DNA from: Halobacteriales archaeon QS_4_70_19
GTDB lineage: Archaea; Halobacteriota; Halobacteria; Halobacteriales; Haloarculaceae
Assembly (NCBI GenBank): GCA_003020985.1
Contig: PXRM01000026.1
Location: forward strand, 30,982-94,981
Length of the DNA: 64,000 bases
Direction of reading: 5' to 3'
Each line of letters starts with the position of its first letter. The first letter of the stretch is position 1. The notes under the pieces were generated by a model. It had not been told where the DNA came from, did not search any database, and saw only the letters and a program-made list of their open reading frames with translations. A program made the translations under genes and the position numbers. Below are positions 1-64,000 of this stretch, one piece after another.

Positions 1-398
1 ACCCGCCGGGCCAGTTCGACGGGAACCACTACTACGACGAGTTCGAGCGCTGGGGCGAGCACGTCGTCGAGGGGTCCTGGGAGGCCGAACTCGTCGACGA
101 ACTCGACGTGCGCGACGAGGACCTCGTCGTCGAGAAGCACACGTACAACGCGTTCCACGGGACGGAACTGGACGGCTGGCTCACCGCCCGCGGCATCGAC
201 GACCTCGCCATCTGTGGGACGCTCGCGAACGTCTGTGTGCTCCACACCGCCGGCGCCGCGGGGCTGCGCGACTACCGGCCCGTCCTCGTCGAGGACGCCA
301 TCGGCTGCATCGAGGAGGACCACCGGGAGTACGCGCTGGACCACGCCGACTGGCTGTTCGGCGAGGTGGAGACGAGCGCGGACGTGACGTTCGCGTGA
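1..398 (+). CDS. Isochorismatase-family hydrolase (5' end cut by window)
   Basis: The reading frame is open from the first bases of the window, so the N-terminus is missing. The family hydrolyses amide or vinyl-ether bonds; nicotinamidase and isochorismatase are the usual members. The segment NVCVLHTA holds the expected nucleophilic Cys in the family's CxxxTA context, followed by the usual 'RDY..VLVEDAIG' strand. The tail matches the normal family C-terminus. The stop TGA overlaps the GTG start of the next gene by 4 bp, suggesting translational coupling. Substrate cannot be decided from this fragment. Confidence 0.85.
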   Translation, partial: PPGQFDGNHYYDEFERWGEHVVEGSWEAELVDELDVRDEDLVVEKHTYNAFHGTELDGWLTARGIDDLAICGTLANVCVLHTAGAAGLRDYRPVLVEDAIGCIEEDHREYALDHADWLFGEVETSADVTFA

Positions 399-952
399 GC
401 GGGGACGACAGCACCGAAAGCGGGGACGCCCGTGCAAGCACGGTCGCCCTCCGCCGGTTCGACCCCTCGCGCGACGACGCGGCCGCCCTCCACGCGCTCC
501 ACGAGCGGGCCCTGCGCGACGCCGGGACCGACCCCGCCGACGTGCCCGGGACGGAGGACCTGGACGACGTGCCGGGGACGTACCTGGCCGGCGGCGAGTT
601 CCTCGTCGGCCACGGGGACGGCTCAGTCGTCGCGATGGGCGGCTTCCGACCCGCGAGCGACCTCCCGTCGGGCGGTCACGAGGGGTTCGAGCCGGGCGCG
701 GCCGCCACCGACGACGCCGTCGAACTGTTCCGCATCGCGGTCGACCCCACCGTGCAGGGGCGGGGTCTGGGTGGCGACCTGCTCGCCGAACTGGAGCGGC
801 GCGCCGCCGCGACCGGGTTCGCGTGGGCCGTCCTCACGACGGCGGCCCACCAGCGCGCCGGTGTCGAACTCTACCGTTCCCGGGGCTACCGGGAGGTCGG
901 CCGGATGCAGCAGGGCGAGTACGAGCTCGTCCGGTTCGAGAAGCGGCTATAG
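395..952 (+). CDS. GNAT family N-acetyltransferase
   Basis: 185 residues. Acetyl-CoA-dependent N-acyltransferase of unknown acceptor. The pyrophosphate-binding motif A, QGRGLGG, is at about residues 121-127, preceded by the beta-4 strand 'LFRIAVDP' and followed by the helix LLAELERRA. The C-terminus has the typical 'GVELYRSRGYREVGR' strand-turn. The GTG start overlaps the upstream stop (GTGA), so it is probably co-translated with the isochorismatase-family gene. A second GNAT gene follows on the same strand. Confidence 0.88.
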   Translation: MSGDDSTESGDARASTVALRRFDPSRDDAAALHALHERALRDAGTDPADVPGTEDLDDVPGTYLAGGEFLVGHGDGSVVAMGGFRPASDLPSGGHEGFEPGAAATDDAVELFRIAVDPTVQGRGLGGDLLAELERRAAATGFAWAVLTTAAHQRAGVELYRSRGYREVGRMQQGEYELVRFEKRL

Positions 953-1078
953 TGACGTATTATCGAATAATGAGTCGAACAACTCGGATATGTCATCGAT
1001 TACCCAGTAACATCGTATTCGCGGAGAGCGTTGCCGCAGTCCAGTTCCCTCAATCCGCCGTGCCCGCGACCGTCGGGC

Positions 1079-1567
1079 GTGAGCGACGCTCTCCACTGCC
1101 GGCCCGTCCGTCCGGCCGACGCCGAGCGGGTTCGAGCCGTCTACGAGCGCGCGATGCGGAACGCCGACGCCCTCCTGCCGGGCGCGGACCACTCCGACCT
1201 CGACGCGCCGACCGAGGCGTACGCGGACGGCGCCTTCCTCGTCGGCGAGGTCGGAACCGGGGCCGGGACCGAGGTGGTCGCGGTCGGTGGCGTGCGGCCG
1301 GTCGAGGACGGCGACGACGCGGCCGCGTTCGAGTTGAAACGGGTGGCCGTCCTGCCCGCGCACCAGGGGCAGGGGTACGGACGGGCCATGGTGCGGGCGC
1401 TGGAGGCGGCCGCGCGTGACCGCGGCGCCGAGCGCTTCGTACTGGAGACCGGCGAGGACCAGCGCGCGGCGCAGGGACTCTACGAGTCGCTGGGCTACGA
1501 GTGCGTCGAGCGGGTGTCGTACGCGGGCGGCGAGGTGGTCGGGCTCGGGTACGCCCGCGAGCCCTGA
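1079..1567 (+). CDS. GNAT family N-acetyltransferase (second of a tandem pair)
   Basis: About 162 residues from a GTG start at 1079. A TTG at 1031 would add 16 residues of low-complexity sequence and is less likely. Motif A is HQGQGYGRA at about residues 95-101, followed by 'LEAAARDRGAERFVLETG' and a C-terminal 'QGLYESLGYECVERV', all standard GNAT elements. The layout resembles the upstream GNAT gene, so the pair may be an old tandem duplication. It ends head-to-tail against the minus-strand thioesterase, with stop codons abutting. Confidence 0.85.
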   Translation: MSDALHCRPVRPADAERVRAVYERAMRNADALLPGADHSDLDAPTEAYADGAFLVGEVGTGAGTEVVAVGGVRPVEDGDDAAAFELKRVAVLPAHQGQGYGRAMVRALEAAARDRGAERFVLETGEDQRAAQGLYESLGYECVERVSYAGGEVVGLGYAREP

Positions 1568-2059
1568 CTATTCGGCCGCGTCGCCGGCGTCGGGGTCGCG
1601 CTCGGAGTTGAACAGCCGGTAGGCGCCAGTCCCCGCGGCGACGGGTTTCTGCCCCTCGCCCGGCACCTCGCTGACGACCTCGATGTAGGAGACGCCGACG
1701 CTCCCGCCGGCGCGGATGGGCTCGGCGGTCGCCACCAGGTCGCCCCCGGCCCGCCGGAGGTAGTTGACGTTGAGGGTGATGGTGGCGATGCCGTCGTTGA
1801 CGGGGTCGACGAGGTACGGCCGGAGCGCGATGCCGCCGGTCGTGTCGACCAGTGTCGAGGCGACGCCGCCCTGGACGGTGGGGGGTTCGGTCGGGTTCGT
1901 GAGCTTCTCGTCGAACGGGATGCGCCCGACCAGCCGGTCGGCGGTGAACTCCTCGACGGTGAAGCCGAGCCACGACAGGAACTGGTGCTGGTTCTCCAGA
2001 TACTCCGTAATCATCGCCGCGGCGTCCTCCGGCATCTCGTGGGCTGGCTCGTCGGGCAT
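1568..2059 (-). CDS. PaaI-like hot-dog thioesterase
   Basis: 163 residues from the ATG at 2059, chosen because the sequence upstream has no haloarchaeal protein character. Predicted acyl-CoA thioesterase of the PaaI/YbgC hot-dog fold. The family signature 'VQGGVASTLVDTTGGIAL' includes the HGG-type loop, here QGG, before the long central helix. 'TITLNVNYLRRAGGDLVATAEP' is the typical second half. The gene is convergent with the GNAT gene and divergent from the DedA-like gene at 2241. Substrate unknown. Confidence 0.85.
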   Translation of the reverse strand: MPDEPAHEMPEDAAAMITEYLENQHQFLSWLGFTVEEFTADRLVGRIPFDEKLTNPTEPPTVQGGVASTLVDTTGGIALRPYLVDPVNDGIATITLNVNYLRRAGGDLVATAEPIRAGGSVGVSYIEVVSEVPGEGQKPVAAGTGAYRLFNSERDPDAGDAAE

Positions 2060-2240
2060 CGCGCCGTGGTTTGTGGGAGCGTGGCATGTAGCCTGTGGTT
2101 CGGTGGTGGCGCGGGCGGTGACCCCGGGACGATGCGAACGGCCGTACCTGGATATACGGCCCCTAACCGCTCCGATACCCGGGAACGGGGCCGTCGTGGG
2201 ACGGAAGACCTTTACTCGCCGAACGGCGCCATCCGAGCAG

Positions 2241-2867
2241 ATGGCCACGGACACGGAGGCCCCGTCGCGGTCGCTCGCCGCCCGGCGGTGGCTGCTGGAC
2301 TACGGCGTGTTCGTCCTGTTCGGGACGATCGCGGCCGCCGGCATCTACCTGTTCCTCTCGCGGGACGCCGAGTTCGCCCACCGGCTCCTGGAGGACGAGC
2401 GCTACTGGATGCTCGCGATGTTCGCGCTGTTCGTGCTGGAGGGCGCCATGCTGCTGTACTTCGCCCCCAGCGAGAGCCTCGTCCCGGTGGCGCTGTTCGC
2501 CGTCGGTCGGTCGCCCGAGGACATCGCCGTCGTCGTCGGCATCGCCGTGCTGGGCGCGACCGTCGGCCAGTACCTCCTGTTCCTGCTGGCGAAGCGGGGC
2601 GGCCGCGAACGGCTGCTCGAACGCCCGTGGTTCCGGGTGAGCGAGGAGCGCCTGAACCGCTTCGACGGCTGGTTCGACCGCTGGGGGCCGCTGGTCGTCC
2701 CGGTGTCGAACTCGCTGCTGTTCACGCGTGGCATGCTCACCGTCCCGGCCGGCTTCGCGGAGATGGACGACCGGCAGTTCGTCGCTCTCTCGGCGCTCGG
2801 GACGCTCTCGTTCGAACTCGTCCTCGCGGGGCTGGCGCTGGGCGTCTTCGAGTTCCTCGGCATCTAA
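2241..2867 (+). CDS. DedA/VTT-domain membrane protein
   Basis: 208 residues, ATG at 2241. The hydrophobic segments at about 20-40, 57-75, 95-118 and 180-207 suggest four or more membrane passes. The middle 'FAPSESLVPVALFAVG' and the re-entrant 'SNSLLFTRGMLTVPAG' match the SNARE-associated (VTT/DedA) domain, where a conserved Arg lies in the second half-hairpin. Members are linked to phospholipid scrambling or proton-coupled transport. The gene meets the 3' end of the minus-strand UPF0104 gene with a 4-bp overlap of stops. Confidence 0.82.
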   Translation: MATDTEAPSRSLAARRWLLDYGVFVLFGTIAAAGIYLFLSRDAEFAHRLLEDERYWMLAMFALFVLEGAMLLYFAPSESLVPVALFAVGRSPEDIAVVVGIAVLGATVGQYLLFLLAKRGGRERLLERPWFRVSEERLNRFDGWFDRWGPLVVPVSNSLLFTRGMLTVPAGFAEMDDRQFVALSALGTLSFELVLAGLALGVFEFLGI

Positions 2868-3922
2868 CGGCGGCCCCCGGTCACCATCCGGCCGAGCGTC
2901 ACCAGGCCGCCGAGCGCGACCACGAACCCGTCCGAGACGAGCCGGTAGGCCAGGATGACGGCGCCGGCGGCCGCCACGTCCAGCCCGAGCGCCGTGACCA
3001 GCACCGTCCCCAGCGCGAGGTCGACGCCGCCGGCGCCCGCAGGGAGGGGGACGGCGTTGCCGAGGCTCGATAGCGGGACGGCCAGCAGTGCGAGCGCCGG
3101 GACCGCCGAGTGGCCGAGCGCGACCAGCGTTGCCGACAGCGCGAGCGCGGCGGCCACCCAGCCGGCCGTCGTCAGGGCGAACGCCAGCGCCAGCGCCGGC
3201 CGGTCCCGCCCCATCGACCGGAACGTCTCGCCCACGCCCGCGAGCGCACGGTCCACACGGGCCGGGGCGAGCACCGCCGCGACCCGGTCGGAGAGAGCAC
3301 CCACGGTCCGTCGCCCCAGTGCGGCGAGCGCGTGGACCAGCCGCGTCGCCGGTCCCGGCCGCACGGCCACGAGCCCGCCCACGGCCAGGACGGCCGCGAC
3401 CGCCAGCGTCAGCGCCGGGAGCAGCAGACGCGCCTCCGCCGCGACGCCGGGTGTCGCGACGGTGATGAGGGCGACGGCCGCCGCGACGACGGCCGCGGGG
3501 AATCCGACGAGCTTGCCGGCCGTCGCGGCGGCGAGGTCGCGCTCGTACGGCAGCGGGGTCAGCTGCCCCAGCGCGTACGCCATCACGGCGGGTCCGCCGA
3601 GGCGACCGCCGGGGAGCGTGAGCTTCGCGAAGTTGCCCGCGAGGTAGGCGAGCAGGAACCGCCCGGGTGGGGTGGGCGCGTCCGCGGCCCGGAACAGGGC
3701 GCGCTGGGCCTCGCTCCAGCAGGCGGTCGCCAGCAGGGTGGCGCCCGCACCTGCGGCGAGCCACCGTCGCTCCGCCCCCGCGAGGTCCGCGAGGACGCGC
3801 CGGGGCCCGACGGCGACCAGGAAGCCGGCCAGGAGGGCGAGGACGGCCACGACGACCACCAGCCGGCGGGCCCGCGGACTCTCCCGGAGGCTCGCCAGCC
3901 ACCCGTTGCGCTCGGTCGACAC
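2864..3922 (-). CDS. UPF0104 / LPG-synthase-like integral membrane protein
   Basis: 352 residues from a GTG at 3922; the Ser/Thr/Arg-rich extension further upstream looks non-coding. About eight hydrophobic segments. 'GNFAKLTLPGGRLGGPAVM' around residues 100-120 and 'LPAGAGGVDLALG' near 295 are the conserved motifs of the lysylphosphatidylglycerol-synthase transmembrane region family. In haloarchaea such proteins are often linked to glycolipid or S-layer glycosylation (AglD-type). Nothing here fixes the substrate, and no catalytic soluble domain is attached. Confidence 0.8.
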   Translation of the reverse strand: MSTERNGWLASLRESPRARRLVVVVAVLALLAGFLVAVGPRRVLADLAGAERRWLAAGAGATLLATACWSEAQRALFRAADAPTPPGRFLLAYLAGNFAKLTLPGGRLGGPAVMAYALGQLTPLPYERDLAAATAGKLVGFPAAVVAAAVALITVATPGVAAEARLLLPALTLAVAAVLAVGGLVAVRPGPATRLVHALAALGRRTVGALSDRVAAVLAPARVDRALAGVGETFRSMGRDRPALALAFALTTAGWVAAALALSATLVALGHSAVPALALLAVPLSSLGNAVPLPAGAGGVDLALGTVLVTALGLDVAAAGAVILAYRLVSDGFVVALGGLVTLGRMVTGGRR

Positions 3923-4028
3923 TGCCGGACGGTCGCCCGCCGGCGGTATCAGTCCACCGTCGACCTCCCGGTCGTCGCTCGTGGGAGTGCCCGACTGCCG
4001 ACTCGCCCGCGCGACGTGGCGGTGACCG

Positions 4029-4331
4029 ATGGTGGAAGTGTACGTCCTCGGGCTGACGCTGCTGGGGGTCTGTGTCCTCGCGTCGGCCGTCCTCGTCCCG
4101 GTCGTCGTCCACGGGCTCGCCGCCGCCGCCCCGATCGTGAGCATCCTGGCCCGCCGGGGCGACGCCCGGGCGCTCCCGCCAGCCGTCGTGACGGCACTGT
4201 CGTGTCAGACGTTCCGGCAAGACGCTCGCCCCGACCGCGATGGTTCCCGAATCCTGAGAACGACCGAAAGGCGGTCTCAGCGGCCGGGAATCTGCTCCTC
4301 CGTCTTTTATCATGGCCCCCGCAGGAACTGA
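4029..4331 (+). CDS. Possible small membrane protein
   Basis: 100 residues. The first 45 or so form a convincing hydrophobic segment (VYVLGLTLLGVCVLASAVL and onward) with GC-rich third codon positions. The C-terminal half turns into an Arg/Ser-rich sequence, suggesting either a decayed end or only a partly real frame. It overlaps the start region of the truncated oxidase gene. Not recognised; kept as a weak call. Confidence 0.3.
   Translation: MVEVYVLGLTLLGVCVLASAVLVPVVVHGLAAAAPIVSILARRGDARALPPAVVTALSCQTFRQDARPDRDGSRILRTTERRSQRPGICSSVFYHGPRRN
4304..4310 (+). promoter_or_regulatory. TATA box of the oxidase remnant
   Basis: CTTTTAT lies 23-29 nt upstream of the ATG at 4333, the spacing expected for a leaderless haloarchaeal transcript. 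This favours 4333 over the in-frame ATG at 4312 as the start. Confidence 0.5.
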
Positions 4332-4332
4332 T

Positions 4333-4821
4333 ATGACGACGAACATCGGTGCACCCGGCGACGGTATCGGACGACGCGAGTTCCTCGCTGCGACGGGGAC
4401 GGTCGGTGTGACGGCTGCTGCGGGCTGTACGGCGCTGAGCGACCCGGGCGTGAAGGAGGTCGACCCCGGCGCGGGTCGCCAGCGGCTCGGGAGCGATCTC
4501 CCGACGACGGACCCGCCGGAGGTCGTCGACCTGGAGGAGCGCGGGAACGAGGTGACGCTGAAGGCGAAGGCGGCGGCCCACGAGGCTCACCCGCTGGAGA
4601 ACATGGGGGGCCCGGTCCGACTGCCGCAGGTGTGGGCCTGGCAGGCCGACGACGGTCCGGCCAGCGTGCCGGGCCCCATCCTCCGGACGACGGAGGGCTC
4701 CTCGGTCGAGGTGACGCCGGAGAACACGATGTCGATGCCCCACACCGTTCACTTCCACGGCTCGCAGACCGCCTGGAAGGACGACGGGGTGCCGACGACG
4801 ACCGACCCGGAGCGCATCTAG
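4333..4821 (+). pseudogene. Truncated multicopper oxidase (Tat-exported)
   Basis: 162 residues from the ATG at 4333. A Tat signal GRREFLAATGTVG with a downstream lipobox-like AAGC is followed by the first cupredoxin domain. The first copper-site motif (PHTVHFHGSQTAWKDDGVPTTT) is intact. The frame then hits TAG exactly where full-length relatives continue to the second His motif (HLYHCH region). After the stop the same frame continues 'VDCPGG...RYNYV...HH', which looks like decayed family sequence. Type 1 and trinuclear copper ligands from the rest of the protein are missing, so it cannot be a working oxidase. Confidence 0.75.
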
Positions 4822-5005
4822 GTGGACTGTCCCGGGGGACTGGCTCCCCGGAGCCGGTACAACTACGTAACGCACCACATTATCGGGGAACGCCAGCATT
4901 AACTGGAATCGAGGCGGATTAGTGACATAATTCGGGCATACGGGAACTGTCATGTCCGCGGGTGCCGGGCGAGCGTTGAAACGGCTCCGCGTGCTACCGG
5001 TTGGC

Positions 5006-5218
5006 ATGAGCGCCTCCGGACTCTGTCAAATCTGCGAGCAGCGCGAGATCGAGGACGGCTGCGCCCGGTGCGGGCGCCTGATCTGCGAGCACCACCTCGA
5101 GGAGGGGGCGGGTCTCTGCGTCGAGTGCTACGCGGAGGTCGGCGGGAGCTGGGAGGACGACGACGGCACGGGCCAGGACGGTCCCGGCCCCGACGGCGTC
5201 GACACCTACGAGTTCTGA
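5006..5218 (+). CDS. Small zinc-finger protein
   Basis: 70 residues, ATG at 5006 (the upstream in-frame ATG at 4952 adds basic, non-conserved residues). Two zinc knuckles are visible: CQICEQ...CARC near residues 6-20 and CEHHLE...CVEC near 26-40, arranged like HIT/B-box treble-clef fingers. The C-terminus is acidic and disordered. Such proteins are common in haloarchaea and probably mediate protein or nucleic-acid contacts; no specific role can be assigned. Confidence 0.78.
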   Translation: MSASGLCQICEQREIEDGCARCGRLICEHHLEEGAGLCVECYAEVGGSWEDDDGTGQDGPGPDGVDTYEF

Positions 5219-5281
5219 CCGGGCCGCTGGCCGGACCGTCCGAGCCTAGCGTTATCGGCCCCGCGCTGGAACCGGCTCTCG

Positions 5282-6295
5282 ATGCGCGTCGCAGCGTTCA
5301 CCGACCTGACCGGACCGAACGGGGTGACCATCGTCGAGCGACCGGACCCGGAGCCGGGACCGGGGGAGGCGGTCGTCGACGTCGAGGCCTGCGCGATAAA
5401 CCGCCACGACCTCCGGATCCTCGAGGGCGACTCCGCGATGGTCGACACCGACGACCTGCCCTTCGTCAGCGGGCTGGACGTCGCCGGGACCGTCGCCGAC
5501 GTCGGCGACGGCGTGACGGCGGTCGAGCCCGGCGACCGGGTCGTGCTCTGCCCGAACGAGACCTGCGGACAGTGCCGCTTCTGCCGCGAGGGCCCGGAGA
5601 ACCAGTGCGAGCGGTACAGCCTGTTCCACGGGGGCCTCGCCGAGGCCGCGTGCGTCCGGGCCGACCGGCTGCTCCCGCTCCCGGAGTCCGTGGCCACGAC
5701 GACGGCAGCCGCGCTTCCGACCGCGTACATGACCGCCTACCGGATGCTCCAGCGGGCGCAGGCCGGGCCGGGGGACCTCGTCTTCGTCCCCGGCGCGACC
5801 GGCGGCGTCGGCGTCGCGAGCGTCCAGCTCGCGGCCGTCCTCGGGGCGCGGACCGTCGGCACCTCCTCGTCGGCCGCGAAGCTCGACCGGCCGGCCGACC
5901 TCGGGCTCGACCACGGGGTCCAGGGGACCGACCCGGACGAACTGCGCGAGTCGGTCGGGGCCGTCGGTACGCCGGACGCGATCCTGAACCACCTCGGCGG
6001 GCCCTACACGGAGCTCGGGCTCGACCTCGTGCGCCGGGGCGGCCGGATGGTGATCTGCGGGCGGACCGCCGGCAGCCGCTCCGAGTTCGATGTCCCGGAC
6101 CTGTTCCTCGGCCACAGGCGGGTCATCGGGAGCACCATGGGGACGCAGGGCGACCTGGAGATGCTGGTGGACCTCGTGGCCACGGGCGACCTCGCCCCCG
6201 AGGTCGAGGACACCTACCCCCTCGCAGCGACTGGCGAGGCGTTCGCCGCGATGCAGGACCGGGGCGCCGTCGGGAAGCCCCTCGTCACGAACTGA
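5282..6295 (+). CDS. Zinc-type alcohol dehydrogenase / quinone reductase (MDR)
   Basis: 337 residues. GroES-like N-terminal domain ('PGPGEAVVDVEACAINRHDL') carrying the structural-zinc lobe with four cysteines (CPNETCGQCRFC...C, about residues 95-115). The Rossmann domain has the nucleotide-binding loop GATGGVGVASVQLA near 175. The C-terminal 'YPLAATGEAFAAMQDRGAVGKPLV' is typical of the medium-chain dehydrogenase/reductase superfamily. The catalytic-zinc ligand Cys at the usual N-terminal position is replaced (INRHDL), so it may act as a quinone or enone reductase. Confidence 0.87.
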   Translation: MRVAAFTDLTGPNGVTIVERPDPEPGPGEAVVDVEACAINRHDLRILEGDSAMVDTDDLPFVSGLDVAGTVADVGDGVTAVEPGDRVVLCPNETCGQCRFCREGPENQCERYSLFHGGLAEAACVRADRLLPLPESVATTTAAALPTAYMTAYRMLQRAQAGPGDLVFVPGATGGVGVASVQLAAVLGARTVGTSSSAAKLDRPADLGLDHGVQGTDPDELRESVGAVGTPDAILNHLGGPYTELGLDLVRRGGRMVICGRTAGSRSEFDVPDLFLGHRRVIGSTMGTQGDLEMLVDLVATGDLAPEVEDTYPLAATGEAFAAMQDRGAVGKPLVTN

Positions 6296-6313
6296 GTCGT
6301 GGGCGAACGCGTC

Positions 6314-7369
6314 TCACCCGAAGACAGCGTGCAGCGCCGTCAGCAGCCACCAGAGGCCGCCGACTGCCACGAGCCCGCCGAACACCTTCGTCAGGGCGAC
6401 GTTCCAGTCCGCCGGTTCGATCTCGTGTTTCGGGGTCTTGCTCCCGATGGCGTCGAGCTGCTCCTGGAACCGCGCGATCGCGTGGGCGTACCGGTAGATC
6501 GCCACCCCGCCGAGGAGGACGACGGGTCCCAGCACCAGGCCGCCGGGTGCCGGGCTCTCCCGGCTCGAGACCGGGCCGTCGTCGTCATCGGGGTCGGCCG
6601 GCGGCGTCGGCCCGTCGAACAGGTCCGACTCCGTCGGCGTCGGGGTCGGTGGCGTCCAGGCGCCGACGGCGATCTCGTCGAGGTACGCCCGCGACCGGAG
6701 TTCGACGTTCCAGGTCGCGTTCGTGGTGCCCGTCGCGGCGGTCACGTCCCACTCGTCCGGCGGCCGGGTGGTCGCCTCCTGCACGCCGACGCGGACCGTC
6801 CCGTTCGACTCGAACCGCACGGTCAGGTCGAAGAAGCGGCCCGAGGGGGCGGTCAACTGCGTCCGGGTGGTGTCGCTCGTGCCCGCCGGCCGGACGACGA
6901 CGGCCACGGACGCGTCGTTCTCGCGGTCGACGTTCGTCACTGCGACCGAGGCCGCCGGCACACCGGTCTCGTTCCGTGCGACGACGCGGACGGCGCCGTC
7001 CTCGCCGGGGTCGACGGTCGCGCGGAGGACGCCGCGGTGCCCGTCGAGGGTGGTCGCGGTGAGCGTCGCCGACCCGTTCGTCACGGCCAGCGAGCAGTCG
7101 CCGTTCGCGCCGATGGGGAGCAGCTCGCCGCCGGTCCAGTCGCCGGCGGTGTCGTTCGCGAGCCCGGCAGCGTAGTCGTACTCGCCGTCGAGGTAGTTCA
7201 GGTGGCCGCTCCCGTCGCGGAACTCGCAGCCGTCCGGTTGCGGGGCGACTGTCGAGGCCGGGGGGTCTCCGGTGGGGCCGGCGCTCACCGTCGCCGCGCT
7301 CGCCGCGACCAGCACGGCGACGACCAGTGCGAACGCGAGGCTCGGAACGAGGGGGTCTCGGGCGTGCAT
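6314..7369 (-). CDS. Secreted/membrane-anchored hypothetical protein
   Basis: 351 residues, ATG at 7369 chosen because it opens directly into a signal peptide (residues 1-29, ending near VSA-G). The middle is a beta-rich, Asn-X-Thr/Ser-containing ectodomain of about 220 residues that could be N-glycosylated. A Pro/Asp-rich linker follows, with transmembrane segments at about 277-297 and 327-349. No enzymatic motif is seen. It resembles haloarchaeal cell-surface proteins of unknown role. Confidence 0.72.
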   Translation of the reverse strand: MHARDPLVPSLAFALVVAVLVAASAATVSAGPTGDPPASTVAPQPDGCEFRDGSGHLNYLDGEYDYAAGLANDTAGDWTGGELLPIGANGDCSLAVTNGSATLTATTLDGHRGVLRATVDPGEDGAVRVVARNETGVPAASVAVTNVDRENDASVAVVVRPAGTSDTTRTQLTAPSGRFFDLTVRFESNGTVRVGVQEATTRPPDEWDVTAATGTTNATWNVELRSRAYLDEIAVGAWTPPTPTPTESDLFDGPTPPADPDDDDGPVSSRESPAPGGLVLGPVVLLGGVAIYRYAHAIARFQEQLDAIGSKTPKHEIEPADWNVALTKVFGGLVAVGGLWWLLTALHAVFG

Positions 7370-7441
7370 CTGTGGAGGGGGGTAGCTCGGGGACCGACGC
7401 GTGCTGCGCTCGATTCCTCGTGACACTCCCGGCGTCAAAAG

Positions 7442-8260
7442 CTATCGGTACTCGTTGAGCCGGCGCTGCAGCCGCCGGGCCGCGTCGCCCGCCGCGTCGA
7501 AGTAGGCGTCCGGGTCCCGCGCGTCCTCGCCGGCGAAGACGATGCCGCGCGAGGAGTTGACCAGCCCGACGCCGTCGGCCAGGCCGTACTCGACGGCGGC
7601 CTCCGCGTCCCCGCCCTGCGCGCCCACGCCCGGGACGAGGAAGGGGAGGTCCGGGACGACCTCGCGGACCGACTCCAGCTCGTCCGGCGTCGTGGCGCCG
7701 ACGACGAGGAACACGTCGGCGGTCGCCGCCTCGTCCCACTCGGCGCAGCGCTGGGCGACGTACTCGTAGAGGCGCTTGTCGTTGCCGACGGCGAGGTTCT
7801 GGAAGTCCGCGCCGCCGTCGTTCGAGGTGCGCGCGAGGACGACCACGCCCGCGTCCGTGCGGAGGAACGGCTCCAGCGAGTCCCGCCCGAGGTACGGGTT
7901 GACGGTGATGGCGTCGGCGTCCAGCCCGTCGGAATCGAGCGCGCGGGCGTACTGGCGCGCGGTGTTGCCGATGTCCCCCCGTTTCGCGTCGAGCAGGACG
8001 GGGACGCCCTTCCCGTGGGCGTAGGCGACCGTCTCCCGGAGCGCGCGCCAGCCGTCCGGGTCCTCGTAGAACGCGGCGTTGGGCTTGTAGCAGGCGGCGT
8101 ACTCGTGTGTGGCGTCGATGATGCGGCGGTTGAACGCCCAGCGCGGCAGGTCGTGGTCGGCCACCGCGTCAGGGAGGCGGTCCGGGTCGGGGTCGAGTCC
8201 GACCGAGACGACGCTGTCGACCGCCTCGATGCGGGCCCGGAGGTCCTCACGGAAGCTCAT
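7442..8260 (-). CDS. pyrF: Orotidine-5'-phosphate decarboxylase
   Basis: 272 residues, ATG at 8260. Catalyses OMP to UMP, the last step of pyrimidine synthesis. The catalytic tetrad motif LLDAKRGDIGNTA is at about residues 87-99. 'FLVPGVGAQGGD' and 'NSSRGI' form the phosphate-binding loops. The length and the N-terminal 'VSVGLDPD' fit the family-2 PyrF subgroup. It is divergent from the HAD gene at 8383. Confidence 0.95.
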   Translation of the reverse strand: MSFREDLRARIEAVDSVVSVGLDPDPDRLPDAVADHDLPRWAFNRRIIDATHEYAACYKPNAAFYEDPDGWRALRETVAYAHGKGVPVLLDAKRGDIGNTARQYARALDSDGLDADAITVNPYLGRDSLEPFLRTDAGVVVLARTSNDGGADFQNLAVGNDKRLYEYVAQRCAEWDEAATADVFLVVGATTPDELESVREVVPDLPFLVPGVGAQGGDAEAAVEYGLADGVGLVNSSRGIVFAGEDARDPDAYFDAAGDAARRLQRRLNEYR

Positions 8261-8382
8261 GGCGTGGTGCTCGACTGGGGGCGGCAAGGGGGTTGCGTTC
8301 GTCGGACCGGGGCTGGCGGGCTACCGGCGGCACCGTTGTGCGGACGACAACCCTCAAACCGGCCACCCCCCAACGGGGGAGC

Positions 8383-9048
8383 GTGCTAGAGGCGGTCGGC
8401 TTCGACCTCGACGGGACGCTCCTCGTGGCCGGACGGTCCCGGGAGGCCCTGCTCCACGACGCCTGCGAGCGGGTGGGCGCACCGCGGCTCCCGCGGGCGG
8501 CCTACCTCCGGGTCCACCGCGACCAGCAGGACGTGGCCGACCGCGAGGCCGTCTTCGCCGCGCTGCTGGCGGCCGAGGGGGTGGACGACGTGGCCCCGGG
8601 CGCACTCGCGACGGCGTACGACACCGTCGTGGCCGAGGCGACCGGGCCGCTGCCGGGGGCGGCCGCCCTCGTCGAGCGGCTGCGCGAGCGCTACCGCGTC
8701 GGTCTGCTGACCGACGGCCCCGTCGAGACGCAGCGCCGCAAACTCCACCGCAACGGGTGGGCGTCTCTGTTCGACGCCGTCGTCGTCACGGGGTCGCTGC
8801 CGGCACCGAAACCCGACGAACGAGCGTTCGAGACGCTCTGCGAGACGCTCGATGTGCCGCCGGAACGGACGGCGTACGTCGGTGACGCCCCGGAGGCCGA
8901 CGTGGCGGGCGCCGCCGCCGCCGGCCTCCGCCCGGTGCAGGTGCTGTACGAGGGCGGTCCCGACCCGCATCCGGCCGCGGCCGCGACGGTCGAGCGAGCG
9001 TCGCTCCCGGCGGCCCTGCCGGCCGTCCTCGACGGGCTCGGCGGCTAG
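8383..9048 (+). CDS. HAD-superfamily hydrolase (phosphatase)
   Basis: 221 residues from a GTG at 8383 preceded by a GGGGGA purine tract. All four HAD motifs are present: GFDLDGTLL (motif I, nucleophile Asp), LLTDGP (II), the Lys in APKPDERAF (III) and YVGDAPEADV (IV). An alpha-helical cap lies between I and II. Small-molecule phosphatase or phosphoglycolate-phosphatase-like; the substrate is not evident. Confidence 0.87.
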   Translation: MLEAVGFDLDGTLLVAGRSREALLHDACERVGAPRLPRAAYLRVHRDQQDVADREAVFAALLAAEGVDDVAPGALATAYDTVVAEATGPLPGAAALVERLRERYRVGLLTDGPVETQRRKLHRNGWASLFDAVVVTGSLPAPKPDERAFETLCETLDVPPERTAYVGDAPEADVAGAAAAGLRPVQVLYEGGPDPHPAAAATVERASLPAALPAVLDGLGG

Positions 9049-9140
9049 AGAGCTGCCGAACGACGGAGAGAACTCACGAGACCCCGGCCGTTCGACGACT
9101 GTCTGACACGCTCGCGTGAAACACTGGCAAACAGGCCATG

Positions 9141-9148
9141 GATTTAAG
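9141..9148 (+). promoter_or_regulatory. TATA box for RNase HI gene
   Basis: GATTTAAG, 25-32 nt before the ATG at 9173, gives a leaderless transcript and supports that start over the upstream ATG at 9116. Confidence 0.55.
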
Positions 9149-9172
9149 TCGGCGCGTGCCCGTACGCTAGTC

Positions 9173-9823
9173 ATGGCCGCGTACAGTCGGCCGGCCCTGC
9201 GGAATCTGTTCGACGACTCGCCCACCCCGCACATCGCCCATCCGCCGCGGACCCATCACCGAGACTACTACCTCGCAGCCGATGGGTCGTTCCGGCAGTC
9301 GGGCGACGGTGGGCTGGGCGTCCTCATCGAGACCCGGGACGGGGGCACCGTCGCGCGGCTGGCGATGCCCGACCGGGTCCCGGACAACAACGTCGCCGAG
9401 TACCGGGCGCTGCATCTCGGACTGGACGTGCTCGCCGAGCACGCCCACCCGGAGGCACGCGTCGGTGTCCTCGTCGACCACGACGACCTCGCGGCCAACG
9501 TCAACCGGGCGACGCTGGCCGCGAAGGGCGACCGCCCGCCGCATCCGTATCGGGTGCCGCGGGCGGCGCGCCACCACTGGCGGGGCATCCGCGCCCGCGT
9601 AGCGCGCTTCGCGGAGCTGCGTGCCGCGCGCATCGACTCCCGCGAGAACCCCGCCCACCCGCTCGCGAACACGCCCGAGCAGTACCGCGGCGTGCAGGTC
9701 CGTCCCGACCCCGACGACCTGCCCGGCGAGCCCGCGGACCTCCGCGAGGAGTCGGGTACTCGCGACCGCGGGAGCGAACAGGTCCCGCCGCCGTCACGGG
9801 CCGACCGACACGCCTCCGACTAG
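9173..9823 (+). CDS. rnhA: Ribonuclease HI family protein
   Basis: 216 residues. Cleaves RNA in RNA-DNA hybrids. 'LAADGSFRQSGDGGLGVLIE' holds the first catalytic Asp and the glycine-rich beta hairpin; NNVAEYRALHLGLDVL holds the catalytic Glu; VGVLVDHDDL supplies the next Asp. The N-terminal ~35 residues and the acidic, Pro-rich C-terminal tail (from about 165) are haloarchaeal extensions. Family assignment rests on motif order; activity is inferred. Confidence 0.82.
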   Translation: MAAYSRPALRNLFDDSPTPHIAHPPRTHHRDYYLAADGSFRQSGDGGLGVLIETRDGGTVARLAMPDRVPDNNVAEYRALHLGLDVLAEHAHPEARVGVLVDHDDLAANVNRATLAAKGDRPPHPYRVPRAARHHWRGIRARVARFAELRAARIDSRENPAHPLANTPEQYRGVQVRPDPDDLPGEPADLREESGTRDRGSEQVPPPSRADRHASD

Positions 9824-9955
9824 GGCGGCCGACGCGGACGCCCCGCGGCCCCGGGGGGCCCGCGCCCTCTCTCACGCCTCGCTCGTCGCTCCCGAGCGGC
9901 GGGACCGGGCGAAACGGTTAGGGTCTCGCCGGGAGAACCACGGGACGGAACCGTA

Positions 9956-10273
9956 ATGACCGACCGAACCCGCCAGGCACCGGAGGGGTCCGAGTCCAGT
10001 TCCGCGTCCGACGCCGACTACCCGCAGACGTGGATGGACGGGATCGACGAGGTGCTGGACGAGGCGATGACCCGCGACGAGGGCCTCGAACTCACCGCGG
10101 AGGACCTCCAGGTCGAGGTACCGCTTCGCTTCGGCGAGAGCACCCCCCGAGCCGAGTGGGGGCTCGACGGCAGCGTCCGCATCGACGTGGAGGGCGAGCG
10201 CGGCCCGCTGGCCGAGTGGGTCCGACTCTGGGGCGCGCAGTTCCCCGAACGAAGAAACGGAGAGGATAAGTAG
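9956..10273 (+). CDS. Conserved haloarchaeal hypothetical protein
   Basis: 105 residues, strongly acidic, with no membrane segment or cysteine. A helical region (MDGIDEVLDEAMTRDEGLEL) precedes a beta-rich half (VEVPLRFGE...VRIDVEGE) and a C-terminal helix with two Trp. Codon use matches neighbours, so the frame is probably real. Function unknown. It is convergent with the R2-like gene across a structured spacer. Confidence 0.65.
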   Translation: MTDRTRQAPEGSESSSASDADYPQTWMDGIDEVLDEAMTRDEGLELTAEDLQVEVPLRFGESTPRAEWGLDGSVRIDVEGERGPLAEWVRLWGAQFPERRNGEDK

Positions 10274-10388
10274 TACAAATGCAGAATATATAAGAAAAAA
10301 CGTCCCATTCAGCCTAAGATAAGAATATTGATGAATTATGAACGGGTTCTTTGTCGCATACCGCGCGACCGAAGGGAGCGCGGTTTTA

Positions 10389-10494
10389 CCGCTGGCGAGC
10401 GGAGCGAGCCAGCGGCATTTTTCTGAACGTTTTTTCCGCCGAAAGGGGCCCGCAGGGCGGCGGAGCCGCCCGAGGACACCCGAGGCGGAAAAAA
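10389..10494. terminator. Nested hairpins between convergent genes
   Basis: A perfect 8-bp stem (CCGCTGGC at 10389-10396 with GCCAGCGG at 10408-10415) is followed by T-rich sequence. A second, larger inverted repeat pairs TTTTTTCCGCC (10430-10440) with GGCGGAAAAAA (10484-10494) and encloses a third stem (GGGCGGC 10455-10461 / GCCGCCC 10465-10471). With T-runs reading outward on both strands, this could terminate transcripts from both convergent genes. It may also be a relic of a palindromic repeat element. Confidence 0.6.
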
Positions 10495-10501
10495 GCTCCT
10501 G

Positions 10502-11485
10502 TTAGTCGTCGCCCGCAGCCGGCGACGGCGTGGTGCCGCCCTCGCCGTCGTCGAGCTTGACGAGCTCCTCCACGTCGGGGATGTCGGCCTCGGCGTCCGT
10601 GATGATCTCGATGCGCCGGGTGAGCTTGTCGGAGGCGTACTCGACGAGCGCGGAGGGGTCGACGAAGCCCGAGTCGGAGTAGGAGACGACGCCGGCGATG
10701 TTGGGCATCTGCTCCTGGAGGACGTCCTGGACGACCTGCTCGTCGACCTCGCCGCCGGCGAGGTGCTGCTGGACCTTGTACATCCCGAAGCCGACGTGGC
10801 GCCCCTCGTCGGAGCGAATGTAGCTGACACCCTCGATGAGGGCCTCCAGGTCGGGGAAGTCGGGGGCGTCGGCCGTCGTGATGTCGCCGCCGCTGTCGGA
10901 GAACCCGGATGCGAGGCCGTAGTAGCCCGTCTGGGCCAGTACGGACTCGACGGCGAGGTGGTAGTGACAGAACGCCCGGACGCGGTTCTCCGGCGTGTCG
11001 TTCTCGAGCAGCTCGTGCATGGCCGCCTCGGTGTCGTCGAACAGCCGCTCGTAGGCCGGCATGAAGTACCGGTCGTCCGTGGGGTCGGTGACCTCGATGC
11101 CGTGGTGCTTGGCGACCGGGTTGATGACTTCCCGCCAGTAGCGGTCGAAGAAGGCCGTGTGCTTCGCCTCCTCGTAGATCTGGCTGGAGACGAACATCTG
11201 GTCGTCGATGTCGTCCATGGCGATGGCCAGCGGCGCGAGGTCCTCGGTCACGGCCTCCTCGCCCGCGCCGAACAGGGCGATGGACTGGCGGAGGTCGTCG
11301 AACCCGTCCTCGTCGATGATCTCCTCGTCGGCGTCGATCATCCGCTGGCGGTCCTGCTCGATGAGCGACTGTTCGATGTCCTCGTACGGGTCCCAGTGGT
11401 TGTAGACGGCGTGCCTGAAGTAGCCGCCGACCCGCCCGTCGGGGTCCAGCCGGAGGTCTCGGTCGTCGTCGGCGTATCGGCTCAT
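10502..11485 (-). CDS. Ribonucleotide-reductase R2-like ferritin-fold oxidase
   Basis: 327 residues, ATG at 11485. Four-helix di-metal carboxylate protein. Visible ligand sets are EEAKHTAFFDRYW (E-x-x-H) near residue 105 and SDEGRHVGFGMY (E-x-x-H) near 227, with additional Glu in the helices between (HLAVESVLAQTGYYG). Haloarchaeal relatives are annotated either as RNR small subunit or as R2-like ligand-binding oxidase. No large subunit is adjacent, which favours the latter. The C-terminal ~40 residues are acidic and disordered. Confidence 0.8.
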   Translation of the reverse strand: MSRYADDDRDLRLDPDGRVGGYFRHAVYNHWDPYEDIEQSLIEQDRQRMIDADEEIIDEDGFDDLRQSIALFGAGEEAVTEDLAPLAIAMDDIDDQMFVSSQIYEEAKHTAFFDRYWREVINPVAKHHGIEVTDPTDDRYFMPAYERLFDDTEAAMHELLENDTPENRVRAFCHYHLAVESVLAQTGYYGLASGFSDSGGDITTADAPDFPDLEALIEGVSYIRSDEGRHVGFGMYKVQQHLAGGEVDEQVVQDVLQEQMPNIAGVVSYSDSGFVDPSALVEYASDKLTRRIEIITDAEADIPDVEELVKLDDGEGGTTPSPAAGDD

Positions 11486-11626
11486 GGTACACCCCGCACT
11501 GGGGGCTGTCACCGCCTGTCAGTAGCGCCGGCGATATGAGGGCTGCTTAAGTGGTCTCGCGGCCCCCCGGGGTCGACCCGAGCGGTCGGGGGCTCCGGCG
11601 CGGGAGACGGCGGCCTCCAGAGGAAG

Positions 11627-11634
11627 GCATAAAG
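11627..11634 (+). promoter_or_regulatory. TATA box for HTH-10 regulator
   Basis: GCATAAAG, 24-31 nt upstream of the ATG at 11658, is consistent with leaderless transcription. Confidence 0.5.
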
Positions 11635-11657
11635 CCATCTCCCACGAGAGGCCGGGT

Positions 11658-12308
11658 ATGCGATACGCGACCGTCGTCATCACGCCGCAGGACGACGGCC
11701 TGAACCCCGCGGACGCGGTGCTCGTCGCGTCGTCGGCGGTCGAGCGGGACGTGGTCCACCAGGTGAACCTGCTGAACGACGGGACCATCGTGATGCTGTA
11801 CGCGCTCCGGGGGGACATCGAGCAGGCGGTCGAGGCGTTACGGAACTGCGAGTCGGTCATCACGGTCGACGGCTCCGGGGACGGGGAGGGGCTCATCTAC
11901 CTCCACATCGAACCCGACGAGATCTCCATGCAGCTGATGCAGATCATCCAGGACAACGAGGTGGTGCTGCAGACGCCGATGGAGTGCACCCGCGACGGCG
12001 GGCTCCGGGTCACCATCGTCGGCGACGACGCCACCATCCAGCGCGCCGTCAACGACGTCCCCGAGGGCGTCAGCGTCTCGCTGGAGGGGATCGGCGACTA
12101 CCACCCCGAGGCCGACAAACTGTACGGGACCCTGACCGACCGGCAGCGCGAGGTGCTCGAGACCGCCGTGGAGGAGGGCTACTACGAGGTCCCGCGGCGC
12201 GCCACCCACGAGGACATCGCCGAGGAGGTGGGACTCTCGGCGGGCACCGTCGGCGAGCATCTCCGGAAGGTGGAGGGGCGGGTGCTCTCCTCGCTCGTGA
12301 CGCGGTGA
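11658..12308 (+). CDS. HTH-10 (Bat-like) transcriptional regulator
   Basis: 216 residues. The N-terminal ~150 form a sensor-like alpha/beta region without cysteines or a recognised ligand pocket. The C-terminal HTH-10 domain starts at 'LTDRQREVLETAVEEGYYEV' and continues with the recognition region HEDIAEEVGLSAGTVGEHLRK. This family, which includes bacterio-opsin activator, is characteristic of haloarchaea. The target genes are not identifiable here. Confidence 0.9.
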   Translation: MRYATVVITPQDDGLNPADAVLVASSAVERDVVHQVNLLNDGTIVMLYALRGDIEQAVEALRNCESVITVDGSGDGEGLIYLHIEPDEISMQLMQIIQDNEVVLQTPMECTRDGGLRVTIVGDDATIQRAVNDVPEGVSVSLEGIGDYHPEADKLYGTLTDRQREVLETAVEEGYYEVPRRATHEDIAEEVGLSAGTVGEHLRKVEGRVLSSLVTR

Positions 12309-12358
12309 GCCCCGGCCGGAGGCGTACCCCTAAGTGATATCGCCCGGTAATCACACCG

Positions 12359-13132
12359 ATGGCACTCGAGAGGCTCACCGGCGAGGAGTTCGCCCACTAC
12401 CAGCAGGAGGGGTACGTGGTGAAGCGCGGCCTGTTCGACGCGGAGACGGTCGAGCGGGTGCGCGAGCGCCTTCGCGAGTACACCCACGGCGACCGGTCGA
12501 CGCAGGGGTTCACGACGCAGGTCGAACCCGGGGCCGAGGAGCAGGGGATCGACGAGTCCGACGCCGTCCGGAAGTTCGAGGGGCTCGGCCTGCTCGACGA
12601 CGACGTGGTGTACGACCTCGCGACCGACGAGCGGTTGGTGTCCGTCGCCCGGGACCTGCTCGGGCCGGACGTGAAGCTGCTGCGCAGCGCGGCGATGTTC
12701 AAACCGCCACACGTCGGCAGCGAGAAGGGGCTCCATCAGGACTCGGCGTACTACCCCGTCCGCCCGTACGAGCAGGTGACGACGTGGATCGCGCTGGACG
12801 ACGCCACGCCGGAGAACGGCTGCATGGAGGTCCTGCCGGGCGGCCACACCGAAGGGCTGCTGGACCACGAGACCCAGAACTACGAGACGGACATCGTCAT
12901 CCCGGAGGACCTGGGCGAGATGAAGCAGTTGCCGATGGAGACCGGTGACGTGCTCTTCCAGCACTCCCTGCTGCCCCACCGGACGGCCCCGAACACGACG
13001 GACCGGTGGCGTCGGGCGATGATCTTCATGTACATGGACGCGCGCTCGCGGTTCACCGACTCCGAGGAGGAGCGGCCGCCCTGGGTGGACTCGGTCGACG
13101 TGGCCGGCGACTCCTACCCCGGGAGCGTGTAG
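12359..13132 (+). CDS. Phytanoyl-CoA dioxygenase family protein (PhyH)
   Basis: 257 residues. Fe(II)/2-oxoglutarate-dependent dioxygenase on a double-stranded beta helix. The iron triad is visible as H-x-D in LHQDSAYY (about residue 122) and the distal His in LLPHRTAPN (about 208), with the 2-oxoglutarate Arg at TDRWRRA. 'NGCMEVLPGGH' is the conserved core. A plausible TATA-like sequence (CCTAAGTG) lies about 30 nt upstream. Substrate unknown. Confidence 0.9.
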   Translation: MALERLTGEEFAHYQQEGYVVKRGLFDAETVERVRERLREYTHGDRSTQGFTTQVEPGAEEQGIDESDAVRKFEGLGLLDDDVVYDLATDERLVSVARDLLGPDVKLLRSAAMFKPPHVGSEKGLHQDSAYYPVRPYEQVTTWIALDDATPENGCMEVLPGGHTEGLLDHETQNYETDIVIPEDLGEMKQLPMETGDVLFQHSLLPHRTAPNTTDRWRRAMIFMYMDARSRFTDSEEERPPWVDSVDVAGDSYPGSV

Positions 13133-13169
13133 TCGGCCCCCGAGGCCGTTCACCGGGGCACGGGCCGGC

Positions 13170-13255
13170 GACGGGTTGATGACGGGTCGATGACGAGTCA
13201 ATGACGGGTTGATGACGGGTCGATGACGAGTCAATGACGGGTCGATGACGAGTCG
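13170..13255. repeat. 11-bp minisatellite with 33-bp superperiod
   Basis: Eight consecutive near-copies of an 11-bp unit, ATGACGRGTYR (first copy lacking two bases). The variants cycle ...GGGTTG / GGGTCG / GAGTCA, giving a higher-order period of 33 bp. It lies between the PhyH gene and a small minus-strand gene and has no spacers, so it is not a CRISPR array. Confidence 0.9.
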
Positions 13256-13283
13256 GCGTCCCGTCGAGCGCCCCCGGAGCCTG

Positions 13284-13454
13284 TCAGTCGTCGGCCGCGT
13301 CTCTCCGCGTCGCCACGGTGACGCCCCGGCCGGACTCGATGGCATCCAGCAGGCCGACCGACCGGCGGAACTCGCGCCACACGACGGGGTCGTCGGCCTG
13401 GTGCATCGCTCGCCGGTACGAGTCACGAGCCCTTTCGATGGTGTGTCGCTCCAT
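13284..13454 (-). CDS. Small hypothetical protein
   Basis: 56 residues, ATG at 13454. Largely helical, with a charged N-terminal half and 'WREFRRSVGLLDAIESGRGV' in the middle. The upstream extension of the frame is Arg/Pro-rich and unlikely to be translated. It is divergent from the RecA/DICT gene, 134 bp away. Not recognised. Confidence 0.55.
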   Translation of the reverse strand: MERHTIERARDSYRRAMHQADDPVVWREFRRSVGLLDAIESGRGVTVATRRDAADD

Positions 13455-13588
13455 ACCAGGGGAACGCCCGGCTCCGGCCAGCCGGTTCCGTCGAGCAGTT
13501 CGGTCCCTCATGTATCGTCGGAGTGGTCTGCGAGGAGACAGGTCCTTCGGCGATGAGTATATCTCCCGGCGGCCCCTCGGTTCTAGCC

Positions 13589-15085
13589 ATGGAGTACGAC
13601 ACCCGGGAGGTGTTCCCGGCAGCGGCGCTGGCGCCCGGACGGACAGTGCTGGGCGTCGGCCCGTCACTCGTCGGGGAGCGGGGCGTCGGATACCGGTTCC
13701 TGCAGCGGGGACTGGCGGCCGCCGAGGGGGGAATCGCGGTCACGACGACCAAGAGCGCCGCCCAGGTCCGGGACGCCGTGGCTGCCGACGCGGCACAGCC
13801 GGACGCCCCGCTGGCCGTCATCACCACGGACGGGAACGCCGGTGGCGGGGTCGGCGGGAACGGGACCGGGGCGACGGACGAGCTGTGCCGGAGCGTTTCC
13901 TCCCCTGCGGATCTGACGGGACTCGGAATCGCGATCACCGAGGCGATCGAGATCCTGGCTGAACGAGGGACCGACCGGTTCCGCCTCGTGATCGACTCGC
14001 TCTCGCCGCTCGCAGTCTACAACGAGTTCCAGCGCGTCTACCGCTTCCTCCACGTCGTCCTGGGTCGGGTCTCGACGGTTGGCGGGACGGCTTTCTGCTA
14101 CCTGCCCTCCAACACCGTCGAGGAGCGGACGGGCGCCGTGCGCGGGCTCGCCGACGGCGTGCTCGAGTTCCGCGAGGGGACGGACGGGCCGGAGTACCGG
14201 CTGCAGGGGCTCCCTGACGCCCCGGACGAGTGGCGTCCCGTCCCCGACGAGACGGCCACCGGTTCGGACGCTCCCCCCGCTGCGGACGAGCGCGGTGGCG
14301 ACATCGTGGCTCCGTCGACCGAACTCCCGGCGTCGCTCCACGAGCTGATCGAGCGGCTCGCCGCGGAGCGGCGGACGCTGACCGTCTACAACTACGACGG
14401 TGACACGGCGACGCTGGAGACGCTGGAGACGTACTTCGACCGGCTGAACGTGGACGTTCGGACGGTCGAGACGGCGGTCGAGACGCCCCGGAACACGGCC
14501 ATACTCCACCGGGGGAGCGAGCCGATCGACATGGCGCCGTTCGGGGCTCTCTCCCGGGCGGTCCGGGTCGAGGAGTCCGACACCGACGCCGACGCCTTCG
14601 GTCCCGCCGACCGGCCGACGCTCCTCCGTCGGGCCGAGGGCGACAACTACAGTGTCGACGACGACGGGAAGCGGTATCTCGTCGACGTGAGCCGGCTGAT
14701 AGAGCAACAGGCGCTCGACGTCGGTCGCGGCACACTCCACGCCGGGTTCCAGCGGCTCGACCGCCTCACCGACCAGTACGGCACCCGGCGCGTCTACGAA
14801 CGCCTCGCCGCCTCGCCGGTGACCGTCCACCTCTACGGCGAGCACGGGACCGTTCCCGACCCCGGCGACTACCACCTCCACACCGCGCCGGATGGCGAAC
14901 TCACCGAGGCCTGGTTCGTCGCCTTCGACGGGGGCGGGGACGACGACCGGAAGGTGGCGCTGGTGTGCGAGGAGACCGCTCCGGGTCGGTATCGCGGCTT
15001 CTGGACCCGGCGCCCGGAACTGGTCGACGAGACCATCGCCTACCTCCAGCAGACCTACCCCGTCCCTGCCGGTCCCGCCCAGTAG
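13589..15085 (+). CDS. RecA-like ATPase-fold / DICT sensory domain protein
   Basis: 498 residues, ATG at 13589. Residues ~1-210 resemble KaiC/RadA-like domains of haloarchaeal signalling proteins, including the Walker-B-like strand LVIDSLSPLAVYNEF. The P-loop region (VGPSLVGERGVGYRF) lacks the GKT/S, so ATP hydrolysis is doubtful. From about 245 a DICT sensory domain starts at 'LIERLAAERRTLTVYNYDGD' and runs to the end with 'VCEETAPGRYRGFWTRRP'. DICT domains are associated with signal and light sensing in bacteria and haloarchaea. It stands alone; no partner kinase is adjacent. Confidence 0.8.
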   Translation: MEYDTREVFPAAALAPGRTVLGVGPSLVGERGVGYRFLQRGLAAAEGGIAVTTTKSAAQVRDAVAADAAQPDAPLAVITTDGNAGGGVGGNGTGATDELCRSVSSPADLTGLGIAITEAIEILAERGTDRFRLVIDSLSPLAVYNEFQRVYRFLHVVLGRVSTVGGTAFCYLPSNTVEERTGAVRGLADGVLEFREGTDGPEYRLQGLPDAPDEWRPVPDETATGSDAPPAADERGGDIVAPSTELPASLHELIERLAAERRTLTVYNYDGDTATLETLETYFDRLNVDVRTVETAVETPRNTAILHRGSEPIDMAPFGALSRAVRVEESDTDADAFGPADRPTLLRRAEGDNYSVDDDGKRYLVDVSRLIEQQALDVGRGTLHAGFQRLDRLTDQYGTRRVYERLAASPVTVHLYGEHGTVPDPGDYHLHTAPDGELTEAWFVAFDGGGDDDRKVALVCEETAPGRYRGFWTRRPELVDETIAYLQQTYPVPAGPAQ

Positions 15086-15290
15086 TCACCGCACGCACGC
15101 CCCCGGCCGGCGACGGCCCGCTGCCGCGCGAGCCCACGTCCGTCAGCCGGTGCCACCGACCCTCGTGACGTCTCCGGCTCGACCGCACCAGCGACATCGA
15201 CGCCAGCACCCCGATCATGATATGGAATTCCACACTCTACTTTCTCCTTATCGTACCATACAGTGGCAGAGAGTGGTTTTGAGTGGCAAA

Positions 15291-15298
15291 ATTTATAT
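15291..15298 (+). promoter_or_regulatory. Promoter of the coiled-coil gene
   Basis: The TATA box ATTTATAT lies 27-34 nt upstream of the ATG at 15325. Just before it, AGTGG occurs three times in 25 bp (around 15262-15286), a possible regulator site. The 239-bp gap from 15086 holds nothing else that I can identify. Confidence 0.6.
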
Positions 15299-15324
15299 CC
15301 TCGAGGTGCGTACGTGAGCATACA

Positions 15325-15945
15325 ATGGCAGACGACAACTCCCCGTTCGGCCTCGCGTTCGAGGCACAGCGCAGTGCGATCCAGGCGACCCAGGAGGCCG
15401 TCCACGTCGGCGTCGACGTCCAGCGTGACGTCAACGAGGCGTTCGTCGAGAGCATCGACCCGCTGATGGAGGTCCAGGACAGCTCCGCCGAGTTCGCCCG
15501 GAGCAGCGTCGACGCCGTCCTCGACGCCGCCGAGGCGGCCGTCCCCGGCGACTCGAACCTCGGTGACGTCCGCGAGAGCATCGACGAGCAGCTCGACGAG
15601 CTCGCGGACACCCGCGTGGACCTCGCCGAGGGGGTCGAGGAGACCCTCCGCGACGGTGCCGACTCCGTCGACGAGCTCCTCACGGACCTCCTCGAGAGCG
15701 TCGACGAGCAGATCGAGTCCCTGCTGGAGTCCAGTGAGGACCTCGAGGACCAGACCGTCGAGACCCTGGAGGAGCTCCAGGCGAACGTCGAGGAGCTCCG
15801 GGACGAGATCGAGGAGCGCGGCGACGAGTTCGAGGAGCGTGTCACCGAGCAGCTCGACGGCTTCCAGGAGCGCTTCGAGGACAGCGCCGAGGACTTCCAG
15901 GAGACCGCGGAAGACGTCTCGGAGCGCGTTGACGTCGACGCGTAG
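15325..15945 (+). CDS. Acidic coiled-coil (phasin-like) protein
   Basis: 206 residues, very rich in Glu/Asp, almost entirely helical with heptad-like repeats (EELQANVEELRDEIEERG, FEERVTEQLDGFQERFED). The start 'FGLAFEAQRSAIQATQEAV' with repeated QR/Q spacing resembles polyhydroxyalkanoate granule-associated phasins. No phaC or phaE is nearby, so the assignment is tentative. A strong TATA box suggests it is well expressed. Confidence 0.6.
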   Translation: MADDNSPFGLAFEAQRSAIQATQEAVHVGVDVQRDVNEAFVESIDPLMEVQDSSAEFARSSVDAVLDAAEAAVPGDSNLGDVRESIDEQLDELADTRVDLAEGVEETLRDGADSVDELLTDLLESVDEQIESLLESSEDLEDQTVETLEELQANVEELRDEIEERGDEFEERVTEQLDGFQERFEDSAEDFQETAEDVSERVDVDA

Positions 15946-16016
15946 GCCCCCGACGCTCCCCACCCGCAGACGCTCCTGACTCCCGACGGTCGGACGCTTC
16001 TCGCCCGATTCCTCCC

Positions 16017-16041
16017 GGCCGGCAGCACACACCTGCCGGCC
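16017..16041. terminator. Perfect 9-bp hairpin between convergent genes
   Basis: GGCCGGCAG (16017-16025) pairs with CTGCCGGCC (16033-16041) around a 7-nt loop. It lies 72 nt after the coiled-coil stop and could be its terminator, although no T-run follows. The rest of the 200-bp gap shows nothing else. Confidence 0.45.
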
Positions 16042-16148
16042 CGTTCTCTCACCCGTAGCGGCCGCTATCGCGACGGTTCGACCGCCGACCATCCAGCGCC
16101 GTCACCCCCTGCCGACGACCGACCCGTGGCGACGGCCCGCGACCGGGC

Positions 16149-16394
16149 TCAGGACTGGAACGGCTCCTCGTCCCGGTGGTTGTCGGGGTTCTCCTGCGCC
16201 TCGGCCGCGTTCCGGCGCTCCAGATCCTCGTTGCCGGTCATCTCCTCCTGCTCCTCCTGTCGGACGCGTTCGGCCTCCGCGAGTTCCTCCTCGTGTTCCG
16301 CTTCCTCTTTTTCCTCCTCGTGTTCCGCTTCCTCTTTTTCCTCCTCCTCCATCCCGGGGACCACGTCGCGGTCGTGCTGGTCGTTATCGGTCAT
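16149..16394 (-). CDS. Small Glu-rich repeat protein
   Basis: 81 residues, ATG at 16394. The centre is almost pure Glu/Lys/Ala/His and contains two tandem EEEKEEAEH repeats, encoded by a 27-bp DNA repeat. The C-terminus (ENPDNHRDEEPFQS) is conserved-looking. A single charged alpha helix or a disordered tail is likely. Not recognised. Confidence 0.6.
   Translation of the reverse strand: MTDNDQHDRDVVPGMEEEEKEEAEHEEEKEEAEHEEELAEAERVRQEEQEEMTGNEDLERRNAAEAQENPDNHRDEEPFQS
16284..16337. repeat. 27-bp tandem repeat inside coding sequence
   Basis: Two exact 27-bp copies (16284-16310 and 16311-16337) and a partial third. The period is a multiple of three, so copy changes lengthen or shorten the Glu-rich helix of the encoded protein without frameshift. 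Confidence 0.85.
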
Positions 16395-16490
16395 GGCGTA
16401 CCCAGGTTGCCGGAGCCGAGGGGAACGTGCTGACCCTGCAGCACGCAAGGCACTCAAGAGGAGGAAGAGCTTCCGCCCCGGATACCGAGT

Positions 16491-16508
16491 GGCGGGCTCG
16501 TGCCCGCC
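16491..16508 (-). terminator. Hairpin after the winged-helix regulator
   Basis: GGCGGGC (16491-16497) pairs with GCCCGCC (16502-16508) around TCGT, just downstream of the minus-strand stop at 16512. Plausible terminator. Confidence 0.4.
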
Positions 16509-16511
16509 CGG

Positions 16512-17378
16512 TCACAGGGTCTCGGCATCGACCACGTCGTAGCCCAGGTCGCCGTCGCGGAGCGCGTCGGTGATCGCCGACAGCTCCGTGACGCTGGCGA
16601 CGACGAGTACGTCGAGCCCGCGATGTGCTGCCTCCGCCACCGCGGCGGGGACGCCGAACCGGATGTCCGGGTCGAGGTCGGCCCGGGAGACGGCCGCGAG
16701 TGCCTCGCCGCCGGCCACCGCGAGCAGGTCCACGTCCGTCGTGCGCGCGGCGAGCGCGTCGGCGTCGACCGCACCGCTGCCCCCCTCGTGGACCCGCGGG
16801 ACGCTGACGACGCGGACCTCGCCCCACTCGTAGTCGACGAGTCCCTCGAACTCCGTGACGCCGACGTCCTCGCCGACCCCGGCCGACGTGACGGCGACGC
16901 CGGTGGCGCTACCGGCGCTGCCGGGTGTCGCCCGGAGGACGCCGTCGCGCATCGACAGGGAGACGGGCTGTCCCTCCTCGATGGTGGCCGTCGCGAGCGC
17001 CGTGTCCACCTCCACCCGGCCGAGCACGTCCTCGGAGACGTGGCTGACGTAGTCCCGGAGCGCCTCCGTCCGGGACATCAGCCAGTCGACGCCCTCGTTG
17101 GTCACCTCGTAGCGCCCCCGGCCGTGCTTCTCGACGTATCCCTCCGCAACGAGCCCCTGGAGGTAGTCGCTGACGGCCTGGGCGGTGACGCCGATGGCGT
17201 CGGCGACCTCCTGCTGGCTCACCGCCGGCTGGCGCTGGGCGATCTCCACCAGGATCTGGTAGCGGGTCGCGTCGCGCTTGCTCCGGAGTACCCCCGCACG
17301 GTCGCCGGCGGTCGTCGGACCGCTGTCCCCGGCCGGCGTCGATCCGTCGCCCGCCTCGTCGCCGCTCATGTCGGTCAT
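16512..17378 (-). CDS. MarR/ArsR-like winged-helix transcriptional regulator
   Basis: 288 residues, ATG at 17378 (another ATG lies 3 codons later). A disordered N-terminus is followed by an HTH at about residues 38-95 (ILVEIAQRQPAVSQQEVADA, VTAQAVSDYLQGLVAEGYV) and a wing (KHGRGRYEVTNEG). The rest, about 180 residues, is a ligand-binding-like alpha/beta domain. This is a common haloarchaeal architecture whose effector is unknown. Confidence 0.82.
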   Translation of the reverse strand: MTDMSGDEAGDGSTPAGDSGPTTAGDRAGVLRSKRDATRYQILVEIAQRQPAVSQQEVADAIGVTAQAVSDYLQGLVAEGYVEKHGRGRYEVTNEGVDWLMSRTEALRDYVSHVSEDVLGRVEVDTALATATIEEGQPVSLSMRDGVLRATPGSAGSATGVAVTSAGVGEDVGVTEFEGLVDYEWGEVRVVSVPRVHEGGSGAVDADALAARTTDVDLLAVAGGEALAAVSRADLDPDIRFGVPAAVAEAAHRGLDVLVVASVTELSAITDALRDGDLGYDVVDAETL

Positions 17379-17505
17379 GGAGGCAGCGCTGTGCAAGTAA
17401 CTTTGGGAGTCGACACCCGAATCGCACGGCTCGCGCACTCGCGGCGGTACACTGCTTGTCTTCGGACAACCCGGGTTGTGTGGCGGTCGGGAGTAGTTGT
17501 AGAAG

Positions 17506-17823
17506 TCAGCCCTCGTTCGGCCAGAGCCGCCCGAGCGCGTCGAGCAGCCTGAAGAGGCCGGCGACGAGCGCGACCCCGGGCGGGTAGCCGAGGTGTCGGA
17601 GGGCAGCCACCCCCAGCACGCCGCCGATACTCGGGACGGCGAGGAACGAGGCGGTGTCGCCCCCCGGCAGATCCGTGCCGTCGCTAACGAGTGCCCGCCG
17701 TCCGGCGTCGCCCCGCCGGTCGTGGTCGGGGGCCCGGTGGCGGTCGTCGACGCTGTGCCGCCACGCCCCCCCGTTCGCTGCGCCCTCGCTCACCTCCACG
17801 CGTGGACCCGCCCGCTGTTCCAT
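17506..17823 (-). CDS. Hypothetical protein with C-terminal hydrophobic segment
   Basis: 105 residues, ATG at 17823. A polar, His/Arg/Asp-rich N-terminal half precedes 'FLAVPSIGGVLGVAALRHLG' and 'GVALVAGLFRLLDALGRLW', which could form one or two membrane helices. Upstream sequence in the same frame is A+T-rich and not protein-like. Not recognised. Confidence 0.5.
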   Translation of the reverse strand: MEQRAGPRVEVSEGAANGGAWRHSVDDRHRAPDHDRRGDAGRRALVSDGTDLPGGDTASFLAVPSIGGVLGVAALRHLGYPPGVALVAGLFRLLDALGRLWPNEG

Positions 17824-18202
17824 CGGCGGCAACCACTGGAACGTCCAGTGAACTCCTTCCGCTCCGTATATCCGGACACGTTTGCGCTCGTTACACCTGG
17901 TATTGACAGGATATTCGGCCGTGGAACGTGCGTAACCGGTGGCTGGGAACAGTTCGTCCTGTCCGTCGTCATCGACTCGGATAGTTACTATGTTATCGAC
18001 ATATATCGAAATTATGTGGTAGAAAGATGAGATAATATATCTATACCGGGCAAAGGCACCTTCTCGGCCCCTTCCCGTCCCAGTCCTCTCCGGCGAGGAC
18101 CAGTCGAGATGACCGAGCCGACTGAACTGCCAGGATAGCACAAGCTAGCAGGCATTAACACAACCAAAATTGTTTTGTGCTCCACGCTGCTTTCATTACG
18201 CC
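17824..18202. other. A+T-rich intergenic region before the cob operon
   Basis: 379 bp without a gene. The stretch 17990-18045 is unusually A+T-rich (repeated TATCGA and ATATAT motifs) and probably holds the promoter of the minus-strand gene. Nearer cbiT, an imperfect inverted repeat, CACAA (18159-18163) and TTGTG (18175-18179), flanks A/T-rich sequence 24-44 nt before the cbiT ATG and may be an operator. I see no cobalamin-riboswitch B12-box-like sequence. Confidence 0.45.
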
Positions 18203-18802
18203 ATGCCGAGGGTAGCGCTTCCCCACGACGCGAAGGCGGGACCGACGAAACCGGAGGTTCGGGCGGTCACACTATCGAAACTGGCGCTCGACCCGGCGGA
18301 CCACTTCGCCGAGGTCGGGTCCTGCACCGGCGCGGTGACCGTTGAGGCCGCGCGGCGCGCCGGTCGGGTAACGGCGCTGGAACGCAAGCCCGAGCGGCTG
18401 GCGACGACGCGGAAGAACCTGGCCGCGAACGGCGTCCCCGTCGCGGAGGCATCGGAGTCGGCGGTCGCCACCGACGGCGGCGCCGCGGCGGCCGACCCCG
18501 CGCCCGTCACACTCCGCGAGGCCGAGGCCCCCGCGGGGCTCCCGGACGACGCCGACGCGCTGTTCCTGGGCGGGAGCCGCAACTACGCGGCCGTCCTCGA
18601 CCACGCCGTCGAGACTGGCGTCGGGACGGTCGTGATGAACGTCTCCCGGCTGGAGGTGGCGGGCGACGCCGTCCGGGCGTTCCGCGAGCGCGACCTCCTG
18701 GACGAGGTCTGCCAGTTCCAGGTGAGCCACGGCTACGAGCTGGCCGGCGCGACGAGCTTCGACGCGGACAACCCGGTCTACTGCATCGTGGGGAGCGCGT
18801 GA
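18203..18802 (+). CDS. cbiT: Cobalt-precorrin C15-methyltransferase/decarboxylase
   Basis: 199 residues, first gene of the corrin operon. CbiT acts at the precorrin-7/8 stage, methylating C15 and decarboxylating the C12 acetate. 'FAEVGSCTGAVTVEAARRAG' (residues ~35-55) is the SAM-binding motif I, with Cys where many relatives have Gly. 'DALFLGGSRNYAAVLDHA' is the conserved second half. The partner CbiE is a separate gene at 35876. The stop overlaps the cbiL start. Confidence 0.93.
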   Translation: MPRVALPHDAKAGPTKPEVRAVTLSKLALDPADHFAEVGSCTGAVTVEAARRAGRVTALERKPERLATTRKNLAANGVPVAEASESAVATDGGAAAADPAPVTLREAEAPAGLPDDADALFLGGSRNYAAVLDHAVETGVGTVVMNVSRLEVAGDAVRAFRERDLLDEVCQFQVSHGYELAGATSFDADNPVYCIVGSA

Positions 18803-19659
18803 CCCTCTACGGTGTCGGCCTGGGCCCCGGCGACGCGGGCCTGGTCACGGTGCGGGGCCGCGAGGTGTTGCAGGAGGCCGAGGTGGTCTACTCGCCCGGC
18901 CGGCTCTCCCGGTCGGTCGCGACCGAACACGTCCCCGAGTCGCGCATCGGCGACCTCGACTTCCCGATGACGCGCGACGAGGAGGAACTGCGGGCGGCGT
19001 GGCGGGAGGCCGCCGCGGAGATCGCCCCGCCGGCCCGCGACGGGACCGTCGCGTTCGTCACGCTGGGCGACCCGAACGTCTACTCCACCTTCGGTCACCT
19101 CCGCCGGACGCTGGACGCGTTCCACCCGGACGTGGCCCTCGAGGTGGTACCGGGCGTGAGCGCGCTCACCGCGTTCGCCACCGCGCTCGGGGTCGAGGTC
19201 GCCGCGGGGTCGAGCATCGCGCTCCGCGAGGCCGCCCGCGGCGCCGCCCCGACCGGCCCGGACCGGATGGTCCTGTTCAAGGTGACCGACGCGCCCGCCA
19301 CCCACGCCGGCCTGACGGAGGCGGGCTACGAGGTGACCTACGGCCGCCGGCTGTTCATGGAGCAGGGTGAGACGCTCGTCACGGACGACCCGACGGCCCT
19401 CGACGAGCGGGACTACTACACGCTCGCGTACGCCGAGCGCCCGGAGGCCCGCGTCGAGCAGGCCACCGACGCGGAGACGGTCTCCTCCATCGGGAAGGAC
19501 CTCGAGGAGCTGATCCCCCTGACCCGCAGGCGGCCATCGACGAGGCGTCGGCCGCCCGCGCGACCGAGCGCGACCCCCGCGTGTACGACTACACGGCCGG
19601 CGACGACCAGGAGGGAATCCCCTTCGTCGGCGCCGGCCCGGGCGACCCGCGGCTGCTGA
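18799..19659 (+). CDS. cbiL: Cobalt-factor II C20-methyltransferase, abnormal C-terminus
   Basis: 286 residues as read. Residues 1-221 are a normal CbiL/CobI tetrapyrrole methylase: start 'LYGVGLGPGDAGLVTVRG', loop LGDPNVYSTFGHLRR, and EVVPGVSALTAFATALG. It would methylate C20 using SAM. From residue 222 the sequence is TDAETVSSIGKDLEELIPL, a segment that belongs to CbiF and is encoded by a 59-bp duplicate. About 45 Arg/Pro/Thr-rich residues then read the wrong frame of cbiF's 5' end. The native C-terminus and stop appear to have been replaced. The catalytic core is intact, so it may still work. Confidence 0.85.
   Translation: MTLYGVGLGPGDAGLVTVRGREVLQEAEVVYSPGRLSRSVATEHVPESRIGDLDFPMTRDEEELRAAWREAAAEIAPPARDGTVAFVTLGDPNVYSTFGHLRRTLDAFHPDVALEVVPGVSALTAFATALGVEVAAGSSIALREAARGAAPTGPDRMVLFKVTDAPATHAGLTEAGYEVTYGRRLFMEQGETLVTDDPTALDERDYYTLAYAERPEARVEQATDAETVSSIGKDLEELIPLTRRRPSTRRRPPARPSATPACTTTRPATTRRESPSSAPARATRGC
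19464..19522 (+). repeat. 59-bp direct repeat, copy A (in cbiL tail)
   Basis: Identical over 59 bp to 19748-19806, 284 bp downstream. Copy A is foreign to cbiL: it encodes the CbiF peptide and joins directly to cbiF-like N-terminal codons in a different frame. Confidence 0.95.
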
Positions 19660-20396
19660 CGGTCGCCGGCCGCGACCTGCTGGCGGAGGCGGACCTCGTG
19701 GTCCACGCCGGCTCGCTGGTCAACAGCGAACTCCTGGAGGCGTACTGCACCGACGCGGAGACGGTCTCCTCCATCGGGAAGGACCTCGAGGAGCTGATCC
19801 CCCTGATGCGGGACTCCTACGAGGCCGGCGAGACGGTCGTCCGCCTCCACAGCGGCGACCCGGCGGTGTACGGCGCCGCCCTCGAACAGATGGACGCGCT
19901 GGAGCACGAGGGCGTCCCGACCTACATCGTCCCCGGCGTCACCTCCGCGTTCGCCGCGGCGGCGACGCTGCGCACTCAGCTCACCCTCAACGGCGCGGCC
20001 AACCACGTCGCCTTCACCCGGCCACAGGGGAAGACCCTCGACGCCGAGGACGACCACATCGCGGACTTCGTCGGGATGGGCGACGTGACGACCTGCATCT
20101 ACCTGGGGACCCACGCGGTCCCGGAGACGATGGACCGGCTCGTCGACGACGGCGTCGACCCCGAGACGCCCGTCGCAGTCGTCTACCACGCCTCCTGGCC
20201 CGACGAGGACGTCCTGACGGGGACGGTCGCGACCATCGGCGGCGAGATCGAGGCCGCCGGCTACCGGGCCTCGGCGATGGTGGTCATCGGCGACGCCGTC
20301 GGCGCCGGCGACTACGAGCGGTCCTACCTGTACGGCGGCTGGGCGAACCGTGGCGAGGACGGCGGAGACGGCGATGAGGAGGTGGAGGCCGACTGA
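19581..20396 (+). CDS. cbiF: Cobalt-precorrin-4 C11-methyltransferase (5' end disturbed)
   Basis: 271 residues from a GTG at 19581. SAM-dependent methylation of C11. Motifs: 'GIPFVGAGPGDPRLLTVAGR', VVHAGSLVNSELLE, RLHSGDPAVYGAALEQM, YIVPGVTSAFAAAATLR. Homologous-looking N-terminal codons (DPQAAIDEASAARATERDPR) run upstream in frame to 19521 and then break at the 59-bp duplicate with no ATG or GTG, so the natural start has been lost. Translation may start at 19581 or by re-initiation from cbiL. Confidence 0.88.
   Translation: MYDYTAGDDQEGIPFVGAGPGDPRLLTVAGRDLLAEADLVVHAGSLVNSELLEAYCTDAETVSSIGKDLEELIPLMRDSYEAGETVVRLHSGDPAVYGAALEQMDALEHEGVPTYIVPGVTSAFAAAATLRTQLTLNGAANHVAFTRPQGKTLDAEDDHIADFVGMGDVTTCIYLGTHAVPETMDRLVDDGVDPETPVAVVYHASWPDEDVLTGTVATIGGEIEAAGYRASAMVVIGDAVGAGDYERSYLYGGWANRGEDGGDGDEEVEAD
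19748..19806 (+). repeat. 59-bp direct repeat, copy B (native, in cbiF)
   Basis: Native location: the encoded TDAETVSSIGKDLEELIPL continues smoothly into the conserved CbiF sequence MRDSYEAGETVVRLHSGDP. Confidence 0.95.
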
Positions 20397-20429
20397 TGCG
20401 GGGAGTCGGTTCTCGCTCGGTACGGCGAC

Positions 20430-20570
20430 GACGGGAACGGGATAGTCTCGGAGCCCCCGCCCGCTCGACGGTCCGGGTCTCGCTGCGGTCCTCGTCGCTC
20501 ACTCCGTTCGCTCCGGCGGTCCTTGCGTCGTCCGGGACCGGTCGAGCGGGCGGCCCCTTCCATTCCCACC
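20430..20570. repeat. Hairpin element 1 (cbiF-cbiG spacer)
   Basis: About 141 bp. The right end, GCCCCTTCCATTCCCACC (20553-20570), is the exact reverse complement of the left end of element 2 at 24612. The left end is a diverged version. Inside, CCCGCTCGACGGTCC (20460-20474) pairs with GGACCGGTCGAGCGGG (20535-20550). The sequence between contains GAGCGA/AGCG-type runs and CGACGCAAGGA (reverse strand), also shared with element 2. An open frame over it (20396-20614) is not protein-like. Confidence 0.75.
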
Positions 20571-20621
20571 TGAGTCGGGTGGTGCACCGAGCAGCGCGGG
20601 CGGAATCACGGTGAGTACGAC

Positions 20622-21617
20622 ATGAGCACGGACAGCAACAGCGGCACGGCGGACGACGCATCGGACGACAGCTCGGGCGGGCACTGCTCGACCCCGGACA
20701 GCGACGGCGAGGTGGCCGAGGAGATCGCCATCGTCGCCTTCGAGCGCAAGTGGGACACCGCCGAGGAGATCCGCGAGGGCATCGGCGACCGCTACGAGGC
20801 CATCGACCTGCTCGAGTACCACGGCGACGTGTTCGCCGAGCACTGGGGCGAGTACGACTGCTTCGTCGGCCTGATGGCCAGCGGCATCGCGATGCGCAAG
20901 ACCGCCGGCCTGCTCGACGACAAGTGGGAGGACCCGGCGGTCGTCGTGGTCGACGAGGAACTGACGTGGGCCATCCCGCTGACGGGCGGTCACCACGGTG
21001 CTAACCAGGTGGCCGACGACCTCGCGTCGATGGGTGCGGTGCCCGCGATGACCACCGCCAGCGAGGCGGCCGGCAAGCAGGGCGTCGAGGAGCGCGCGAG
21101 GGCGCTGGACGCCCACGTCGTCAACGGCGACTCGACGGTCGCGACGAACCTCGCCGTGCTGGACGAGGAGCTGGGACCGGTCGCCCGGCTGGACGGCCCT
21201 GCGGCGGTCGTGGCTGACGACGACGTGACGGTCCTGAAGCGCAACTCGGACGACGGCGTCGTCCTCGGGACGGGGAGCGTCGCGGGGGCCGACGCCGAGC
21301 AGTTCGAGGCGGCCTGGCGCGAGGCGCTCGACGGGACGGACTACACCCTGGCCGACGTGGAGTTCGTCGCCACGGGCACCCGGAAGGCCGAGGAGGCGGG
21401 ACTGCTCGAAGCGGCCGAGCAGTTGGCCCTCGGCGTTGTCGCCTTCGAGAAGGACACGCTGGAGGAGTTCGAGGGGCCGACGCCGTCGCGCTCGCGTGAA
21501 CTCATCGGCTGGCCGGGTATCGCGGAGGCGTCGGCCATCGCCGGTGGCCGCGAGCACGACCTGCTCGTCGAGAAGACCAGCCACGAGGACGCCGTCACGG
21601 TGGCGGTCGGCCGATGA
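20622..21617 (+). CDS. cbiG: Cobalt-precorrin-5A hydrolase
   Basis: 331 residues. Opens the delta-lactone ring and releases acetaldehyde. A Ser/Asp-rich N-terminal tail (~30 residues) precedes 'IAIVAFERKWDTAEEI'. 'YDCFVGLMASGIAMRKTAGLL' and LTGGHHGANQVADDLA are the conserved CbiG N-domain motifs. The C-domain (from ~225) carries 'VEFVATGTRKAEEAGLLEAA' and 'GWPGIAEASAIAGG'. The stop overlaps the next start by 4 bp. Confidence 0.93.
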   Translation: MSTDSNSGTADDASDDSSGGHCSTPDSDGEVAEEIAIVAFERKWDTAEEIREGIGDRYEAIDLLEYHGDVFAEHWGEYDCFVGLMASGIAMRKTAGLLDDKWEDPAVVVVDEELTWAIPLTGGHHGANQVADDLASMGAVPAMTTASEAAGKQGVEERARALDAHVVNGDSTVATNLAVLDEELGPVARLDGPAAVVADDDVTVLKRNSDDGVVLGTGSVAGADAEQFEAAWREALDGTDYTLADVEFVATGTRKAEEAGLLEAAEQLALGVVAFEKDTLEEFEGPTPSRSRELIGWPGIAEASAIAGGREHDLLVEKTSHEDAVTVAVGR

Positions 21618-22513
21618 GCGCCGACGCCGAGGACGGGGAGGGCGAGTTCGACCTCGACGGCGAGGTCGTCCCCGAGTCCGAGTACGGCACGCTGTACGTC
21701 GTCGGCATCGGCCCCGGCCTGCCCGACGAGATGACCCAGCGCGCCCGCGACGTGATCCGGACCGCGGACTGCGTGGTCGCGTCGAACCTCTACCAGGAGT
21801 TCCTCCGGAAGGACGGCACCCTGCCGCCGGGGGACCGGACCGACGAGGACGGCGTCTTCGAGCGCCCGGACGGGTCGACCGGCGAACTCGTCCGGTCCTC
21901 GATGGGCAGGCAGGTGGAACTGGCGAAGGAGGCGTTCGCCCGCGTGCGCCGCGGCGAGGACGTGGCCCACGTCTCCGGCGGCGACCCGAACGTGTACGGC
22001 AAGAGCGACCTCGTGTTCACGATGGCCGAGGCCGAGGGCGCGACGGACGTGCCCATCGAGATCGTTCCGGGTGTCACGGCCGCCCTGGGGCTGGCTGGTA
22101 ACCTCGGCGCGCCCCTCTCCAACGACTTCTGCACCGTCTCGCTGTCGGACAAGTGGCGGGGCTGGGCGGAGATCGAGGAGAAACTGCGGGCCGCCGCCAT
22201 CGCCGGGTTCGTCGTCGTCCTCTACAACTGCTGGCGCGACTACGAGCGCGCCATCGACACCCTCCGGGAGGAGCGGGCCGACGACGTGCCCGTCGCCATC
22301 GTCAACGACGCCGGCCGCGGCGAGGCCGGGCGCAACCTGGAGGGCGAGACGTTCACCATCACGACGCTGGGCGAGGCCGACCAGCACGACGAGGAGGTCG
22401 GCGGGATGGGCACCTCCATCCTCGTCGGCACCCACGAGACCGAGGTCTGGCGCAACGACCACCGCGAGTACCTCGTCACGCCCCGCGGCGGGCGCGACGT
22501 GGAGGACTTCTGA
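21614..22513 (+). CDS. cbiH1: Precorrin-3B C17-methyltransferase, first paralogue
   Basis: 299 residues. Methylates C17 with ring contraction. An acidic N-tail precedes 'LYVVGIGPGLPDEMTQRARD'. 'VAHVSGGDPNVYGKSDLVF', 'EIVPGVTAALGLAGNLGAPL' and the terminal LVTPRGGRDVEDF are family motifs. An insertion (GTLPPGDRTDEDGVFERPDG, ~70-90) distinguishes it from cbiH2. The two adjacent paralogues suggest a division of labour; which one does ring contraction is unknown. Confidence 0.92.
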   Translation: MSADAEDGEGEFDLDGEVVPESEYGTLYVVGIGPGLPDEMTQRARDVIRTADCVVASNLYQEFLRKDGTLPPGDRTDEDGVFERPDGSTGELVRSSMGRQVELAKEAFARVRRGEDVAHVSGGDPNVYGKSDLVFTMAEAEGATDVPIEIVPGVTAALGLAGNLGAPLSNDFCTVSLSDKWRGWAEIEEKLRAAAIAGFVVVLYNCWRDYERAIDTLREERADDVPVAIVNDAGRGEAGRNLEGETFTITTLGEADQHDEEVGGMGTSILVGTHETEVWRNDHREYLVTPRGGRDVEDF

Positions 22514-22517
22514 GATC

Positions 22518-23525
22518 ATGAGCACCGAGAACACCGACACCACGACCGAGGCATCGACTGAAAGCGACTGCGGCGCGACGAGCGCCGCGTCGACAGAGAG
22601 CAAGTGCGGCGCATCCACCGACACGACCGACGAGACGGGGAGCAAGTGCGGCGCGTCCTCCTCGTCCTCGTCATCGTCGTCGGGCTGTGGCGCCTCGAAG
22701 TCCGAGACGACCGACGAGAACGTGAGCGCGGCCGCCGCGGACTTCGAGGGCGAGCCGGGGCGGCTCGTCGCCGTCGGGCTGGGGCCGGGCCACGCCGAGG
22801 GGATGACCCAGCGCGCGAAGACCGCGCTCCTCGAAGCGGAGCACATCGTCGGCTACACCACCTACATCGACCTGCTGCCCGACGAGGTCGTCGAGCAGGC
22901 CGACGAGCTGTACGACACGCCGATGTGCGGCGAGGTCTCCCGCACCGAGGAGGCCGTCGACCGCACCCTCGCCGGGAACCACGTCGCCATCGTCGGCAGT
23001 GGCGACCCGAACGTCTACGCGCTGGGCGGGCTCGCGCTAGAGATCGTCGAGTCGAAGGGCACCACCCCCAGCGCCGTCGACTTCGAGGTCGTCCCCGGCG
23101 TTCCCGCCGCGCAGTCCTGCGCCGCGCGGGTCGGCGCCCCGCTGGTCAACGACACGGTCACCGTCTCGCTGTCGGACCACCTCACCCCCATGGCGGACAT
23201 CGAGTCCCGGCTGGCGGCGGTCGCGCCGGAGGGGTTCACCATCGCCATCTACAACCCCTGGAGCCGGAAGCGCCGGGAGAACTGGGAGCGCTGCTGTGAC
23301 ATCCTGCTGGAGCACCGCAGCGCCGACGTGCCCGTCGGCGTGGTCCACGGCGCCGGCCGCGAGGACGAGCAGGTCGAGATCGTCGAGCTGGGCGAACTGA
23401 AGGCACTCGGCGAGACCGACCTCGTCGACATGACCACGACCGTCCTCGTGGGCAACGAGGAGACGTACGTGCGGGACGGCCGGATGGTGACCCCCCGTGG
23501 CTACGAATCGAAGTACGACTACTGA
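22518..23525 (+). CDS. cbiH2: Precorrin-3B C17-methyltransferase with Cys-Gly-Ala tail
   Basis: 335 residues. Catalytic part from ~75: 'LVAVGLGPGHAEGMTQRAK', VAIVGSGDPNVYALGGLA, EVVPGVPAAQSCAARVGAPL and MVTPRGYESKY. The first 70 residues are Ser/Thr-rich and carry Cys at positions 18, 30, 44 and 57, each in a CGA motif (SDCGAT, SKCGAS, SKCGAS, SGCGAS), with a run of nine Ser before the last. The four evenly spaced Cys could bind cobalt or an Fe-S cluster; this is inference. A ferredoxin gene follows after one base. Confidence 0.92.
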   Translation: MSTENTDTTTEASTESDCGATSAASTESKCGASTDTTDETGSKCGASSSSSSSSSGCGASKSETTDENVSAAAADFEGEPGRLVAVGLGPGHAEGMTQRAKTALLEAEHIVGYTTYIDLLPDEVVEQADELYDTPMCGEVSRTEEAVDRTLAGNHVAIVGSGDPNVYALGGLALEIVESKGTTPSAVDFEVVPGVPAAQSCAARVGAPLVNDTVTVSLSDHLTPMADIESRLAAVAPEGFTIAIYNPWSRKRRENWERCCDILLEHRSADVPVGVVHGAGREDEQVEIVELGELKALGETDLVDMTTTVLVGNEETYVRDGRMVTPRGYESKYDY

Positions 23526-23526
23526 G

Positions 23527-23775
23527 ATGCCCGACAGATACCGCGTCACCGTCGACAAGGGGGCGTGCGACGGCATCTTCGCCTGCCTCGTCCGGGACGA
23601 CCGGCTGGTGGAGGCCGACGACGGCCTCGCCGGCTTCGACCCCGACGAGGCCGAGGCCGTCGCGCGGACCGACGACGGCGTGACGGCGACGTTCGAGGAC
23701 GACCGGCTCGACGAGGCCGAGGGTGCTGCGGCCGCCTGCCCGCCGAGCGCGATTTCCGTGGAGGTACTGGAATGA
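23527..23775 (+). CDS. Single-cluster ferredoxin
   Basis: 82 residues. Cysteines at 14 and 20 (CDGIFAC) and ~72 (ACPPSAI) give C-x5-C...CP, the pattern of a [3Fe-4S] cluster in which the middle Cys of C-x2-C-x2-C is missing. Its position directly after cbiH2 suggests electron supply to the pathway, possibly ring contraction or cobalt reduction. The stop overlaps an ATG. Confidence 0.85.
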   Translation: MPDRYRVTVDKGACDGIFACLVRDDRLVEADDGLAGFDPDEAEAVARTDDGVTATFEDDRLDEAEGAAAACPPSAISVEVLE

Positions 23776-23852
23776 TGCGCGAGATTCGATACGAAATCGG
23801 CAATCCGGCGGATAGTCGAGAAATTCGGTGGGTCGCGGAGGTGTCCCGATGA
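23775..23852 (+). CDS. Possible 25-residue coupling ORF
   Basis: ATG overlaps the ferredoxin stop and the stop overlaps the next gene's ATG (ATGA), giving an unbroken coupled chain. The peptide is MREIRYEIGNPADSREIRWV plus five residues. Its codons are more A/T-rich than neighbouring genes. It could be a real micro-protein, a translational bridge, or chance. Confidence 0.3.
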   Translation: MREIRYEIGNPADSREIRWVAEVSR

Positions 23853-24547
23853 GCGACGCCCCGGCCTCCCCCGGCGACCACGACCCGCCGCGGGACCTGC
23901 TCTCGGCGCACCCCGAGACGGCGTACTTCTGGGGCCGCGTTGCGGGCGACGGCGACCTCACGGGCGAGCGGGTCCGCGTGCGGGCGGCCGAGGAGTCGGT
24001 CGCCCGTCGGCTCGCCGCCATCGCCGGCGACGACGGACGGCTCGCGGGCGAGCGCACGGTCGAGCGGCCCTACGCGCACGACGCCTCGCTGGCCCGCGTC
24101 GAGGACGAGTACACCGTGAAGGTGTTCGGCGGGGCCGCCGACCGCGCCGCCGCCGCGTTCGGCCTCCCCATCGACGGCACCGACGGCGGCTACCGGCTGG
24201 ACGCGCTGGCCGACCACGACCGGCAGCTCCTGCGCGGCCTCCTTGAGGCGGCGGGGACCGTCTGCTTCCGCGAGTCCGAGGGCGTCGTGGGTGTCTCCTT
24301 CGTCCACGAGGACCGCGCGCTGCTGGAGTGGGTCCAGGGCGCGCTCGCCGACACCGGCTTCGGCGCCGACGACCTCGCGGAGACCTCCTCGGGTGGCTAC
24401 TGGTTCGGCGTCGCCGACGACGACACGGCGGCGTTCGGCGAGTGGGTGTACGAGGGGAGCGACGACACCGGCCTGTACGCCGACGACCGCCGGACGAAGC
24501 TGCTCCGCAGCATCGAGCGCGCGGCCAGCGTCTCGGAGGCGGACTGA
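23849..24547 (+). CDS. Cobalamin-operon protein with degenerate LAGLIDADG fold
   Basis: 232 residues. Two helices match LAGLIDADG motifs: YFWGRVAGDGDL at 26-37, keeping the acidic residue, and LLRGLLEAAGTVCF at 127-140, where the catalytic Asp is Ala. Strands after each (VRVRAAEESVARRLAAI; VGVSFVHEDRALLEWVQGAL) fit the saddle-shaped fold. With one metal ligand lost it is unlikely to cut DNA. Its fixed place in the corrin operon suggests a domesticated binding or regulatory role. Function unknown. Confidence 0.72.
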   Translation: MSDAPASPGDHDPPRDLLSAHPETAYFWGRVAGDGDLTGERVRVRAAEESVARRLAAIAGDDGRLAGERTVERPYAHDASLARVEDEYTVKVFGGAADRAAAAFGLPIDGTDGGYRLDALADHDRQLLRGLLEAAGTVCFRESEGVVGVSFVHEDRALLEWVQGALADTGFGADDLAETSSGGYWFGVADDDTAAFGEWVYEGSDDTGLYADDRRTKLLRSIERAASVSEAD

Positions 24548-24610
24548 CCATGCCAGGTTCGAGACACACCGTTCCAGCGCGGGGTTGCGCCCGTCGTCAC
24601 GAACCACGTC

Positions 24611-24809
24611 GGGTGGGAATGGAAGGGGCTGGAGGCTTCCGAGATGGTCCCGACCGACGGCTCGCCAGCGGACGAAACCATCTCGGAAGCCCCCGCCGGT
24701 TCGGGGAAGGCGGGCGACGCAAGCACTGGACCGGAGCGAGCGCAGCGAGCGGAGGGAAGCGCGCGGCGAGCTCCCCGACCCGAACCGGCGGCCCCTTCCA
24801 GTCCCGCCC
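24611..24809. repeat. Hairpin element 2 (before cbiX)
   Basis: 199 bp with 19-bp terminal inverted repeats, GGGTGGGAATGGAAGGGGC (24611-24629) against the complement of 24791-24809 (17 of 19 match). Nested inside is a perfect 15-bp stem, GGCTTCCGAGATGGT (24634-24648) with 24677-24691, and a 13-bp stem CCGCCGGTTCGGG with its complement near the right end. It separates the LAGLIDADG-like gene from cbiX and could fold into one long structure in the mRNA. Same family as element 1. Confidence 0.85.
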
Positions 24810-24839
24810 GTCCCGAGCGTCCGCGGGGGGTGGGTCACG

Positions 24840-26090
24840 GTGAGCGACGCCCCGCCGACACAGGTCCCGACCGACGCACCGGACCTCCCGGACCGGCTGG
24901 ACGACGAGGCAGTCCTCCTCGTGGGCCACGGTTCCCGGCGCGAGAAGTCGAACGAGCAGGTCCGCGAGCTGGCGGTCATGCTGGAGGAGCGACTCGGTCT
25001 CCCCGTGGACGCGGGGTTCCTGGAACTCGCCGAGCCGTCCATCCCGGAGGCGCTGGGGGGACTCGTGCCCAGTGTGTCCCGCGTGACGGTGGTCCAGCTG
25101 TCGCTGTTCGCCGCGAGCCACGTCAAGAACGACGTGCCCCTCGCCGTGGAGCGGGTCCGCGCGGACCACCCGGAAGCGACGTTCCACGTCGGCGGCCACC
25201 TCGGCGTCCACCCCGCGCTGGTGGACCTGCTGGACGACCGCGCGGCCGCCGTGGAGGCGGAACTCGGCGTCGACCGCGCCGAGGACGAGGTGGCCGTGGC
25301 GCTCTGTGCGCGCGGCTCCTCGGACCCGGACGCGAACGCGGACGTGCACAAACTGGCGCGGCTGCTCCACGAGGGCCGAGCGTTCGCCCGCGTCGATCCG
25401 ACCTTCATCGGCGTCACGGAGCCGACGCTGGACGAGACGCTCCACCGGCTGGCGAAGTCCCGCCCGGACGCCGTCGTCGTGCTGCCGTATATGCTCGGCG
25501 ACGGGGTGCTGACGGGACGCATCCGCGACGGTGCCGACGAGTTCGACGCCGACTACCCGTACGTCGACGCGGCCGCGGGCGACCCCCTCGGCACGGACGA
25601 CCGGCTGCTGGACGTGCTCGGCGACCGCTGGCAGGCCGCCCGCACGGACAGCGTCGAGATGTCCTGTGACACGTGCAAGTACAAGGTGGAACTCGACGGC
25701 TACGAGCGGGACGTGGGCGGCGCGCGCGCGACGCTGCGCGCGCTCACGCACCTCGAGACCCACGCCGACCGCGAGGACGTGGGCGACGACCCGCACGTCC
25801 ACGACCACCCCGAGAAGCACGTCGCCGTCTGCACGAACACGACCTGCGCCGCCGACGGCGCGCCCGCCGTCCTCGAACGGCTCCGGCAGGGGGTCCGCGA
25901 CTCGGACGCCTGCGACGCGCGCGTCACCCGCACGTCCTGTCTGGGCCGCTGTGGCGACGGCCCCATCGTCGCCGTCTACCCGGACGGCGTCTGGTACGGC
26001 GACGTCGAGGCCGACGACGCCGAGCGGGTCGTCGGCGACCACCTCGACCGCGGCCGCATCGTGAGCGACCTCGTGGACGGCACGCTGTAG
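24840..26090 (+). CDS. cbiX: Sirohydrochlorin cobaltochelatase fused to [2Fe-2S] domain
   Basis: 416 residues from a GTG at 24840. Two CbiX/SirB half-domains: LLVGHGSRREKSNEQVRELA (~30-50, metal-binding His) with QLSLFAASHVKNDVP, then 'VALCARGSSDPDANADVHKLA' (~150) with VLPYMLGDGVLTGRI. A linker with SCDTCKYKV follows. From ~320 a thioredoxin-like ferredoxin domain has VCTNTTCAADGA and SCLGRCGDGP, four Cys typical of [2Fe-2S]. Inserts Co2+ into sirohydrochlorin. The Fe-S part may donate electrons or sense redox state. Confidence 0.93.
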   Translation: MSDAPPTQVPTDAPDLPDRLDDEAVLLVGHGSRREKSNEQVRELAVMLEERLGLPVDAGFLELAEPSIPEALGGLVPSVSRVTVVQLSLFAASHVKNDVPLAVERVRADHPEATFHVGGHLGVHPALVDLLDDRAAAVEAELGVDRAEDEVAVALCARGSSDPDANADVHKLARLLHEGRAFARVDPTFIGVTEPTLDETLHRLAKSRPDAVVVLPYMLGDGVLTGRIRDGADEFDADYPYVDAAAGDPLGTDDRLLDVLGDRWQAARTDSVEMSCDTCKYKVELDGYERDVGGARATLRALTHLETHADREDVGDDPHVHDHPEKHVAVCTNTTCAADGAPAVLERLRQGVRDSDACDARVTRTSCLGRCGDGPIVAVYPDGVWYGDVEADDAERVVGDHLDRGRIVSDLVDGTL

Positions 26091-26130
26091 TATCGCTCGA
26101 TGACCGACTACGATCACCCATACACCACAC

Positions 26131-26508
26131 ATGACCTGTCACGAACTCGAAGCCCTGCGACTCGGCCTGATGAACGTCCTCGGAACGACCGACCGGAGCG
26201 CCCGCGAGCACGCCGAGAAGGAGCTGGCGGGGCACCTGGAGGGCCCCGTCGGCGCGCTCGCCGAGGCGGACGACCTCGCGGCCGTCGAGCGCCACCTCGA
26301 CGCCGCGCTGGTCGACCTGGAGGAGGCGGTGGCTGCCGCGGACGAGAGCACCGACCGGTACGACTACCTCCGCGGCCGACTCGTGGCAGTGCGCGACGCC
26401 GAGCGCGCCGTCCGCCGGCTCACGAACCAGGGCGAGTCCGTCCTCGACGGGCTGGACGACGCCCACCACCTGCTCCACGAGGCGTTCCCCGTCGATGACG
26501 AGGACTGA
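26131..26508 (+). CDS. DUF3209 family protein
   Basis: 125 residues, helical and acidic. Begins TCHELEALRLGLMNVLGTTD, with Cys3/His4 and further His at the end (DAHHLLHEAF), so a metal site is conceivable. The family is a regular neighbour of cbiX in haloarchaeal cob clusters but has no assigned activity. It overlaps the propeller gene by 14 bp. Confidence 0.85.
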   Translation: MTCHELEALRLGLMNVLGTTDRSAREHAEKELAGHLEGPVGALAEADDLAAVERHLDAALVDLEEAVAAADESTDRYDYLRGRLVAVRDAERAVRRLTNQGESVLDGLDDAHHLLHEAFPVDDED

Positions 26509-27844
26509 GTCGCGGGGCGACGAGCCCACGAGCGGCGCCGCCCGCCGCGAGCCCGCGACGGTCCCGCTGGGCGACGTGGACCCGGCCCGATCGCGCCACG
26601 CCGGCCGGCGGTCGGCCGTCGCGCTCGTCCCGGGCGATGGCGGGCCGCTTGCCGTCGTCGGCCTCGCCGACGGCACGCTCGTCGCGGTCGCACCGGATGG
26701 GACCGAACGCTGGCGACGGTCCGCCGAGGGTGCGGGCAGCCTCGTCACCCTCGTCTCCTTCGCCGACGGCGTCCTCGTCGGGGAGCGCGGTGCGGCCGGA
26801 GCGATCCGTCACCACGACGCCGCGACCGGCGAGCGGCGGTGGCGCCACGAGAGCGCCGACGAGGTCGGTGACCCCCAGCGCGACAGTCGCTTCTTCCTCC
26901 CGTTCGTCGCGAGCGCGGCCACCGCCAGCGTCGGCGACGCGCCCCGGGCGTACGTCGCCGCGCGCCGGTACGAGCGCTCGGACGACGAGGATTCGCCGCG
27001 CCACTTCGAGAGCGCCGTCTACGCCCTCGGCCCGGACGGGACCGTCGCGTGGCGGTACCGCGCGCAGGCCTCGCCCATCGCCGTCGACGCCGCGTCGGCT
27101 GCCGACGGCGACACTCCGGGTGCACACGTCGCCGTCGCGTACAACCGCTGTCCCGAGCCGGACCGCCACGACGCCGGCCTCGTCGTCCTCGACGCGGCCG
27201 ACGGGGCCGAGCGGCTGCGCTGGGACCCCGGTGACGCGATGGCCGACCCCCCGGGCCAGCGCCGGGTCGGCGACGTGTCGCTGACGCCCGACGGCGCCGT
27301 GCTGGCGAGCCACGCCGACTACCGCGGCTACGCGCTCGACCGGCGGGGCGAGGTGCGCTGGCGGGTCGACCTCGCGCGGCCCGTGGAGCGGTCGGTGGGC
27401 GACGGCTCCGATACCGTCTACGCTTACCCGAACCACGTCCACGCGACCGCCCGTGGCGCGGTGTTCGTCACGGGGAACACCTACCCCGAGGAGGGGCGGG
27501 AGACCGAGGCCAGGCACCCGCGCGAGCACACCGCGGTCGGCGTCGACGAGTGCGGCGCGGAGCGGTGGAGCGACCCCGTCGGCGGGTTCGCCACCGGCGT
27601 CGGCACGGACGCGGGACGCGTGGCGGTCCCCGCGGCTCAGCACTTCCGCGACCGGGACGCCGCGACCCACGCGCTCCGGACGTTCGACCTCGCCGACGGC
27701 CCGAGCGCCGCGGTCGAGACCGACGGCGTCGTCACGTGCGCCGCGACCCGTGACGGCCGCGTCGCGGCGGTGGAGGAACCCGTCGTCTACCACGACGAGG
27801 GCGTCGAGCACGGCGGCTACCGGCTACGGCTGCTCGGTGTCTAG
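26495..27844 (+). CDS. PQQ-like beta-propeller protein of the cob operon
   Basis: 449 residues, no signal peptide, so probably cytoplasmic. Repeated blades with 'LADGTLVAVAPDGTERWRR', HDAATGERRWRHESAD, ALGPDGTVAWRYRAQ and ALDRRGEVRWRVDL show the W-motif of PQQ/quinoprotein-type propellers; five to seven blades are likely. No PQQ ligands can be identified, so it may be a scaffold. It is last in the operon and translationally coupled to DUF3209. Confidence 0.85.
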   Translation: MTRTESRGDEPTSGAARREPATVPLGDVDPARSRHAGRRSAVALVPGDGGPLAVVGLADGTLVAVAPDGTERWRRSAEGAGSLVTLVSFADGVLVGERGAAGAIRHHDAATGERRWRHESADEVGDPQRDSRFFLPFVASAATASVGDAPRAYVAARRYERSDDEDSPRHFESAVYALGPDGTVAWRYRAQASPIAVDAASAADGDTPGAHVAVAYNRCPEPDRHDAGLVVLDAADGAERLRWDPGDAMADPPGQRRVGDVSLTPDGAVLASHADYRGYALDRRGEVRWRVDLARPVERSVGDGSDTVYAYPNHVHATARGAVFVTGNTYPEEGRETEARHPREHTAVGVDECGAERWSDPVGGFATGVGTDAGRVAVPAAQHFRDRDAATHALRTFDLADGPSAAVETDGVVTCAATRDGRVAAVEEPVVYHDEGVEHGGYRLRLLGV

Positions 27845-27930
27845 CGGATATTCGCCGTATTATCGGCAGAAGTCTCCGTTTTCGCCCAGTTCTTCGGAGT
27901 AGTTGAGAAGTGCCGGAAATATCCAGGCAC

Positions 27931-28701
27931 TCAGTCGGCCGCTGCGGCCGTCGGTGCCGCCGCGGCCGTGGCGTCGCGGTCGAGGCCACGCCGGTGGAGC
28001 CGGGCGAACGCCGTCGTCAGGACGAGCCAGAGTCCGACCTGCCCGGCGAGCACGACACCCCGGTAGGCCGCGACCAGCGGACCGGCCCCGCCGACGGGGG
28101 GCGAGAGGCCCGGGAGCGCGAGCAGCGCGGCGAGCGGGAGCGCCGCAGCGCCCGCAGCGACGAACCGGCCGCGGCCCGCGGTGGTCAGCCGCCCGTACAG
28201 CGCACCGCTCGCGAGACAGGCGGCCGCACCGGCCGCCAGCGCGAGCCCGTACCGGAGCCCGCGCGTCTCCAGCGGCGCGCCCTCGACGCCCGGGGGCTGT
28301 GGCGGGACTGCGAGCCACGGCGCACCCGACACCGTCAGCAGGCCGGCCGCGCCGAGCAGGTAGACGGACGCGTCGCCGCTCCCCGGGACGGCCGGCTCGA
28401 GGAAGTAGTAGGCGACGCCGAACCCGAGCCCCAGCAGGAGTCCCCAGCCGAGGCCGCCGAGCAGGTTCGTCACCGTCGACAGCGCCGCCGTCGACACGGA
28501 GAGCGGCCCCGCGCTGATTGCTTCGTGGGCGTGTGCGGCCTCGCCCGTGTGCTCGCCGTCCGCCGCGTGCTCGTCGTGGTGGCCCGCGCGCTCCTCGGCG
28601 ACGGCGACCAGCGGCGACGCCACCAGCGCGACGAACAGCGCGAAGCCGACTCCCGCGACCGCGCCCGCCTTCAGCCCCCGGAGGGCGTAGGCGGCGAGCA
28701 T
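27931..28701 (-). CDS. cbtA: Cobalt transporter subunit CbtA
   Basis: 256 residues with five to six hydrophobic segments. Between the first two lies a His-rich loop (AGHHDEHAADGEHTGEAAHA) that probably collects metal. 'LGWGLLLGLGFGVAYYFLEP' and the Pro-rich WLAVPPQPPGVEGAP are family hallmarks. It overlaps cbtB by one base. The short gap 27845-27930 separates it from the convergent propeller gene and contains only a weak inverted repeat. Confidence 0.9.
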   Translation of the reverse strand: MLAAYALRGLKAGAVAGVGFALFVALVASPLVAVAEERAGHHDEHAADGEHTGEAAHAHEAISAGPLSVSTAALSTVTNLLGGLGWGLLLGLGFGVAYYFLEPAVPGSGDASVYLLGAAGLLTVSGAPWLAVPPQPPGVEGAPLETRGLRYGLALAAGAAACLASGALYGRLTTAGRGRFVAAGAAALPLAALLALPGLSPPVGGAGPLVAAYRGVVLAGQVGLWLVLTTAFARLHRRGLDRDATAAAAPTAAAAD

Positions 28702-28907
28702 CAGTGACAGACGATGCCCGCCGCGTGGCGCGCGTCGTGGAGCGACTCGTGGACCGCCGGCTCGCCGGCGAACGCCAGCAGGAACAGCAGGCCGGCGACC
28801 AGTGCGGTCCCGAGTGCGACCTGCGTGGCGGTGAGCGACGTCTGCGCGGCGGCGATCCGGTCCGCGACCGTCGGTGCCCGCGAGGCGGGCGTGGATGACT
28901 GCGACAT
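28701..28907 (-). CDS. cbtB: Cobalt transporter subunit CbtB
   Basis: 68 residues. One transmembrane helix (VALGTALVAGLLFLLAFAGE) and the diagnostic C-terminal metal-binding tail VHESLHDARHAAGIVCH with three His, a Cys and a final His. CbtAB are cobalt uptake proteins found under B12 control in many genomes. Located downstream of chlID on the same strand. Confidence 0.9.
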   Translation of the reverse strand: MSQSSTPASRAPTVADRIAAAQTSLTATQVALGTALVAGLLFLLAFAGEPAVHESLHDARHAAGIVCH

Positions 28908-28917
28908 CGGAAACTAC

Positions 28918-28935
28918 AGTTGCAAAAGAGCAACT
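28918..28935 (-). promoter_or_regulatory. Candidate operator of cbtBA
   Basis: A perfect palindrome AGTTGC-N6-GCAACT ends 11 nt before the cbtB ATG, downstream of a TATA-like TTTTAC on the minus strand (about 28940-28947). Its position near the transcription start would suit a repressor responding to cobalt or B12. The regulator is unknown. Confidence 0.5.
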
Positions 28936-28959
28936 CAGCTTGTAAAACTTTCGAGCGAG

Positions 28960-31218
28960 CTACTCCCTGGTTGTCCCCGCGCCGCGTGCGGCGGCCGCGA
29001 CGCGGTCGGCCGAGAGCGCCTCCAGGCCGACCACCGCCGCCCCGGTCGCGCCGGCCACCACGTCCACCAGGCCGCGCCCCTCGCCCGCGTCGACCACGAG
29101 CGTCCGGTCGGTCGCGTCGGCCAGCGCGCGGGCGGCCGAGCGGGTGGCGGCCGTGGGTCCCGGCCCGTCCTCCTCTCCGGCGACGTTCGCGCGGCCGTCT
29201 GTCACCAGCACGACCACGCCCGCGTCCGGGGCGGCCCGTTCCAGTACTTCGCTCGCCGTCCGGAGGCCGGCGGGGAGCGGCGTCCGGTCGGCGGTTGGGA
29301 GTTCCTTCAGGTGGCGCGCCGCGCGGCTCACGCTGTCCGTCGGCGGCAGCACCACGTCGGCGTCGTCGCCGGCGAAGGCGACCAGTCCCACCTCGTCGCG
29401 GGCCGCGTACGACTCCCGCAGCAGCTCCAGCAGCGTTCCCTTCGCGGCGCGCATCGCCGGCCGCATCGACGCGCTCGCGTCCACGACGAACAGGACGAGC
29501 GTCGTCGCGTCGCCGGCCCGCACGGAGGCCCGGAGGTCGCGTGACTCCAGGCTGTCGCGCCCGTTCGCGGCCGCCGCGCGGACGGACGCCGCCGCGTCGA
29601 CCCGGTCGTCGGCTTCCGCCCGGCGGGTCCGGACGCGAGGGCCGGAGTCACCGCCGCGGCTCGCCGCTGCCGAGCCACCGCCACCTGCCTCGCTCACCTC
29701 GGGTGCCTCCGGCGCCGGCAGGTCGGGCGCCCGCGCCTCCCCCGCCTCGACCCTGGCCTGCCCGGGGAGCAGGGGAGTCCCAGGGGCAGCCTCGTCGGCA
29801 TCCTCGCTCGCGTCCACGTCGTCCGGCTCACCCCCGTCGACCGTCCGCTCGCCGCCGGTGGGCGCAGGGCTCGACTCCGCGGTCGTGTCGTCGTCCGCGG
29901 TCGCGTCGTCCTTCGCCCCGTCCGCGTCGTCCGGTGCCGGTCCGGGTCCGTCCGCCTCCCCGTCGGACCCGTCGCCGGGCCCGGGTTCCGGTCCGCGGTC
30001 GTCGATCCCGTCGTCCCCGGCCGGGTCATCGGTCCCCTCGCCGTCCGGCTCCGTCGCGTCCGGCTCTCCCGGCTCGGATTCGTCCGCTCCCGGGTCGCCC
30101 GCCTCACCCTCGTTCTCGCCCTCGTCCGCCTCCGCGTCCCCGTCGAACCGCTCGTCGAGCAGGTCGTCGGGGTCCGGCGCGTCCTCGAACGGCCGGGACT
30201 GCAGCCGGTGGGGCAGCGCCAGTTCAGCCGCCCGCCGCACGTCCGGTTCGAGGACGCGCGGGCGGTCGTCCAGCGCGGCGAACGCCAGCGCCGCGCGGGC
30301 CGTGGCGATGTCCGCGCGGTGCCCATCGACGCCCGCGTCCCGGCAGAGCTCCGCGATCTCGGCGGCGAACTCGTCCGGGAGCCGGACCGTCCCGTCGGCC
30401 AGTCGTTCGCGGGCGCGCCGCAGGTCGGTCGCGCGGTCGGCCCACTCCGTGGTCGTGTCCTCCCGTGGCGGCTCCTCACCCTGGTCCCGCGCGAGCGCCC
30501 CGCGGAGCACGCGCACCCGGTCACCCGTGTCGTCGAGGCCCGCGACGGTCGCCCGGAGGTCGAACCGGTCGCGGAACTGCGGGCGGAGGTCCCCCTCCTC
30601 GGGGTTCATCGTCCCGACGAGCGTGAACGCGGCCGGGTGCTGGACGGAGACGCCGTCGCGCTCGACCCGGTTGACGCTGCCGGCCGCGGCGTCCAGCAGC
30701 ACGTCGACGAGGTGGTCGCCGAGCAGGTTCACCTCGTCCACGTACAGCACGCCGCGGTTCGCGCGGGCCAGCAGCCCCGGGTCGAACGTCGCCTCCCCGT
30801 CCAGCGCGTCCGCCACCGAGAGCGTCCCCACGAGCCGGTCCCGGGTCGCACCGAGCGGGAGCGTCACCAGCGGCGTCCGCCGGGTCGCGGTCGGGGGGTC
30901 CGACCGCTCGCGGCAGTCGGGACACTGCGGCGGCGCGGCCCGCGCGTCGGGTGCGTCCGGGTCCGGGTGGCAGCCGAACGGGCAGTCCGCCACCACCTGC
31001 TGCTCGGGGAGCAGGGCCGCCAGCGCCCGGACGGCGGTCGACTTGGCGGTCCCCTTCTCCCCGCGGACCAGCAGCCCCGAGAGGGCGTCGCTCGCGCCGA
31101 CCGCGAGTAAAGCCCGTTTGAGTTCCTCCTGTCCGACGATATCGGCGAACGACGGCCCTTCCTGCCTGCCCGGGGGGTCGCTCCCCGACAGGCTTTTGAT
31201 GCGCGCGAAATCAACCAT
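28960..31218 (-). CDS. chlID: ChlI/ChlD fusion AAA+/VWA chelatase subunit
   Basis: 752 residues. AAA+ domain: GEKGTAKST (Walker A, ~52), VLYVDEVNLL (Walker B), 'TLVGTMNPEEGDLRPQFRDR' (sensor/Arg finger). A Cys cluster (CPFGC...CPDC, ~80-100) may bind zinc. An acidic Pro/Gly linker spans ~365-520. The C-terminal VWA domain has the MIDAS motif VVDASASMRPA (~575). Such fusions act as the motor of CobN-type cobalt (or Mg) chelatases, and cobN is transcribed divergently next to it. Confidence 0.92.
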   Translation of the reverse strand: MVDFARIKSLSGSDPPGRQEGPSFADIVGQEELKRALLAVGASDALSGLLVRGEKGTAKSTAVRALAALLPEQQVVADCPFGCHPDPDAPDARAAPPQCPDCRERSDPPTATRRTPLVTLPLGATRDRLVGTLSVADALDGEATFDPGLLARANRGVLYVDEVNLLGDHLVDVLLDAAAGSVNRVERDGVSVQHPAAFTLVGTMNPEEGDLRPQFRDRFDLRATVAGLDDTGDRVRVLRGALARDQGEEPPREDTTTEWADRATDLRRARERLADGTVRLPDEFAAEIAELCRDAGVDGHRADIATARAALAFAALDDRPRVLEPDVRRAAELALPHRLQSRPFEDAPDPDDLLDERFDGDAEADEGENEGEAGDPGADESEPGEPDATEPDGEGTDDPAGDDGIDDRGPEPGPGDGSDGEADGPGPAPDDADGAKDDATADDDTTAESSPAPTGGERTVDGGEPDDVDASEDADEAAPGTPLLPGQARVEAGEARAPDLPAPEAPEVSEAGGGGSAAASRGGDSGPRVRTRRAEADDRVDAAASVRAAAANGRDSLESRDLRASVRAGDATTLVLFVVDASASMRPAMRAAKGTLLELLRESYAARDEVGLVAFAGDDADVVLPPTDSVSRAARHLKELPTADRTPLPAGLRTASEVLERAAPDAGVVVLVTDGRANVAGEEDGPGPTAATRSAARALADATDRTLVVDAGEGRGLVDVVAGATGAAVVGLEALSADRVAAAARGAGTTRE

Positions 31219-31252
31219 ACTTGTCCGAACGAAACGGAGGTTTAACAGGATT
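31219..31252. promoter_or_regulatory. 34-bp divergent chlID/cobN promoter
   Basis: Only 34 bp separate the two start codons. GTTTAACA (31239-31246) lies too close to the cobN ATG to be its TATA box, so at least one promoter must overlap coding sequence or this region serves as a shared, very compact bidirectional element. Confidence 0.5.
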
Positions 31253-34200
31253 ATGCCTACCATCGGTCTGTACACGGCGACGGAGAACGAGCTCGGCGCG
31301 GTCGGGGAGGCGGCCGAGGAGGTGGCCGCGGACCTCGTCGTCCGCTCCGAGAGCGACCTCGACGGGCCCGGAGACACGGACGCGTTCGTCGACGAACTGA
31401 CGGAGGCGACGGCCGTGGTGCTGTGGCTCCACGGCGCGGAGGACTCCATGCCCGGCTACGGGCACGCCGTCGAGCGCCTGCGCGAGGCTGGCGTCCCGCT
31501 GGTCGTGAAGGCGACCGGCGACGCCTTCGCCGTCGAGGACACCACCGTCGACGGTGAGACGCGCGACCGGGTCTGCGACTACCTCGACCGCGGCGGGGCG
31601 GCCAACGTCGCCAACTGCGTCCGCTTCCTCGTGGACCGGTTCGGCGACGACGCCCGCGAGTACGACGACCCCGTCGCGCTCCCGACGGAGGGGGTCTACC
31701 ACCCGGACCACCCCGGCGCGAGCTACGAGGATCTGGTGGCGACCCTGGCCCCCGACACGCCGACGGTGGGCGTCTGGTTCTACGAGTCCCACTGGACCCA
31801 CGAGAACCTCCGCTACGTCGACGCGCAGGTCCGGGCCATCGAAGCCCAGGGGGCGGACGCGTTCCCCGTCTTCTGCAACCCCGCCGAGGACGACCCGGAC
31901 CAGCACGACGCGGAGTGGGTCGTGGACGAGTGGCTCACGGACGACGCCGGCGACCCCATCGTGGACGCGATGCTCTCGTCGTTCATGTTCTCGCTCTCGA
32001 TGGACGAGCGGGGCCGGAGCGCCGACGACGAGGGCTCCGGCGACGTGTTCCTCGACCGCCTCGGGGTGCCCGTCGTCCAGACGGTGACGACGATGCGCTC
32101 GCGGTCGCGGTACGAGTCGAGCGACACGGGCGTCATGGGCTTCGAACTCGCGCTCTCCGTGGCGCTCCCGGAGTTCGACGGCAACGTCATCACCCACCCG
32201 ATCAGCGGGAAGGAGCGGACCGACGACGAGGCCGACATCGGCACGGCACCGAAACAGCACTTCCCTATCGAGGACCGGGTGAGTCACGCCGCGAGCCTCG
32301 CCGTGAACTGGGCCGAACTCCGGCACACGCCCAACGATGACAAGCAGGTCGCCGTGGTGCTCCACAACTACCCGCCGAGCGACGACGGCATCGGCACCGC
32401 GTTCGGCCTGGACTCGCCGGCCAGCACGGTCAATCTGCTCGAGGAACTGGACGGGCGTGGGTACGACCTCGGTGCTACGAGAGCGGGAGACAGCCCGCTC
32501 CCCGAGAGCGGGCAGGCGCTCGTCGAGCGGCTCACCGCACAGCTCACCCTGGACGACCGCTGGGTCGCCCCCGAGGACGTGCGCGACCGCTCGGTCGACA
32601 CGGTGGCGCCGGACACCTACGACGAGTGGTTCGCCGACATGGACGCGGGCTTTCGCGAGAACGTCGTCGAGGAGTGGGGCGACCCGCCGGACCGCCCGTT
32701 CGCCATCCCCGGCGTCGAGTTCGGCAACGTGCTCGTGACGGTCCAGCCCCCCCGCGGCTTCGGGATGGACCCCTCGAAGGTGTACCACGACTCGGACCTC
32801 CAGCCGCCGCACGACTACGCGGCGTTCTACGGCTGGCTCCGGCACGAGTTCGACGCCGACGCCGTGGTCCACCTCGGCACGCACGGCTCGCTGGAGTGGC
32901 TCCCCGGCAAGACCGTCGGCCTGGATGGCGAGAGTGCCCCCGACGCGCTCGTGGCCGACCTGCCGAACGTCTACCCGTACATCGTCAACAACCCGGGCGA
33001 GGGGACCCAGGCGAAACGGCGCTCGTACGCCGCAGTCGTGGACTACCTCACGCCGCCGATGGCCAACGCCGGGACGTACGACGAACTGGCCGAGCTGGAG
33101 GAGCTGGCGAGCGAGTACCGCGAGGCCGGCGCGACGGGCGCACGACCGGACGACGGGCAGGCACTGGAGGAGCGCATCCGCGAGGCCGTCGCCGATGCGG
33201 ACCTCGCCGTCGAACTCGGCATCGGGGGCGAGATCGACGAGAAGGCCGACGTGCGCGGCCCCGAAGCGGCCGGCACTACGCTCGCGGAGGGTGACGTGGC
33301 CGGCGACGACGTGGACGTCGACGAACTCGTCGAGCGGGTCCACGACTACCTGACGGACGTGAAGACGACGCAGATCAGGATGGGGCTGCACACGATGAGC
33401 GAGCCGCCCGCGGGCGACCGGCTCGTCGAGTACCTGGTCGCGCTGACGCGGCTGGAGAACCCGGGTGCGCCGAGCCTCCGCGACAGCGTGGCCGGCGTGC
33501 TCGGCGTCGACCCCGACCGGATGCTCGAATCGCCGGGCGCGTACGACGAGGCCCTCGGGACGACCTACGCCGAAGCCGCCGACCGCGTCTACGAGACCTG
33601 CTGTGACCTGGTGCGGACGCTGGCCGCACACGGGTTCGACCTGCCGGCCTCGGAGGTCGAGGCCGGGCCCGAGGACGAACTCAACCTGAACCTGCTAGTC
33701 GTCGACATCGACCCGCTTGGCGACGCCCGGGCGCAGCCGGGCGCCCACGACGACCTGCGCGAGGCGCTGCAGTTCGTCTGCGAGGAGGCCGCCCCGCGGG
33801 TGGGCGGCGCCCGCCAGGAGGGCCCCCGGACGGCGGACGCGCTGGCGGGCGAGTACGTCCCGCCGGGCGGGAGCGGCGCGCCGACCCGCGGCGGCGTCGA
33901 CCTGCTGCCGACGGGGCGGAACTTCTACACCCTGGATCCGCGGAAGGTGCCCGCGAAACACGCGTACGAGGCCGGCCGGGAGGTGGCCGACGGCGTCGCC
34001 GGACGTCACCACGACGAGGAGGGGGAGTACCCCGAGGAGATCGGCGTCGTGGCGTGGGGCACCCCGACGGTCCGCACCCGCGGCGAGACCATCGGTCAGG
34101 TACTCGCGCTCATGGGCGTTCGCCCGGTCTGGACCGACGCCGGCCGCGTCGAGGACGTCGAGGCCATCCCGCTGGAGGAGCTGGGTCGCCCGCGCATCGA

Positions 34201-35158
34201 CGTGACCACGCGCGTCTCCGGGCTGTTCCGGGACGCCTTCCCCGCGGCCGCCGGCGTGGTCCACGACGCGGTCGAGCTGGTCGCGGACCTCGACGAGTCC
34301 CACGCGGAGAACTTCGTGAAAAAGCACGTCGAGGCGGAGACCGAGGACCTGGAAGCCGAGGGGCTGGACCCGAGCGACGCGCGCTCGGCCGCCAGACAGC
34401 GCGTGTTCACCACCCGCCCCGGCGGCTACGGCGCGGGGACGAACAAGGCGGTCGACGAGGGGAACTGGGACGACCGGGCCGACCTCGCAGAGGTGTACGT
34501 CCAGTGGGGCGGCTACGCGATGGGTTCGCGTGGGACGGTCAGCGAGGCCCACGACGCCTTCGAGCGCCGCCTCGGGAGCGTCGAGGCGACCGTGAAGATC
34601 GAGGACACCGCCGAGCAGGACGAGTTCGACTCCTCGGACTGGTACGCCTTCCACGGCGGCTTCATCACCGCCGTCGCGGAGACCGCCGGCGAGGAACCCG
34701 CCTCCTACGTCGGCGACACCTCGGACCCCTCGCGGGTCGACGTCTACACGAACGAGGAGAAGGTCCGCAAGGCGATGCGGGCCCGCGTCCTCAACCCGGC
34801 GTGGCTCGAGTCGATGGAGGAGCACGGCTACAAGGGTGCCGGCGACCTCTCGACCACCGTGGACGTCGTCCTCGGCTGGGACGCCACCACGGGCGTCATC
34901 AGCGACGGGCTGTGGGACGACGTGGCCGAGAAGTTCGCACTGGACGAGGACCGCCAGGAGTGGCTCCGGGAGGTGAACCCGTGGGCGCTGGAGTCCATCA
35001 CGGACACGCTCCTCGAAGCGGCCGAGCGCGGCCTCTGGGACGCCGGCGCCGAACTCCTCGACGACCTGCGCGACGCCAACCTCCGCGCGGACGGCGACAT
35101 CGAGGCCCGCGCCGGCGACGGCGCGGTCCGGACGGAGGTGCCCAGCGATGACGACTGA
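31253..35158 (+). CDS. cobN: Cobaltochelatase CobN subunit
   Basis: 1301 residues, a normal length for CobN/BchH. ATP-dependent metal insertion into the corrin or porphyrin ring with the ChlI/D-type motor. Signature 'AVVHLGTHGSLEWLPGKTVG' lies near residue 540, with 'YPYIVNNPGEGTQAKRRSY' after it and 'TTRPGGYGAGTNKAVDEGNW' near 1055. Overlaps cbiC by 11 bp. Co-occurrence with cbiX makes its actual metal and substrate uncertain. Confidence 0.94.
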   Translation: MPTIGLYTATENELGAVGEAAEEVAADLVVRSESDLDGPGDTDAFVDELTEATAVVLWLHGAEDSMPGYGHAVERLREAGVPLVVKATGDAFAVEDTTVDGETRDRVCDYLDRGGAANVANCVRFLVDRFGDDAREYDDPVALPTEGVYHPDHPGASYEDLVATLAPDTPTVGVWFYESHWTHENLRYVDAQVRAIEAQGADAFPVFCNPAEDDPDQHDAEWVVDEWLTDDAGDPIVDAMLSSFMFSLSMDERGRSADDEGSGDVFLDRLGVPVVQTVTTMRSRSRYESSDTGVMGFELALSVALPEFDGNVITHPISGKERTDDEADIGTAPKQHFPIEDRVSHAASLAVNWAELRHTPNDDKQVAVVLHNYPPSDDGIGTAFGLDSPASTVNLLEELDGRGYDLGATRAGDSPLPESGQALVERLTAQLTLDDRWVAPEDVRDRSVDTVAPDTYDEWFADMDAGFRENVVEEWGDPPDRPFAIPGVEFGNVLVTVQPPRGFGMDPSKVYHDSDLQPPHDYAAFYGWLRHEFDADAVVHLGTHGSLEWLPGKTVGLDGESAPDALVADLPNVYPYIVNNPGEGTQAKRRSYAAVVDYLTPPMANAGTYDELAELEELASEYREAGATGARPDDGQALEERIREAVADADLAVELGIGGEIDEKADVRGPEAAGTTLAEGDVAGDDVDVDELVERVHDYLTDVKTTQIRMGLHTMSEPPAGDRLVEYLVALTRLENPGAPSLRDSVAGVLGVDPDRMLESPGAYDEALGTTYAEAADRVYETCCDLVRTLAAHGFDLPASEVEAGPEDELNLNLLVVDIDPLGDARAQPGAHDDLREALQFVCEEAAPRVGGARQEGPRTADALAGEYVPPGGSGAPTRGGVDLLPTGRNFYTLDPRKVPAKHAYEAGREVADGVAGRHHDEEGEYPEEIGVVAWGTPTVRTRGETIGQVLALMGVRPVWTDAGRVEDVEAIPLEELGRPRIDVTTRVSGLFRDAFPAAAGVVHDAVELVADLDESHAENFVKKHVEAETEDLEAEGLDPSDARSAARQRVFTTRPGGYGAGTNKAVDEGNWDDRADLAEVYVQWGGYAMGSRGTVSEAHDAFERRLGSVEATVKIEDTAEQDEFDSSDWYAFHGGFITAVAETAGEEPASYVGDTSDPSRVDVYTNEEKVRKAMRARVLNPAWLESMEEHGYKGAGDLSTTVDVVLGWDATTGVISDGLWDDVAEKFALDEDRQEWLREVNPWALESITDTLLEAAERGLWDAGAELLDDLRDANLRADGDIEARAGDGAVRTEVPSDDD

Positions 35159-35879
35159 GGACGGGACGGCGACGGATGGGGGAACGACGGCGGAGGTCGA
35201 GGAGTACGCCGACCTCGGCGCGACGACCGAGAACGCGATGGAGATCGCCGAGACCAGCATGGACCGGGTCCACGACCTGGTCCCGCAGGAGACGCTGGCC
35301 GACCGGTTCCGGGCGAAGGCGGTCCACGCGACCGGCGACCCCGAGTTCCAGCACCTCGTCCGGTTCACCGGCGCGGACGAGTCCGACCCCGCCCGCGCCG
35401 GCGCTCGCGCCGTGCTCGACGAGGCCCCCATCGTGACGGACATCACGATGGTCGAGTCCGGCATCACGGGGCGGGGCCACTCCTGCCCGGTGCGGAAGGC
35501 CATCGGCAACGGTGCCGACCTCGCCGCGGAGACGGGGATGACACGGACGGCGGCGTCCGTGCTCGAACTCGACCGCCAGGGCGTCTACGACGGTGCCATC
35601 GCGGTGGTGGGCAACGCGCCGACGGCGGCGCTGGCGCTGGCGGACTGCATCGCGGACGGCACCCGCCCCGCGGTGGTGGTCGCCACGCCCGTCGGCTTCG
35701 TGAAGGCCGCCGAGTCCCGGGAGCACCTCCGCGAGGTCGCGAGCGAGCACGGCGTCCCCGCCATCACGAACGTCGGGCGCCGCGGTGGCAGCGGGCTCGC
35801 CGCCGGACTGACGAACGAACTGGTCCACGTCGCGAGCGACGTGCGCGACGGGAAGGTGGAGCTGGAGGAGGAACGGTGA
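35148..35879 (+). CDS. cbiC: Precorrin-8X methylmutase
   Basis: 243 residues. Moves the methyl group from C11 to C12, giving hydrogenobyrinate or cobyrinate. The catalytic His is in 'GDPEFQHLVRF' (~70). 'PIVTDITMVESGI' and AIAVVGNAPTAALAL are the conserved core, and FVKAAESREHL follows. The acidic N-terminal 25 residues are an extension. Overlaps cobN (11 bp) and cbiE (GTGA, 4 bp). Confidence 0.95.
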   Translation: MTTEDGTATDGGTTAEVEEYADLGATTENAMEIAETSMDRVHDLVPQETLADRFRAKAVHATGDPEFQHLVRFTGADESDPARAGARAVLDEAPIVTDITMVESGITGRGHSCPVRKAIGNGADLAAETGMTRTAASVLELDRQGVYDGAIAVVGNAPTAALALADCIADGTRPAVVVATPVGFVKAAESREHLREVASEHGVPAITNVGRRGGSGLAAGLTNELVHVASDVRDGKVELEEER

Positions 35880-36679
35880 GCGACGCCGAGAGCGGCGGCG
35901 ACGATGCGGATGGCGCGGGCGACGAGGACGCCTCCGACGACCCGACGGCGTACGCCGCACGGGCACCCGAGCCGGCCGGTATCGTCGAGGAGGCGGACGA
36001 CCCACCCGTCCTCGCGGTCGGCGTCGGTCCCGGCAACCCGGAGTATCTCGTCCCCCGCGCCCGGCGCGCCGTCCGCGAGGCGGACGTGCTGGTCGGGTTC
36101 GAGACGGTCGTCGACGTCGTCCGCGAGCACGCGACCGGGGAGGTCCTGGAGTGTGGCTACCGCGACCAGGCCGAGACGCTGGCGACGTTCGGCGACCGCG
36201 TCGCCGAGGGCGCCCGCGGGACGGCGGTGCTGATGGGCGACCCGAACCACTCCGGCTACCAGCTGGTCGGTCGCGTCGAGCGGGCCGTCGACCGGCCCGT
36301 CCGCGTGGTGCCGGGCATCTCCTCGCTCCAGCTCGCGGCCTCGCGGACCCGGACGCCGATGGAGGAGAGCACGTTCGTCACGCTCCACCGGCGCGGCGAC
36401 CTGACCGACGCCCGGGAGCGGCTCCGCCGCGACGTCGGGGACCGCCACCTGCTGGTCCTGCCGCGGCCGTACGACCTGATGCCCGGCGACGTCGCGGCCG
36501 ATCTCGTCGACGCCGGTGCCGACGCGGACCTGCCGGCGCTGGTGCTGGAGCGGCTGACCCACGACGACGAGACGATCACGCGGTCGACGCTCAGCGCGCT
36601 CGCGGAGCACGCGGGAGGCGACGGACGAGCGGACACGCCGTTCTCGGACCTGTCGGTGCTGGTCGTGCGGCGGCCGTAG
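35876..36679 (+). CDS. cbiE: Cobalt-precorrin-7 C5-methyltransferase
   Basis: 267 residues from the overlapping GTG. A disordered acidic N-terminal 40 residues precede 'VLAVGVGPGNPEYLVPRAR'. 'GTAVLMGDPNHSGYQLVGRV' and VVPGISSLQLAASR are methylase motifs. It methylates C5 (and C15 with CbiT) of the corrin ring. It is the N-terminal half of CobL; the CbiT half is a separate gene at 18203. Confidence 0.92.
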   Translation: MSDAESGGDDADGAGDEDASDDPTAYAARAPEPAGIVEEADDPPVLAVGVGPGNPEYLVPRARRAVREADVLVGFETVVDVVREHATGEVLECGYRDQAETLATFGDRVAEGARGTAVLMGDPNHSGYQLVGRVERAVDRPVRVVPGISSLQLAASRTRTPMEESTFVTLHRRGDLTDARERLRRDVGDRHLLVLPRPYDLMPGDVAADLVDAGADADLPALVLERLTHDDETITRSTLSALAEHAGGDGRADTPFSDLSVLVVRRP

Positions 36680-36713
36680 CTGCTACCGTCCCCTGGGCCC
36701 TGGCCGGCCCCGA

Positions 36714-37154
36714 CTACTCCAGCTCCGACTTCGAGACCCTCTCGAAGTCGACTCCGTCCGGGTTGATTCGCGCCCTGATGAGGTACTCGCCCCTGTCGAG
36801 GGCGCCGTTCCCGGGTTCCGTGTACGTCTCGGAGCCGGTAGGCCCGTCGACGACGTCGACCCGGACCTCGTGTGGGTCCCCGGAGGAGACCGGGTTCACG
36901 TACTCTCTCACTCCGACTTCGTTCCGGTCGGTCGTCGGGTCGTACGGCTCCATCTCGAGGTCCCGCTGGAGCGAGATGTTCCCGGTCTCCCGGTTCTGCA
37001 CCCGGAGATCGACCGACTGCCGCTCCTCGGTCAGGTTGAACAGCCGGAGGTCGGTCAGCCCGGGCCGGAGCCCGAGACATCCACTCAGGAGTGTGGCTCC
37101 GGTCGCGGTCGACGCGAGCAACGTCCGACGGCGCATCGACGGCTCGCGTGACAT
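36714..37154 (-). CDS. Tat-exported lipoprotein, unknown function
   Basis: 146 residues. Twin-arginine signal MRRRTLLASTATGATLLSGC with lipobox LSGC, so it would be anchored by lipid to the outer face of the membrane. The rest is beta-rich, ~120 residues, resembling a small Ig-like fold (VDLRVQNRETGNISLQRDLE, 'GEYLIRARINPDGVDF'). Convergent with cbiE. Not recognised. Confidence 0.75.
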   Translation of the reverse strand: MSREPSMRRRTLLASTATGATLLSGCLGLRPGLTDLRLFNLTEERQSVDLRVQNRETGNISLQRDLEMEPYDPTTDRNEVGVREYVNPVSSGDPHEVRVDVVDGPTGSETYTEPGNGALDRGEYLIRARINPDGVDFERVSKSELE

Positions 37155-37323
37155 ACCCCGGACCTCTCACGGGGGAGACAAGTGCCTTCCGTCGACCGGC
37201 GGCCCGTCCGGGCCACGTCGGCGTCCCTGCCCGGGCTCGATCGATACGACAGATGACGGAGAGGTGGGCGGGCTCCGGCCCGGAAGCCGACGTTCGGTCC
37301 CCGGCCGCGGAGGTGGCGTGCCG

Positions 37324-38112
37324 TTACAGCGACCGTCCGTCCCCGTCGGCGGCGAGCCGCTGCCCCTCGCGCGCGAGCTCGTCCTCGAACGAGGCGGTCG
37401 GTTCGTCCGTCTCTCCGCCCCGGCGCTCGGCCACGCGGGCCGCGATGGCCTCGGTGACGGCGGGGTGGTCCGCGAGCGGGGAAGTGTACGAGAGGCCGCC
37501 GCGGTCCACCTCCAGCTTGCGCGGCATCTCCTCCGCCGTCGCGGCCGACGGGACCAGCGGCAGCGGCACCGCGACCACGCGGTCGTTGGTGACGGCGTAG
37601 CGTGCGCACTCGACCGCGGGGTTCTGGAGCAGGAAGGCGGTCGTCACCTCGCCGTAGTCGGTCATCTGCTGGAGGCGGGTGGCGTGGTAGTCCGCGGCCT
37701 GCCGCTCGAACGGCTGGTCGCCACTCCCGAGCCCGACCAGCAGGAGCGACGCGTCCGGCCCCGGCCGGACGTGCTCGGCCGCCCGGTCGGCGATGGCGTC
37801 GGTTACAGCGGGCGACGGGCCGGCGGGTTCGCAGTAGGTGACCTCGCCCGTGCAGGCGCCGAACGCCGCCGGGACGCCGTCCGTAGTGGCCCGTGCGTGG
37901 GCCGCCCGGACCGGGACGACGAACGTCCGGTCGGCCGCGATCCCCTCGAACACCCCGTGCAGTTCACGTCCCGGTTCCTCCTCCCAGGTGGCACTGTGGA
38001 CGGTGTCGGTCACCGCTCGGTCGCGCAGCCGGTCCGCGTGCGTCCCGAGGACGCCCGCCGCTGCCGGCGACTCCCGTGCGACCAGTACCAGCGCGTCGGT
38101 AGCTCGTGTCAC
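37324..38112 (-). CDS. CbiX/SirB-like chelatase paralogue
   Basis: 262 residues from a GTG at 38112. 'LVLVARESPAAAGVLGTHAD' is in the place of the CbiX GHGS motif but lacks the His. The second half 'LLLVGLGSGDQPFERQAADYHA' similarly has Gly-Leu-Gly-Ser in place of GHGS. VPLPLVPSAATAEEMPRKLE follows the family pattern. Loss of both metal-binding His suggests another role, perhaps cobalt or tetrapyrrole sensing or regulation. Often annotated CbiX in haloarchaeal cob clusters. Confidence 0.68.
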   Translation of the reverse strand: MTRATDALVLVARESPAAAGVLGTHADRLRDRAVTDTVHSATWEEEPGRELHGVFEGIAADRTFVVPVRAAHARATTDGVPAAFGACTGEVTYCEPAGPSPAVTDAIADRAAEHVRPGPDASLLLVGLGSGDQPFERQAADYHATRLQQMTDYGEVTTAFLLQNPAVECARYAVTNDRVVAVPLPLVPSAATAEEMPRKLEVDRGGLSYTSPLADHPAVTEAIAARVAERRGGETDEPTASFEDELAREGQRLAADGDGRSL

Positions 38113-38310
38113 GTTTACAAACTCCGTTGGATTACACCAAGTCCGATTGTACACATCCGTGAGGGGGCGTCCCACATATAGCTGGTGGTGGCGGGCCGGG
38201 GGACCAGTGGAGTCCGGGCGACACCGGGCTGAAACCGCAGGCGAGCGCGTCACTGTGCGGAGCGGTGACACCGGCCGGTCGCGTCGGGACGACGGTGGTA
38301 CGCCGACGCA

Positions 38311-38940
38311 TCAGCGAGACCGGGCCGTCCGGTCGTCCGCCAGTCCGAGGTCGCGCGCCGCAGCGATGTCGTACCCGGCAGCGTGCCCGTTCAGTTTGGC
38401 GGCGGCCGGCGACTCGCGGATGTCCTCGTCGTCGTAGCCGGCCTCCTCGAACGCGTCCAGGAACGGCGGGACGCCCCTGAGGCTGTGCTTCTGGTAGTAG
38501 TCCTCCGCCGGGTAGAACCGCGCGAAGCGTTCGATCCGCGTCTCGATCGCGTCGGGGTCCAGCCTCCGCTCCGCGAGGAACGCGTCGAGTGCCTCCCGCT
38601 GCGCCGGGGCGGCGAAGACGACGTTCTGGTACTGGGTGCTCCGGATCCGTCGGTTCGGGTCGTGGCTCCGGAAGACGCGGGCGAGGAGGTCGGTGTGCGG
38701 GACCGTCCCGGAGTCGTAGTCGACCTGGAACACCTCCGTGTGATCACCGAGGGCGTGGTACGACGGGTCCCGTTTCGTGCCACCGGCGTAGCCGACCCGC
38801 GTCCGGACGACGCCGTCGAGCGCGCCGAAGGTCGCTTCCGGCCCCCAGAAACACCCCAGGGCGAAGGTCGCGGTCTCGGTCTCGTCACTGTCCCGCGCTC
38901 GCTCGTCGTAGTCTCGGATTCGCGCCGGCCTGAGTGCCAT
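38311..38940 (-). CDS. msrA: Peptide methionine-S-sulfoxide reductase
   Basis: 209 residues. Catalytic GCFWGPEATFG near residue 29, 'VVRTRVGYAGGTKRDPSYHA' and 'HTEVFQVDYDSG' are the MsrA signature. No resolving Cys is seen downstream, so recycling may use an external thiol. It is the last high-GC gene before the island. Confidence 0.93.
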   Translation of the reverse strand: MALRPARIRDYDERARDSDETETATFALGCFWGPEATFGALDGVVRTRVGYAGGTKRDPSYHALGDHTEVFQVDYDSGTVPHTDLLARVFRSHDPNRRIRSTQYQNVVFAAPAQREALDAFLAERRLDPDAIETRIERFARFYPAEDYYQKHSLRGVPPFLDAFEEAGYDDEDIRESPAAAKLNGHAAGYDIAAARDLGLADDRTARSR

Positions 38941-39032
38941 GGGAGATGGGTGGGCTTGACGTTCTCCGGCGGCCCGGTCGGAACGGCAGCCGAATCACTC
39001 AACGATTACCAGCAGTGATGGGGTCTGGTGTG

Positions 39033-39776
39033 TTACTTGCCGGTGAATACACCGAGCGTGTCGTCAGTAATGCCCGACCGAGAATGAATCGTGACGAAAT
39101 CGTCTTCTCTGATCACCGTGCTTCCGCTCGGGGTAATCGACTCCTCGCCCCGGTCGATTCGGACGACGAGTATACCAGGCGACAGCAAACCTTCCTCGTT
39201 CGCCTCTTTGAGGGTTTTTCCTGCGATAGAAGCGTTTTCCTTGATAACGAGTTCGACCACATCTGCGGCACCGGCAAGACCCGGGACACCCGTCACGGGC
39301 GACTCGGCCTCCTCCTGTTTCGCCCCGAACTGTACGTACGGCCTGAAGTACTCCCTGTGAATCAGGCCTTCGTCGTCGATCCTGATGCCGAGGTCAGTGA
39401 TGTCTCGTGCAATGCGCGTGATATCATCAGTGTCGGTACCAACAGCCTTGATGCGAAGATCACCTTGCCCGGTCATGATCTCTCTGACGTTGACAACGCC
39501 TGGAACATCGAGTGCCCGTTGTGCAAGCTCTTGCCGCCTGGTTGCTGAAGTCGTGCAGATAAAGAGGTTCGTCAACCGACCATCGGCTCGTTCGTAGTTC
39601 ACGTGGGCGTGATACCCCACGATGACACCGCTCTCCTCAAGACGACTAATGCGGTTGCGGACTGTCGGCGGAGCGAGATCCACCTCGTCCGCGATGTCCG
39701 GAGCAGACGTGTGCCGGGCCTCTGCTGTGAGGTAATAGAGAATCCGTTCGTCTACTTCATCGATTCGTTCCTCCAT
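39033..39776 (-). CDS. Lrp/AsnC-type regulator with TrkA-C domain
   Basis: 247 residues from the ATG at 39776 (an ATG 12 codons upstream is possible). wHTH: DIADEVDLAPPTVRNRISRL (~25-45). The RAM/Lrp ligand part follows to ~150 ('VREIMTGQGDLRIKAVGTD'). The C-terminus is a TrkA-C (RCK_C) domain (IAGKTLKEANEEGLLSPGIL...REDDFVTIHSR). This fusion probably controls the adjacent potassium-uptake genes in response to a nucleotide or K+. Confidence 0.85.
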   Translation of the reverse strand: MEERIDEVDERILYYLTAEARHTSAPDIADEVDLAPPTVRNRISRLEESGVIVGYHAHVNYERADGRLTNLFICTTSATRRQELAQRALDVPGVVNVREIMTGQGDLRIKAVGTDTDDITRIARDITDLGIRIDDEGLIHREYFRPYVQFGAKQEEAESPVTGVPGLAGAADVVELVIKENASIAGKTLKEANEEGLLSPGILVVRIDRGEESITPSGSTVIREDDFVTIHSRSGITDDTLGVFTGK

Positions 39777-40008
39777 ATTTATACAGCGCCATTGGTCCCA
39801 CACTGTCTTCATACTACCTTTTTCTTTGTGTTCGGAGTTGGGTTGGCTGCCCGGATGGATTTCCCGTCGGATTCTTCAGACCTGATGGTTTCGCAGGTCT
39901 GTTATACACTACGCGTCAGAAAACGATTAAAAAGTCAATATCCACATTTGCAAACGAATAGAATATACATCCGGTATCTACTTACGAACCAGCACCCAAA
40001 TAGAGAGT

Positions 40009-40446
40009 ATGAAATCACGGACGAACTGCCAGGAACCTCCTGATGCGCTCGTCGAGATTCTTGATAACCTCGACGCCCCCACACTTCGTACGGTACTAAC
40101 CCACGTAGAACAGCGCCTCGATGATCTCCGTCCCACACTCCCTGAAGCGATTCGGTCGGAAACAGGCGGCGAAATCGTCGATATCACCGACAGTGGACCG
40201 TACACACTCGTCCGCAAACACCCACCTTCCGGTGACAGTTCCGATGCGGGTTCACAGCCGCTCTTCCTCTACCGGGTGAAGCGTGAAAAGCAGCTGAACG
40301 GTGAAAAATCGCTCCACTGGTCGTACCTCGGCGACGTTACCGAACCAGCCACCGTTGAGTGTAGGAACTGCGGCGTCCCGCTGAACGAATCCACAACTAC
40401 ATGTCCGCACTGTGGCGAAGAACTGTCATCCACCAAGGGAGTGTGA
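40009..40446 (+). CDS. Zinc-ribbon hypothetical protein
   Basis: 145 residues. A helical N-terminal 50 residues (ALVEILDNLDAPTLRTVLTH), a beta middle (PYTLVRKHPPSG; PLFLYRVKREKQL), and a C-terminal zinc ribbon CRNCGVPL...CPHCGEEL. The YLGDV segment before the ribbon is conserved-looking. First gene of a likely operon with usp, trkA and trkH; not recognised. Confidence 0.72.
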   Translation: MKSRTNCQEPPDALVEILDNLDAPTLRTVLTHVEQRLDDLRPTLPEAIRSETGGEIVDITDSGPYTLVRKHPPSGDSSDAGSQPLFLYRVKREKQLNGEKSLHWSYLGDVTEPATVECRNCGVPLNESTTTCPHCGEELSSTKGV

Positions 40447-40450
40447 GTTG

Positions 40451-40873
40451 ATGGGGCGATCGCTCACTGCATACTCCACCATTCCGGTCGCCAACGAAGA
40501 CGATGCGCGTGCGACTGTGAAAGCACTCGAGGAGTACTCACACGCCAAGGTTACCCTCGTGCACGTCGTCGAGAAGGCCGGTGGCGCACCCGATAAACTC
40601 TCTCTCGAACGGGTAGAGGGGTTAGCTGATGAGTCCTTTGCTGCCTTCCGAGAGATCGTCCCCGACGTCGAGACGGAACTCGTGTACGATGAGAGCGTCG
40701 TCCAGGCGATCAGTGATCTCGCAGTCGCGGTAGACGCCAGTGCCATCGCGTTTCGACCGCGCGGCTGCAGTCGTCTCGTCCAGTTGCTCGCCGGCGACAG
40801 AGCCAGCAGACTCGTCACGGAGTCGGAACTGCCGGTACTCGCTCTGACCAACACTGACGGGGAGGGCAGCTGA
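40451..40873 (+). CDS. UspA-like universal stress protein
   Basis: 140 residues, ATG at 40451. Alpha/beta Usp fold: strand 'LTAYSTIPVANEDDA', 'AKVTLVHVVEK', 'ASAIAFRPRG' and the C-terminal strand LPVLALTN. The ATP-binding G-x2-G-x9-G is replaced (RPRGCSRLVQLLAGDRASRL), so nucleotide binding is uncertain. Small Usp domains commonly accompany transporters in haloarchaea. Separated from trkA by one base. Confidence 0.78.
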   Translation: MGRSLTAYSTIPVANEDDARATVKALEEYSHAKVTLVHVVEKAGGAPDKLSLERVEGLADESFAAFREIVPDVETELVYDESVVQAISDLAVAVDASAIAFRPRGCSRLVQLLAGDRASRLVTESELPVLALTNTDGEGS

Positions 40874-40874
40874 G

Positions 40875-41585
40875 ATGTACATCATTGTCATCGGAGCGGG
40901 CGACATCGGCACACCACTCATCGAAATCGCGACAACCTCCGGGAACGAGGTCGTCGTGGTCGAGAGAGACGCTGCGAGAGCAGAGCAGATCGCCAGTCAG
41001 TTCGATTGTATGGTTCTCAATGCGGATGCAACTGTCAAAGAATCGCTGCTCGATACCGACCCGGGTCGTGCGGACGCGCTCGTCACAACGACCGACCAGG
41101 ATGCGACGAACGTCATGGTATCACTGCTCGCACAAGAACTCGACGTCCCGGCTATCGTGTCGGTCGTTCACAACCCCGAGCACATGAACCTCTTTCGCCA
41201 AATCGGGGTCAGTACGATGGAGAATCCGCAGCGACTCATCGCGGAATCGCTCTTCCGGGCGGTGCAACGACCGACGATCGTCGATTACATGCGGGTGGGA
41301 GATGTCGCTGAGGTGTTCGAGATCACCGTCGGCGAAGACGCTCCGATTGCTGGCCTGACGCTCACCGAAGCGGACGACCGAGGCCTTCTCCGTGATGACG
41401 TGCTTATCGTCGCAATCGAACGAGAGCACGCGGAGACGCCCATTACACCCCGTGGCGGAACCCGTATCGAATATGGCGACTTGGTGACGGTCTACTCGGG
41501 CAGTGGTGCGACGCCCGAAGTGACGGATATCTTCGGACATTATGAGGACCACGTCACTACCGATTTCGACGGGAATGACCTGTGA
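40875..41585 (+). CDS. trkA: Trk potassium uptake regulator TrkA
   Basis: 236 residues. RCK-N Rossmann domain with NAD(H)-binding GAGDIGTPL (7-15) and acidic end VVVVERD, followed by an RCK-C domain from ~145 (IAGLTLTEADDRGLLRDDVL...EYGDLVTVYSGS). It would gate TrkH at the cytoplasmic face. One complete N+C pair, as in other archaeal single-unit TrkA proteins. Confidence 0.93.
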   Translation: MYIIVIGAGDIGTPLIEIATTSGNEVVVVERDAARAEQIASQFDCMVLNADATVKESLLDTDPGRADALVTTTDQDATNVMVSLLAQELDVPAIVSVVHNPEHMNLFRQIGVSTMENPQRLIAESLFRAVQRPTIVDYMRVGDVAEVFEITVGEDAPIAGLTLTEADDRGLLRDDVLIVAIEREHAETPITPRGGTRIEYGDLVTVYSGSGATPEVTDIFGHYEDHVTTDFDGNDL

Positions 41586-41704
41586 ACCAGCTCTCAGAGT
41601 GTGACCCCCGTCTCATGCCGATGACAAGGACTGGTCGAAGACGGAATCCGGCACAGAGAAACCGGCCAGCACGTGTACCCTTCACTCAACTAAACTAGCA
41701 TTGT

Positions 41705-43144
41705 ATGAGGGTCAAAACGCAAACTGTTGGGCGTGACGTCGGTCGGATCGTGCAAGCCGTCTCGTTGATGCTGGCCGTGTCGATAGTGGTGGCAGCCGTG
41801 AACAGGGAGTTCTATGCTATCCCTTCATTCCTCACGTCGGCGGTCCTGATGGCTGGACTCGGTACTGGCCTGTCCCGGCGGTATCAGGACGCGGAGCCAC
41901 CGGAAAAACGCGACGCGATGGTCACCGCGGCGACTGCATGGGCTCTCATCGGTATTCTCGGTAGTCTCCCGTTCTTGCTGATTGCCTGGACGATCCAAAT
42001 CGATCCGTTCCCCGCCTGGACGAACACGCCGCCGATGGACGGCACGACTGTGATCTTTCTCAATCCACTCGATGCGGTGTTCGAGAGCATGAGCGGCTTC
42101 ACCGGAACCGGACTTACCATGGCGGCTGTTGAGGAGAAACTCCCGCGGTCGCTTCACTGGTGGCGGTCATTCATCGAGTGGGTCGGCGGCGCGACAGTTC
42201 GGGAGATATGGAAGATCTTCGTCGGTCTCACTTTCGGGTCTATCGTCCTGTTTCTCCTCGCCGGAATGCCGCTGTGGGATGCCATCAACCACGCAATGAC
42301 CGGGATTGCGACGGGGGGGTTCTCCGTCCACGCAGCATCGATCGGGCATTACGAGAGTCCGCTCATCGAGTACACCGTTGTTCCAGTGATGGTCGCGGGC
42401 AGCATCGCGTTTCCGGTCCACTATCTCATCTTCAAAGGCGAGTTGCGGAACTTCTATGCCGATCTCCAGACACGATGGGTGTTCATCTGGTTCACGGTCG
42501 GATCACTCGCACTGACAGGGATCTTCGCCGCGAACGGACAGTACGGGTCGTTAGAGGAAGCGTTCCGAATCGGGCTGTTCCAGTTCGTCTCCGCAACGTC
42601 GAACACGGGGTTTGGAACTGCGACGATCGGCGGGGGGACGGAACAAGTTTGGAGTGCTGGTGCAACGCTGCTTGCCTGTGTGGGGATGTTAACTGGTGCA
42701 GCAGCCGGCTCCACGGTCAGTGGCCTCAAACTCATCCGAGTGATTACCCTCGTCAAGGGGACGGTCTGGCAGATACGGAACGTGCTGGTGCCCGAGACTG
42801 CTGTACGGTATATGCAACTCGGTGACCGTCGCCTGAGCGAGGAACAGGCCCAGAGAGAATATACGGAGGCAACGGTCGTGTTCGTCCTTTGGCTTACGTT
42901 TCTCGTACTCGGGGTCACAGTCCTTCTTGCGGTACTCTCACCGGCTCACCCGCTGGAGTACGTGATTTTCGATGTGATGAGCGCGCAGAGTAACGTCGGG
43001 CTTGATTCCGGTATTACCGGCCCGGAAATGCCCGCTACTGCCAAGGCAATGTTGATCCTCAACATGTGGGTCGGTCGCCTCGAGATCATCCCTGTTGCCG
43101 TACTGCTTGGCTCCGTTTTCCAGCGGTTCGATCTCTACAAGTGA
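41705..43144 (+). CDS. trkH: Trk potassium uptake channel TrkH, internally shortened
   Basis: 479 residues. K+ pore protein with four M1-P-M2 repeats. Pore loops are visible: SMSGFTGTGLT (~130), MTGIATGGFSV, SATSNTGFGT and SAQSNVGLDSG, each with the selectivity Gly. At residue ~162 WVGG runs straight into ATVREIWKIF. Relatives have about 35-40 residues here, encoding the M2 helix after the first pore loop and a basic loop. The frame is kept. The channel may be inactive, or the sequence may carry an assembly deletion. Confidence 0.88.
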   Translation: MRVKTQTVGRDVGRIVQAVSLMLAVSIVVAAVNREFYAIPSFLTSAVLMAGLGTGLSRRYQDAEPPEKRDAMVTAATAWALIGILGSLPFLLIAWTIQIDPFPAWTNTPPMDGTTVIFLNPLDAVFESMSGFTGTGLTMAAVEEKLPRSLHWWRSFIEWVGGATVREIWKIFVGLTFGSIVLFLLAGMPLWDAINHAMTGIATGGFSVHAASIGHYESPLIEYTVVPVMVAGSIAFPVHYLIFKGELRNFYADLQTRWVFIWFTVGSLALTGIFAANGQYGSLEEAFRIGLFQFVSATSNTGFGTATIGGGTEQVWSAGATLLACVGMLTGAAAGSTVSGLKLIRVITLVKGTVWQIRNVLVPETAVRYMQLGDRRLSEEQAQREYTEATVVFVLWLTFLVLGVTVLLAVLSPAHPLEYVIFDVMSAQSNVGLDSGITGPEMPATAKAMLILNMWVGRLEIIPVAVLLGSVFQRFDLYK

Positions 43145-43165
43145 TGTGAAGGTGTTCCGTCAACC

Positions 43166-43188
43166 GCCTCGGGGTCGAGCCCCGAGGC
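43166..43188 (-). repeat. Right-end hairpin of the TnpB element
   Basis: GCCTCGGGG (43166-43174) pairs perfectly with CCCCGAGGC (43180-43188) around TCGAG. It sits just beyond the tnpB stop, where the right end and omegaRNA scaffold of such elements lie. Confidence 0.8.
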
Positions 43189-43207
43189 TTGTCAGTGGAC
43201 TCTCGTT

Positions 43208-44479
43208 CTACCCGAGCAACTCGGTAGGCGTGTAATCGCCGTTCACGTTCAACGTCCCTGACTTTAAGGCCAGTTGACTGGTGGCCCATCCACCGCGAGA
43301 CTTCTGCCCGCGATGGATATACCCGCAATACCGATTCGCAATGTTCTTCGCTGCGTTGTAATCCGCGTTCACCTCGTACTCACAATCCTGACACTCGAAC
43401 GACTTGTCGTCGCGGTTGTCCTGGTGGGTAAACCCACAGTTCGAACACCGCTGCGATGTGTACGCAGGATCTACGAAGTCCACGAACAACGCCGTGGACT
43501 CCACTTTGTACTCCACGAGTTCCACGAACTTCGCGTAGGCCCACTGCTGGAACTTCGACCCATTAGCGATATTCTTGCGGATGTAGTCGAGGTTCTCGAA
43601 AATGATACCGTCCACACCAGCGTCTTGCGCTTCTGCGATAAGGTCGTTCGCTCTGTTGTGGAGCCAGTCCAACGACCAGTCAGAGAAGCGACTACCGATG
43701 GACTGAATCGTGAGGTGCGCGGAACGAGTGCCCGTTTGTTGGAGGCGGGCACGGCGTTGTTCGTACTGGTCGCGCTTGTGGTTGAGGTGGTCTGCGCTCC
43801 CGATGAACTCTCCAGTAGAGGCGACGGCGAACGCGCCAGTCACGTTCAAATCCACGCCGAGAACCACTCCGTTCTCGCGGGCGTCATCACGCAACTCGCA
43901 TTCTTGGCGTTCCGTTCCGTCACTTTCGTAGTCGGGAGTTTTCAGCGTGACGTGCAGGTAGAACGCATCGTCCTGCTCGTCGTACTGGAGTGTGGCGCTT
44001 GATGCATCCCAGTCGTCGCTCTCGTAGTACCGTCCGAACGGCGTGTCCTCACGCTCGTCTTCGGGAGGGTGGACGTATTCAGCGGTGACTCTGCCGTTCG
44101 GCGTGGAGAGTGTGGCGTGGTCGTCGTTGAACGTCGCGGAGCGTTTGTCGTACACGACGCTCCACGAGTCGAAGTCGGGTTGACTCGTCTTCTCGCCTTG
44201 CTTCAGCTTCTCGACACCTGCATCGACGGCTTCGATGGCGCGTCGAATGCCTTTCTGGACGAGGTTTGCCGTGAGGTCGGTTTTCTCTCGTAACTCCTCG
44301 TACAGGGCGTTCTCGGCTTTGTTCTTGCTAGTGATGCAGTAGTCGTCGTAGCGCCACGCCCACTTACTGGTGCGGTTGGCGCAGTAGAGGAACTGGTCTT
44401 TGGTTCGATGGAGGTCGCCACGACGCTCTTTAGGCACGTCGAGTTTGATGGGGACGGTTCGTCGTGGCGTGTCGTCCAT
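43208..44479 (-). CDS. tnpB: TnpB RNA-guided endonuclease-like transposase
   Basis: 423 residues. RuvC-like residues are in place: VVLGVDLNVTGAFAV (first Asp), GIIFENLDYIRK (Glu) and VNADYNAAKNIA (last Asp), with the zinc ribbon CSNCGFTHQDN...CQDCEYE between. The N-terminal HTH/WED region (KLDVPKERRGDLHRTKDQFL) is present. Length and motifs look intact, so nuclease activity guided by an RNA from the 3' end is plausible. Confidence 0.9.
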   Translation of the reverse strand: MDDTPRRTVPIKLDVPKERRGDLHRTKDQFLYCANRTSKWAWRYDDYCITSKNKAENALYEELREKTDLTANLVQKGIRRAIEAVDAGVEKLKQGEKTSQPDFDSWSVVYDKRSATFNDDHATLSTPNGRVTAEYVHPPEDEREDTPFGRYYESDDWDASSATLQYDEQDDAFYLHVTLKTPDYESDGTERQECELRDDARENGVVLGVDLNVTGAFAVASTGEFIGSADHLNHKRDQYEQRRARLQQTGTRSAHLTIQSIGSRFSDWSLDWLHNRANDLIAEAQDAGVDGIIFENLDYIRKNIANGSKFQQWAYAKFVELVEYKVESTALFVDFVDPAYTSQRCSNCGFTHQDNRDDKSFECQDCEYEVNADYNAAKNIANRYCGYIHRGQKSRGGWATSQLALKSGTLNVNGDYTPTELLG

Positions 44480-44599
44480 CTGCGATTCACATCTTGGACT
44501 GTCGCCTAATAAAAATTTAGTTGTAGAGGGGAGTCGGCCTTGTCATCAGGCGTGGTGAGTTTCATCGAGTGTCGGCTTCCTCCACGGGGTCAAGTGGTT

Positions 44600-44646
44600 C
44601 GAGACGCCTCCGGCGTCTCGTCATTCCGAAAGGCGAAGCCTTTCGG
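44600..44646. repeat. Twin perfect hairpins
   Basis: Two adjacent hairpins with 9-bp perfect stems and 3-nt loops: CGAGACGCC-TCC-GGCGTCTCG (44600-44620) and CCGAAAGGC-GAA-GCCTTTCGG (44626-44646). They lie between the TnpB element and the integrase relic and may be the end of a second, decayed IS. Confidence 0.75.
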
Positions 44647-44679
44647 ACGACCCCATGGCATCCGCCTCGTACCGCCTGT

Positions 44680-44965
44680 GAACGAGTTGGCGTGGCCGGC
44701 CGTGAGGTTTTCAGTATATCCGTCTTCGACATCCCGGACCCATCGATAAAATAGGTCAAGGCGATATCCCCGGCTCTTGACCGTCTCTGCCGCGTACCCG
44801 ATCCCACTCTCGGGGGTGCTTGCCGCGATCCAACAACCATGTCAGCACGTCGCGGCGATACTCGCGATATATCTCTAATTCACGCGGATTCAGCAGTCGC
44901 TCGGACTTTGTAGTCGTCAGCCGTTCCTCTTCGATTGAATCCCTGAGATGGATACATCGTTTCAC
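44680..44965 (-). pseudogene. Tyrosine integrase fragment with frameshift
   Basis: Reading from 44965, MKRCIHLRDSIEEERLTTTK and LLNPRELEIYREYRRDVLTW...GKHPREWD gives the N-terminal SAM-like domain of a haloarchaeal integrase. One extra base near 44800 shifts the frame; the sequence then continues as YAAETVKSRGYRLDLFYRWV and RDVEDGYTENLTAGHANSF before similarity ends at the twin hairpins. The catalytic domain (R-H-R-Y) is absent. Confidence 0.75.
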
Positions 44966-45056
44966 CGTCGAGTACGTCGCTAACTACAGAAAGGAACGGG
45001 GGTGGGAAGCCTATGCCAGACATTTACTACGTTACCACTGCTCTCTTCTACCCCGG

Positions 45057-45066
45057 AATATTTTTA
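45057..45066 (+). promoter_or_regulatory. TATA box of the toxin-antitoxin operon
   Basis: AATATTTTTA lies 35-44 nt upstream of the ATG at 45101, in an A/T-rich region that fits an archaeal promoter. Confidence 0.5.
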
Positions 45067-45100
45067 ACTCGTTGCACAGTATCAGACACTATCCGAACCC

Positions 45101-45778
45101 ATGCAACGAGGCATAAGGGTCTGCATCACTGTCAATCCGGCGGACGATACCGAGATGTTCCGAATCGGGGCAGCCGACGAAATTCTCCGGATACTCGTCG
45201 ACGCCCACGAAGAGGAGTTCACTATCCCTGAACTCGTCGACGTTACCGGCGTCACGCGGTCGACCGTCTGGCGAGCTATCGATCTCCTCGACGAGCTCGA
45301 GATCCTCGACATCCGTAAGACCCCTCAGCGCAAACACATCTCGATCGATCCTGACGCCCTACAGAAGGACGACCCGATACTCGCAATTGACCAATCCGAG
45401 TTTCACGAACCGATGCGGACGTTCGTCGAGCGCGTTCGAGACACGATCGCCGAGAGCGACGAGGTCGACCGACTCACCGGGATCGTCGTCTTCGGGAGCG
45501 TCGCCCGCGGGGAAGCCGATCGGCAGAGCGACATCGACTGCTTCGTCGTCGTCGAGGGTGACCGGACGGCAGCGAGACGGCTCGTTACTGACGTCGTCAG
45601 TGAGCTCCGCGACCGGCGCTTCGATGGCGACCGTTTCGAATTCGAACAGTACGTCGAGTCGGTCGAAAGTGCGACCCGCCAGGGTGAAACGCTCAGAGAG
45701 ATTTTCGACGAGGGAATCACCCTCTACGAAGCGGAGGGTCTACAGGACGTCCGAAAGGATGCGATGACGGATGAGTAG
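45101..45778 (+). CDS. wHTH - MNT nucleotidyltransferase antitoxin
   Basis: 225 residues. N-terminal winged helix (FTIPELVDVTGVTRSTVWRA, ~40-60; wing RKTPQRKHISI) fused to a minimal nucleotidyltransferase domain with VVFGSVARGEADRQSDIDC (~128-146), the GS...DxD motif that AMPylates HEPN partners in MntA-type antitoxins. The HTH may autoregulate the operon. The stop overlaps the HEPN start by 8 bp. Confidence 0.85.
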   Translation: MQRGIRVCITVNPADDTEMFRIGAADEILRILVDAHEEEFTIPELVDVTGVTRSTVWRAIDLLDELEILDIRKTPQRKHISIDPDALQKDDPILAIDQSEFHEPMRTFVERVRDTIAESDEVDRLTGIVVFGSVARGEADRQSDIDCFVVVEGDRTAARRLVTDVVSELRDRRFDGDRFEFEQYVESVESATRQGETLREIFDEGITLYEAEGLQDVRKDAMTDE

Positions 45779-46262
45779 CACGACGATCGAGTCCCTCATC
45801 GAGGACGTTCAACGAGCGTTCGACGAGCCGCCGGAACAGATCGAAACCGGTCTCGACGTCGACGACGCAGCGTTGCTACAGCTCCGAAAAGCGTGCCGGC
45901 TGTTGGCTGGCTCTGACCACCTCCTCGATGCGGGCTACTACACGCTTGTCATCGAGGCATCCTTCGTCGCCATCGAGCGGAGTATCGAATTCCGGCTCAT
46001 CGAACGTGGGGAGATGGACCCCCGGAATCTCCCCGGTTCTCATACCTCCGTCTATCGGGAGGCGGCGAATCTAGGTATGTTCTCCGAGAGCATTGCCGAC
46101 GACCTAGCCGATCTATGGGGAGACCACCGGGCAAAAACGTATTATCAGGACGGTTTGGCAGCGGAGACACGGGCGCGGCGACTGTCAGACCTCGCGACCG
46201 AGGTGCACCTGTTCATCGTCGGTCGGTCTTCGCAGGGCCACGAGTGCATCTGTACGTCCTAA
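45771..46262 (+). CDS. HEPN-domain toxin
   Basis: 163 residues, helical. 'LQLRKACRLLAGSDHLLDAG' and YYTLVIEASFVAIERSIEFR are typical HEPN helices. The conserved polar cluster is GDHRAKTYYQDG, near the expected R-x4-6-H active region, with Tyr residues that could be the AMPylation site. As partner of the upstream MNT protein it is probably an RNase toxin; which His/Arg is catalytic is not settled. Confidence 0.78.
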   Translation: MSSTTIESLIEDVQRAFDEPPEQIETGLDVDDAALLQLRKACRLLAGSDHLLDAGYYTLVIEASFVAIERSIEFRLIERGEMDPRNLPGSHTSVYREAANLGMFSESIADDLADLWGDHRAKTYYQDGLAAETRARRLSDLATEVHLFIVGRSSQGHECICTS

Positions 46263-46315
46263 TACGCAAACGAGCGGTGCGACCCTGTCGGGTGAATTTG
46301 CGCTCGCGGGCCGCT

Positions 46316-46504
46316 TTACGATTCCATCTCACGGCGGATTCGTTCCAGTTCACCCTGCACCTCGTCGATTCGCTCTGGTTCCCCGGAATTTGCGACCAGA
46401 GCCAGCGCGTACGCCCGAGCTTCGTCGTTCCCGCAGGCGAGAACCCGGCCGAGTAGTTCGCTGTTCTCGCTGACGAACTCGTCGACGTCATCCGAGGTGC
46501 TCAT
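46316..46504 (-). CDS. Small hypothetical protein
   Basis: 62 residues, acidic, helical (SENSELLGRVLACGNDEARA, 'IDEVQGELERIRREMES'). Together with the next minus-strand gene upstream (46676) it may form a small two-gene unit of unknown role. No motif recognised. Confidence 0.5.
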   Translation of the reverse strand: MSTSDDVDEFVSENSELLGRVLACGNDEARAYALALVANSGEPERIDEVQGELERIRREMES

Positions 46505-46675
46505 CGATCACCGTCCCCGTCGGGCGTAGTCGTTTTCCCCCGAAGTGACCAGAAGTTGTCCGCAGGTCCCCGGCACCCATTTCTGATCCCGAGATTGGGC
46601 GACGTGGCCGAGCTAGTTCGCGCACGGAATGGTCCCTTCCCGAGCTCGTGCCACGTATATCGTGGTCGGGCTGGA

Positions 46676-46972
46676 TCAGGCAGCGTTGAGATACTCGTCG
46701 GCTGGATACCCCGCCTTCGAGACGCGACTCCGGGCCTCGGTCCGGACCGCTTTGTTGGCGGGACGGTCCTCGTTCCTCTCTATGTACTCCTTGATGAACG
46801 CGGCCATCTCGTCCATGAGTTCCGGCCCGGCGACAGCCACGACGCTCTCGAGTGTCTTCCGGTAGCCCTCTTCGGCGGCCGGGTATCCCTGCCGGGACTC
46901 CAGTATCTCGTCGTTCACCGACCGAATCTCGTACAGGTGGCCCTTGAGACGTAGCTCGACGTCGCGCCCCAT
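46676..46972 (-). CDS. Small hypothetical protein
   Basis: 98 residues, mixed charge: 'VELRLKGHLYEIRSVNDEIL', then helices and a basic C-terminus (NKAVRTEARSRVSKAGYPAD). Not recognised. It lies in the island and may be mobile accessory content. The 171-bp gap to 46504 shows no gene. Confidence 0.55.
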   Translation of the reverse strand: MGRDVELRLKGHLYEIRSVNDEILESRQGYPAAEEGYRKTLESVVAVAGPELMDEMAAFIKEYIERNEDRPANKAVRTEARSRVSKAGYPADEYLNAA

Positions 46973-47421
46973 GATATCGCCGTAGAGGGGTTCAGAACAT
47001 ATATTCCCGGATCGCCAACCACCTATATCCCCGGATTGCCATGCTAACCACTTCGAAGGTCGCTATCACCTAGGTCCCTTCATTCGCTATGCTTGCAGAG
47101 TCCCGGCCGCTACTGCGTTCGAACTCGCGATCGATATACCCATGCTTTCGACATCGCCCAAGGGTAGTAGACGGACGTCGCCATCACCCCGAGACCCTCC
47201 ATTGCTATCGATGGCGACCGTCCGAATTCCTCGGAATCGGCCTCAACCTCGTTCGGTCGACCCCACCCGAGTCTACGAATCGACGCGCCGACTATCCGAG
47301 ATGGACGTCATAGCGGAAAGATTGATGCCGCCACGGTGCATCTAAGAGACCAGTATACTGATACAGAGAGAACCGCCATGCTGTGTTCTTTATATTTGGG
47401 ATAGTGGAAAATTTATTACAA
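46973..47421. other. Gene-free region beside the tRNA
   Basis: About 450 bp without a convincing gene; open frames of 67-74 codons here look random. A pair of near-identical 17-mers (TTCCCGGATCGCCA / TCCCCGGATTGCCA type) occurs around 47010-47040. The end next to the tRNA is A/T-rich (47375-47420) and would supply the tRNA terminator. Confidence 0.4.
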
Positions 47422-47492
47422 GCCTAGGCCGGGATTTGAACCCGGGCTCTCGTCCTTACCAAGGACGCGCTTTACCGCTAAGCTACCCAGGC
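47422..47492 (-). tRNA. tRNA-Thr (GGT)
   Basis: Folds as a complete cloverleaf. Acceptor GCCTGGG/CCTAGGC (one G-T pair), D stem GCTT/AAGC, anticodon stem CGTCC/GGACG with loop TTGGTAA (anticodon GGT), variable AGAGC, T arm CCGGG-TTCAAAT-CCCGG. No CCA is encoded. Its 3' end borders the lower-GC island and is the likely attachment site. Confidence 0.95.
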
Positions 47493-47587
47493 GCCGCCTG
47501 TCGGTAGCCCGGTACGCCTGTTAGGCGTTTCGTTTCCGCCCCTCCGGGACATACGGTGGCGCGGGAGAAACCGGCAGTCTGCGGGGG

Positions 47588-48283
47588 TTAGTCGCCGCTC
47601 CGTTCGACCGGGCGCCCCTCGCCGCCGGTGAGGCGCCGGAGATCGGCCCGGAGCGTCTCGCCGTCCAGTTCGGCGACGGGCGGGAGGTCGCCGTCGGACT
47701 CCACGTCCGACGAGGCCCGTTCGCCGGGCTTGCCATCGTCGGTCAGCTGGTCGAGCAGCCAGTCGCGCTCCGCGGGGGCGTCGCCGCCCGCGGCGGTGGT
47801 GCCGGCGACCAGGGCGAGGTCGAGCACGTCCCGCTCCAGGTTCCGGTCGTACGAGGGGTCGACCGTCTCGCGGCGGTGGGTCTGGTCGCGGCCGAACGCG
47901 CGGACCACGGCGACGGCGCGGTCGGCGGCCTCCGTGCGCGCGAGCAGGTAGAACCCCCGGGCGACCAGTACGTCCGCGGCGAGGATGCCCATGTCCCCCC
48001 GGTCGCGGTCGCCGGTCGCCCAGGGGTCGGCGTGGGCCAGGTCGCGGGTGAGCCGGAGCCCGTCGTAGATGAGCTGGACACCGGCGGCTCGCTCGGTGAG
48101 GCCGTCGAGCGCCGCGAACTCCGCCGGGCCGTCGGACGGGGCCGTGGCGGCCAGCAGCGTGAGCGCTCCCGGCGCCATCGACCCGTCGGCGAGGAGGGAC
48201 TCGATCTGCGACCGGAGCGCGTCGGGGACCACGTCGCCGACGGCCTCGGTCGCGGCCCGACGGACCGCGGCGGCTTCCTCCAT
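47588..48283 (-). CDS. Conserved haloarchaeal hypothetical protein
   Basis: 231 residues. All-helical and acidic. 'QLIYDGLRLTRDLAHADPWA' and 'ILAADVLVARGFYLLARTEA' resemble polyprenyl-synthase-like helical bundles (the second looks like the regulatory, non-DDxxD subunit type), but no DDxxD is present. Divergent from the enoyl-CoA hydratase gene, 60 bp apart. Function unknown. Confidence 0.75.
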   Translation of the reverse strand: MEEAAAVRRAATEAVGDVVPDALRSQIESLLADGSMAPGALTLLAATAPSDGPAEFAALDGLTERAAGVQLIYDGLRLTRDLAHADPWATGDRDRGDMGILAADVLVARGFYLLARTEAADRAVAVVRAFGRDQTHRRETVDPSYDRNLERDVLDLALVAGTTAAGGDAPAERDWLLDQLTDDGKPGERASSDVESDGDLPPVAELDGETLRADLRRLTGGEGRPVERSGD

Positions 48284-48343
48284 CGCCCCTAACTACGCCG
48301 ACGGAGGGCAAAGGCCTTTGGAAACCGCTACCAGCCCCGGACA

Positions 48344-49093
48344 ATGACCGAGTCCGTCCGCGTCGTCGACGACGGCGACGTGCGTATCGTCACCCTCGAC
48401 CGGCCGGACCAGCGCAACGCGCTCACCGGCGACGCGCTGGAAGCCGTCCGCGAGGCGGTCCGCGACCCGCCGCCGGTGGTGCACATCCGGGGAGAGGGGG
48501 CCGCGTTCTCGGCCGGTGCCGACCTCGGTGAGGTCCGCCGCGTCGCCACGATGGTCGACGCGGCCGCCGGCGACGAGCCGACGTCCGCCGACGAGGCCCG
48601 CAACGTGGTCGGCCCCTTCGTCCGGGCGGGCCAGCGGACGACCCGCGCCGTCGCCCAGAGCGACGCGGTCGTCGTCGCCGGGGTGGACGGTGCAGCCCGG
48701 GGGGGCGGGGTCGAACTCGCGCTGGCCTGCGACCTCCGCATCGCGACCCCGGACGCGACGTTCGCGGAACCGGGCGTCACGTTCGGCCTGTTCGGCGCCT
48801 GGGGCGGCACCGCCCGCCTCCCCAGGGTCGTCGGCCAGGGAGACGCGCTCGACCTTTCCCTGTCGGGCCGGGTGGTCGGCGCCGACGAGGCGCTCCGGAT
48901 GGGACTGGTCCAGCGCATCGTCGACGACCCGCTGGTGGTGAGCGAGACCATCGCCGAGAACGACCCGACCGCGATGCGCCTCGTCGAGGAGCGCGTCCGC
49001 GACGACCAGCCGCTGGAGGTGCAGGAGGAACGCGAGGTCCGCGCGTTCGCCGAACTGGTGGCCGAACACGCGGATCGACTGGCGGAGAAGTAG
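48344..49093 (+). CDS. Enoyl-CoA hydratase/isomerase family protein
   Basis: 249 residues, crotonase fold. The oxyanion-hole segments are EGAAFSAGADLGEVR (~47-61) and 'GAARGGGVELALACDLRIA' (~110-128). 'FAEPGVTFGLFGAWGGTARL' is the usual catalytic region; the position of the second Glu of hydratases is taken by Gly/Ala, so isomerase or other CoA chemistry is possible. Also 'LRMGLVQRIVDD'. Confidence 0.9.
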   Translation: MTESVRVVDDGDVRIVTLDRPDQRNALTGDALEAVREAVRDPPPVVHIRGEGAAFSAGADLGEVRRVATMVDAAAGDEPTSADEARNVVGPFVRAGQRTTRAVAQSDAVVVAGVDGAARGGGVELALACDLRIATPDATFAEPGVTFGLFGAWGGTARLPRVVGQGDALDLSLSGRVVGADEALRMGLVQRIVDDPLVVSETIAENDPTAMRLVEERVRDDQPLEVQEEREVRAFAELVAEHADRLAEK

Positions 49094-49175
49094 TCAAATT
49101 CGGGGATTACTCCACGATCTCGCACATTCTGTTCGAAAGGGCGCTTTCTATCGAATATCCTCCCAGGTGGGCTGC

Positions 49176-51296
49176 CTATCGGATCTTCGTCCCGACCGGC
49201 GCGTCGCCGTGGGTGGTCAGCAGGTCGGCCTCCTCGCCGGCCGCGAGCAACATCCCGTTCGACTCCACGCCGAACAGCTCGGACTTCTCCAGGTTCGCCG
49301 CGATGACGACCCGCTTCCCGGGGAGGGCGTCCACGTCGTGGAGCTGGCGGATGCCCGCGACGACCTGCCGGGTCTCGACGCCGATGTCCACCTCCAGGCG
49401 GACGAGCTTGTCCGCGCCCTCGATGGGCTCGGCGGTCTCGATGCGCCCGACCCGGAGGTCGAGGGCCTGGAACTCGTCGAAGCTGATGCGGTCGTCGGCG
49501 ATGGGTTCGGGGTCCATGTCGGTGGTGTCGTCGGTGTCGGCGTCGGTGTCGTCGTCGGCGTCGGTATCGGTGTCGTCGGTGTCATCCGCGCTCTCCTCGT
49601 CGCTGGCGGACTCGGCGATGCGCTGCTCGAGCTTCTCGTTCAGCTCCGCGACGCGCTCGTCCTCGATCTTCGTGACGAGCTCGTCGGGCTCGCCGAACTC
49701 GGCGGCCGGGGCGTCGTGGGCGGCCCCGAGCGAGGCCTCGTGGACGTCGCCGTCGGCGCCGACCTGCTCCCAGAGGCGCTCGGCCGTGTCGGGCGCGACG
49801 GGCTCGAACAGGACCGCGAGCGCGACCGACAGCTGGACGCAGTCGCGGATGACCTGCTCGGCGCGCTCCGGGTCCTCGTCGACGAGGTTCCAGGGCTCCT
49901 CGGCCTGGATGTACTCGTTCCCGTAGCGGGCCAGCTCCAGTGCCGCCTGCCCGACGCCACGGACGGAGTAGTCGTTGACGGCCTCGCGGAACGCGGCGAC
50001 CGCCTCGTCGATGCGGCCCGCGACGGCCTCGGAGACCTCGCAGTCCGGCGTGCCGCCGTAGTTACGCTGGGCGAACAGGAGCGAGCGGTAGGCGAAGTTG
50101 CCCAGCGTGCCGACCAGTTCGCTGTTCACGCGGGACTGGAACTTCTCCCAGGAGAAGTCCACGTCCTGCTGGAGGCCGCCGTTCGTGGCGAGGTAGTAGC
50201 GCAGCAGGTCCGGGTGGAACCCCTCGTCGAGGTACTCCCGGGCCCAGATGGCGCGGTTCCGGCTCGTCGAGAGCCCCTTCCCGTTGATGGTGATGAAGCC
50301 CGTCGCGGCCACGGCCCGGGGTTCCGTGTAGCCCGCGGCGTGGAGCATGGCGGGCCAGAAGACGGTGTGGTGCTGGATGATGTCCCGGCCGATGACGTGG
50401 ACGATCTCGCCGCCGTCGTCCTTCCAGACGTCCTCCCAGTCGTACTCGTCGGCGCCGGCGCGCTCGGAGTACTGCTTCGTGGACGCGATGTACTCGATGG
50501 GGGCGTCCACCCAGACGTACAGGACGAGGCCGTCCTCGCCCTCGCCCGCCTCGCCGGGGTAGTCGATGCCCCAGTCCATGTCGCGCGTGATACACCAGTC
50601 CCGGAGCTCGCCCTCGATCCACTCGCGAGGCTGGTTCTTCGCGTTCTCGGTCCCCTCCAGCCGGTCGATGAACTCCCGGAGGTACTCCTGCAGTTCGGAG
50701 ACGCGGAAGAACTTGTGCGTGCGCTCGCGGTACTCCGCCGGGTTGCCGGTGACGGTCGACTCGGGGTCCTCGATCTCGCCGGGTTCGAGGTGGCGGCCGC
50801 ACCCCTCGTCGCACTCGTCGCCGCGGGCCCGCGCCCCGCAGTACGGGCAGGTCCCCTCGACGAACCGGTCGGGCAGCGCCTGCCCCTCCTCCGGGTCGAA
50901 GGCGACCATGATCTCCTTCTCGTAGACGTAGCCCGCGTCCTCGAGCTCGCGGACGATCTCCCTCGTCAGCTCGGTGTTCGTCCCGTCGTCCGTGTGGCCG
51001 TAGTTGTCGAACTCGACGTCGAACTTCGGGAACGTCTCCCGGTACTGCTCGTGGTACTCCAGCGCGAACGACTCGGGCGAGACGCCCGCCTCCGCGGCGT
51101 TGACCGCGATGGGAGTGCCGTGCATGTCGGACCCGCAGACGTAGGCGGTGCGCTGGCCGAGCTTGCGGAGCGCGCGGTCGAACACGTCCGCGCCGACGTA
51201 CCCCCGGAGATGGCCGACGTGGAGGTCGCCGTTCGCGTACGGTAGCCCGCACGTGACGACGGCGGTGCCGTCGGTGGGGAACGGCTCGTGGCTCAT
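49176..51296 (-). CDS. metG: Methionyl-tRNA synthetase
   Basis: 706 residues. Class I synthetase: HIGH motif in PYANGDLHVGHLRG (~22-32), zinc knuckle CPYCGARARGDECDEGC (~145), KMSKS equivalent GKGLSTSRN (~345). The anticodon-binding helical domain is followed by an extremely acidic Asp/Thr linker (~565-595) and a C-terminal EMAP/Trbp tRNA-binding domain (FDEFQALDLRVGRIETAEPI) needed for dimerisation. The linker DNA is a GTCGTCGGTGTC-type microsatellite. Confidence 0.96.
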   Translation of the reverse strand: MSHEPFPTDGTAVVTCGLPYANGDLHVGHLRGYVGADVFDRALRKLGQRTAYVCGSDMHGTPIAVNAAEAGVSPESFALEYHEQYRETFPKFDVEFDNYGHTDDGTNTELTREIVRELEDAGYVYEKEIMVAFDPEEGQALPDRFVEGTCPYCGARARGDECDEGCGRHLEPGEIEDPESTVTGNPAEYRERTHKFFRVSELQEYLREFIDRLEGTENAKNQPREWIEGELRDWCITRDMDWGIDYPGEAGEGEDGLVLYVWVDAPIEYIASTKQYSERAGADEYDWEDVWKDDGGEIVHVIGRDIIQHHTVFWPAMLHAAGYTEPRAVAATGFITINGKGLSTSRNRAIWAREYLDEGFHPDLLRYYLATNGGLQQDVDFSWEKFQSRVNSELVGTLGNFAYRSLLFAQRNYGGTPDCEVSEAVAGRIDEAVAAFREAVNDYSVRGVGQAALELARYGNEYIQAEEPWNLVDEDPERAEQVIRDCVQLSVALAVLFEPVAPDTAERLWEQVGADGDVHEASLGAAHDAPAAEFGEPDELVTKIEDERVAELNEKLEQRIAESASDEESADDTDDTDTDADDDTDADTDDTTDMDPEPIADDRISFDEFQALDLRVGRIETAEPIEGADKLVRLEVDIGVETRQVVAGIRQLHDVDALPGKRVVIAANLEKSELFGVESNGMLLAAGEEADLLTTHGDAPVGTKIR

Positions 51297-51372
51297 ACCT
51301 CCAGTCCGGGCGGCCCCGGGCTAAAACCCGCCGGTTCCGGTCCCTGCGGACGGATGCCGGCGGTGCCGCCGG

Positions 51373-52023
51373 TCAGACGAGCGCCAGCGTCCCCTCGATG
51401 ACCGCGATGAACAGGACGAGCCGGCCGGCGCTCCCGACGAACGTGGCGAGCGCGAACCTGACGTAGTCCTCCTCCAGGACGGAGAACGCGTAGATGGAGA
51501 GCGTGTCGGGGAACCCCGGCACGCAGAGCGCGACCGCGAGACCGGCGTAGCCGTACTGCTTCGCGAGCTGGACCGCCCGGCGTTCGGCCAGCGACACGAC
51601 GTTGAACCGCGAGCGCCGCAACAGCCGGATGACGGGTCCGGACTGCTTGGCCTCCTGGCCCAGTCCGAACGCGAGGACGCTCCCCGTGGCCTTGCCGGTG
51701 CCGCTGACGAGGATGATGAGGCCGATCTCCACCCAGTAGCCCAGCCCCAGCCGGAGCGGCGTCGCCAGCACCACCTCGCTGGGGAGCGGCAGCACGAACG
51801 CGATGAGGAAGGAGTAGACGAAGATGATGACCAGCCCGATGGGGCCGGTCGCGGCCCGGACCGCCTCCTCGAGCGCCCGGAACACGCCGACGTGGAGGTG
51901 GCCGACCGGCAGCAGGGCGGCGAGCGCCGCCGTGACGTCCGGCAGTCCCGCGGCGACCCACGGGAGGACCGAGGGGAGGGCGGGACTCTGGAGGAGGTCG
52001 GGAAGGACCGACAGCGGGGTCAC
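51373..52023 (-). CDS. YqaA/DedA-like (VTT domain) membrane protein
   Basis: 216 residues from a GTG at 52023. Hydrophobic segments at ~65-85 (GLVIIFVYSFLIAFVLPLPS), ~95-125, ~150-170 and the C-terminus. 'LPLPSEVVLATPLRLG' and 'SGTGKATGSVLAFGLG' are VTT motifs; 'GFPDTLSIYAFSVLEEDYVR' follows. Possible lipid scramblase or transporter. Second VTT protein in the window but not a close match to the one at 2241. Confidence 0.8.
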   Translation of the reverse strand: MTPLSVLPDLLQSPALPSVLPWVAAGLPDVTAALAALLPVGHLHVGVFRALEEAVRAATGPIGLVIIFVYSFLIAFVLPLPSEVVLATPLRLGLGYWVEIGLIILVSGTGKATGSVLAFGLGQEAKQSGPVIRLLRRSRFNVVSLAERRAVQLAKQYGYAGLAVALCVPGFPDTLSIYAFSVLEEDYVRFALATFVGSAGRLVLFIAVIEGTLALV

Positions 52024-52129
52024 TGCCTGCCGGTAGCGTGGGCGCCGGTGTAAGTCTTGATGCCGCGGCAGCGGCCGCGGCCGTCGACAGCACCGACTCC
52101 CCCCGGCCGCCACCGCGGCTCGGCCCCGT

Positions 52130-53155
52130 TCAGCCGGCCAGCGCGGCGACCCGTGCCGGCAGCCCGGCGACGACCGCCCACGCGAGCAGCTGGGCGACCG
52201 CCACGACCACCATCGCCGCGACGCTCGGGAACGGCCCCCCGTCGCGGGTGTACGCCGCCGCGCCCCACGCCACGAACGGGAACGCGACGAGCGTCGCCCC
52301 GGCGACGAGCGGCGGGAGGACGCGCCCCCACAGCGCCGCCAGCGAGCCGAACGCGACGGCGACGCCCACGAGGTATGCCACCCGCAACCGGGCTGGCGAC
52401 CACCGCGTCGGCAGGGTCCGCTTCCCGACGGCGGCGTCGGCCCGCCGGTCCGGCCACTGGGTCGCGAGCAGGTTGACGAACACGAGCGCGGTGAACGGCA
52501 GGACAGCCAGACAGACCGTCAGCTCCACCGTGCCGGCCAGCGCCGCCGCGCCGTAGTGGGGGAGCAACAGCCCGCCCAGGAGGGCGTTGTCGACCTCGCC
52601 GAACCCGTGCCACGCGAGCGCCAGCGGCGGCAGCGAGTACTCCCACCCGAGGACCGCGACGACCGCCAGCACCGCGGCCGCCGTCGCCGGGAGCGTGCCG
52701 TCGAGCCGGAGCCACGCGGTCACGAGCGCGCCCAGCCCGCCCGCGGCCAGCGCCGCGTCGCGCGCGAGCCGCCGGGGGAGCCGGGCGGCGTGCAGTCCTC
52801 CGCTCCCGCCGGAGAACGGCGTCCGGTCGGTCAGGGCGTCCGTCTCGTAGTCCGCGTACTCGTTGGCGTAGTGGACGCTGGCGGCGACCGGGAGCAGCGC
52901 GACGACGCCCGCGACCACCTGGTCGGGCGCGAGCGGCGCGCCCGTCGCGACCGCGATGACCGCCCCGAGCGCGTAGACGGTGACGACGAGCAGGAGCTGG
53001 TCCGGCCGGCTCGTCGTCCACAGCGCCCACGCCACCGTCGCGGGCGCGGCGTCCCGGACCCGGCGCGGCGCGGGGTCCACCGTCGACGGGTCGGGATCGG
53101 CGGCCGGCCTGGACGCGTCCCGGTCCCCGGGGCGGCCATCCGAGGGGTTCCCCAT
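52130..53155 (-). CDS. UbiA-family prenyltransferase (MenA-like)
   Basis: 341 residues with about eight membrane helices. First Asp-rich motif NEYADYETDALTDRTPFSGG (~98-117) and second DRRADAAVGKRTL (~245) match UbiA enzymes that attach a prenyl chain. The first, N-x3-D-x3-D, resembles 1,4-dihydroxy-2-naphthoate polyprenyltransferase (menaquinone pathway). No other men gene lies nearby, so the acceptor is inferred. Confidence 0.82.
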   Translation of the reverse strand: MGNPSDGRPGDRDASRPAADPDPSTVDPAPRRVRDAAPATVAWALWTTSRPDQLLLVVTVYALGAVIAVATGAPLAPDQVVAGVVALLPVAASVHYANEYADYETDALTDRTPFSGGSGGLHAARLPRRLARDAALAAGGLGALVTAWLRLDGTLPATAAAVLAVVAVLGWEYSLPPLALAWHGFGEVDNALLGGLLLPHYGAAALAGTVELTVCLAVLPFTALVFVNLLATQWPDRRADAAVGKRTLPTRWSPARLRVAYLVGVAVAFGSLAALWGRVLPPLVAGATLVAFPFVAWGAAAYTRDGGPFPSVAAMVVVAVAQLLAWAVVAGLPARVAALAG

Positions 53156-53240
53156 ACCCCCGGCTTCGACTGCAGCGCCGTCAACCTGTCCGTGGTCGGC
53201 GGGGCGGTCGCCCGACCGAGGAGCTACCAGTGGCTCCGAG

Positions 53241-53951
53241 CTACACCAGCCGCCACTCCGGCGACCCGGCGCTCCCCCGACCCGTCGGCTCCACGACGTC
53301 CCGGCGTTCGAGTTCGCCGAGCACGTCGCCCAGCCGGCCCCCCTGGATGACCTCGAAGTGGACGCGGTCGACGCCGTGGTGCTCGTAGAACAGGTGGTAG
53401 AGCTCGTCCTCGGAGAACCGCTCGCCCTCGGCCACCGTCATCAGCCGCGGGACGAGGTCGCACATGTCCTCGACGAAGTTCCACGGGTAGACCATCCACG
53501 CGAACTCGTCGGGGTACGAGGCCACGAAGTCGAGGTCGGCCTCGCTGTCGGGGAGAAGCTGGAGCGTGCCCGTCCGGACCTCCCCGGGCGGCTCCGGGAG
53601 GTCCTCCAGGTAGTCGACGGTGTGGCCGAACGTCTGCCCGGTGTCGGCGATGTCGTCGACGACGAGCAGGTCCTTGTCCGCGACGGCGCCGTCCGCCAGC
53701 GGATACCGGACGGAGGGCCCCTCGCCCGGCTCGCCGGTGCCGACGTAATGCTCGACCTTCAGGCTGACCAGGTCGTCCACGTCGAGGTAGTCACAGACGA
53801 TGCGGGCGGGAACGAGGCCGCCACGTGCGATGGCGACGACGGCGTCTGGGGCGTAGCTGCCGCGTACCTCTCCCGCAAGGTCACGCGCCAGACCCTCGAC
53901 GTAGTCCCAGGTCAGCAGCCGGCAGGGGAACTCGTCCGGCAGGTCGCTCAT
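53241..53951 (-). CDS. Phosphoribosyltransferase
   Basis: 236 residues, ATG at 53951. Type I PRTase fold: 'AVVAIARGGLVPARIVCDYL' (~38-58) and PRPP loop LLVVDDIADTGQTFGH (~93-108). WMVYPWNFVED (~160) is typical of archaeal hypoxanthine/xanthine-type PRTases. The C-terminal ~65 residues form a small helical wHTH-like appendage (GERFSEDELYHLFYEHHGVD), so it may combine catalysis with regulation. Confidence 0.87.
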   Translation of the reverse strand: MSDLPDEFPCRLLTWDYVEGLARDLAGEVRGSYAPDAVVAIARGGLVPARIVCDYLDVDDLVSLKVEHYVGTGEPGEGPSVRYPLADGAVADKDLLVVDDIADTGQTFGHTVDYLEDLPEPPGEVRTGTLQLLPDSEADLDFVASYPDEFAWMVYPWNFVEDMCDLVPRLMTVAEGERFSEDELYHLFYEHHGVDRVHFEVIQGGRLGDVLGELERRDVVEPTGRGSAGSPEWRLV

Positions 53952-54072
53952 ACGCGCCGGTTCGACCGGTCCGGACAAAAGTGTGGGCGGCTCGCGGGCC
54001 TCGGCGGGACCGCTCCGGACGGCTGCCCGCTACCGCGCGAGACAGTCCGTCGGAAACTGGCGGGGTGAGCTA

Positions 54073-54109
54073 CCCACCGCTCTAGCGGTGGGAGTCAGCG
54101 TGGACTCCC
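54073..54109. repeat. Solo IS605-like end: double hairpin
   Basis: CCCACCGCT (54073-54081) pairs with AGCGGTGGG (54084-54092) across a 2-nt loop; GGGAGTC (54090-54096) then pairs with GACTCCC (54103-54109), so the two stems overlap and are mutually exclusive. The first hairpin looks like the right end of haloarchaeal IS200/IS605-type elements, but no tnpB remains in this 305-bp gap (53952-54256). Confidence 0.6.
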
Positions 54110-54256
54110 GCTCCGGCCCCGGATACGAGAGGCCGGTCCGCGTCGCGGGGTCCTCGACCGTCGTTCGACCCGACGCCACTCGTCGCCTGCCTCGGGCGTT
54201 CCGTCCCCCGGTCAGTGACGCCTGGCGGCGGGCCGCCCTCCGGCCGGTGCCGGCCG

Positions 54257-54685
54257 TCAGCCGCCGAGCACCCGTCGGAGCCGCGCCAACAGGTCGCCCC
54301 CGTCGCCGTCCGTCCCGCCGCTCGGGGCGTCCGCCAGCCCGAGTTCCCGCTCGATGGCGTCGAGTTCGTCGTCGTCGAAGCGGTCGTCCTCGCGGGCCTC
54401 GACCAGCCACTCCGCCCACTCCGCGTCCGTCAGCACGCCGCGGGCGTCGTCCCACTGCTCGACCAGCGCCTCGCGGTCCCGGAACGGGACGTCCATGTCC
54501 CCGCCGCCCCAGTGCAGCGGGACGAGGTAGAACGCCACCTCGTCGGGCCCCGGGCCGGGCCCCTCGGCGCGGGCGGTCGTCCCGTCGCGTGCCTCGCCCG
54601 GCAGGAACCGGTACGGGTAGCCCTCGTAGCAGAAGACGTCATCGGGCGTCACCGTCTCGCCCGCGGGGAGTTCGAGCGTGTCCAT
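54257..54685 (-). CDS. Conserved haloarchaeal hypothetical protein
   Basis: 142 residues, ATG at 54685. Very acidic; a beta-rich N-terminal part (DVFCYEGYPYRFLPGEARDG, 'VAFYLVPLHWGGGDMDVPFR') and a helical acidic C-terminus ('LTDAEWAEWLVEAREDDRFD'). No transmembrane segment. Function unknown. Confidence 0.7.
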   Translation of the reverse strand: MDTLELPAGETVTPDDVFCYEGYPYRFLPGEARDGTTARAEGPGPGPDEVAFYLVPLHWGGGDMDVPFRDREALVEQWDDARGVLTDAEWAEWLVEAREDDRFDDDELDAIERELGLADAPSGGTDGDGGDLLARLRRVLGG

Positions 54686-54764
54686 GCCCGTCGTAGGGAC
54701 TCCGGCCGGAAAGCCGGACCGGCTGCGGGGGGTTCCAGTCGGCCCCGACGGACGGTCCGGGCAG

Positions 54765-55913
54765 TTACCCCAGCGACGGCAGCCCGTCCCCGTCGAACAC
54801 CTCGTCCGCGATGTTCTCGCGCATGATCTCGTCGGTGCCGGCGGCGATGCGGCGCCCGCGGGCGAGTCGGTGCAGGTACTCCAGCGGATGCCCCTGCTGG
54901 TAGCCGGTGGCACCGAAGATCTGGAGGCAGTCGCTGACCACCGCCTCCGCGGTCTCGGAGGCGTGGAACTTCGCGATGCTCGCCCGGAGGCGGTCGGGGT
55001 GGGCGGGCGTGTCGCCGTCCCCCTGCGTGTTCGCGGCCGCCTCGTGGGTGAGTGCCCGGGACGCGGTGTAGCGTTTGACCGCGTCGGCGACCTCCCAGCG
55101 GAGCCCCTGGAACTCGCCGATGGACTGGCCGAACTGCTCGCGGTCGCCCGCGTACTCGACGGCGTGCTCCAGCGCGCAGCGGGCCATCGCGGTCGCGTAC
55201 GCCGCGCTCCCGACGCGCTCCCAGTTGAGCGCCTTTAGCTGCTCCTTCAGGGCCCGCTTCCCGCGGACGAGGACCTGCTCCTCCGGAACCGCCACGTCCT
55301 CGAAGAAGAGGTGGCTCTGGGTGTGGCCCGCCATGTTGGTGTAGTGCTCGTGGACGTCGACCCCGGGGGCGTCGAGGTCGACGAGGACGGTCCCCAGGTT
55401 CCCGTCGGGGAAGCGCGCCCAGACGACGGCGGCGTCGCTGGCGGGGACGTAGCTGAGCCAGATCTTCTCGCCCGAGAGCCGGAGGCCGTCGTCGGTCTCC
55501 TCGATGGCGGTCTCCATCGCGCCGGCGTCGCTGCCCGCGGCGGGTTCGCTGATGCCGATGGCGATGGCCGACTCGCCCGCGCAGACCGGCGGAAGGTAGC
55601 GCTCCTGCAGCGACTCGGAGCCGAACATCTCGACGGCCCGGGGCGCGACCATCGTCTGGCCGTACAGCGCGTTCGCCGTGTCCGGGCAGACCGCGCCGAC
55701 CGTCTCGATGGCCAGCACGGCCGCGAACTCGGAGAGCCCGCCGCCGCCCCACTCCTCCCCGAGGTTGACCGCCCAGAGGTCGTGCTCGGCCAGCGTCCGG
55801 ACGTTCTCCCAGGGGAACCCCTCGTGCTCGAAGGCGTCGTCCGCGAACTCCGCCCGCGCGATGTCGTCGAGGACGTCGACAAGCATCCGCTGCTCGTCGG
55901 TGAGCGTGACCAT
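54765..55913 (-). CDS. Acyl-CoA dehydrogenase
   Basis: 382 residues, ATG at 55913. FAD-dependent alpha,beta-desaturation of acyl-CoA. 'AIAIGISEPAAGSDAGAMET' (~115-135) and LSGEKIWLSYVPASDA are the FAD/substrate motifs. The C-terminal helical bundle has YAGDREQFGQSIGEFQGLRW and IFGATGYQQGHPLEYLHRLA, and ends with AAGTDEIMRENIADEVF. Divergent from the DUF2071 gene; could supply the nearby enoyl-CoA hydratase. Confidence 0.93.
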   Translation of the reverse strand: MVTLTDEQRMLVDVLDDIARAEFADDAFEHEGFPWENVRTLAEHDLWAVNLGEEWGGGGLSEFAAVLAIETVGAVCPDTANALYGQTMVAPRAVEMFGSESLQERYLPPVCAGESAIAIGISEPAAGSDAGAMETAIEETDDGLRLSGEKIWLSYVPASDAAVVWARFPDGNLGTVLVDLDAPGVDVHEHYTNMAGHTQSHLFFEDVAVPEEQVLVRGKRALKEQLKALNWERVGSAAYATAMARCALEHAVEYAGDREQFGQSIGEFQGLRWEVADAVKRYTASRALTHEAAANTQGDGDTPAHPDRLRASIAKFHASETAEAVVSDCLQIFGATGYQQGHPLEYLHRLARGRRIAAGTDEIMRENIADEVFDGDGLPSLG

Positions 55914-56011
55914 ACGTCGTGGCCGGGTGGCGACGGCAAGTAGGTTCGGCCGGAGGCGGGCGGCGCCGTGACAGCCCGAAACGGCAAGACCCCCCGCCCG
56001 CAAGGGCCGAT

Positions 56012-56794
56012 ATGCGCCTCGACACCGCCCTCACGACCACCGGACGGGCGGTGCTGTTCGCCCACTGGCCGGTCCCGGCCGCCCAGCTCCGGCCACATCT
56101 CCCCGACGCGCTCGCGCTGGACACCTACGACGGGGAGGCGTGGGTGAGCGTGCTCGCGTTCGAGGTCGTCGAGGCACGGCCCCAGGCGCTCCCGGCGGGG
56201 CTGTGGCCGTCGGCATCGTTCGGCGAGGTGACCCTGCGGACGTACGTCCGCCACGACGACCGGCCGGGCGTGTACTTCCTCTCGCTCGACGCCGGGACGC
56301 GCGTGGGGGCAGCGGCGATGCACAGCGCGATGGGGATGCCGTGCTACGCCGCGACGACGAGCGTCGACATCCGGCGGACGACGGACCGGGCCCACGCCGG
56401 CGACGGGAGCCGGGCCGGGGACGGCGAGGGGGCGACCGTCGAGTCGGTCGCCTTCCGGAGCCGGCGGACGCAGGCGGGCCAGCCGGCCGCGGCATTCGCC
56501 GTCGACTACGGCCCCGACGGCCCGGCCGACACGGTCGAATCGGGGTCGCTGGCCGAGTTCTGCATCGAGCGCCGCCGCTGGTTCACCGACGCCGGGCAGC
56601 CCTCGCCGTACCTCGTGGGGGCGGGGCCGGGGCTCCGCGTCGGGGAGATCGAGCGCGCCCCGTGGCAGGTCGCCCCCGCCATGGCAACCCTGTCGGAGAA
56701 CTCGCTGGGGCGACCGCTCGGCCTCGACCTCTCCGGGGAGCCGACGGTCCACTACAGCCCGGGGTTCCGGTCGGTCGTGTCGACGCGGCGGTAG
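56012..56794 (+). CDS. YqjF-like DUF2071 family protein
   Basis: 260 residues, ATG at 56012. 'RAVLFAHWPVPAAQLRPHLP' (~12-31), 'AWVSVLAFEVVEARPQALPA' and 'GVYFLSLDAGTRVGAAAM' are the conserved elements of the DUF2071/YqjF group, an acetoacetate-decarboxylase-like fold. Catalytic role unknown. Confidence 0.85.
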   Translation: MRLDTALTTTGRAVLFAHWPVPAAQLRPHLPDALALDTYDGEAWVSVLAFEVVEARPQALPAGLWPSASFGEVTLRTYVRHDDRPGVYFLSLDAGTRVGAAAMHSAMGMPCYAATTSVDIRRTTDRAHAGDGSRAGDGEGATVESVAFRSRRTQAGQPAAAFAVDYGPDGPADTVESGSLAEFCIERRRWFTDAGQPSPYLVGAGPGLRVGEIERAPWQVAPAMATLSENSLGRPLGLDLSGEPTVHYSPGFRSVVSTRR

Positions 56795-56886
56795 CCGGTT
56801 TCGCTCCGGCCGCCGCGTGTCGCGCCGGTGCACCGGCAGCGGTGGGCCGGCGCTAGGGTTTTCGCCGCCGCCCCGGGAGAGCAGGT

Positions 56887-57336
56887 ATGCGCGTCAGCGT
56901 CATCGGCGGCGGACGGGTGGACGAGGCGACCTACGAGCGGGCCCGGGCGGTCGGCCGGTGCTGTGGGGAGCGGGGGTACACGGTCGTCTGCGGGGGGTAC
57001 GGCGGCGTGATGGAGGCGGCCTGTCGCGGCGCCCGGGCGGCGGGCGGCGACACCGTCGGCATCCTGAAGGGCACCGACCCGGACGCCGCGAACGACTCCG
57101 TCGACACGCCGGTCGTCACGGGGATGGGCAACGGGCGGAACGTACTGGTCGTCCTGAACGGGGACGCCGTCATCGCGGTCGACGGCGCCACCGGGACCCT
57201 CTCGGAGCTGGCGCTCGCGCTCGACGACGGGCTCCCCGTGGCGGGACTGGACACGCACGACCTGTCCGAGTTCGACGGGTTCGAGGCGGTCGACTCCCCG
57301 GAGGCTGCCGTCGAGAGCGTGGAGCGCAGGTGGTGA
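56887..57336 (+). CDS. TIGR00725/LOG-like Rossmann-fold protein
   Basis: 149 residues. 'VSVIGGGRVDEATYERARAV' and 'YTVVCGGYGGVMEAACRGAR' (the GGxGGxM loop) match the small lysine-decarboxylase-like/DprA-like Rossmann family. Nucleotide or cytokinin-riboside hydrolase activity occurs in relatives carrying PGGxGTxxE; here the loop is VDGATGTLSELALAL, so activity is uncertain. Confidence 0.82.
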   Translation: MRVSVIGGGRVDEATYERARAVGRCCGERGYTVVCGGYGGVMEAACRGARAAGGDTVGILKGTDPDAANDSVDTPVVTGMGNGRNVLVVLNGDAVIAVDGATGTLSELALALDDGLPVAGLDTHDLSEFDGFEAVDSPEAAVESVERRW

Positions 57337-57463
57337 GCTGGAAGGATTATCGACGGAGGTTGGAGGTTCTGTGCATACCGTGGCAGTACAGGAATCGTAT
57401 CGAGATGCTGGATGATACACGGACGGAAGCCGGACGATCCGTCCGGACGACACCCGCCGACCG

Positions 57464-58915
57464 CTACTCCGTCGCCTTCAGGTTGTGGACGGGGTCGAGC
57501 CGTTCGACCACCTCGGCGGTCGGTGCCAGCGCGTCCTCGATGGCCTCGGCCGGCTTGTACGCCGCGGGGGCCTCGTCGAGGACGTCCTCGACGACGGACT
57601 CGGAGTAGACCCCGTCCATGGCGGCCTCGAACGCGGCCATCGAGAGCCGGTCGTGGGCGTCGCGCCGGCCCATCCGCCGCCCGGCGCCGTGGGGCGCCGT
57701 CGAGAGCCACTCCTCGTTGCCCTTCCCGCGGGCGATGACGGACCCCTCGGCCATGTTGAACGGGACGAGGAGGCGCTCGCCCTCGCGGGCGGGCGTGGCG
57801 CCCTTGCGGATAGTCAGGTCGCGGAAGTCGATGTAGTTGTGCGTCGAGTGCCACGACTCGCCGGCGTCGACGCCGAGCGCGTCGCAGATGGCGGCGGCCA
57901 TCAGCTCCCGGTTCCACCGGGCGTACTCCTGGGCGAACAGCATGTCCACGTAGTAGCCGTGCGCCTCGCGGCCGACGAGGGGGTCCAGGTCCGTGTTCCG
58001 CCCCTCGTCGCCGGTGGGCGGCCGGAGGTCGCCCAGCCGGGCGAAGGTGCGCTCGATGGCCTTCCCGTCGAGCGCCTCGCGGACGCGCTCCTTGCGGATG
58101 TGGGACTCGCCCATCCCGCCGGTGACCCAGCGGAAGAGGTCCTCGTCGCTCACCGTCGCCGGGTCGAACTTCAGGAAGCGCCGGTCATCGGGCTCGATGC
58201 GGTCGCGGACCCGGTCGGCGTTGCGGAACTGGGTGGCCCGGGCCTGCCAGAACTCCGCGACGGCCTTGCCGAGGTAGCGCGACCCGCTGTGGACGACGAG
58301 GGAGTAGTCGCCCGCCTCGCGAGCGCGGGCGAACTCGACGAAGTGGTTGCCGCCTCCGAGCGTCCCGGCCGACCGGATGACGTGGGCCATCCCCTGGCGC
58401 TGGTCCGCGAGGACGCGCTCGCAGAGGGCCTCGAAGTAGTCGCCGTCGTAGCCGTCGAACTCGAAGGTGGGGTCGACCGGCTCGCCGAACCGCTCGCGGA
58501 CGGCGTCGTCGAACCGCTCGAAGCGCTCGTTCGTCCGGTCGAAGGGGAACTCCTCGACGAGGTGGACGGCGTCGTCGTAGTCGTGGACCGACCGGCCCAT
58601 CGGAACCGCCTCGCGGACGCGGCGCTCGCGCTCGGCGTGGGCCAGCGGGAGGTCGTCGCCGAGGTGGGTGACGTGCATCCCGCAGCCGATGTCGACCCCG
58701 ATGACGTTCGGGACGACCCGTTCGGGCAGCGGCATCGTGAACCCGACCGGAGCGCCCATCCCCCAGTGGCCGTCCGGCTGGACGACGACGGGTTCGGTGA
58801 ACGCCGGGTGGTCGACGAACTCCTCCACCTGGTCGAGCAGTCCCTCCCCGACCAGCGACTCGTCCTCGACCATCACGCGTGCCGTGGTGTACTCGCCGTC
58901 CAGTTCGATGGGCAT
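57464..58915 (-). CDS. rtcB: RtcB family RNA ligase
   Basis: 483 residues, ATG at 58915. Joins 2',3'-cyclic phosphate or 3'-phosphate RNA to 5'-OH ends with GTP and Mn2+. Metal/active-site motifs: GVDIGCGMHV (~93), GTLGGGNHFVEF (~200), VVHSGSRYLGK (~222), 'STHNYIDF' (~340) and STAPHGAGRRMGR (~412) containing the guanylated His. Divergent from mmsA. Confidence 0.92.
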   Translation of the reverse strand: MPIELDGEYTTARVMVEDESLVGEGLLDQVEEFVDHPAFTEPVVVQPDGHWGMGAPVGFTMPLPERVVPNVIGVDIGCGMHVTHLGDDLPLAHAERERRVREAVPMGRSVHDYDDAVHLVEEFPFDRTNERFERFDDAVRERFGEPVDPTFEFDGYDGDYFEALCERVLADQRQGMAHVIRSAGTLGGGNHFVEFARAREAGDYSLVVHSGSRYLGKAVAEFWQARATQFRNADRVRDRIEPDDRRFLKFDPATVSDEDLFRWVTGGMGESHIRKERVREALDGKAIERTFARLGDLRPPTGDEGRNTDLDPLVGREAHGYYVDMLFAQEYARWNRELMAAAICDALGVDAGESWHSTHNYIDFRDLTIRKGATPAREGERLLVPFNMAEGSVIARGKGNEEWLSTAPHGAGRRMGRRDAHDRLSMAAFEAAMDGVYSESVVEDVLDEAPAAYKPAEAIEDALAPTAEVVERLDPVHNLKATE

Positions 58916-59034
58916 CGCCCGGCCGTAGTCCGCTCGCGCGGTTGAACCTGTCGCCCCTCCGTCGCGGCGTGGCACGGCCCCCGAGACGGCCGGCTAGGGA
59001 CCCCCCTTATGTGTTGAGGAGTCGGCGTCGGGAC

Positions 59035-60543
59035 ATGGCACTCCACGACAGGGAGGACGACGCGGGGCTGGACCCCCACGCCGAGAGTGGTGCGACCGTG
59101 CGGAACCTCGTCGCCGGCGAGTGGCGCGAGCCGGCGGGGGACCGGCACCCGGTCACGGACCCCGGAACCGGCGAGCAGGTCGGGACGGTCGGCTACAGCA
59201 CAAGCGCGGACGTGGACGACGCGGTCGCGGCCGCACGGGAGGCGTTCGCGGACTGGTCGCGCCGGCCGGTCGAGGAACGCATCCAGCCGCTGTTCCGCTA
59301 CAAGGCGCTGCTGGAGGACCACCAGGACGACCTGGCGCACACGCTGGCCACCGAGCACGGGAAGACCCTCTCCGAGGCAAAGGGGGAGCTCCGGCGCGGC
59401 ATCGAGAACGTCGAGGTGGCCTGCGGGATGCCGAGTCTGCTGAAGGAGGGGTCCGGCATCGTCGAGCAGGCGGCGCCGGAGATCGACGAGTCCGGCGTCC
59501 GACGGCCGCTGGGCGTGTTCGCGGCCATCACGCCCTTTAACTTCCCCGGGATGATCCCGCTCTGGTTCATGCCCCACGCGGTCGCGACGGGGAACACGTT
59601 CCTGCTGAAGCCCAGCGAGCGCGACCCCATCACGCCCGCGCGGCTGGTCGAACTGGCCCACGAGGCCGGCATCCCCGAGGGCGTGGTCAACCTCGTCAAC
59701 GGCGGCCCGGAGAGCGTGAACGCCATCTGCGACCACGAGGACGTCGCGGGCGTCTCCTTCGTGGGGAGCACGGGCGTCGCGAAGCACGTCTACGAGCGCG
59801 CCGCGAGCGCCGGCAAGCGCGTCCAGGCCCAGGGCGGCGCGAAGAACCACGTCATCGTGAGCGACTCCGCCGATCTCGCGTTCGCCGCCGAGCAGACCGT
59901 CTCCTCGGCCTGTGCCTGCGCCGGGGAGCGCTGCCTCGCCAACGACGTCGTCCTCACGATGGGCGAGGTGTACGACGAGTTCGCCGAGCAGGTCGTCGCG
60001 GAGGCCGCGGCCGCGACCGTCGGCTACGGCCCGGACGACCCGGACGTGGGCGCGCTCATCACGTCCGAGCACCGCGACGAAGTGGCCGGCTACGTCGCGC
60101 GTGCCGTCGAGGCGGGCGCCGAACTCCTGCACGACGGCCGGGACGTGACCGTCGACGGCCACGAGGACGGCACCTACATGGATCCGACGGTGGTCGGCGG
60201 CGTGACGCCCGACATGGAGATCGCCCGCGAGGAGATCTTCGGTCCCGTCGTGGCGCTCTCGCGCGTCGACTCGTTCGACGAGGCCATCGGGACGCTGAAC
60301 GCGAGCGATTACGGTAACGCCGCCAGCCTGTTCACCGAGCGCGGCCACGAGGCCCAGCAGTTCCGCCGCGAGGCACGGGCCGGCAACCTCGCCGTGAACG
60401 CCGGCACCGCGGCGCCGATGGCGTTCTACCACTTCGGCGGGGAGAAGGCCTCCTTCTTCGGCGACCTCCACGCCCAGGCCGACGACGCCGTCCGGTTCTA
60501 CACGGACCAGACGGTCTACATCGAGCGCTGGCCCGGGGAATGA
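59035..60543 (+). CDS. mmsA: CoA-acylating (methylmalonate-)semialdehyde dehydrogenase
   Basis: 502 residues, ATG at 59035. Aldehyde dehydrogenase superfamily. 'VFAAITPFNFPGMIPLWFMP' (~160-180), GVSFVGSTGVAKHVY (~238), the AQGGAKNH segment typical of MmsA (~264), and catalytic Cys in CACAGERCLAN (~292). 'EIFGPVVALSRV' and 'NAGTAAPMAFYHFGG' complete the family. It probably converts methylmalonate semialdehyde to propionyl-CoA in valine breakdown. Confidence 0.92.
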   Translation: MALHDREDDAGLDPHAESGATVRNLVAGEWREPAGDRHPVTDPGTGEQVGTVGYSTSADVDDAVAAAREAFADWSRRPVEERIQPLFRYKALLEDHQDDLAHTLATEHGKTLSEAKGELRRGIENVEVACGMPSLLKEGSGIVEQAAPEIDESGVRRPLGVFAAITPFNFPGMIPLWFMPHAVATGNTFLLKPSERDPITPARLVELAHEAGIPEGVVNLVNGGPESVNAICDHEDVAGVSFVGSTGVAKHVYERAASAGKRVQAQGGAKNHVIVSDSADLAFAAEQTVSSACACAGERCLANDVVLTMGEVYDEFAEQVVAEAAAATVGYGPDDPDVGALITSEHRDEVAGYVARAVEAGAELLHDGRDVTVDGHEDGTYMDPTVVGGVTPDMEIAREEIFGPVVALSRVDSFDEAIGTLNASDYGNAASLFTERGHEAQQFRREARAGNLAVNAGTAAPMAFYHFGGEKASFFGDLHAQADDAVRFYTDQTVYIERWPGE

Positions 60544-60751
60544 CGGTCCGGCCCGGTTAGAACTCGTACTGGGCCGATAACTCTCGAATCAGTATAATAG
60601 GATTTGTAACATACAGATAAATATCTAATGATGAGTGCAGACCGGTTATCGGTGCCCGCTCCCGAGTGTACCGGTCTCCGCTCCCGTCAGCGCCTGCGAG
60701 CCACCGGAGCGAAACCCACAACCGGCCACGCGCCGAGGGACGGGCAACGCG

Positions 60752-61768
60752 ATGCAGTGCGAGAAGTGTCCGGCGGACGCCGTCACCCACCTGGCGTACT
60801 CCGGGCTCCACCTCTGCGGCGAGCACTTCCGGCGGTCCGTGGAGTCGCGGGTCCGCTCGCGTGTCCGCGAGGACGCGCTGGTGCCCGACGACGCGACGCC
60901 CGAGGACCCGGCGACGTGGTTGGTCGGGCTCTCCGGCGGGAAGGACAGCGTCGTCCTGACGACGGTCCTCCACGAGACGTTCCGCGAGGACCCGCGGATC
61001 GACCTCGTCGCGCTCACCATCCACGAGGGCATCGCGGGCTACCGCGACGCGTCGCTGGACGCCTGCCTGGAGCTGGCCGACGACCTGGACGTCGCCCACG
61101 AGGTCGTCAGCTACGCCGAGGAGTTCGGCCTGGAGATGGACGACGTGGCGCGCGAGGACCCCGAGGGGATGGCCCCCTGCGCGTACTGCGGGGTGTTCCG
61201 CCGGGACCTGCTCTCCGAGTACGCGACCGAGCTGGAGGCGGACCTCCTGCTGACCGGGCACAACCTCGACGACGAGGCCCAGACCGCGCTGATGAACCTG
61301 TTCTCCGGCGACGTGACGAGGATGGCACGCCACTGGGAGGCCTCGCTGGGCCCGCTCGACGAGCGCGACGCCGCGGACGCCGCGGACGGCGGGCCGTTCG
61401 TCCCGCGCGCCAAGCCCCTGCGCGACGTGCCCGAGAAGGAGGTCGCGCTGTACGCCCACCTCCGGGACCTCCCGGTCCACATGGCCGAGTGCCCGCACGC
61501 CAGCGAGGCCTACCGCGGGGAGATCCGGGACCACCTGCTGGAGCTGGAGGAGGGGCACCCCGGGACGCGCCACTCCATCGTGTCCGGCTACGAGGAGCTG
61601 GCGCGGCTGGCCGCGGCCGCGCGTGACCGCGGCGCGGAGCGGACCGGCGAGTGCGAGCGCTGCGGCGCGCCCACCTCGCGCGAGGTCTGCCGGAAGTGCA
61701 CGCTGGTCGAGTCGGTCCACGAGGCGGGCGCCGGCCTCGACGGGGCTGCGGGGACGGACGCCGACTGA
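60752..61768 (+). CDS. ncsA: tRNA 2-thiolation protein NcsA (TtuA/Ncs6 type)
   Basis: 338 residues, ATG at 60752. PP-loop ATPase: VGLSGGKDSVVLTTV (~52). N-terminal zinc finger CEKCPADAVTHLAYSGLHLC (3-22), internal CAYCGVFRR (~144) and C-terminal CERCGAP...CRKC zinc ribbon (~300). 'LLTGHNLDDEAQTALMNL' is a family motif. Thiolates U34 of tRNA Lys/Glu/Gln with SAMP proteins. It flanks ftsZ2 as in other haloarchaea. The A+T-rich leader 60544-60751 holds its promoter. Confidence 0.92.
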   Translation: MQCEKCPADAVTHLAYSGLHLCGEHFRRSVESRVRSRVREDALVPDDATPEDPATWLVGLSGGKDSVVLTTVLHETFREDPRIDLVALTIHEGIAGYRDASLDACLELADDLDVAHEVVSYAEEFGLEMDDVAREDPEGMAPCAYCGVFRRDLLSEYATELEADLLLTGHNLDDEAQTALMNLFSGDVTRMARHWEASLGPLDERDAADAADGGPFVPRAKPLRDVPEKEVALYAHLRDLPVHMAECPHASEAYRGEIRDHLLELEEGHPGTRHSIVSGYEELARLAAAARDRGAERTGECERCGAPTSREVCRKCTLVESVHEAGAGLDGAAGTDAD

Positions 61769-61804
61769 GACGGGGAGCGTCGCCCGGGCTCCGCCGACGG
61801 CGTC

Positions 61805-62128
61805 TCAGGGGAGATCAACGGGCGTCCACTCCGGCGTCGGCTCGCCCCCACGCGGCCGGAGTTCGTACGCCCGGTCGTGGTCGGTGTCGGCCGGCGGCTC
61901 GCGGACGTCGATGGTGCCATCGAAGGCCCCCGGCGATACGGTTCACCGTCCGGTCGGCGTGGGCGTCCGTGTCCGGCGTCATCACCGAGCAGCAATGCTG
62001 CTCGAGCCGGGTGAGATCGGCCCCGACACGGGCAGACTCGTCCCTGGCTGGACGCGCCGGGCGAGCAGGGGGCGGTCGATCTCCGGGCCGACCGGCTCGT
62101 ACGTCCGTCCGGAGAGACGGACGGTGGC
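61805..62128 (-). pseudogene. Frameshifted remnant of a small protein
   Basis: Three frames in sequence give protein-like segments that together look like one ~105-residue acidic protein: VRLSGRTYEPVGPEIDRPLL, then (shift near 62045) RDESARVGADLTRLEQHCC and onward to ADRTVNRIAG, then (shift in a G-run near 61929) AFDGTIDVREPPADTDHDRA through EWTPVDLP and stop. No good start codon. Either a decayed gene or sequence errors. Function unknown. Confidence 0.55.
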
Positions 62129-62150
62129 GGCTCGACAACTCGGCTAGCCG

Positions 62151-62172
62151 ATGTCCGCCGACTGGCGGACAT
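62151..62172. terminator. Hairpin between convergent ncsA side and ftsZ2
   Basis: ATGTCCGCC (62151-62159) pairs perfectly with GGCGGACAT (62164-62172), 4-nt loop, about 100 bp past the ftsZ2 stop. Possible terminator for ftsZ2. Confidence 0.5.
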
Positions 62173-62269
62173 GTGTCAGACGACTCTCCTGACAGTGATT
62201 TCAGAAAAAGCGATTGCTATCGCTCCTCCTGGGTGTTTACGTCAGAAAGAAAGCTATCGGCTTCGAGAC

Positions 62270-63442
62270 CTATCGGATAACGTCGAGACCGTTGTTCTTC
62301 TCGGTCTCGATCTCCGGTTGGCCGCCGTCGGTCTCGCCGACGCCGAAGGTGTCCGTGTTACTGGACTCCGGCGTGGCTTCGCCCTCGATGGCCGCGCGGG
62401 AGGCGTCGGCCTGCTTCTGGGTCGTCGGGCCGAGCACCTGGGCGGACTGGACGCCGGTCATGATGGCCATGACCCGCACCTTGCCCTTGTACTCGTCCTG
62501 GATCCGGGCGCCCCAGATGACGTTCGCGCTCGCCTCGAGGCGCTCGGTGATGCGCTGGGCGATGCCCTCGGCCTCTTTCAGCGTGAGGTCGGGGCCGCCC
62601 GTGATGTGGACGAGTCCGCCGGAGGCGCCGCGGTAGTCGACGTCGAGCAGCGGGTGCTCCATCGCGTCGTTGACCACCTCCTCCGTCTTGTTCTTGTCCT
62701 GGGTCTCACCGACGAGCATCACCGCCACGCCACCCTGGTTCATGATTGACGTCATGTCCGCGTAGTCCAGGTTGATCAGCGAGGGCTGGGTGATGGTCTC
62801 GGAGATGCCCTTGACCGTCTCCGCGATGATCTGGTCCATCACGGAGAACGCCTTGCCGATGGGCAGGTTGGGCACGTAGTCGAGCAGGCGGTTGTTGTCC
62901 AGCACGATGATCGAGTCGGCCTCGTTGCGGAGCTTCTCCAGCCCCTCCTCGGCCTTCACCGTGCGGGCGCGCTCGACGTTGAACGGCGTCGACACCATGC
63001 CGACGACGATGGCGCCCTGCTCTTTGGCGATCTTCGAGACCACCGGCGCGGCGCCGGTGCCCGTCCCGCCACCCATGCCGGCGGTGACGAAGACGAGGTC
63101 GGCGTCGCCGATGACCTCCTTGACCGTCCCCTGGGCCATCTCGGTGGCGCGCTCGCCCATCGAGGGGTCGCCACCGGCACCGAGCCCGTTGGTGAGGGAC
63201 TTGCCGACGAGGATTTTCGTGTCAGCCTCGATCATCTGCAGGTGCTGCTTGTCCGTGTTGATGGCGATGGTCTCGGCGCCCTCGACGCCGATGTTGTAGA
63301 GCCGGTTGACCGTGTTGTTCCCGGCTCCACCGGCTCCGACGATGACGATTCGGGGGTCGCCGAAGTCGCCGGCGTCGCCGTCGTCCATGTCGCGGGACTC
63401 GGCCTCGGCGTTCTCCAGTGCGGAGTTGACGATGTCCTGCAT
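62270..63442 (-). CDS. ftsZ2: Cell-division tubulin FtsZ2
   Basis: 390 residues. GTPase signature [19 protein letters not shown] (~118-136), '[20 protein letters not shown]' at the N-terminus, and T7/synergy region [10 protein letters not shown]. The C-terminus ends with FGVGETDGG and a conserved tail NNGLDVIR. I call it FtsZ2, not FtsZ1, because in haloarchaea ftsZ2 lies between ncsA and the small regulator cdrS, as here. FtsZ2 acts at mid-cell constriction. Confidence 0.9.
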
Positions 63443-63445
63443 CGT

Positions 63446-63622
63446 CTACACCTTGGCCCAGCCGCGCCGGTCGCTCGACCGGTCGCTGTCCTCGTGGTCA
63501 TTCAACATCTCACGAACGGCCGACCGGATCGCCTCGCTCCGGTTGGGGAACTCCCCCGTGTCGACCATTCGCTCGACCTCTTCGATCTGCTGCTTCGGAA
63601 TCCGTAGTGTCACACGCTCCAT
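63446..63622 (-). CDS. cdrS: Ribbon-helix-helix cell-division regulator CdrS
   Basis: 58 residues, ATG at 63622. RHH fold: strand [11 protein letters not shown], helix [11 protein letters not shown], turn [16 protein letters not shown]. It is 3 bp from ftsZ2 and clearly co-transcribed. CdrS is known to control ftsZ2 and cell division in haloarchaea; the naming relies on length, fold and position. Confidence 0.88.
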
Positions 63623-63646
63623 TGTTTTTTGCTCCCTCGTTGGTCG

Positions 63647-63751
63647 GTAAGACGGCGTGCGGCACACACCCGCATGCGTCCTACAGCGCATAACCGCCGG
63701 ACTGCGCCCGGATGTAATCCGGACACCCACGCTGTAAGACGACCGTCTTAC
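63647..63751 (-). promoter_or_regulatory. Candidate CdrS operators upstream of cdrS-ftsZ2
   Basis: A near-perfect palindrome GTAAGACG-AC-CGTCTTAC at 63734-63751 and a half-site GTAAGACG at 63647-63654. The palindrome lies about 25 nt downstream of a minus-strand TATA-like TTTAAGTAATA (about 63772-63784), so it would cover the transcription start. RHH proteins typically bind such short palindromes; CdrS is the obvious candidate (inference). Confidence 0.6.
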
Positions 63752-64000
63752 GCAGAAGTATGCATTGACGGCTATTACTTAAACCTTCTCCTCACCGTAT
63801 GACGCTCGTCGCACAATCGCGTAAACTCGGTTGAAACGGCCGATTTCGGTGTTTACGGAGCCCGAATGTTCGGCTACTCCCGTGCGAGATCGGTGAATCA
63901 GCCCCCTGTTCGGGGTCGTCTCGGTATTCTCCTTCACGTCGAAAGCATCGAAAACAGGGGCTCGGGCGTGTTTGTCGGTCGTTTACGAGCTGTCCAACAC
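63752..64000. other. Intergenic region to window end
   Basis: About 250 bp with the cdrS promoter at its left end. I see no gene; open frames are very short. The inverted pair CCCCCTGTTCGGGG... and ...AACAGGGGC (63902-63961) could form a loose hairpin near the end. Confidence 0.4.

Follow-up and report, generated by a model that had tools for sequence, protein, structure and literature searches.

At the junction of the cobalamin genes cbiL and cbiF in the window, the 64,000-bp stretch of DNA from Halobacteriales archaeon QS_4_70_19 analyzed here, a 59-bp segment at the end of the cbiL core is an exact copy of a segment of cbiF, and it stands where relatives carry the native linker of the two genes. 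We consider this duplication to be, with a probability of about 0.7, a local assembly error in which the linker was bridged with cbiF sequence from 284 bp away. Both genes belong to a run of cobalamin genes at 18.2-22.5 kb, namely, cbiT, cbiL, cbiF, cbiG and a cbiH-like gene, and the features of the junction are the following.

18799..19659, + strand: cbiL frame, with an intact core followed by the cbiF piece, then by the out-of-frame cbiF leader and a stop inside cbiF
19464..19522, + strand: first member of the exact 59-bp repeat pair, where the cbiL core ends
19464..19473, + strand: left join, CACCGACGCG, a 10-bp identity: these bases are native to cbiL in Haloglomus halophilum (L036), and the cbiF piece begins with them too
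19474..19520, + strand: 47 bp foreign to the cbiL-cbiF junction, at the place of 146 bp in H. halophilum (L036) and H. irregulare (L037) that hold the CbiL tail, the cbiL stop and the cbiF start
19521..19522, + strand: right join, GA, which could belong to the copied piece or to the native cbiF leader
19581..20396, + strand: cbiF, taken from the first available GTG, with a complete methylase core, the native ATG and the start of the leader missing
19748..19806, + strand: copy 2 of the 59-bp exact repeat, native within cbiF and in place in L036 and L037 with few differences

The identity of 19464-19522 and 19748-19806 extends over all 59 bp, with a spacing of 284 bp start to start, exactly as an earlier, sequence-only reading of this DNA had reported. 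A chance origin is ruled out by codon shuffles of positions 18001-21000, in which the longest exact repeat was 17 bp (n=200), and no other non-tandem exact direct repeat of at least 24 bp within 3 kb was found in the window. Two further exact direct repeats of this length and range are both tandem (13170-13242 and 16284-16346, with periods of 33 and 27 bp, respectively). The assignment of the two genes in the same reading agrees with the best family-profile matches and with the reading frames. CbiL, the cobalt-factor II C20-methyltransferase, matches NF004063 over residues 1-227 with 440 bits (cut-off 235); for CbiF, the probable precorrin-4 C11-methyltransferase, which is 91-92% identical to its Haloglomus relatives, the best model is TIGR01465, matched over residues 14-252 with 243 bits, below the cut-off of 259.65. 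The CbiL frame continues to the stop at 19657-19659, and in the CbiF frame no ATG, GTG or TTG follows the stop at 19368 until the GTG at 19581.

The direction of the copying becomes apparent from comparison with relatives. Among three genomes of the same genus, Haloglomus, two, G002 and G003, have this cbiF at 91-92% identity, and the third has only a distant match; the best two named loci are those of H. halophilum and H. irregulare. In both, cbiL has another tail beyond the TDA motif and ends in a stop that overlaps the ATG of cbiF (ATGA), after which comes the cbiF leader; 146 bp separate the shared CACCGACGCG (CACGGACGCG in H. irregulare) from this leader, versus 47 bp in the window. Because CACCGACGCG is native in cbiL of H. 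halophilum, the left join falls within a 10-bp identity between cbiL and cbiF and, given that GA at the right join fits both sides, the foreign part is 47 bp (19474-19520) rather than 59. Since 146 - 47 = 99, the relative frame of cbiL and cbiF is kept. The earlier claims that the second copy is the native one and that cbiL has lost its natural stop and cbiF its natural start hold up against these relatives; the loss itself is larger than had been described, amounting to some 146 bp of native linker as judged from the two loci, and by this alignment the 47-bp piece replaces the linker instead of being a mere insertion.

The wider set of haloarchaea presents the same picture. In 79 of the 80 named loci cbiL was counted as adjoining cbiF (L042 was dropped, having no cbiL match and 119 bases before its cbiF match), and these loci share gene order, frames and the two enzyme cores with the window; their normal junction differs from it in the CbiL tail, which extends 11-87 residues beyond the matched core. 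The longest exact match between the spacer and the cbiF body is 14 bp among these 79 relatives versus 59 bp in the window. The overlap of the cbiF ATG with the cbiL stop measures 4 bases in 30 of the 79 loci and 8 bases in 26 (56/79 together); by the same rule, 10 of the 79 have no cbiF ATG, so its absence by itself does not set the window apart. When a 24-mer spanning the right join was searched for with as many as 3 mismatches allowed, a single one of the 146 family genomes had it, namely, the source genome, in a collection with one genome per species. The fused CbiL tail (residues 215-286), searched alone, was found in none of 437 protein candidates at E <= 0.001.

Near-identical sequences from other assemblies were compared at the protein level. 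A CbiL encoded on a JGI contig of 11,052 bases (P0001), with 99% identity over 79% of the query, has the normal tail AFVEAG...DEVSR, and one encoded on an ENA contig of 20,886 bases (P0016), with 100% identity over 69% of the query, has the same normal far tail; the cbiF piece is present in neither. Therefore, near-identical strains carry the native tail. The P0016 protein is 43 residues shorter, with a different gap that is located between two VTD motifs at this same end of the gene, so another assembly is also irregular at the end of cbiL. On the cbiF side, a protein 96% identical to CbiF (P0121) has the leader MSDAPGSDAADDAPTDPQAAIDEASAARATERDPR, which is equal to that of the window from DPQ onward.

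The sequence-only reading had named finding the same arrangement in relatives as the sign that it is old and normal. The arrangement was seen in none of the 79 relatives and in none of the 145 other family genomes, P0001 has the normal tail, and nothing was found in favor of such antiquity, so we rejected this explanation, to which we assign next to no probability.

The draft assembly of the source genome (G000) comprises 46 contigs with 2,838,640 bases in total and is 81.9% complete; 81 of its stretches including the window, 1,522,939 bases in all, were read, and 800,000 bases of G003 and 400,000 bases of G002 served as controls. Two patches similar to that in cbiL are present in the same draft. 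On contig C1, 16963-17061 of L117 is an exact 99-bp copy of 16142-16240, 821 bp apart, and replaces 131 bp that are found in L258 and L259; the copy begins with GAGGAGACGG, which is identical in L258 and has one mismatch in L259. The patched downstream gene, which resembles those of thiamine-diphosphate enzymes, is frameshifted and stops after 235 codons versus 566. On contig C16, 1823-1873 of L248 is an exact 51-bp copy of 2416-2466, 593 bp apart, which takes the place of 39 unrelated-looking bp in L273, with the frame kept; some 50 bp present in L273 are missing directly behind the second copy. The gene affected here is one that we take to be methyltransferase-like. The three distances, 284, 821 and 593 bp, would be on the scale of read-pair inserts.

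The background rate of such repeats has to be taken into account. In the 1.52 Mb read of the source draft there are 4 isolated exact repeats of at least 50 bp within 3 kb (59, 99, 99 at a contig end, and 51 bp). The near-complete G003 has 2 in 0.8 Mb, of 88 bp and of 72 bp, the latter as part of a tandem array, and the near-complete G002 has 2 in 0.4 Mb, of 77 bp and of 110 bp, the latter as part of a repeat cluster. A genome-wide excess of local repeats was accordingly discarded as proof of an artefact, the count per Mb being no higher than in these two near-complete Haloglomus genomes; because G002 and G003 have them too, isolated local repeats alone are no sign of error. Among the control repeats, the sequence around one copy of the 88-bp repeat (L153), that at 7452, is conserved in G002, and the other copy is outside the main match; the region of the 77-bp repeat (L213) is unmatched to its G003 neighbourhood in the match table; the 110-bp repeat (L203) lies within a cluster of other repeats at similar spacing; and the 72-bp repeat (L221) lies within a tandem array. 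The source draft also has non-local isolated repeats of 74-88 bp and, at 11303-14497 of L195 (G000:C20:31303-34497), a CRISPR-like array with 49 exact copies of a 30-bp repeat in steps of about 65 bp.

An exact 99-bp overlap with another place in the stretches read was found at 11 of the 46 contig starts and 8 of the 29 contig ends examined (19/75 termini), and the other terminal overlaps of at least 20 bp range from 23 to 85 bp; exact 99-bp terminal overlaps are what de Bruijn assembly leaves. At 7634-7732 of L134, the end of contig C18 repeats positions 7008-7106 of the same contig stretch exactly over 99 bp. Runs of N in the draft have lengths of 7, 13, 75 and 171 and may be scaffold gaps or masked stretches. 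A step of 20 up to 100 is the default of IDBA-UD, and the MEGAHIT ladder also contains 59, 79 and 99. The length 99 is seen as a terminal overlap, 59 falls with it on one ladder of step 20, and the 51-bp patch is off this ladder; the source draft may have been made by a step-20 assembler of this kind. According to the relevant passages of the respective papers, contig-end overlaps often equal n or n-1, where n is the largest k-mer (Chen et al. 2020, PMC7111523), and a published IDBA-UD run used a maxk of 100 with a step of 20 (PMC8204110).

Taken together, an assembly patch is the best single explanation because it accounts for the lengths of 59 and 99 bp, the draft state of the genome, the destroyed gene in L117 and the native tail in near-identical sequences; thus, where the sequence-only reading had placed a templated insertion or gene conversion beside an assembly join without choosing, the evidence leans to the latter. 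Under this scenario, the assembler would have met a stretch that it could not read and bridged it with sequence 284 bp off. The left contig would have been extended into cbiF at the 10-bp identity, would have ended one assembler overlap length (59) later and would have been joined directly to a contig starting in the cbiF leader, with the linker omitted, so the living organism would have the normal cbiL stop and cbiF start. A common origin of all three patches (59, 99 and 51 bp) as local assembly errors likewise appears probable. Two observations speak against it, namely, that the 51-bp patch is off the ladder and that local repeats are no rarer in the two near-complete relatives. The passages of Chen et al. 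(PMC7111523) that deal with local assembly errors in short-read metagenome drafts offer a partial likeness: a short consensus unlike that of relatives in an otherwise ordinary gene region, and contig ends that overlap by one assembler length. There, such errors are defined by missing read support, and copying from a neighbour is not part of the description in those passages.

A real recent rearrangement, which we regard as unlikely, would have involved a template switch at the 10-bp identity into cbiF, the copying of 47 bp and a switch back, or else a 284-bp tandem duplication followed by deletion between 10-bp repeats, which yields the same letters. CbiL would thereby have gained a new tail, and the start of CbiF would likely be the GTG at 19581; such an event could be tolerated because both enzyme cores are intact and their relative frame is kept. 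The exact nearby copy, the short identities at the joins (10 bp on the left, 2 bp on the right) and the loss of native sequence are all features of microhomology-guided templated insertion, and isolated local exact repeats occur in the near-complete genomes of relatives as well. Moreover, Haloferax volcanii is able to join DNA at short identities, mutants with strong self-targeting being described in the relevant passages of the source as deleting by microhomology-mediated end joining (PMC7521656). By contrast, the normal tail in P0001 and the normal far tail in P0016, the fit of 59 and 99 to the assembler ladder, and the gene destroyed by the same kind of patch in L117 speak against a real event. 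Another route to the same sequence would lie in the library and not in the assembler: a chimeric molecule, formed when the polymerase jumped at the 10-bp identity within DNA of very high GC content, would have offered the best path across a linker with poor coverage. The native linkers of L036 and L037 are indeed 77-78% GC, and the identity at the left join is in place, but the folding of these linkers is no better than that of shuffled sequences (z 0.35 and -0.87), so DNA structure of the native linker as the cause of a jump is unsupported, and the lengths 59 and 99 are unexplained by such a molecule alone; we consider this route very improbable.

As biology, a local assembly error of this kind is of low interest and, as a warning about drafts, of modest interest. 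If the duplication is an artefact, patches of assembler-overlap length can sit in the coding sequence of drafts, inventing chimeric protein ends and losing start codons, and an exact-repeat scan combined with comparison to relatives would catch them. Among the literature matches listed, none by title concerned an archaeal genome with short-range templated patching; if real, the junction would be such a case. Conceivably, although this appears quite improbable, all three patches are real, so that in this Haloglomus strain template switching guided by microhomology would often place copies of 50-100 bp from less than 1 kb away in neighbouring genes; the cbiL-cbiF junction would then be a live case in which one methyltransferase gains a tail and its neighbour a new start.
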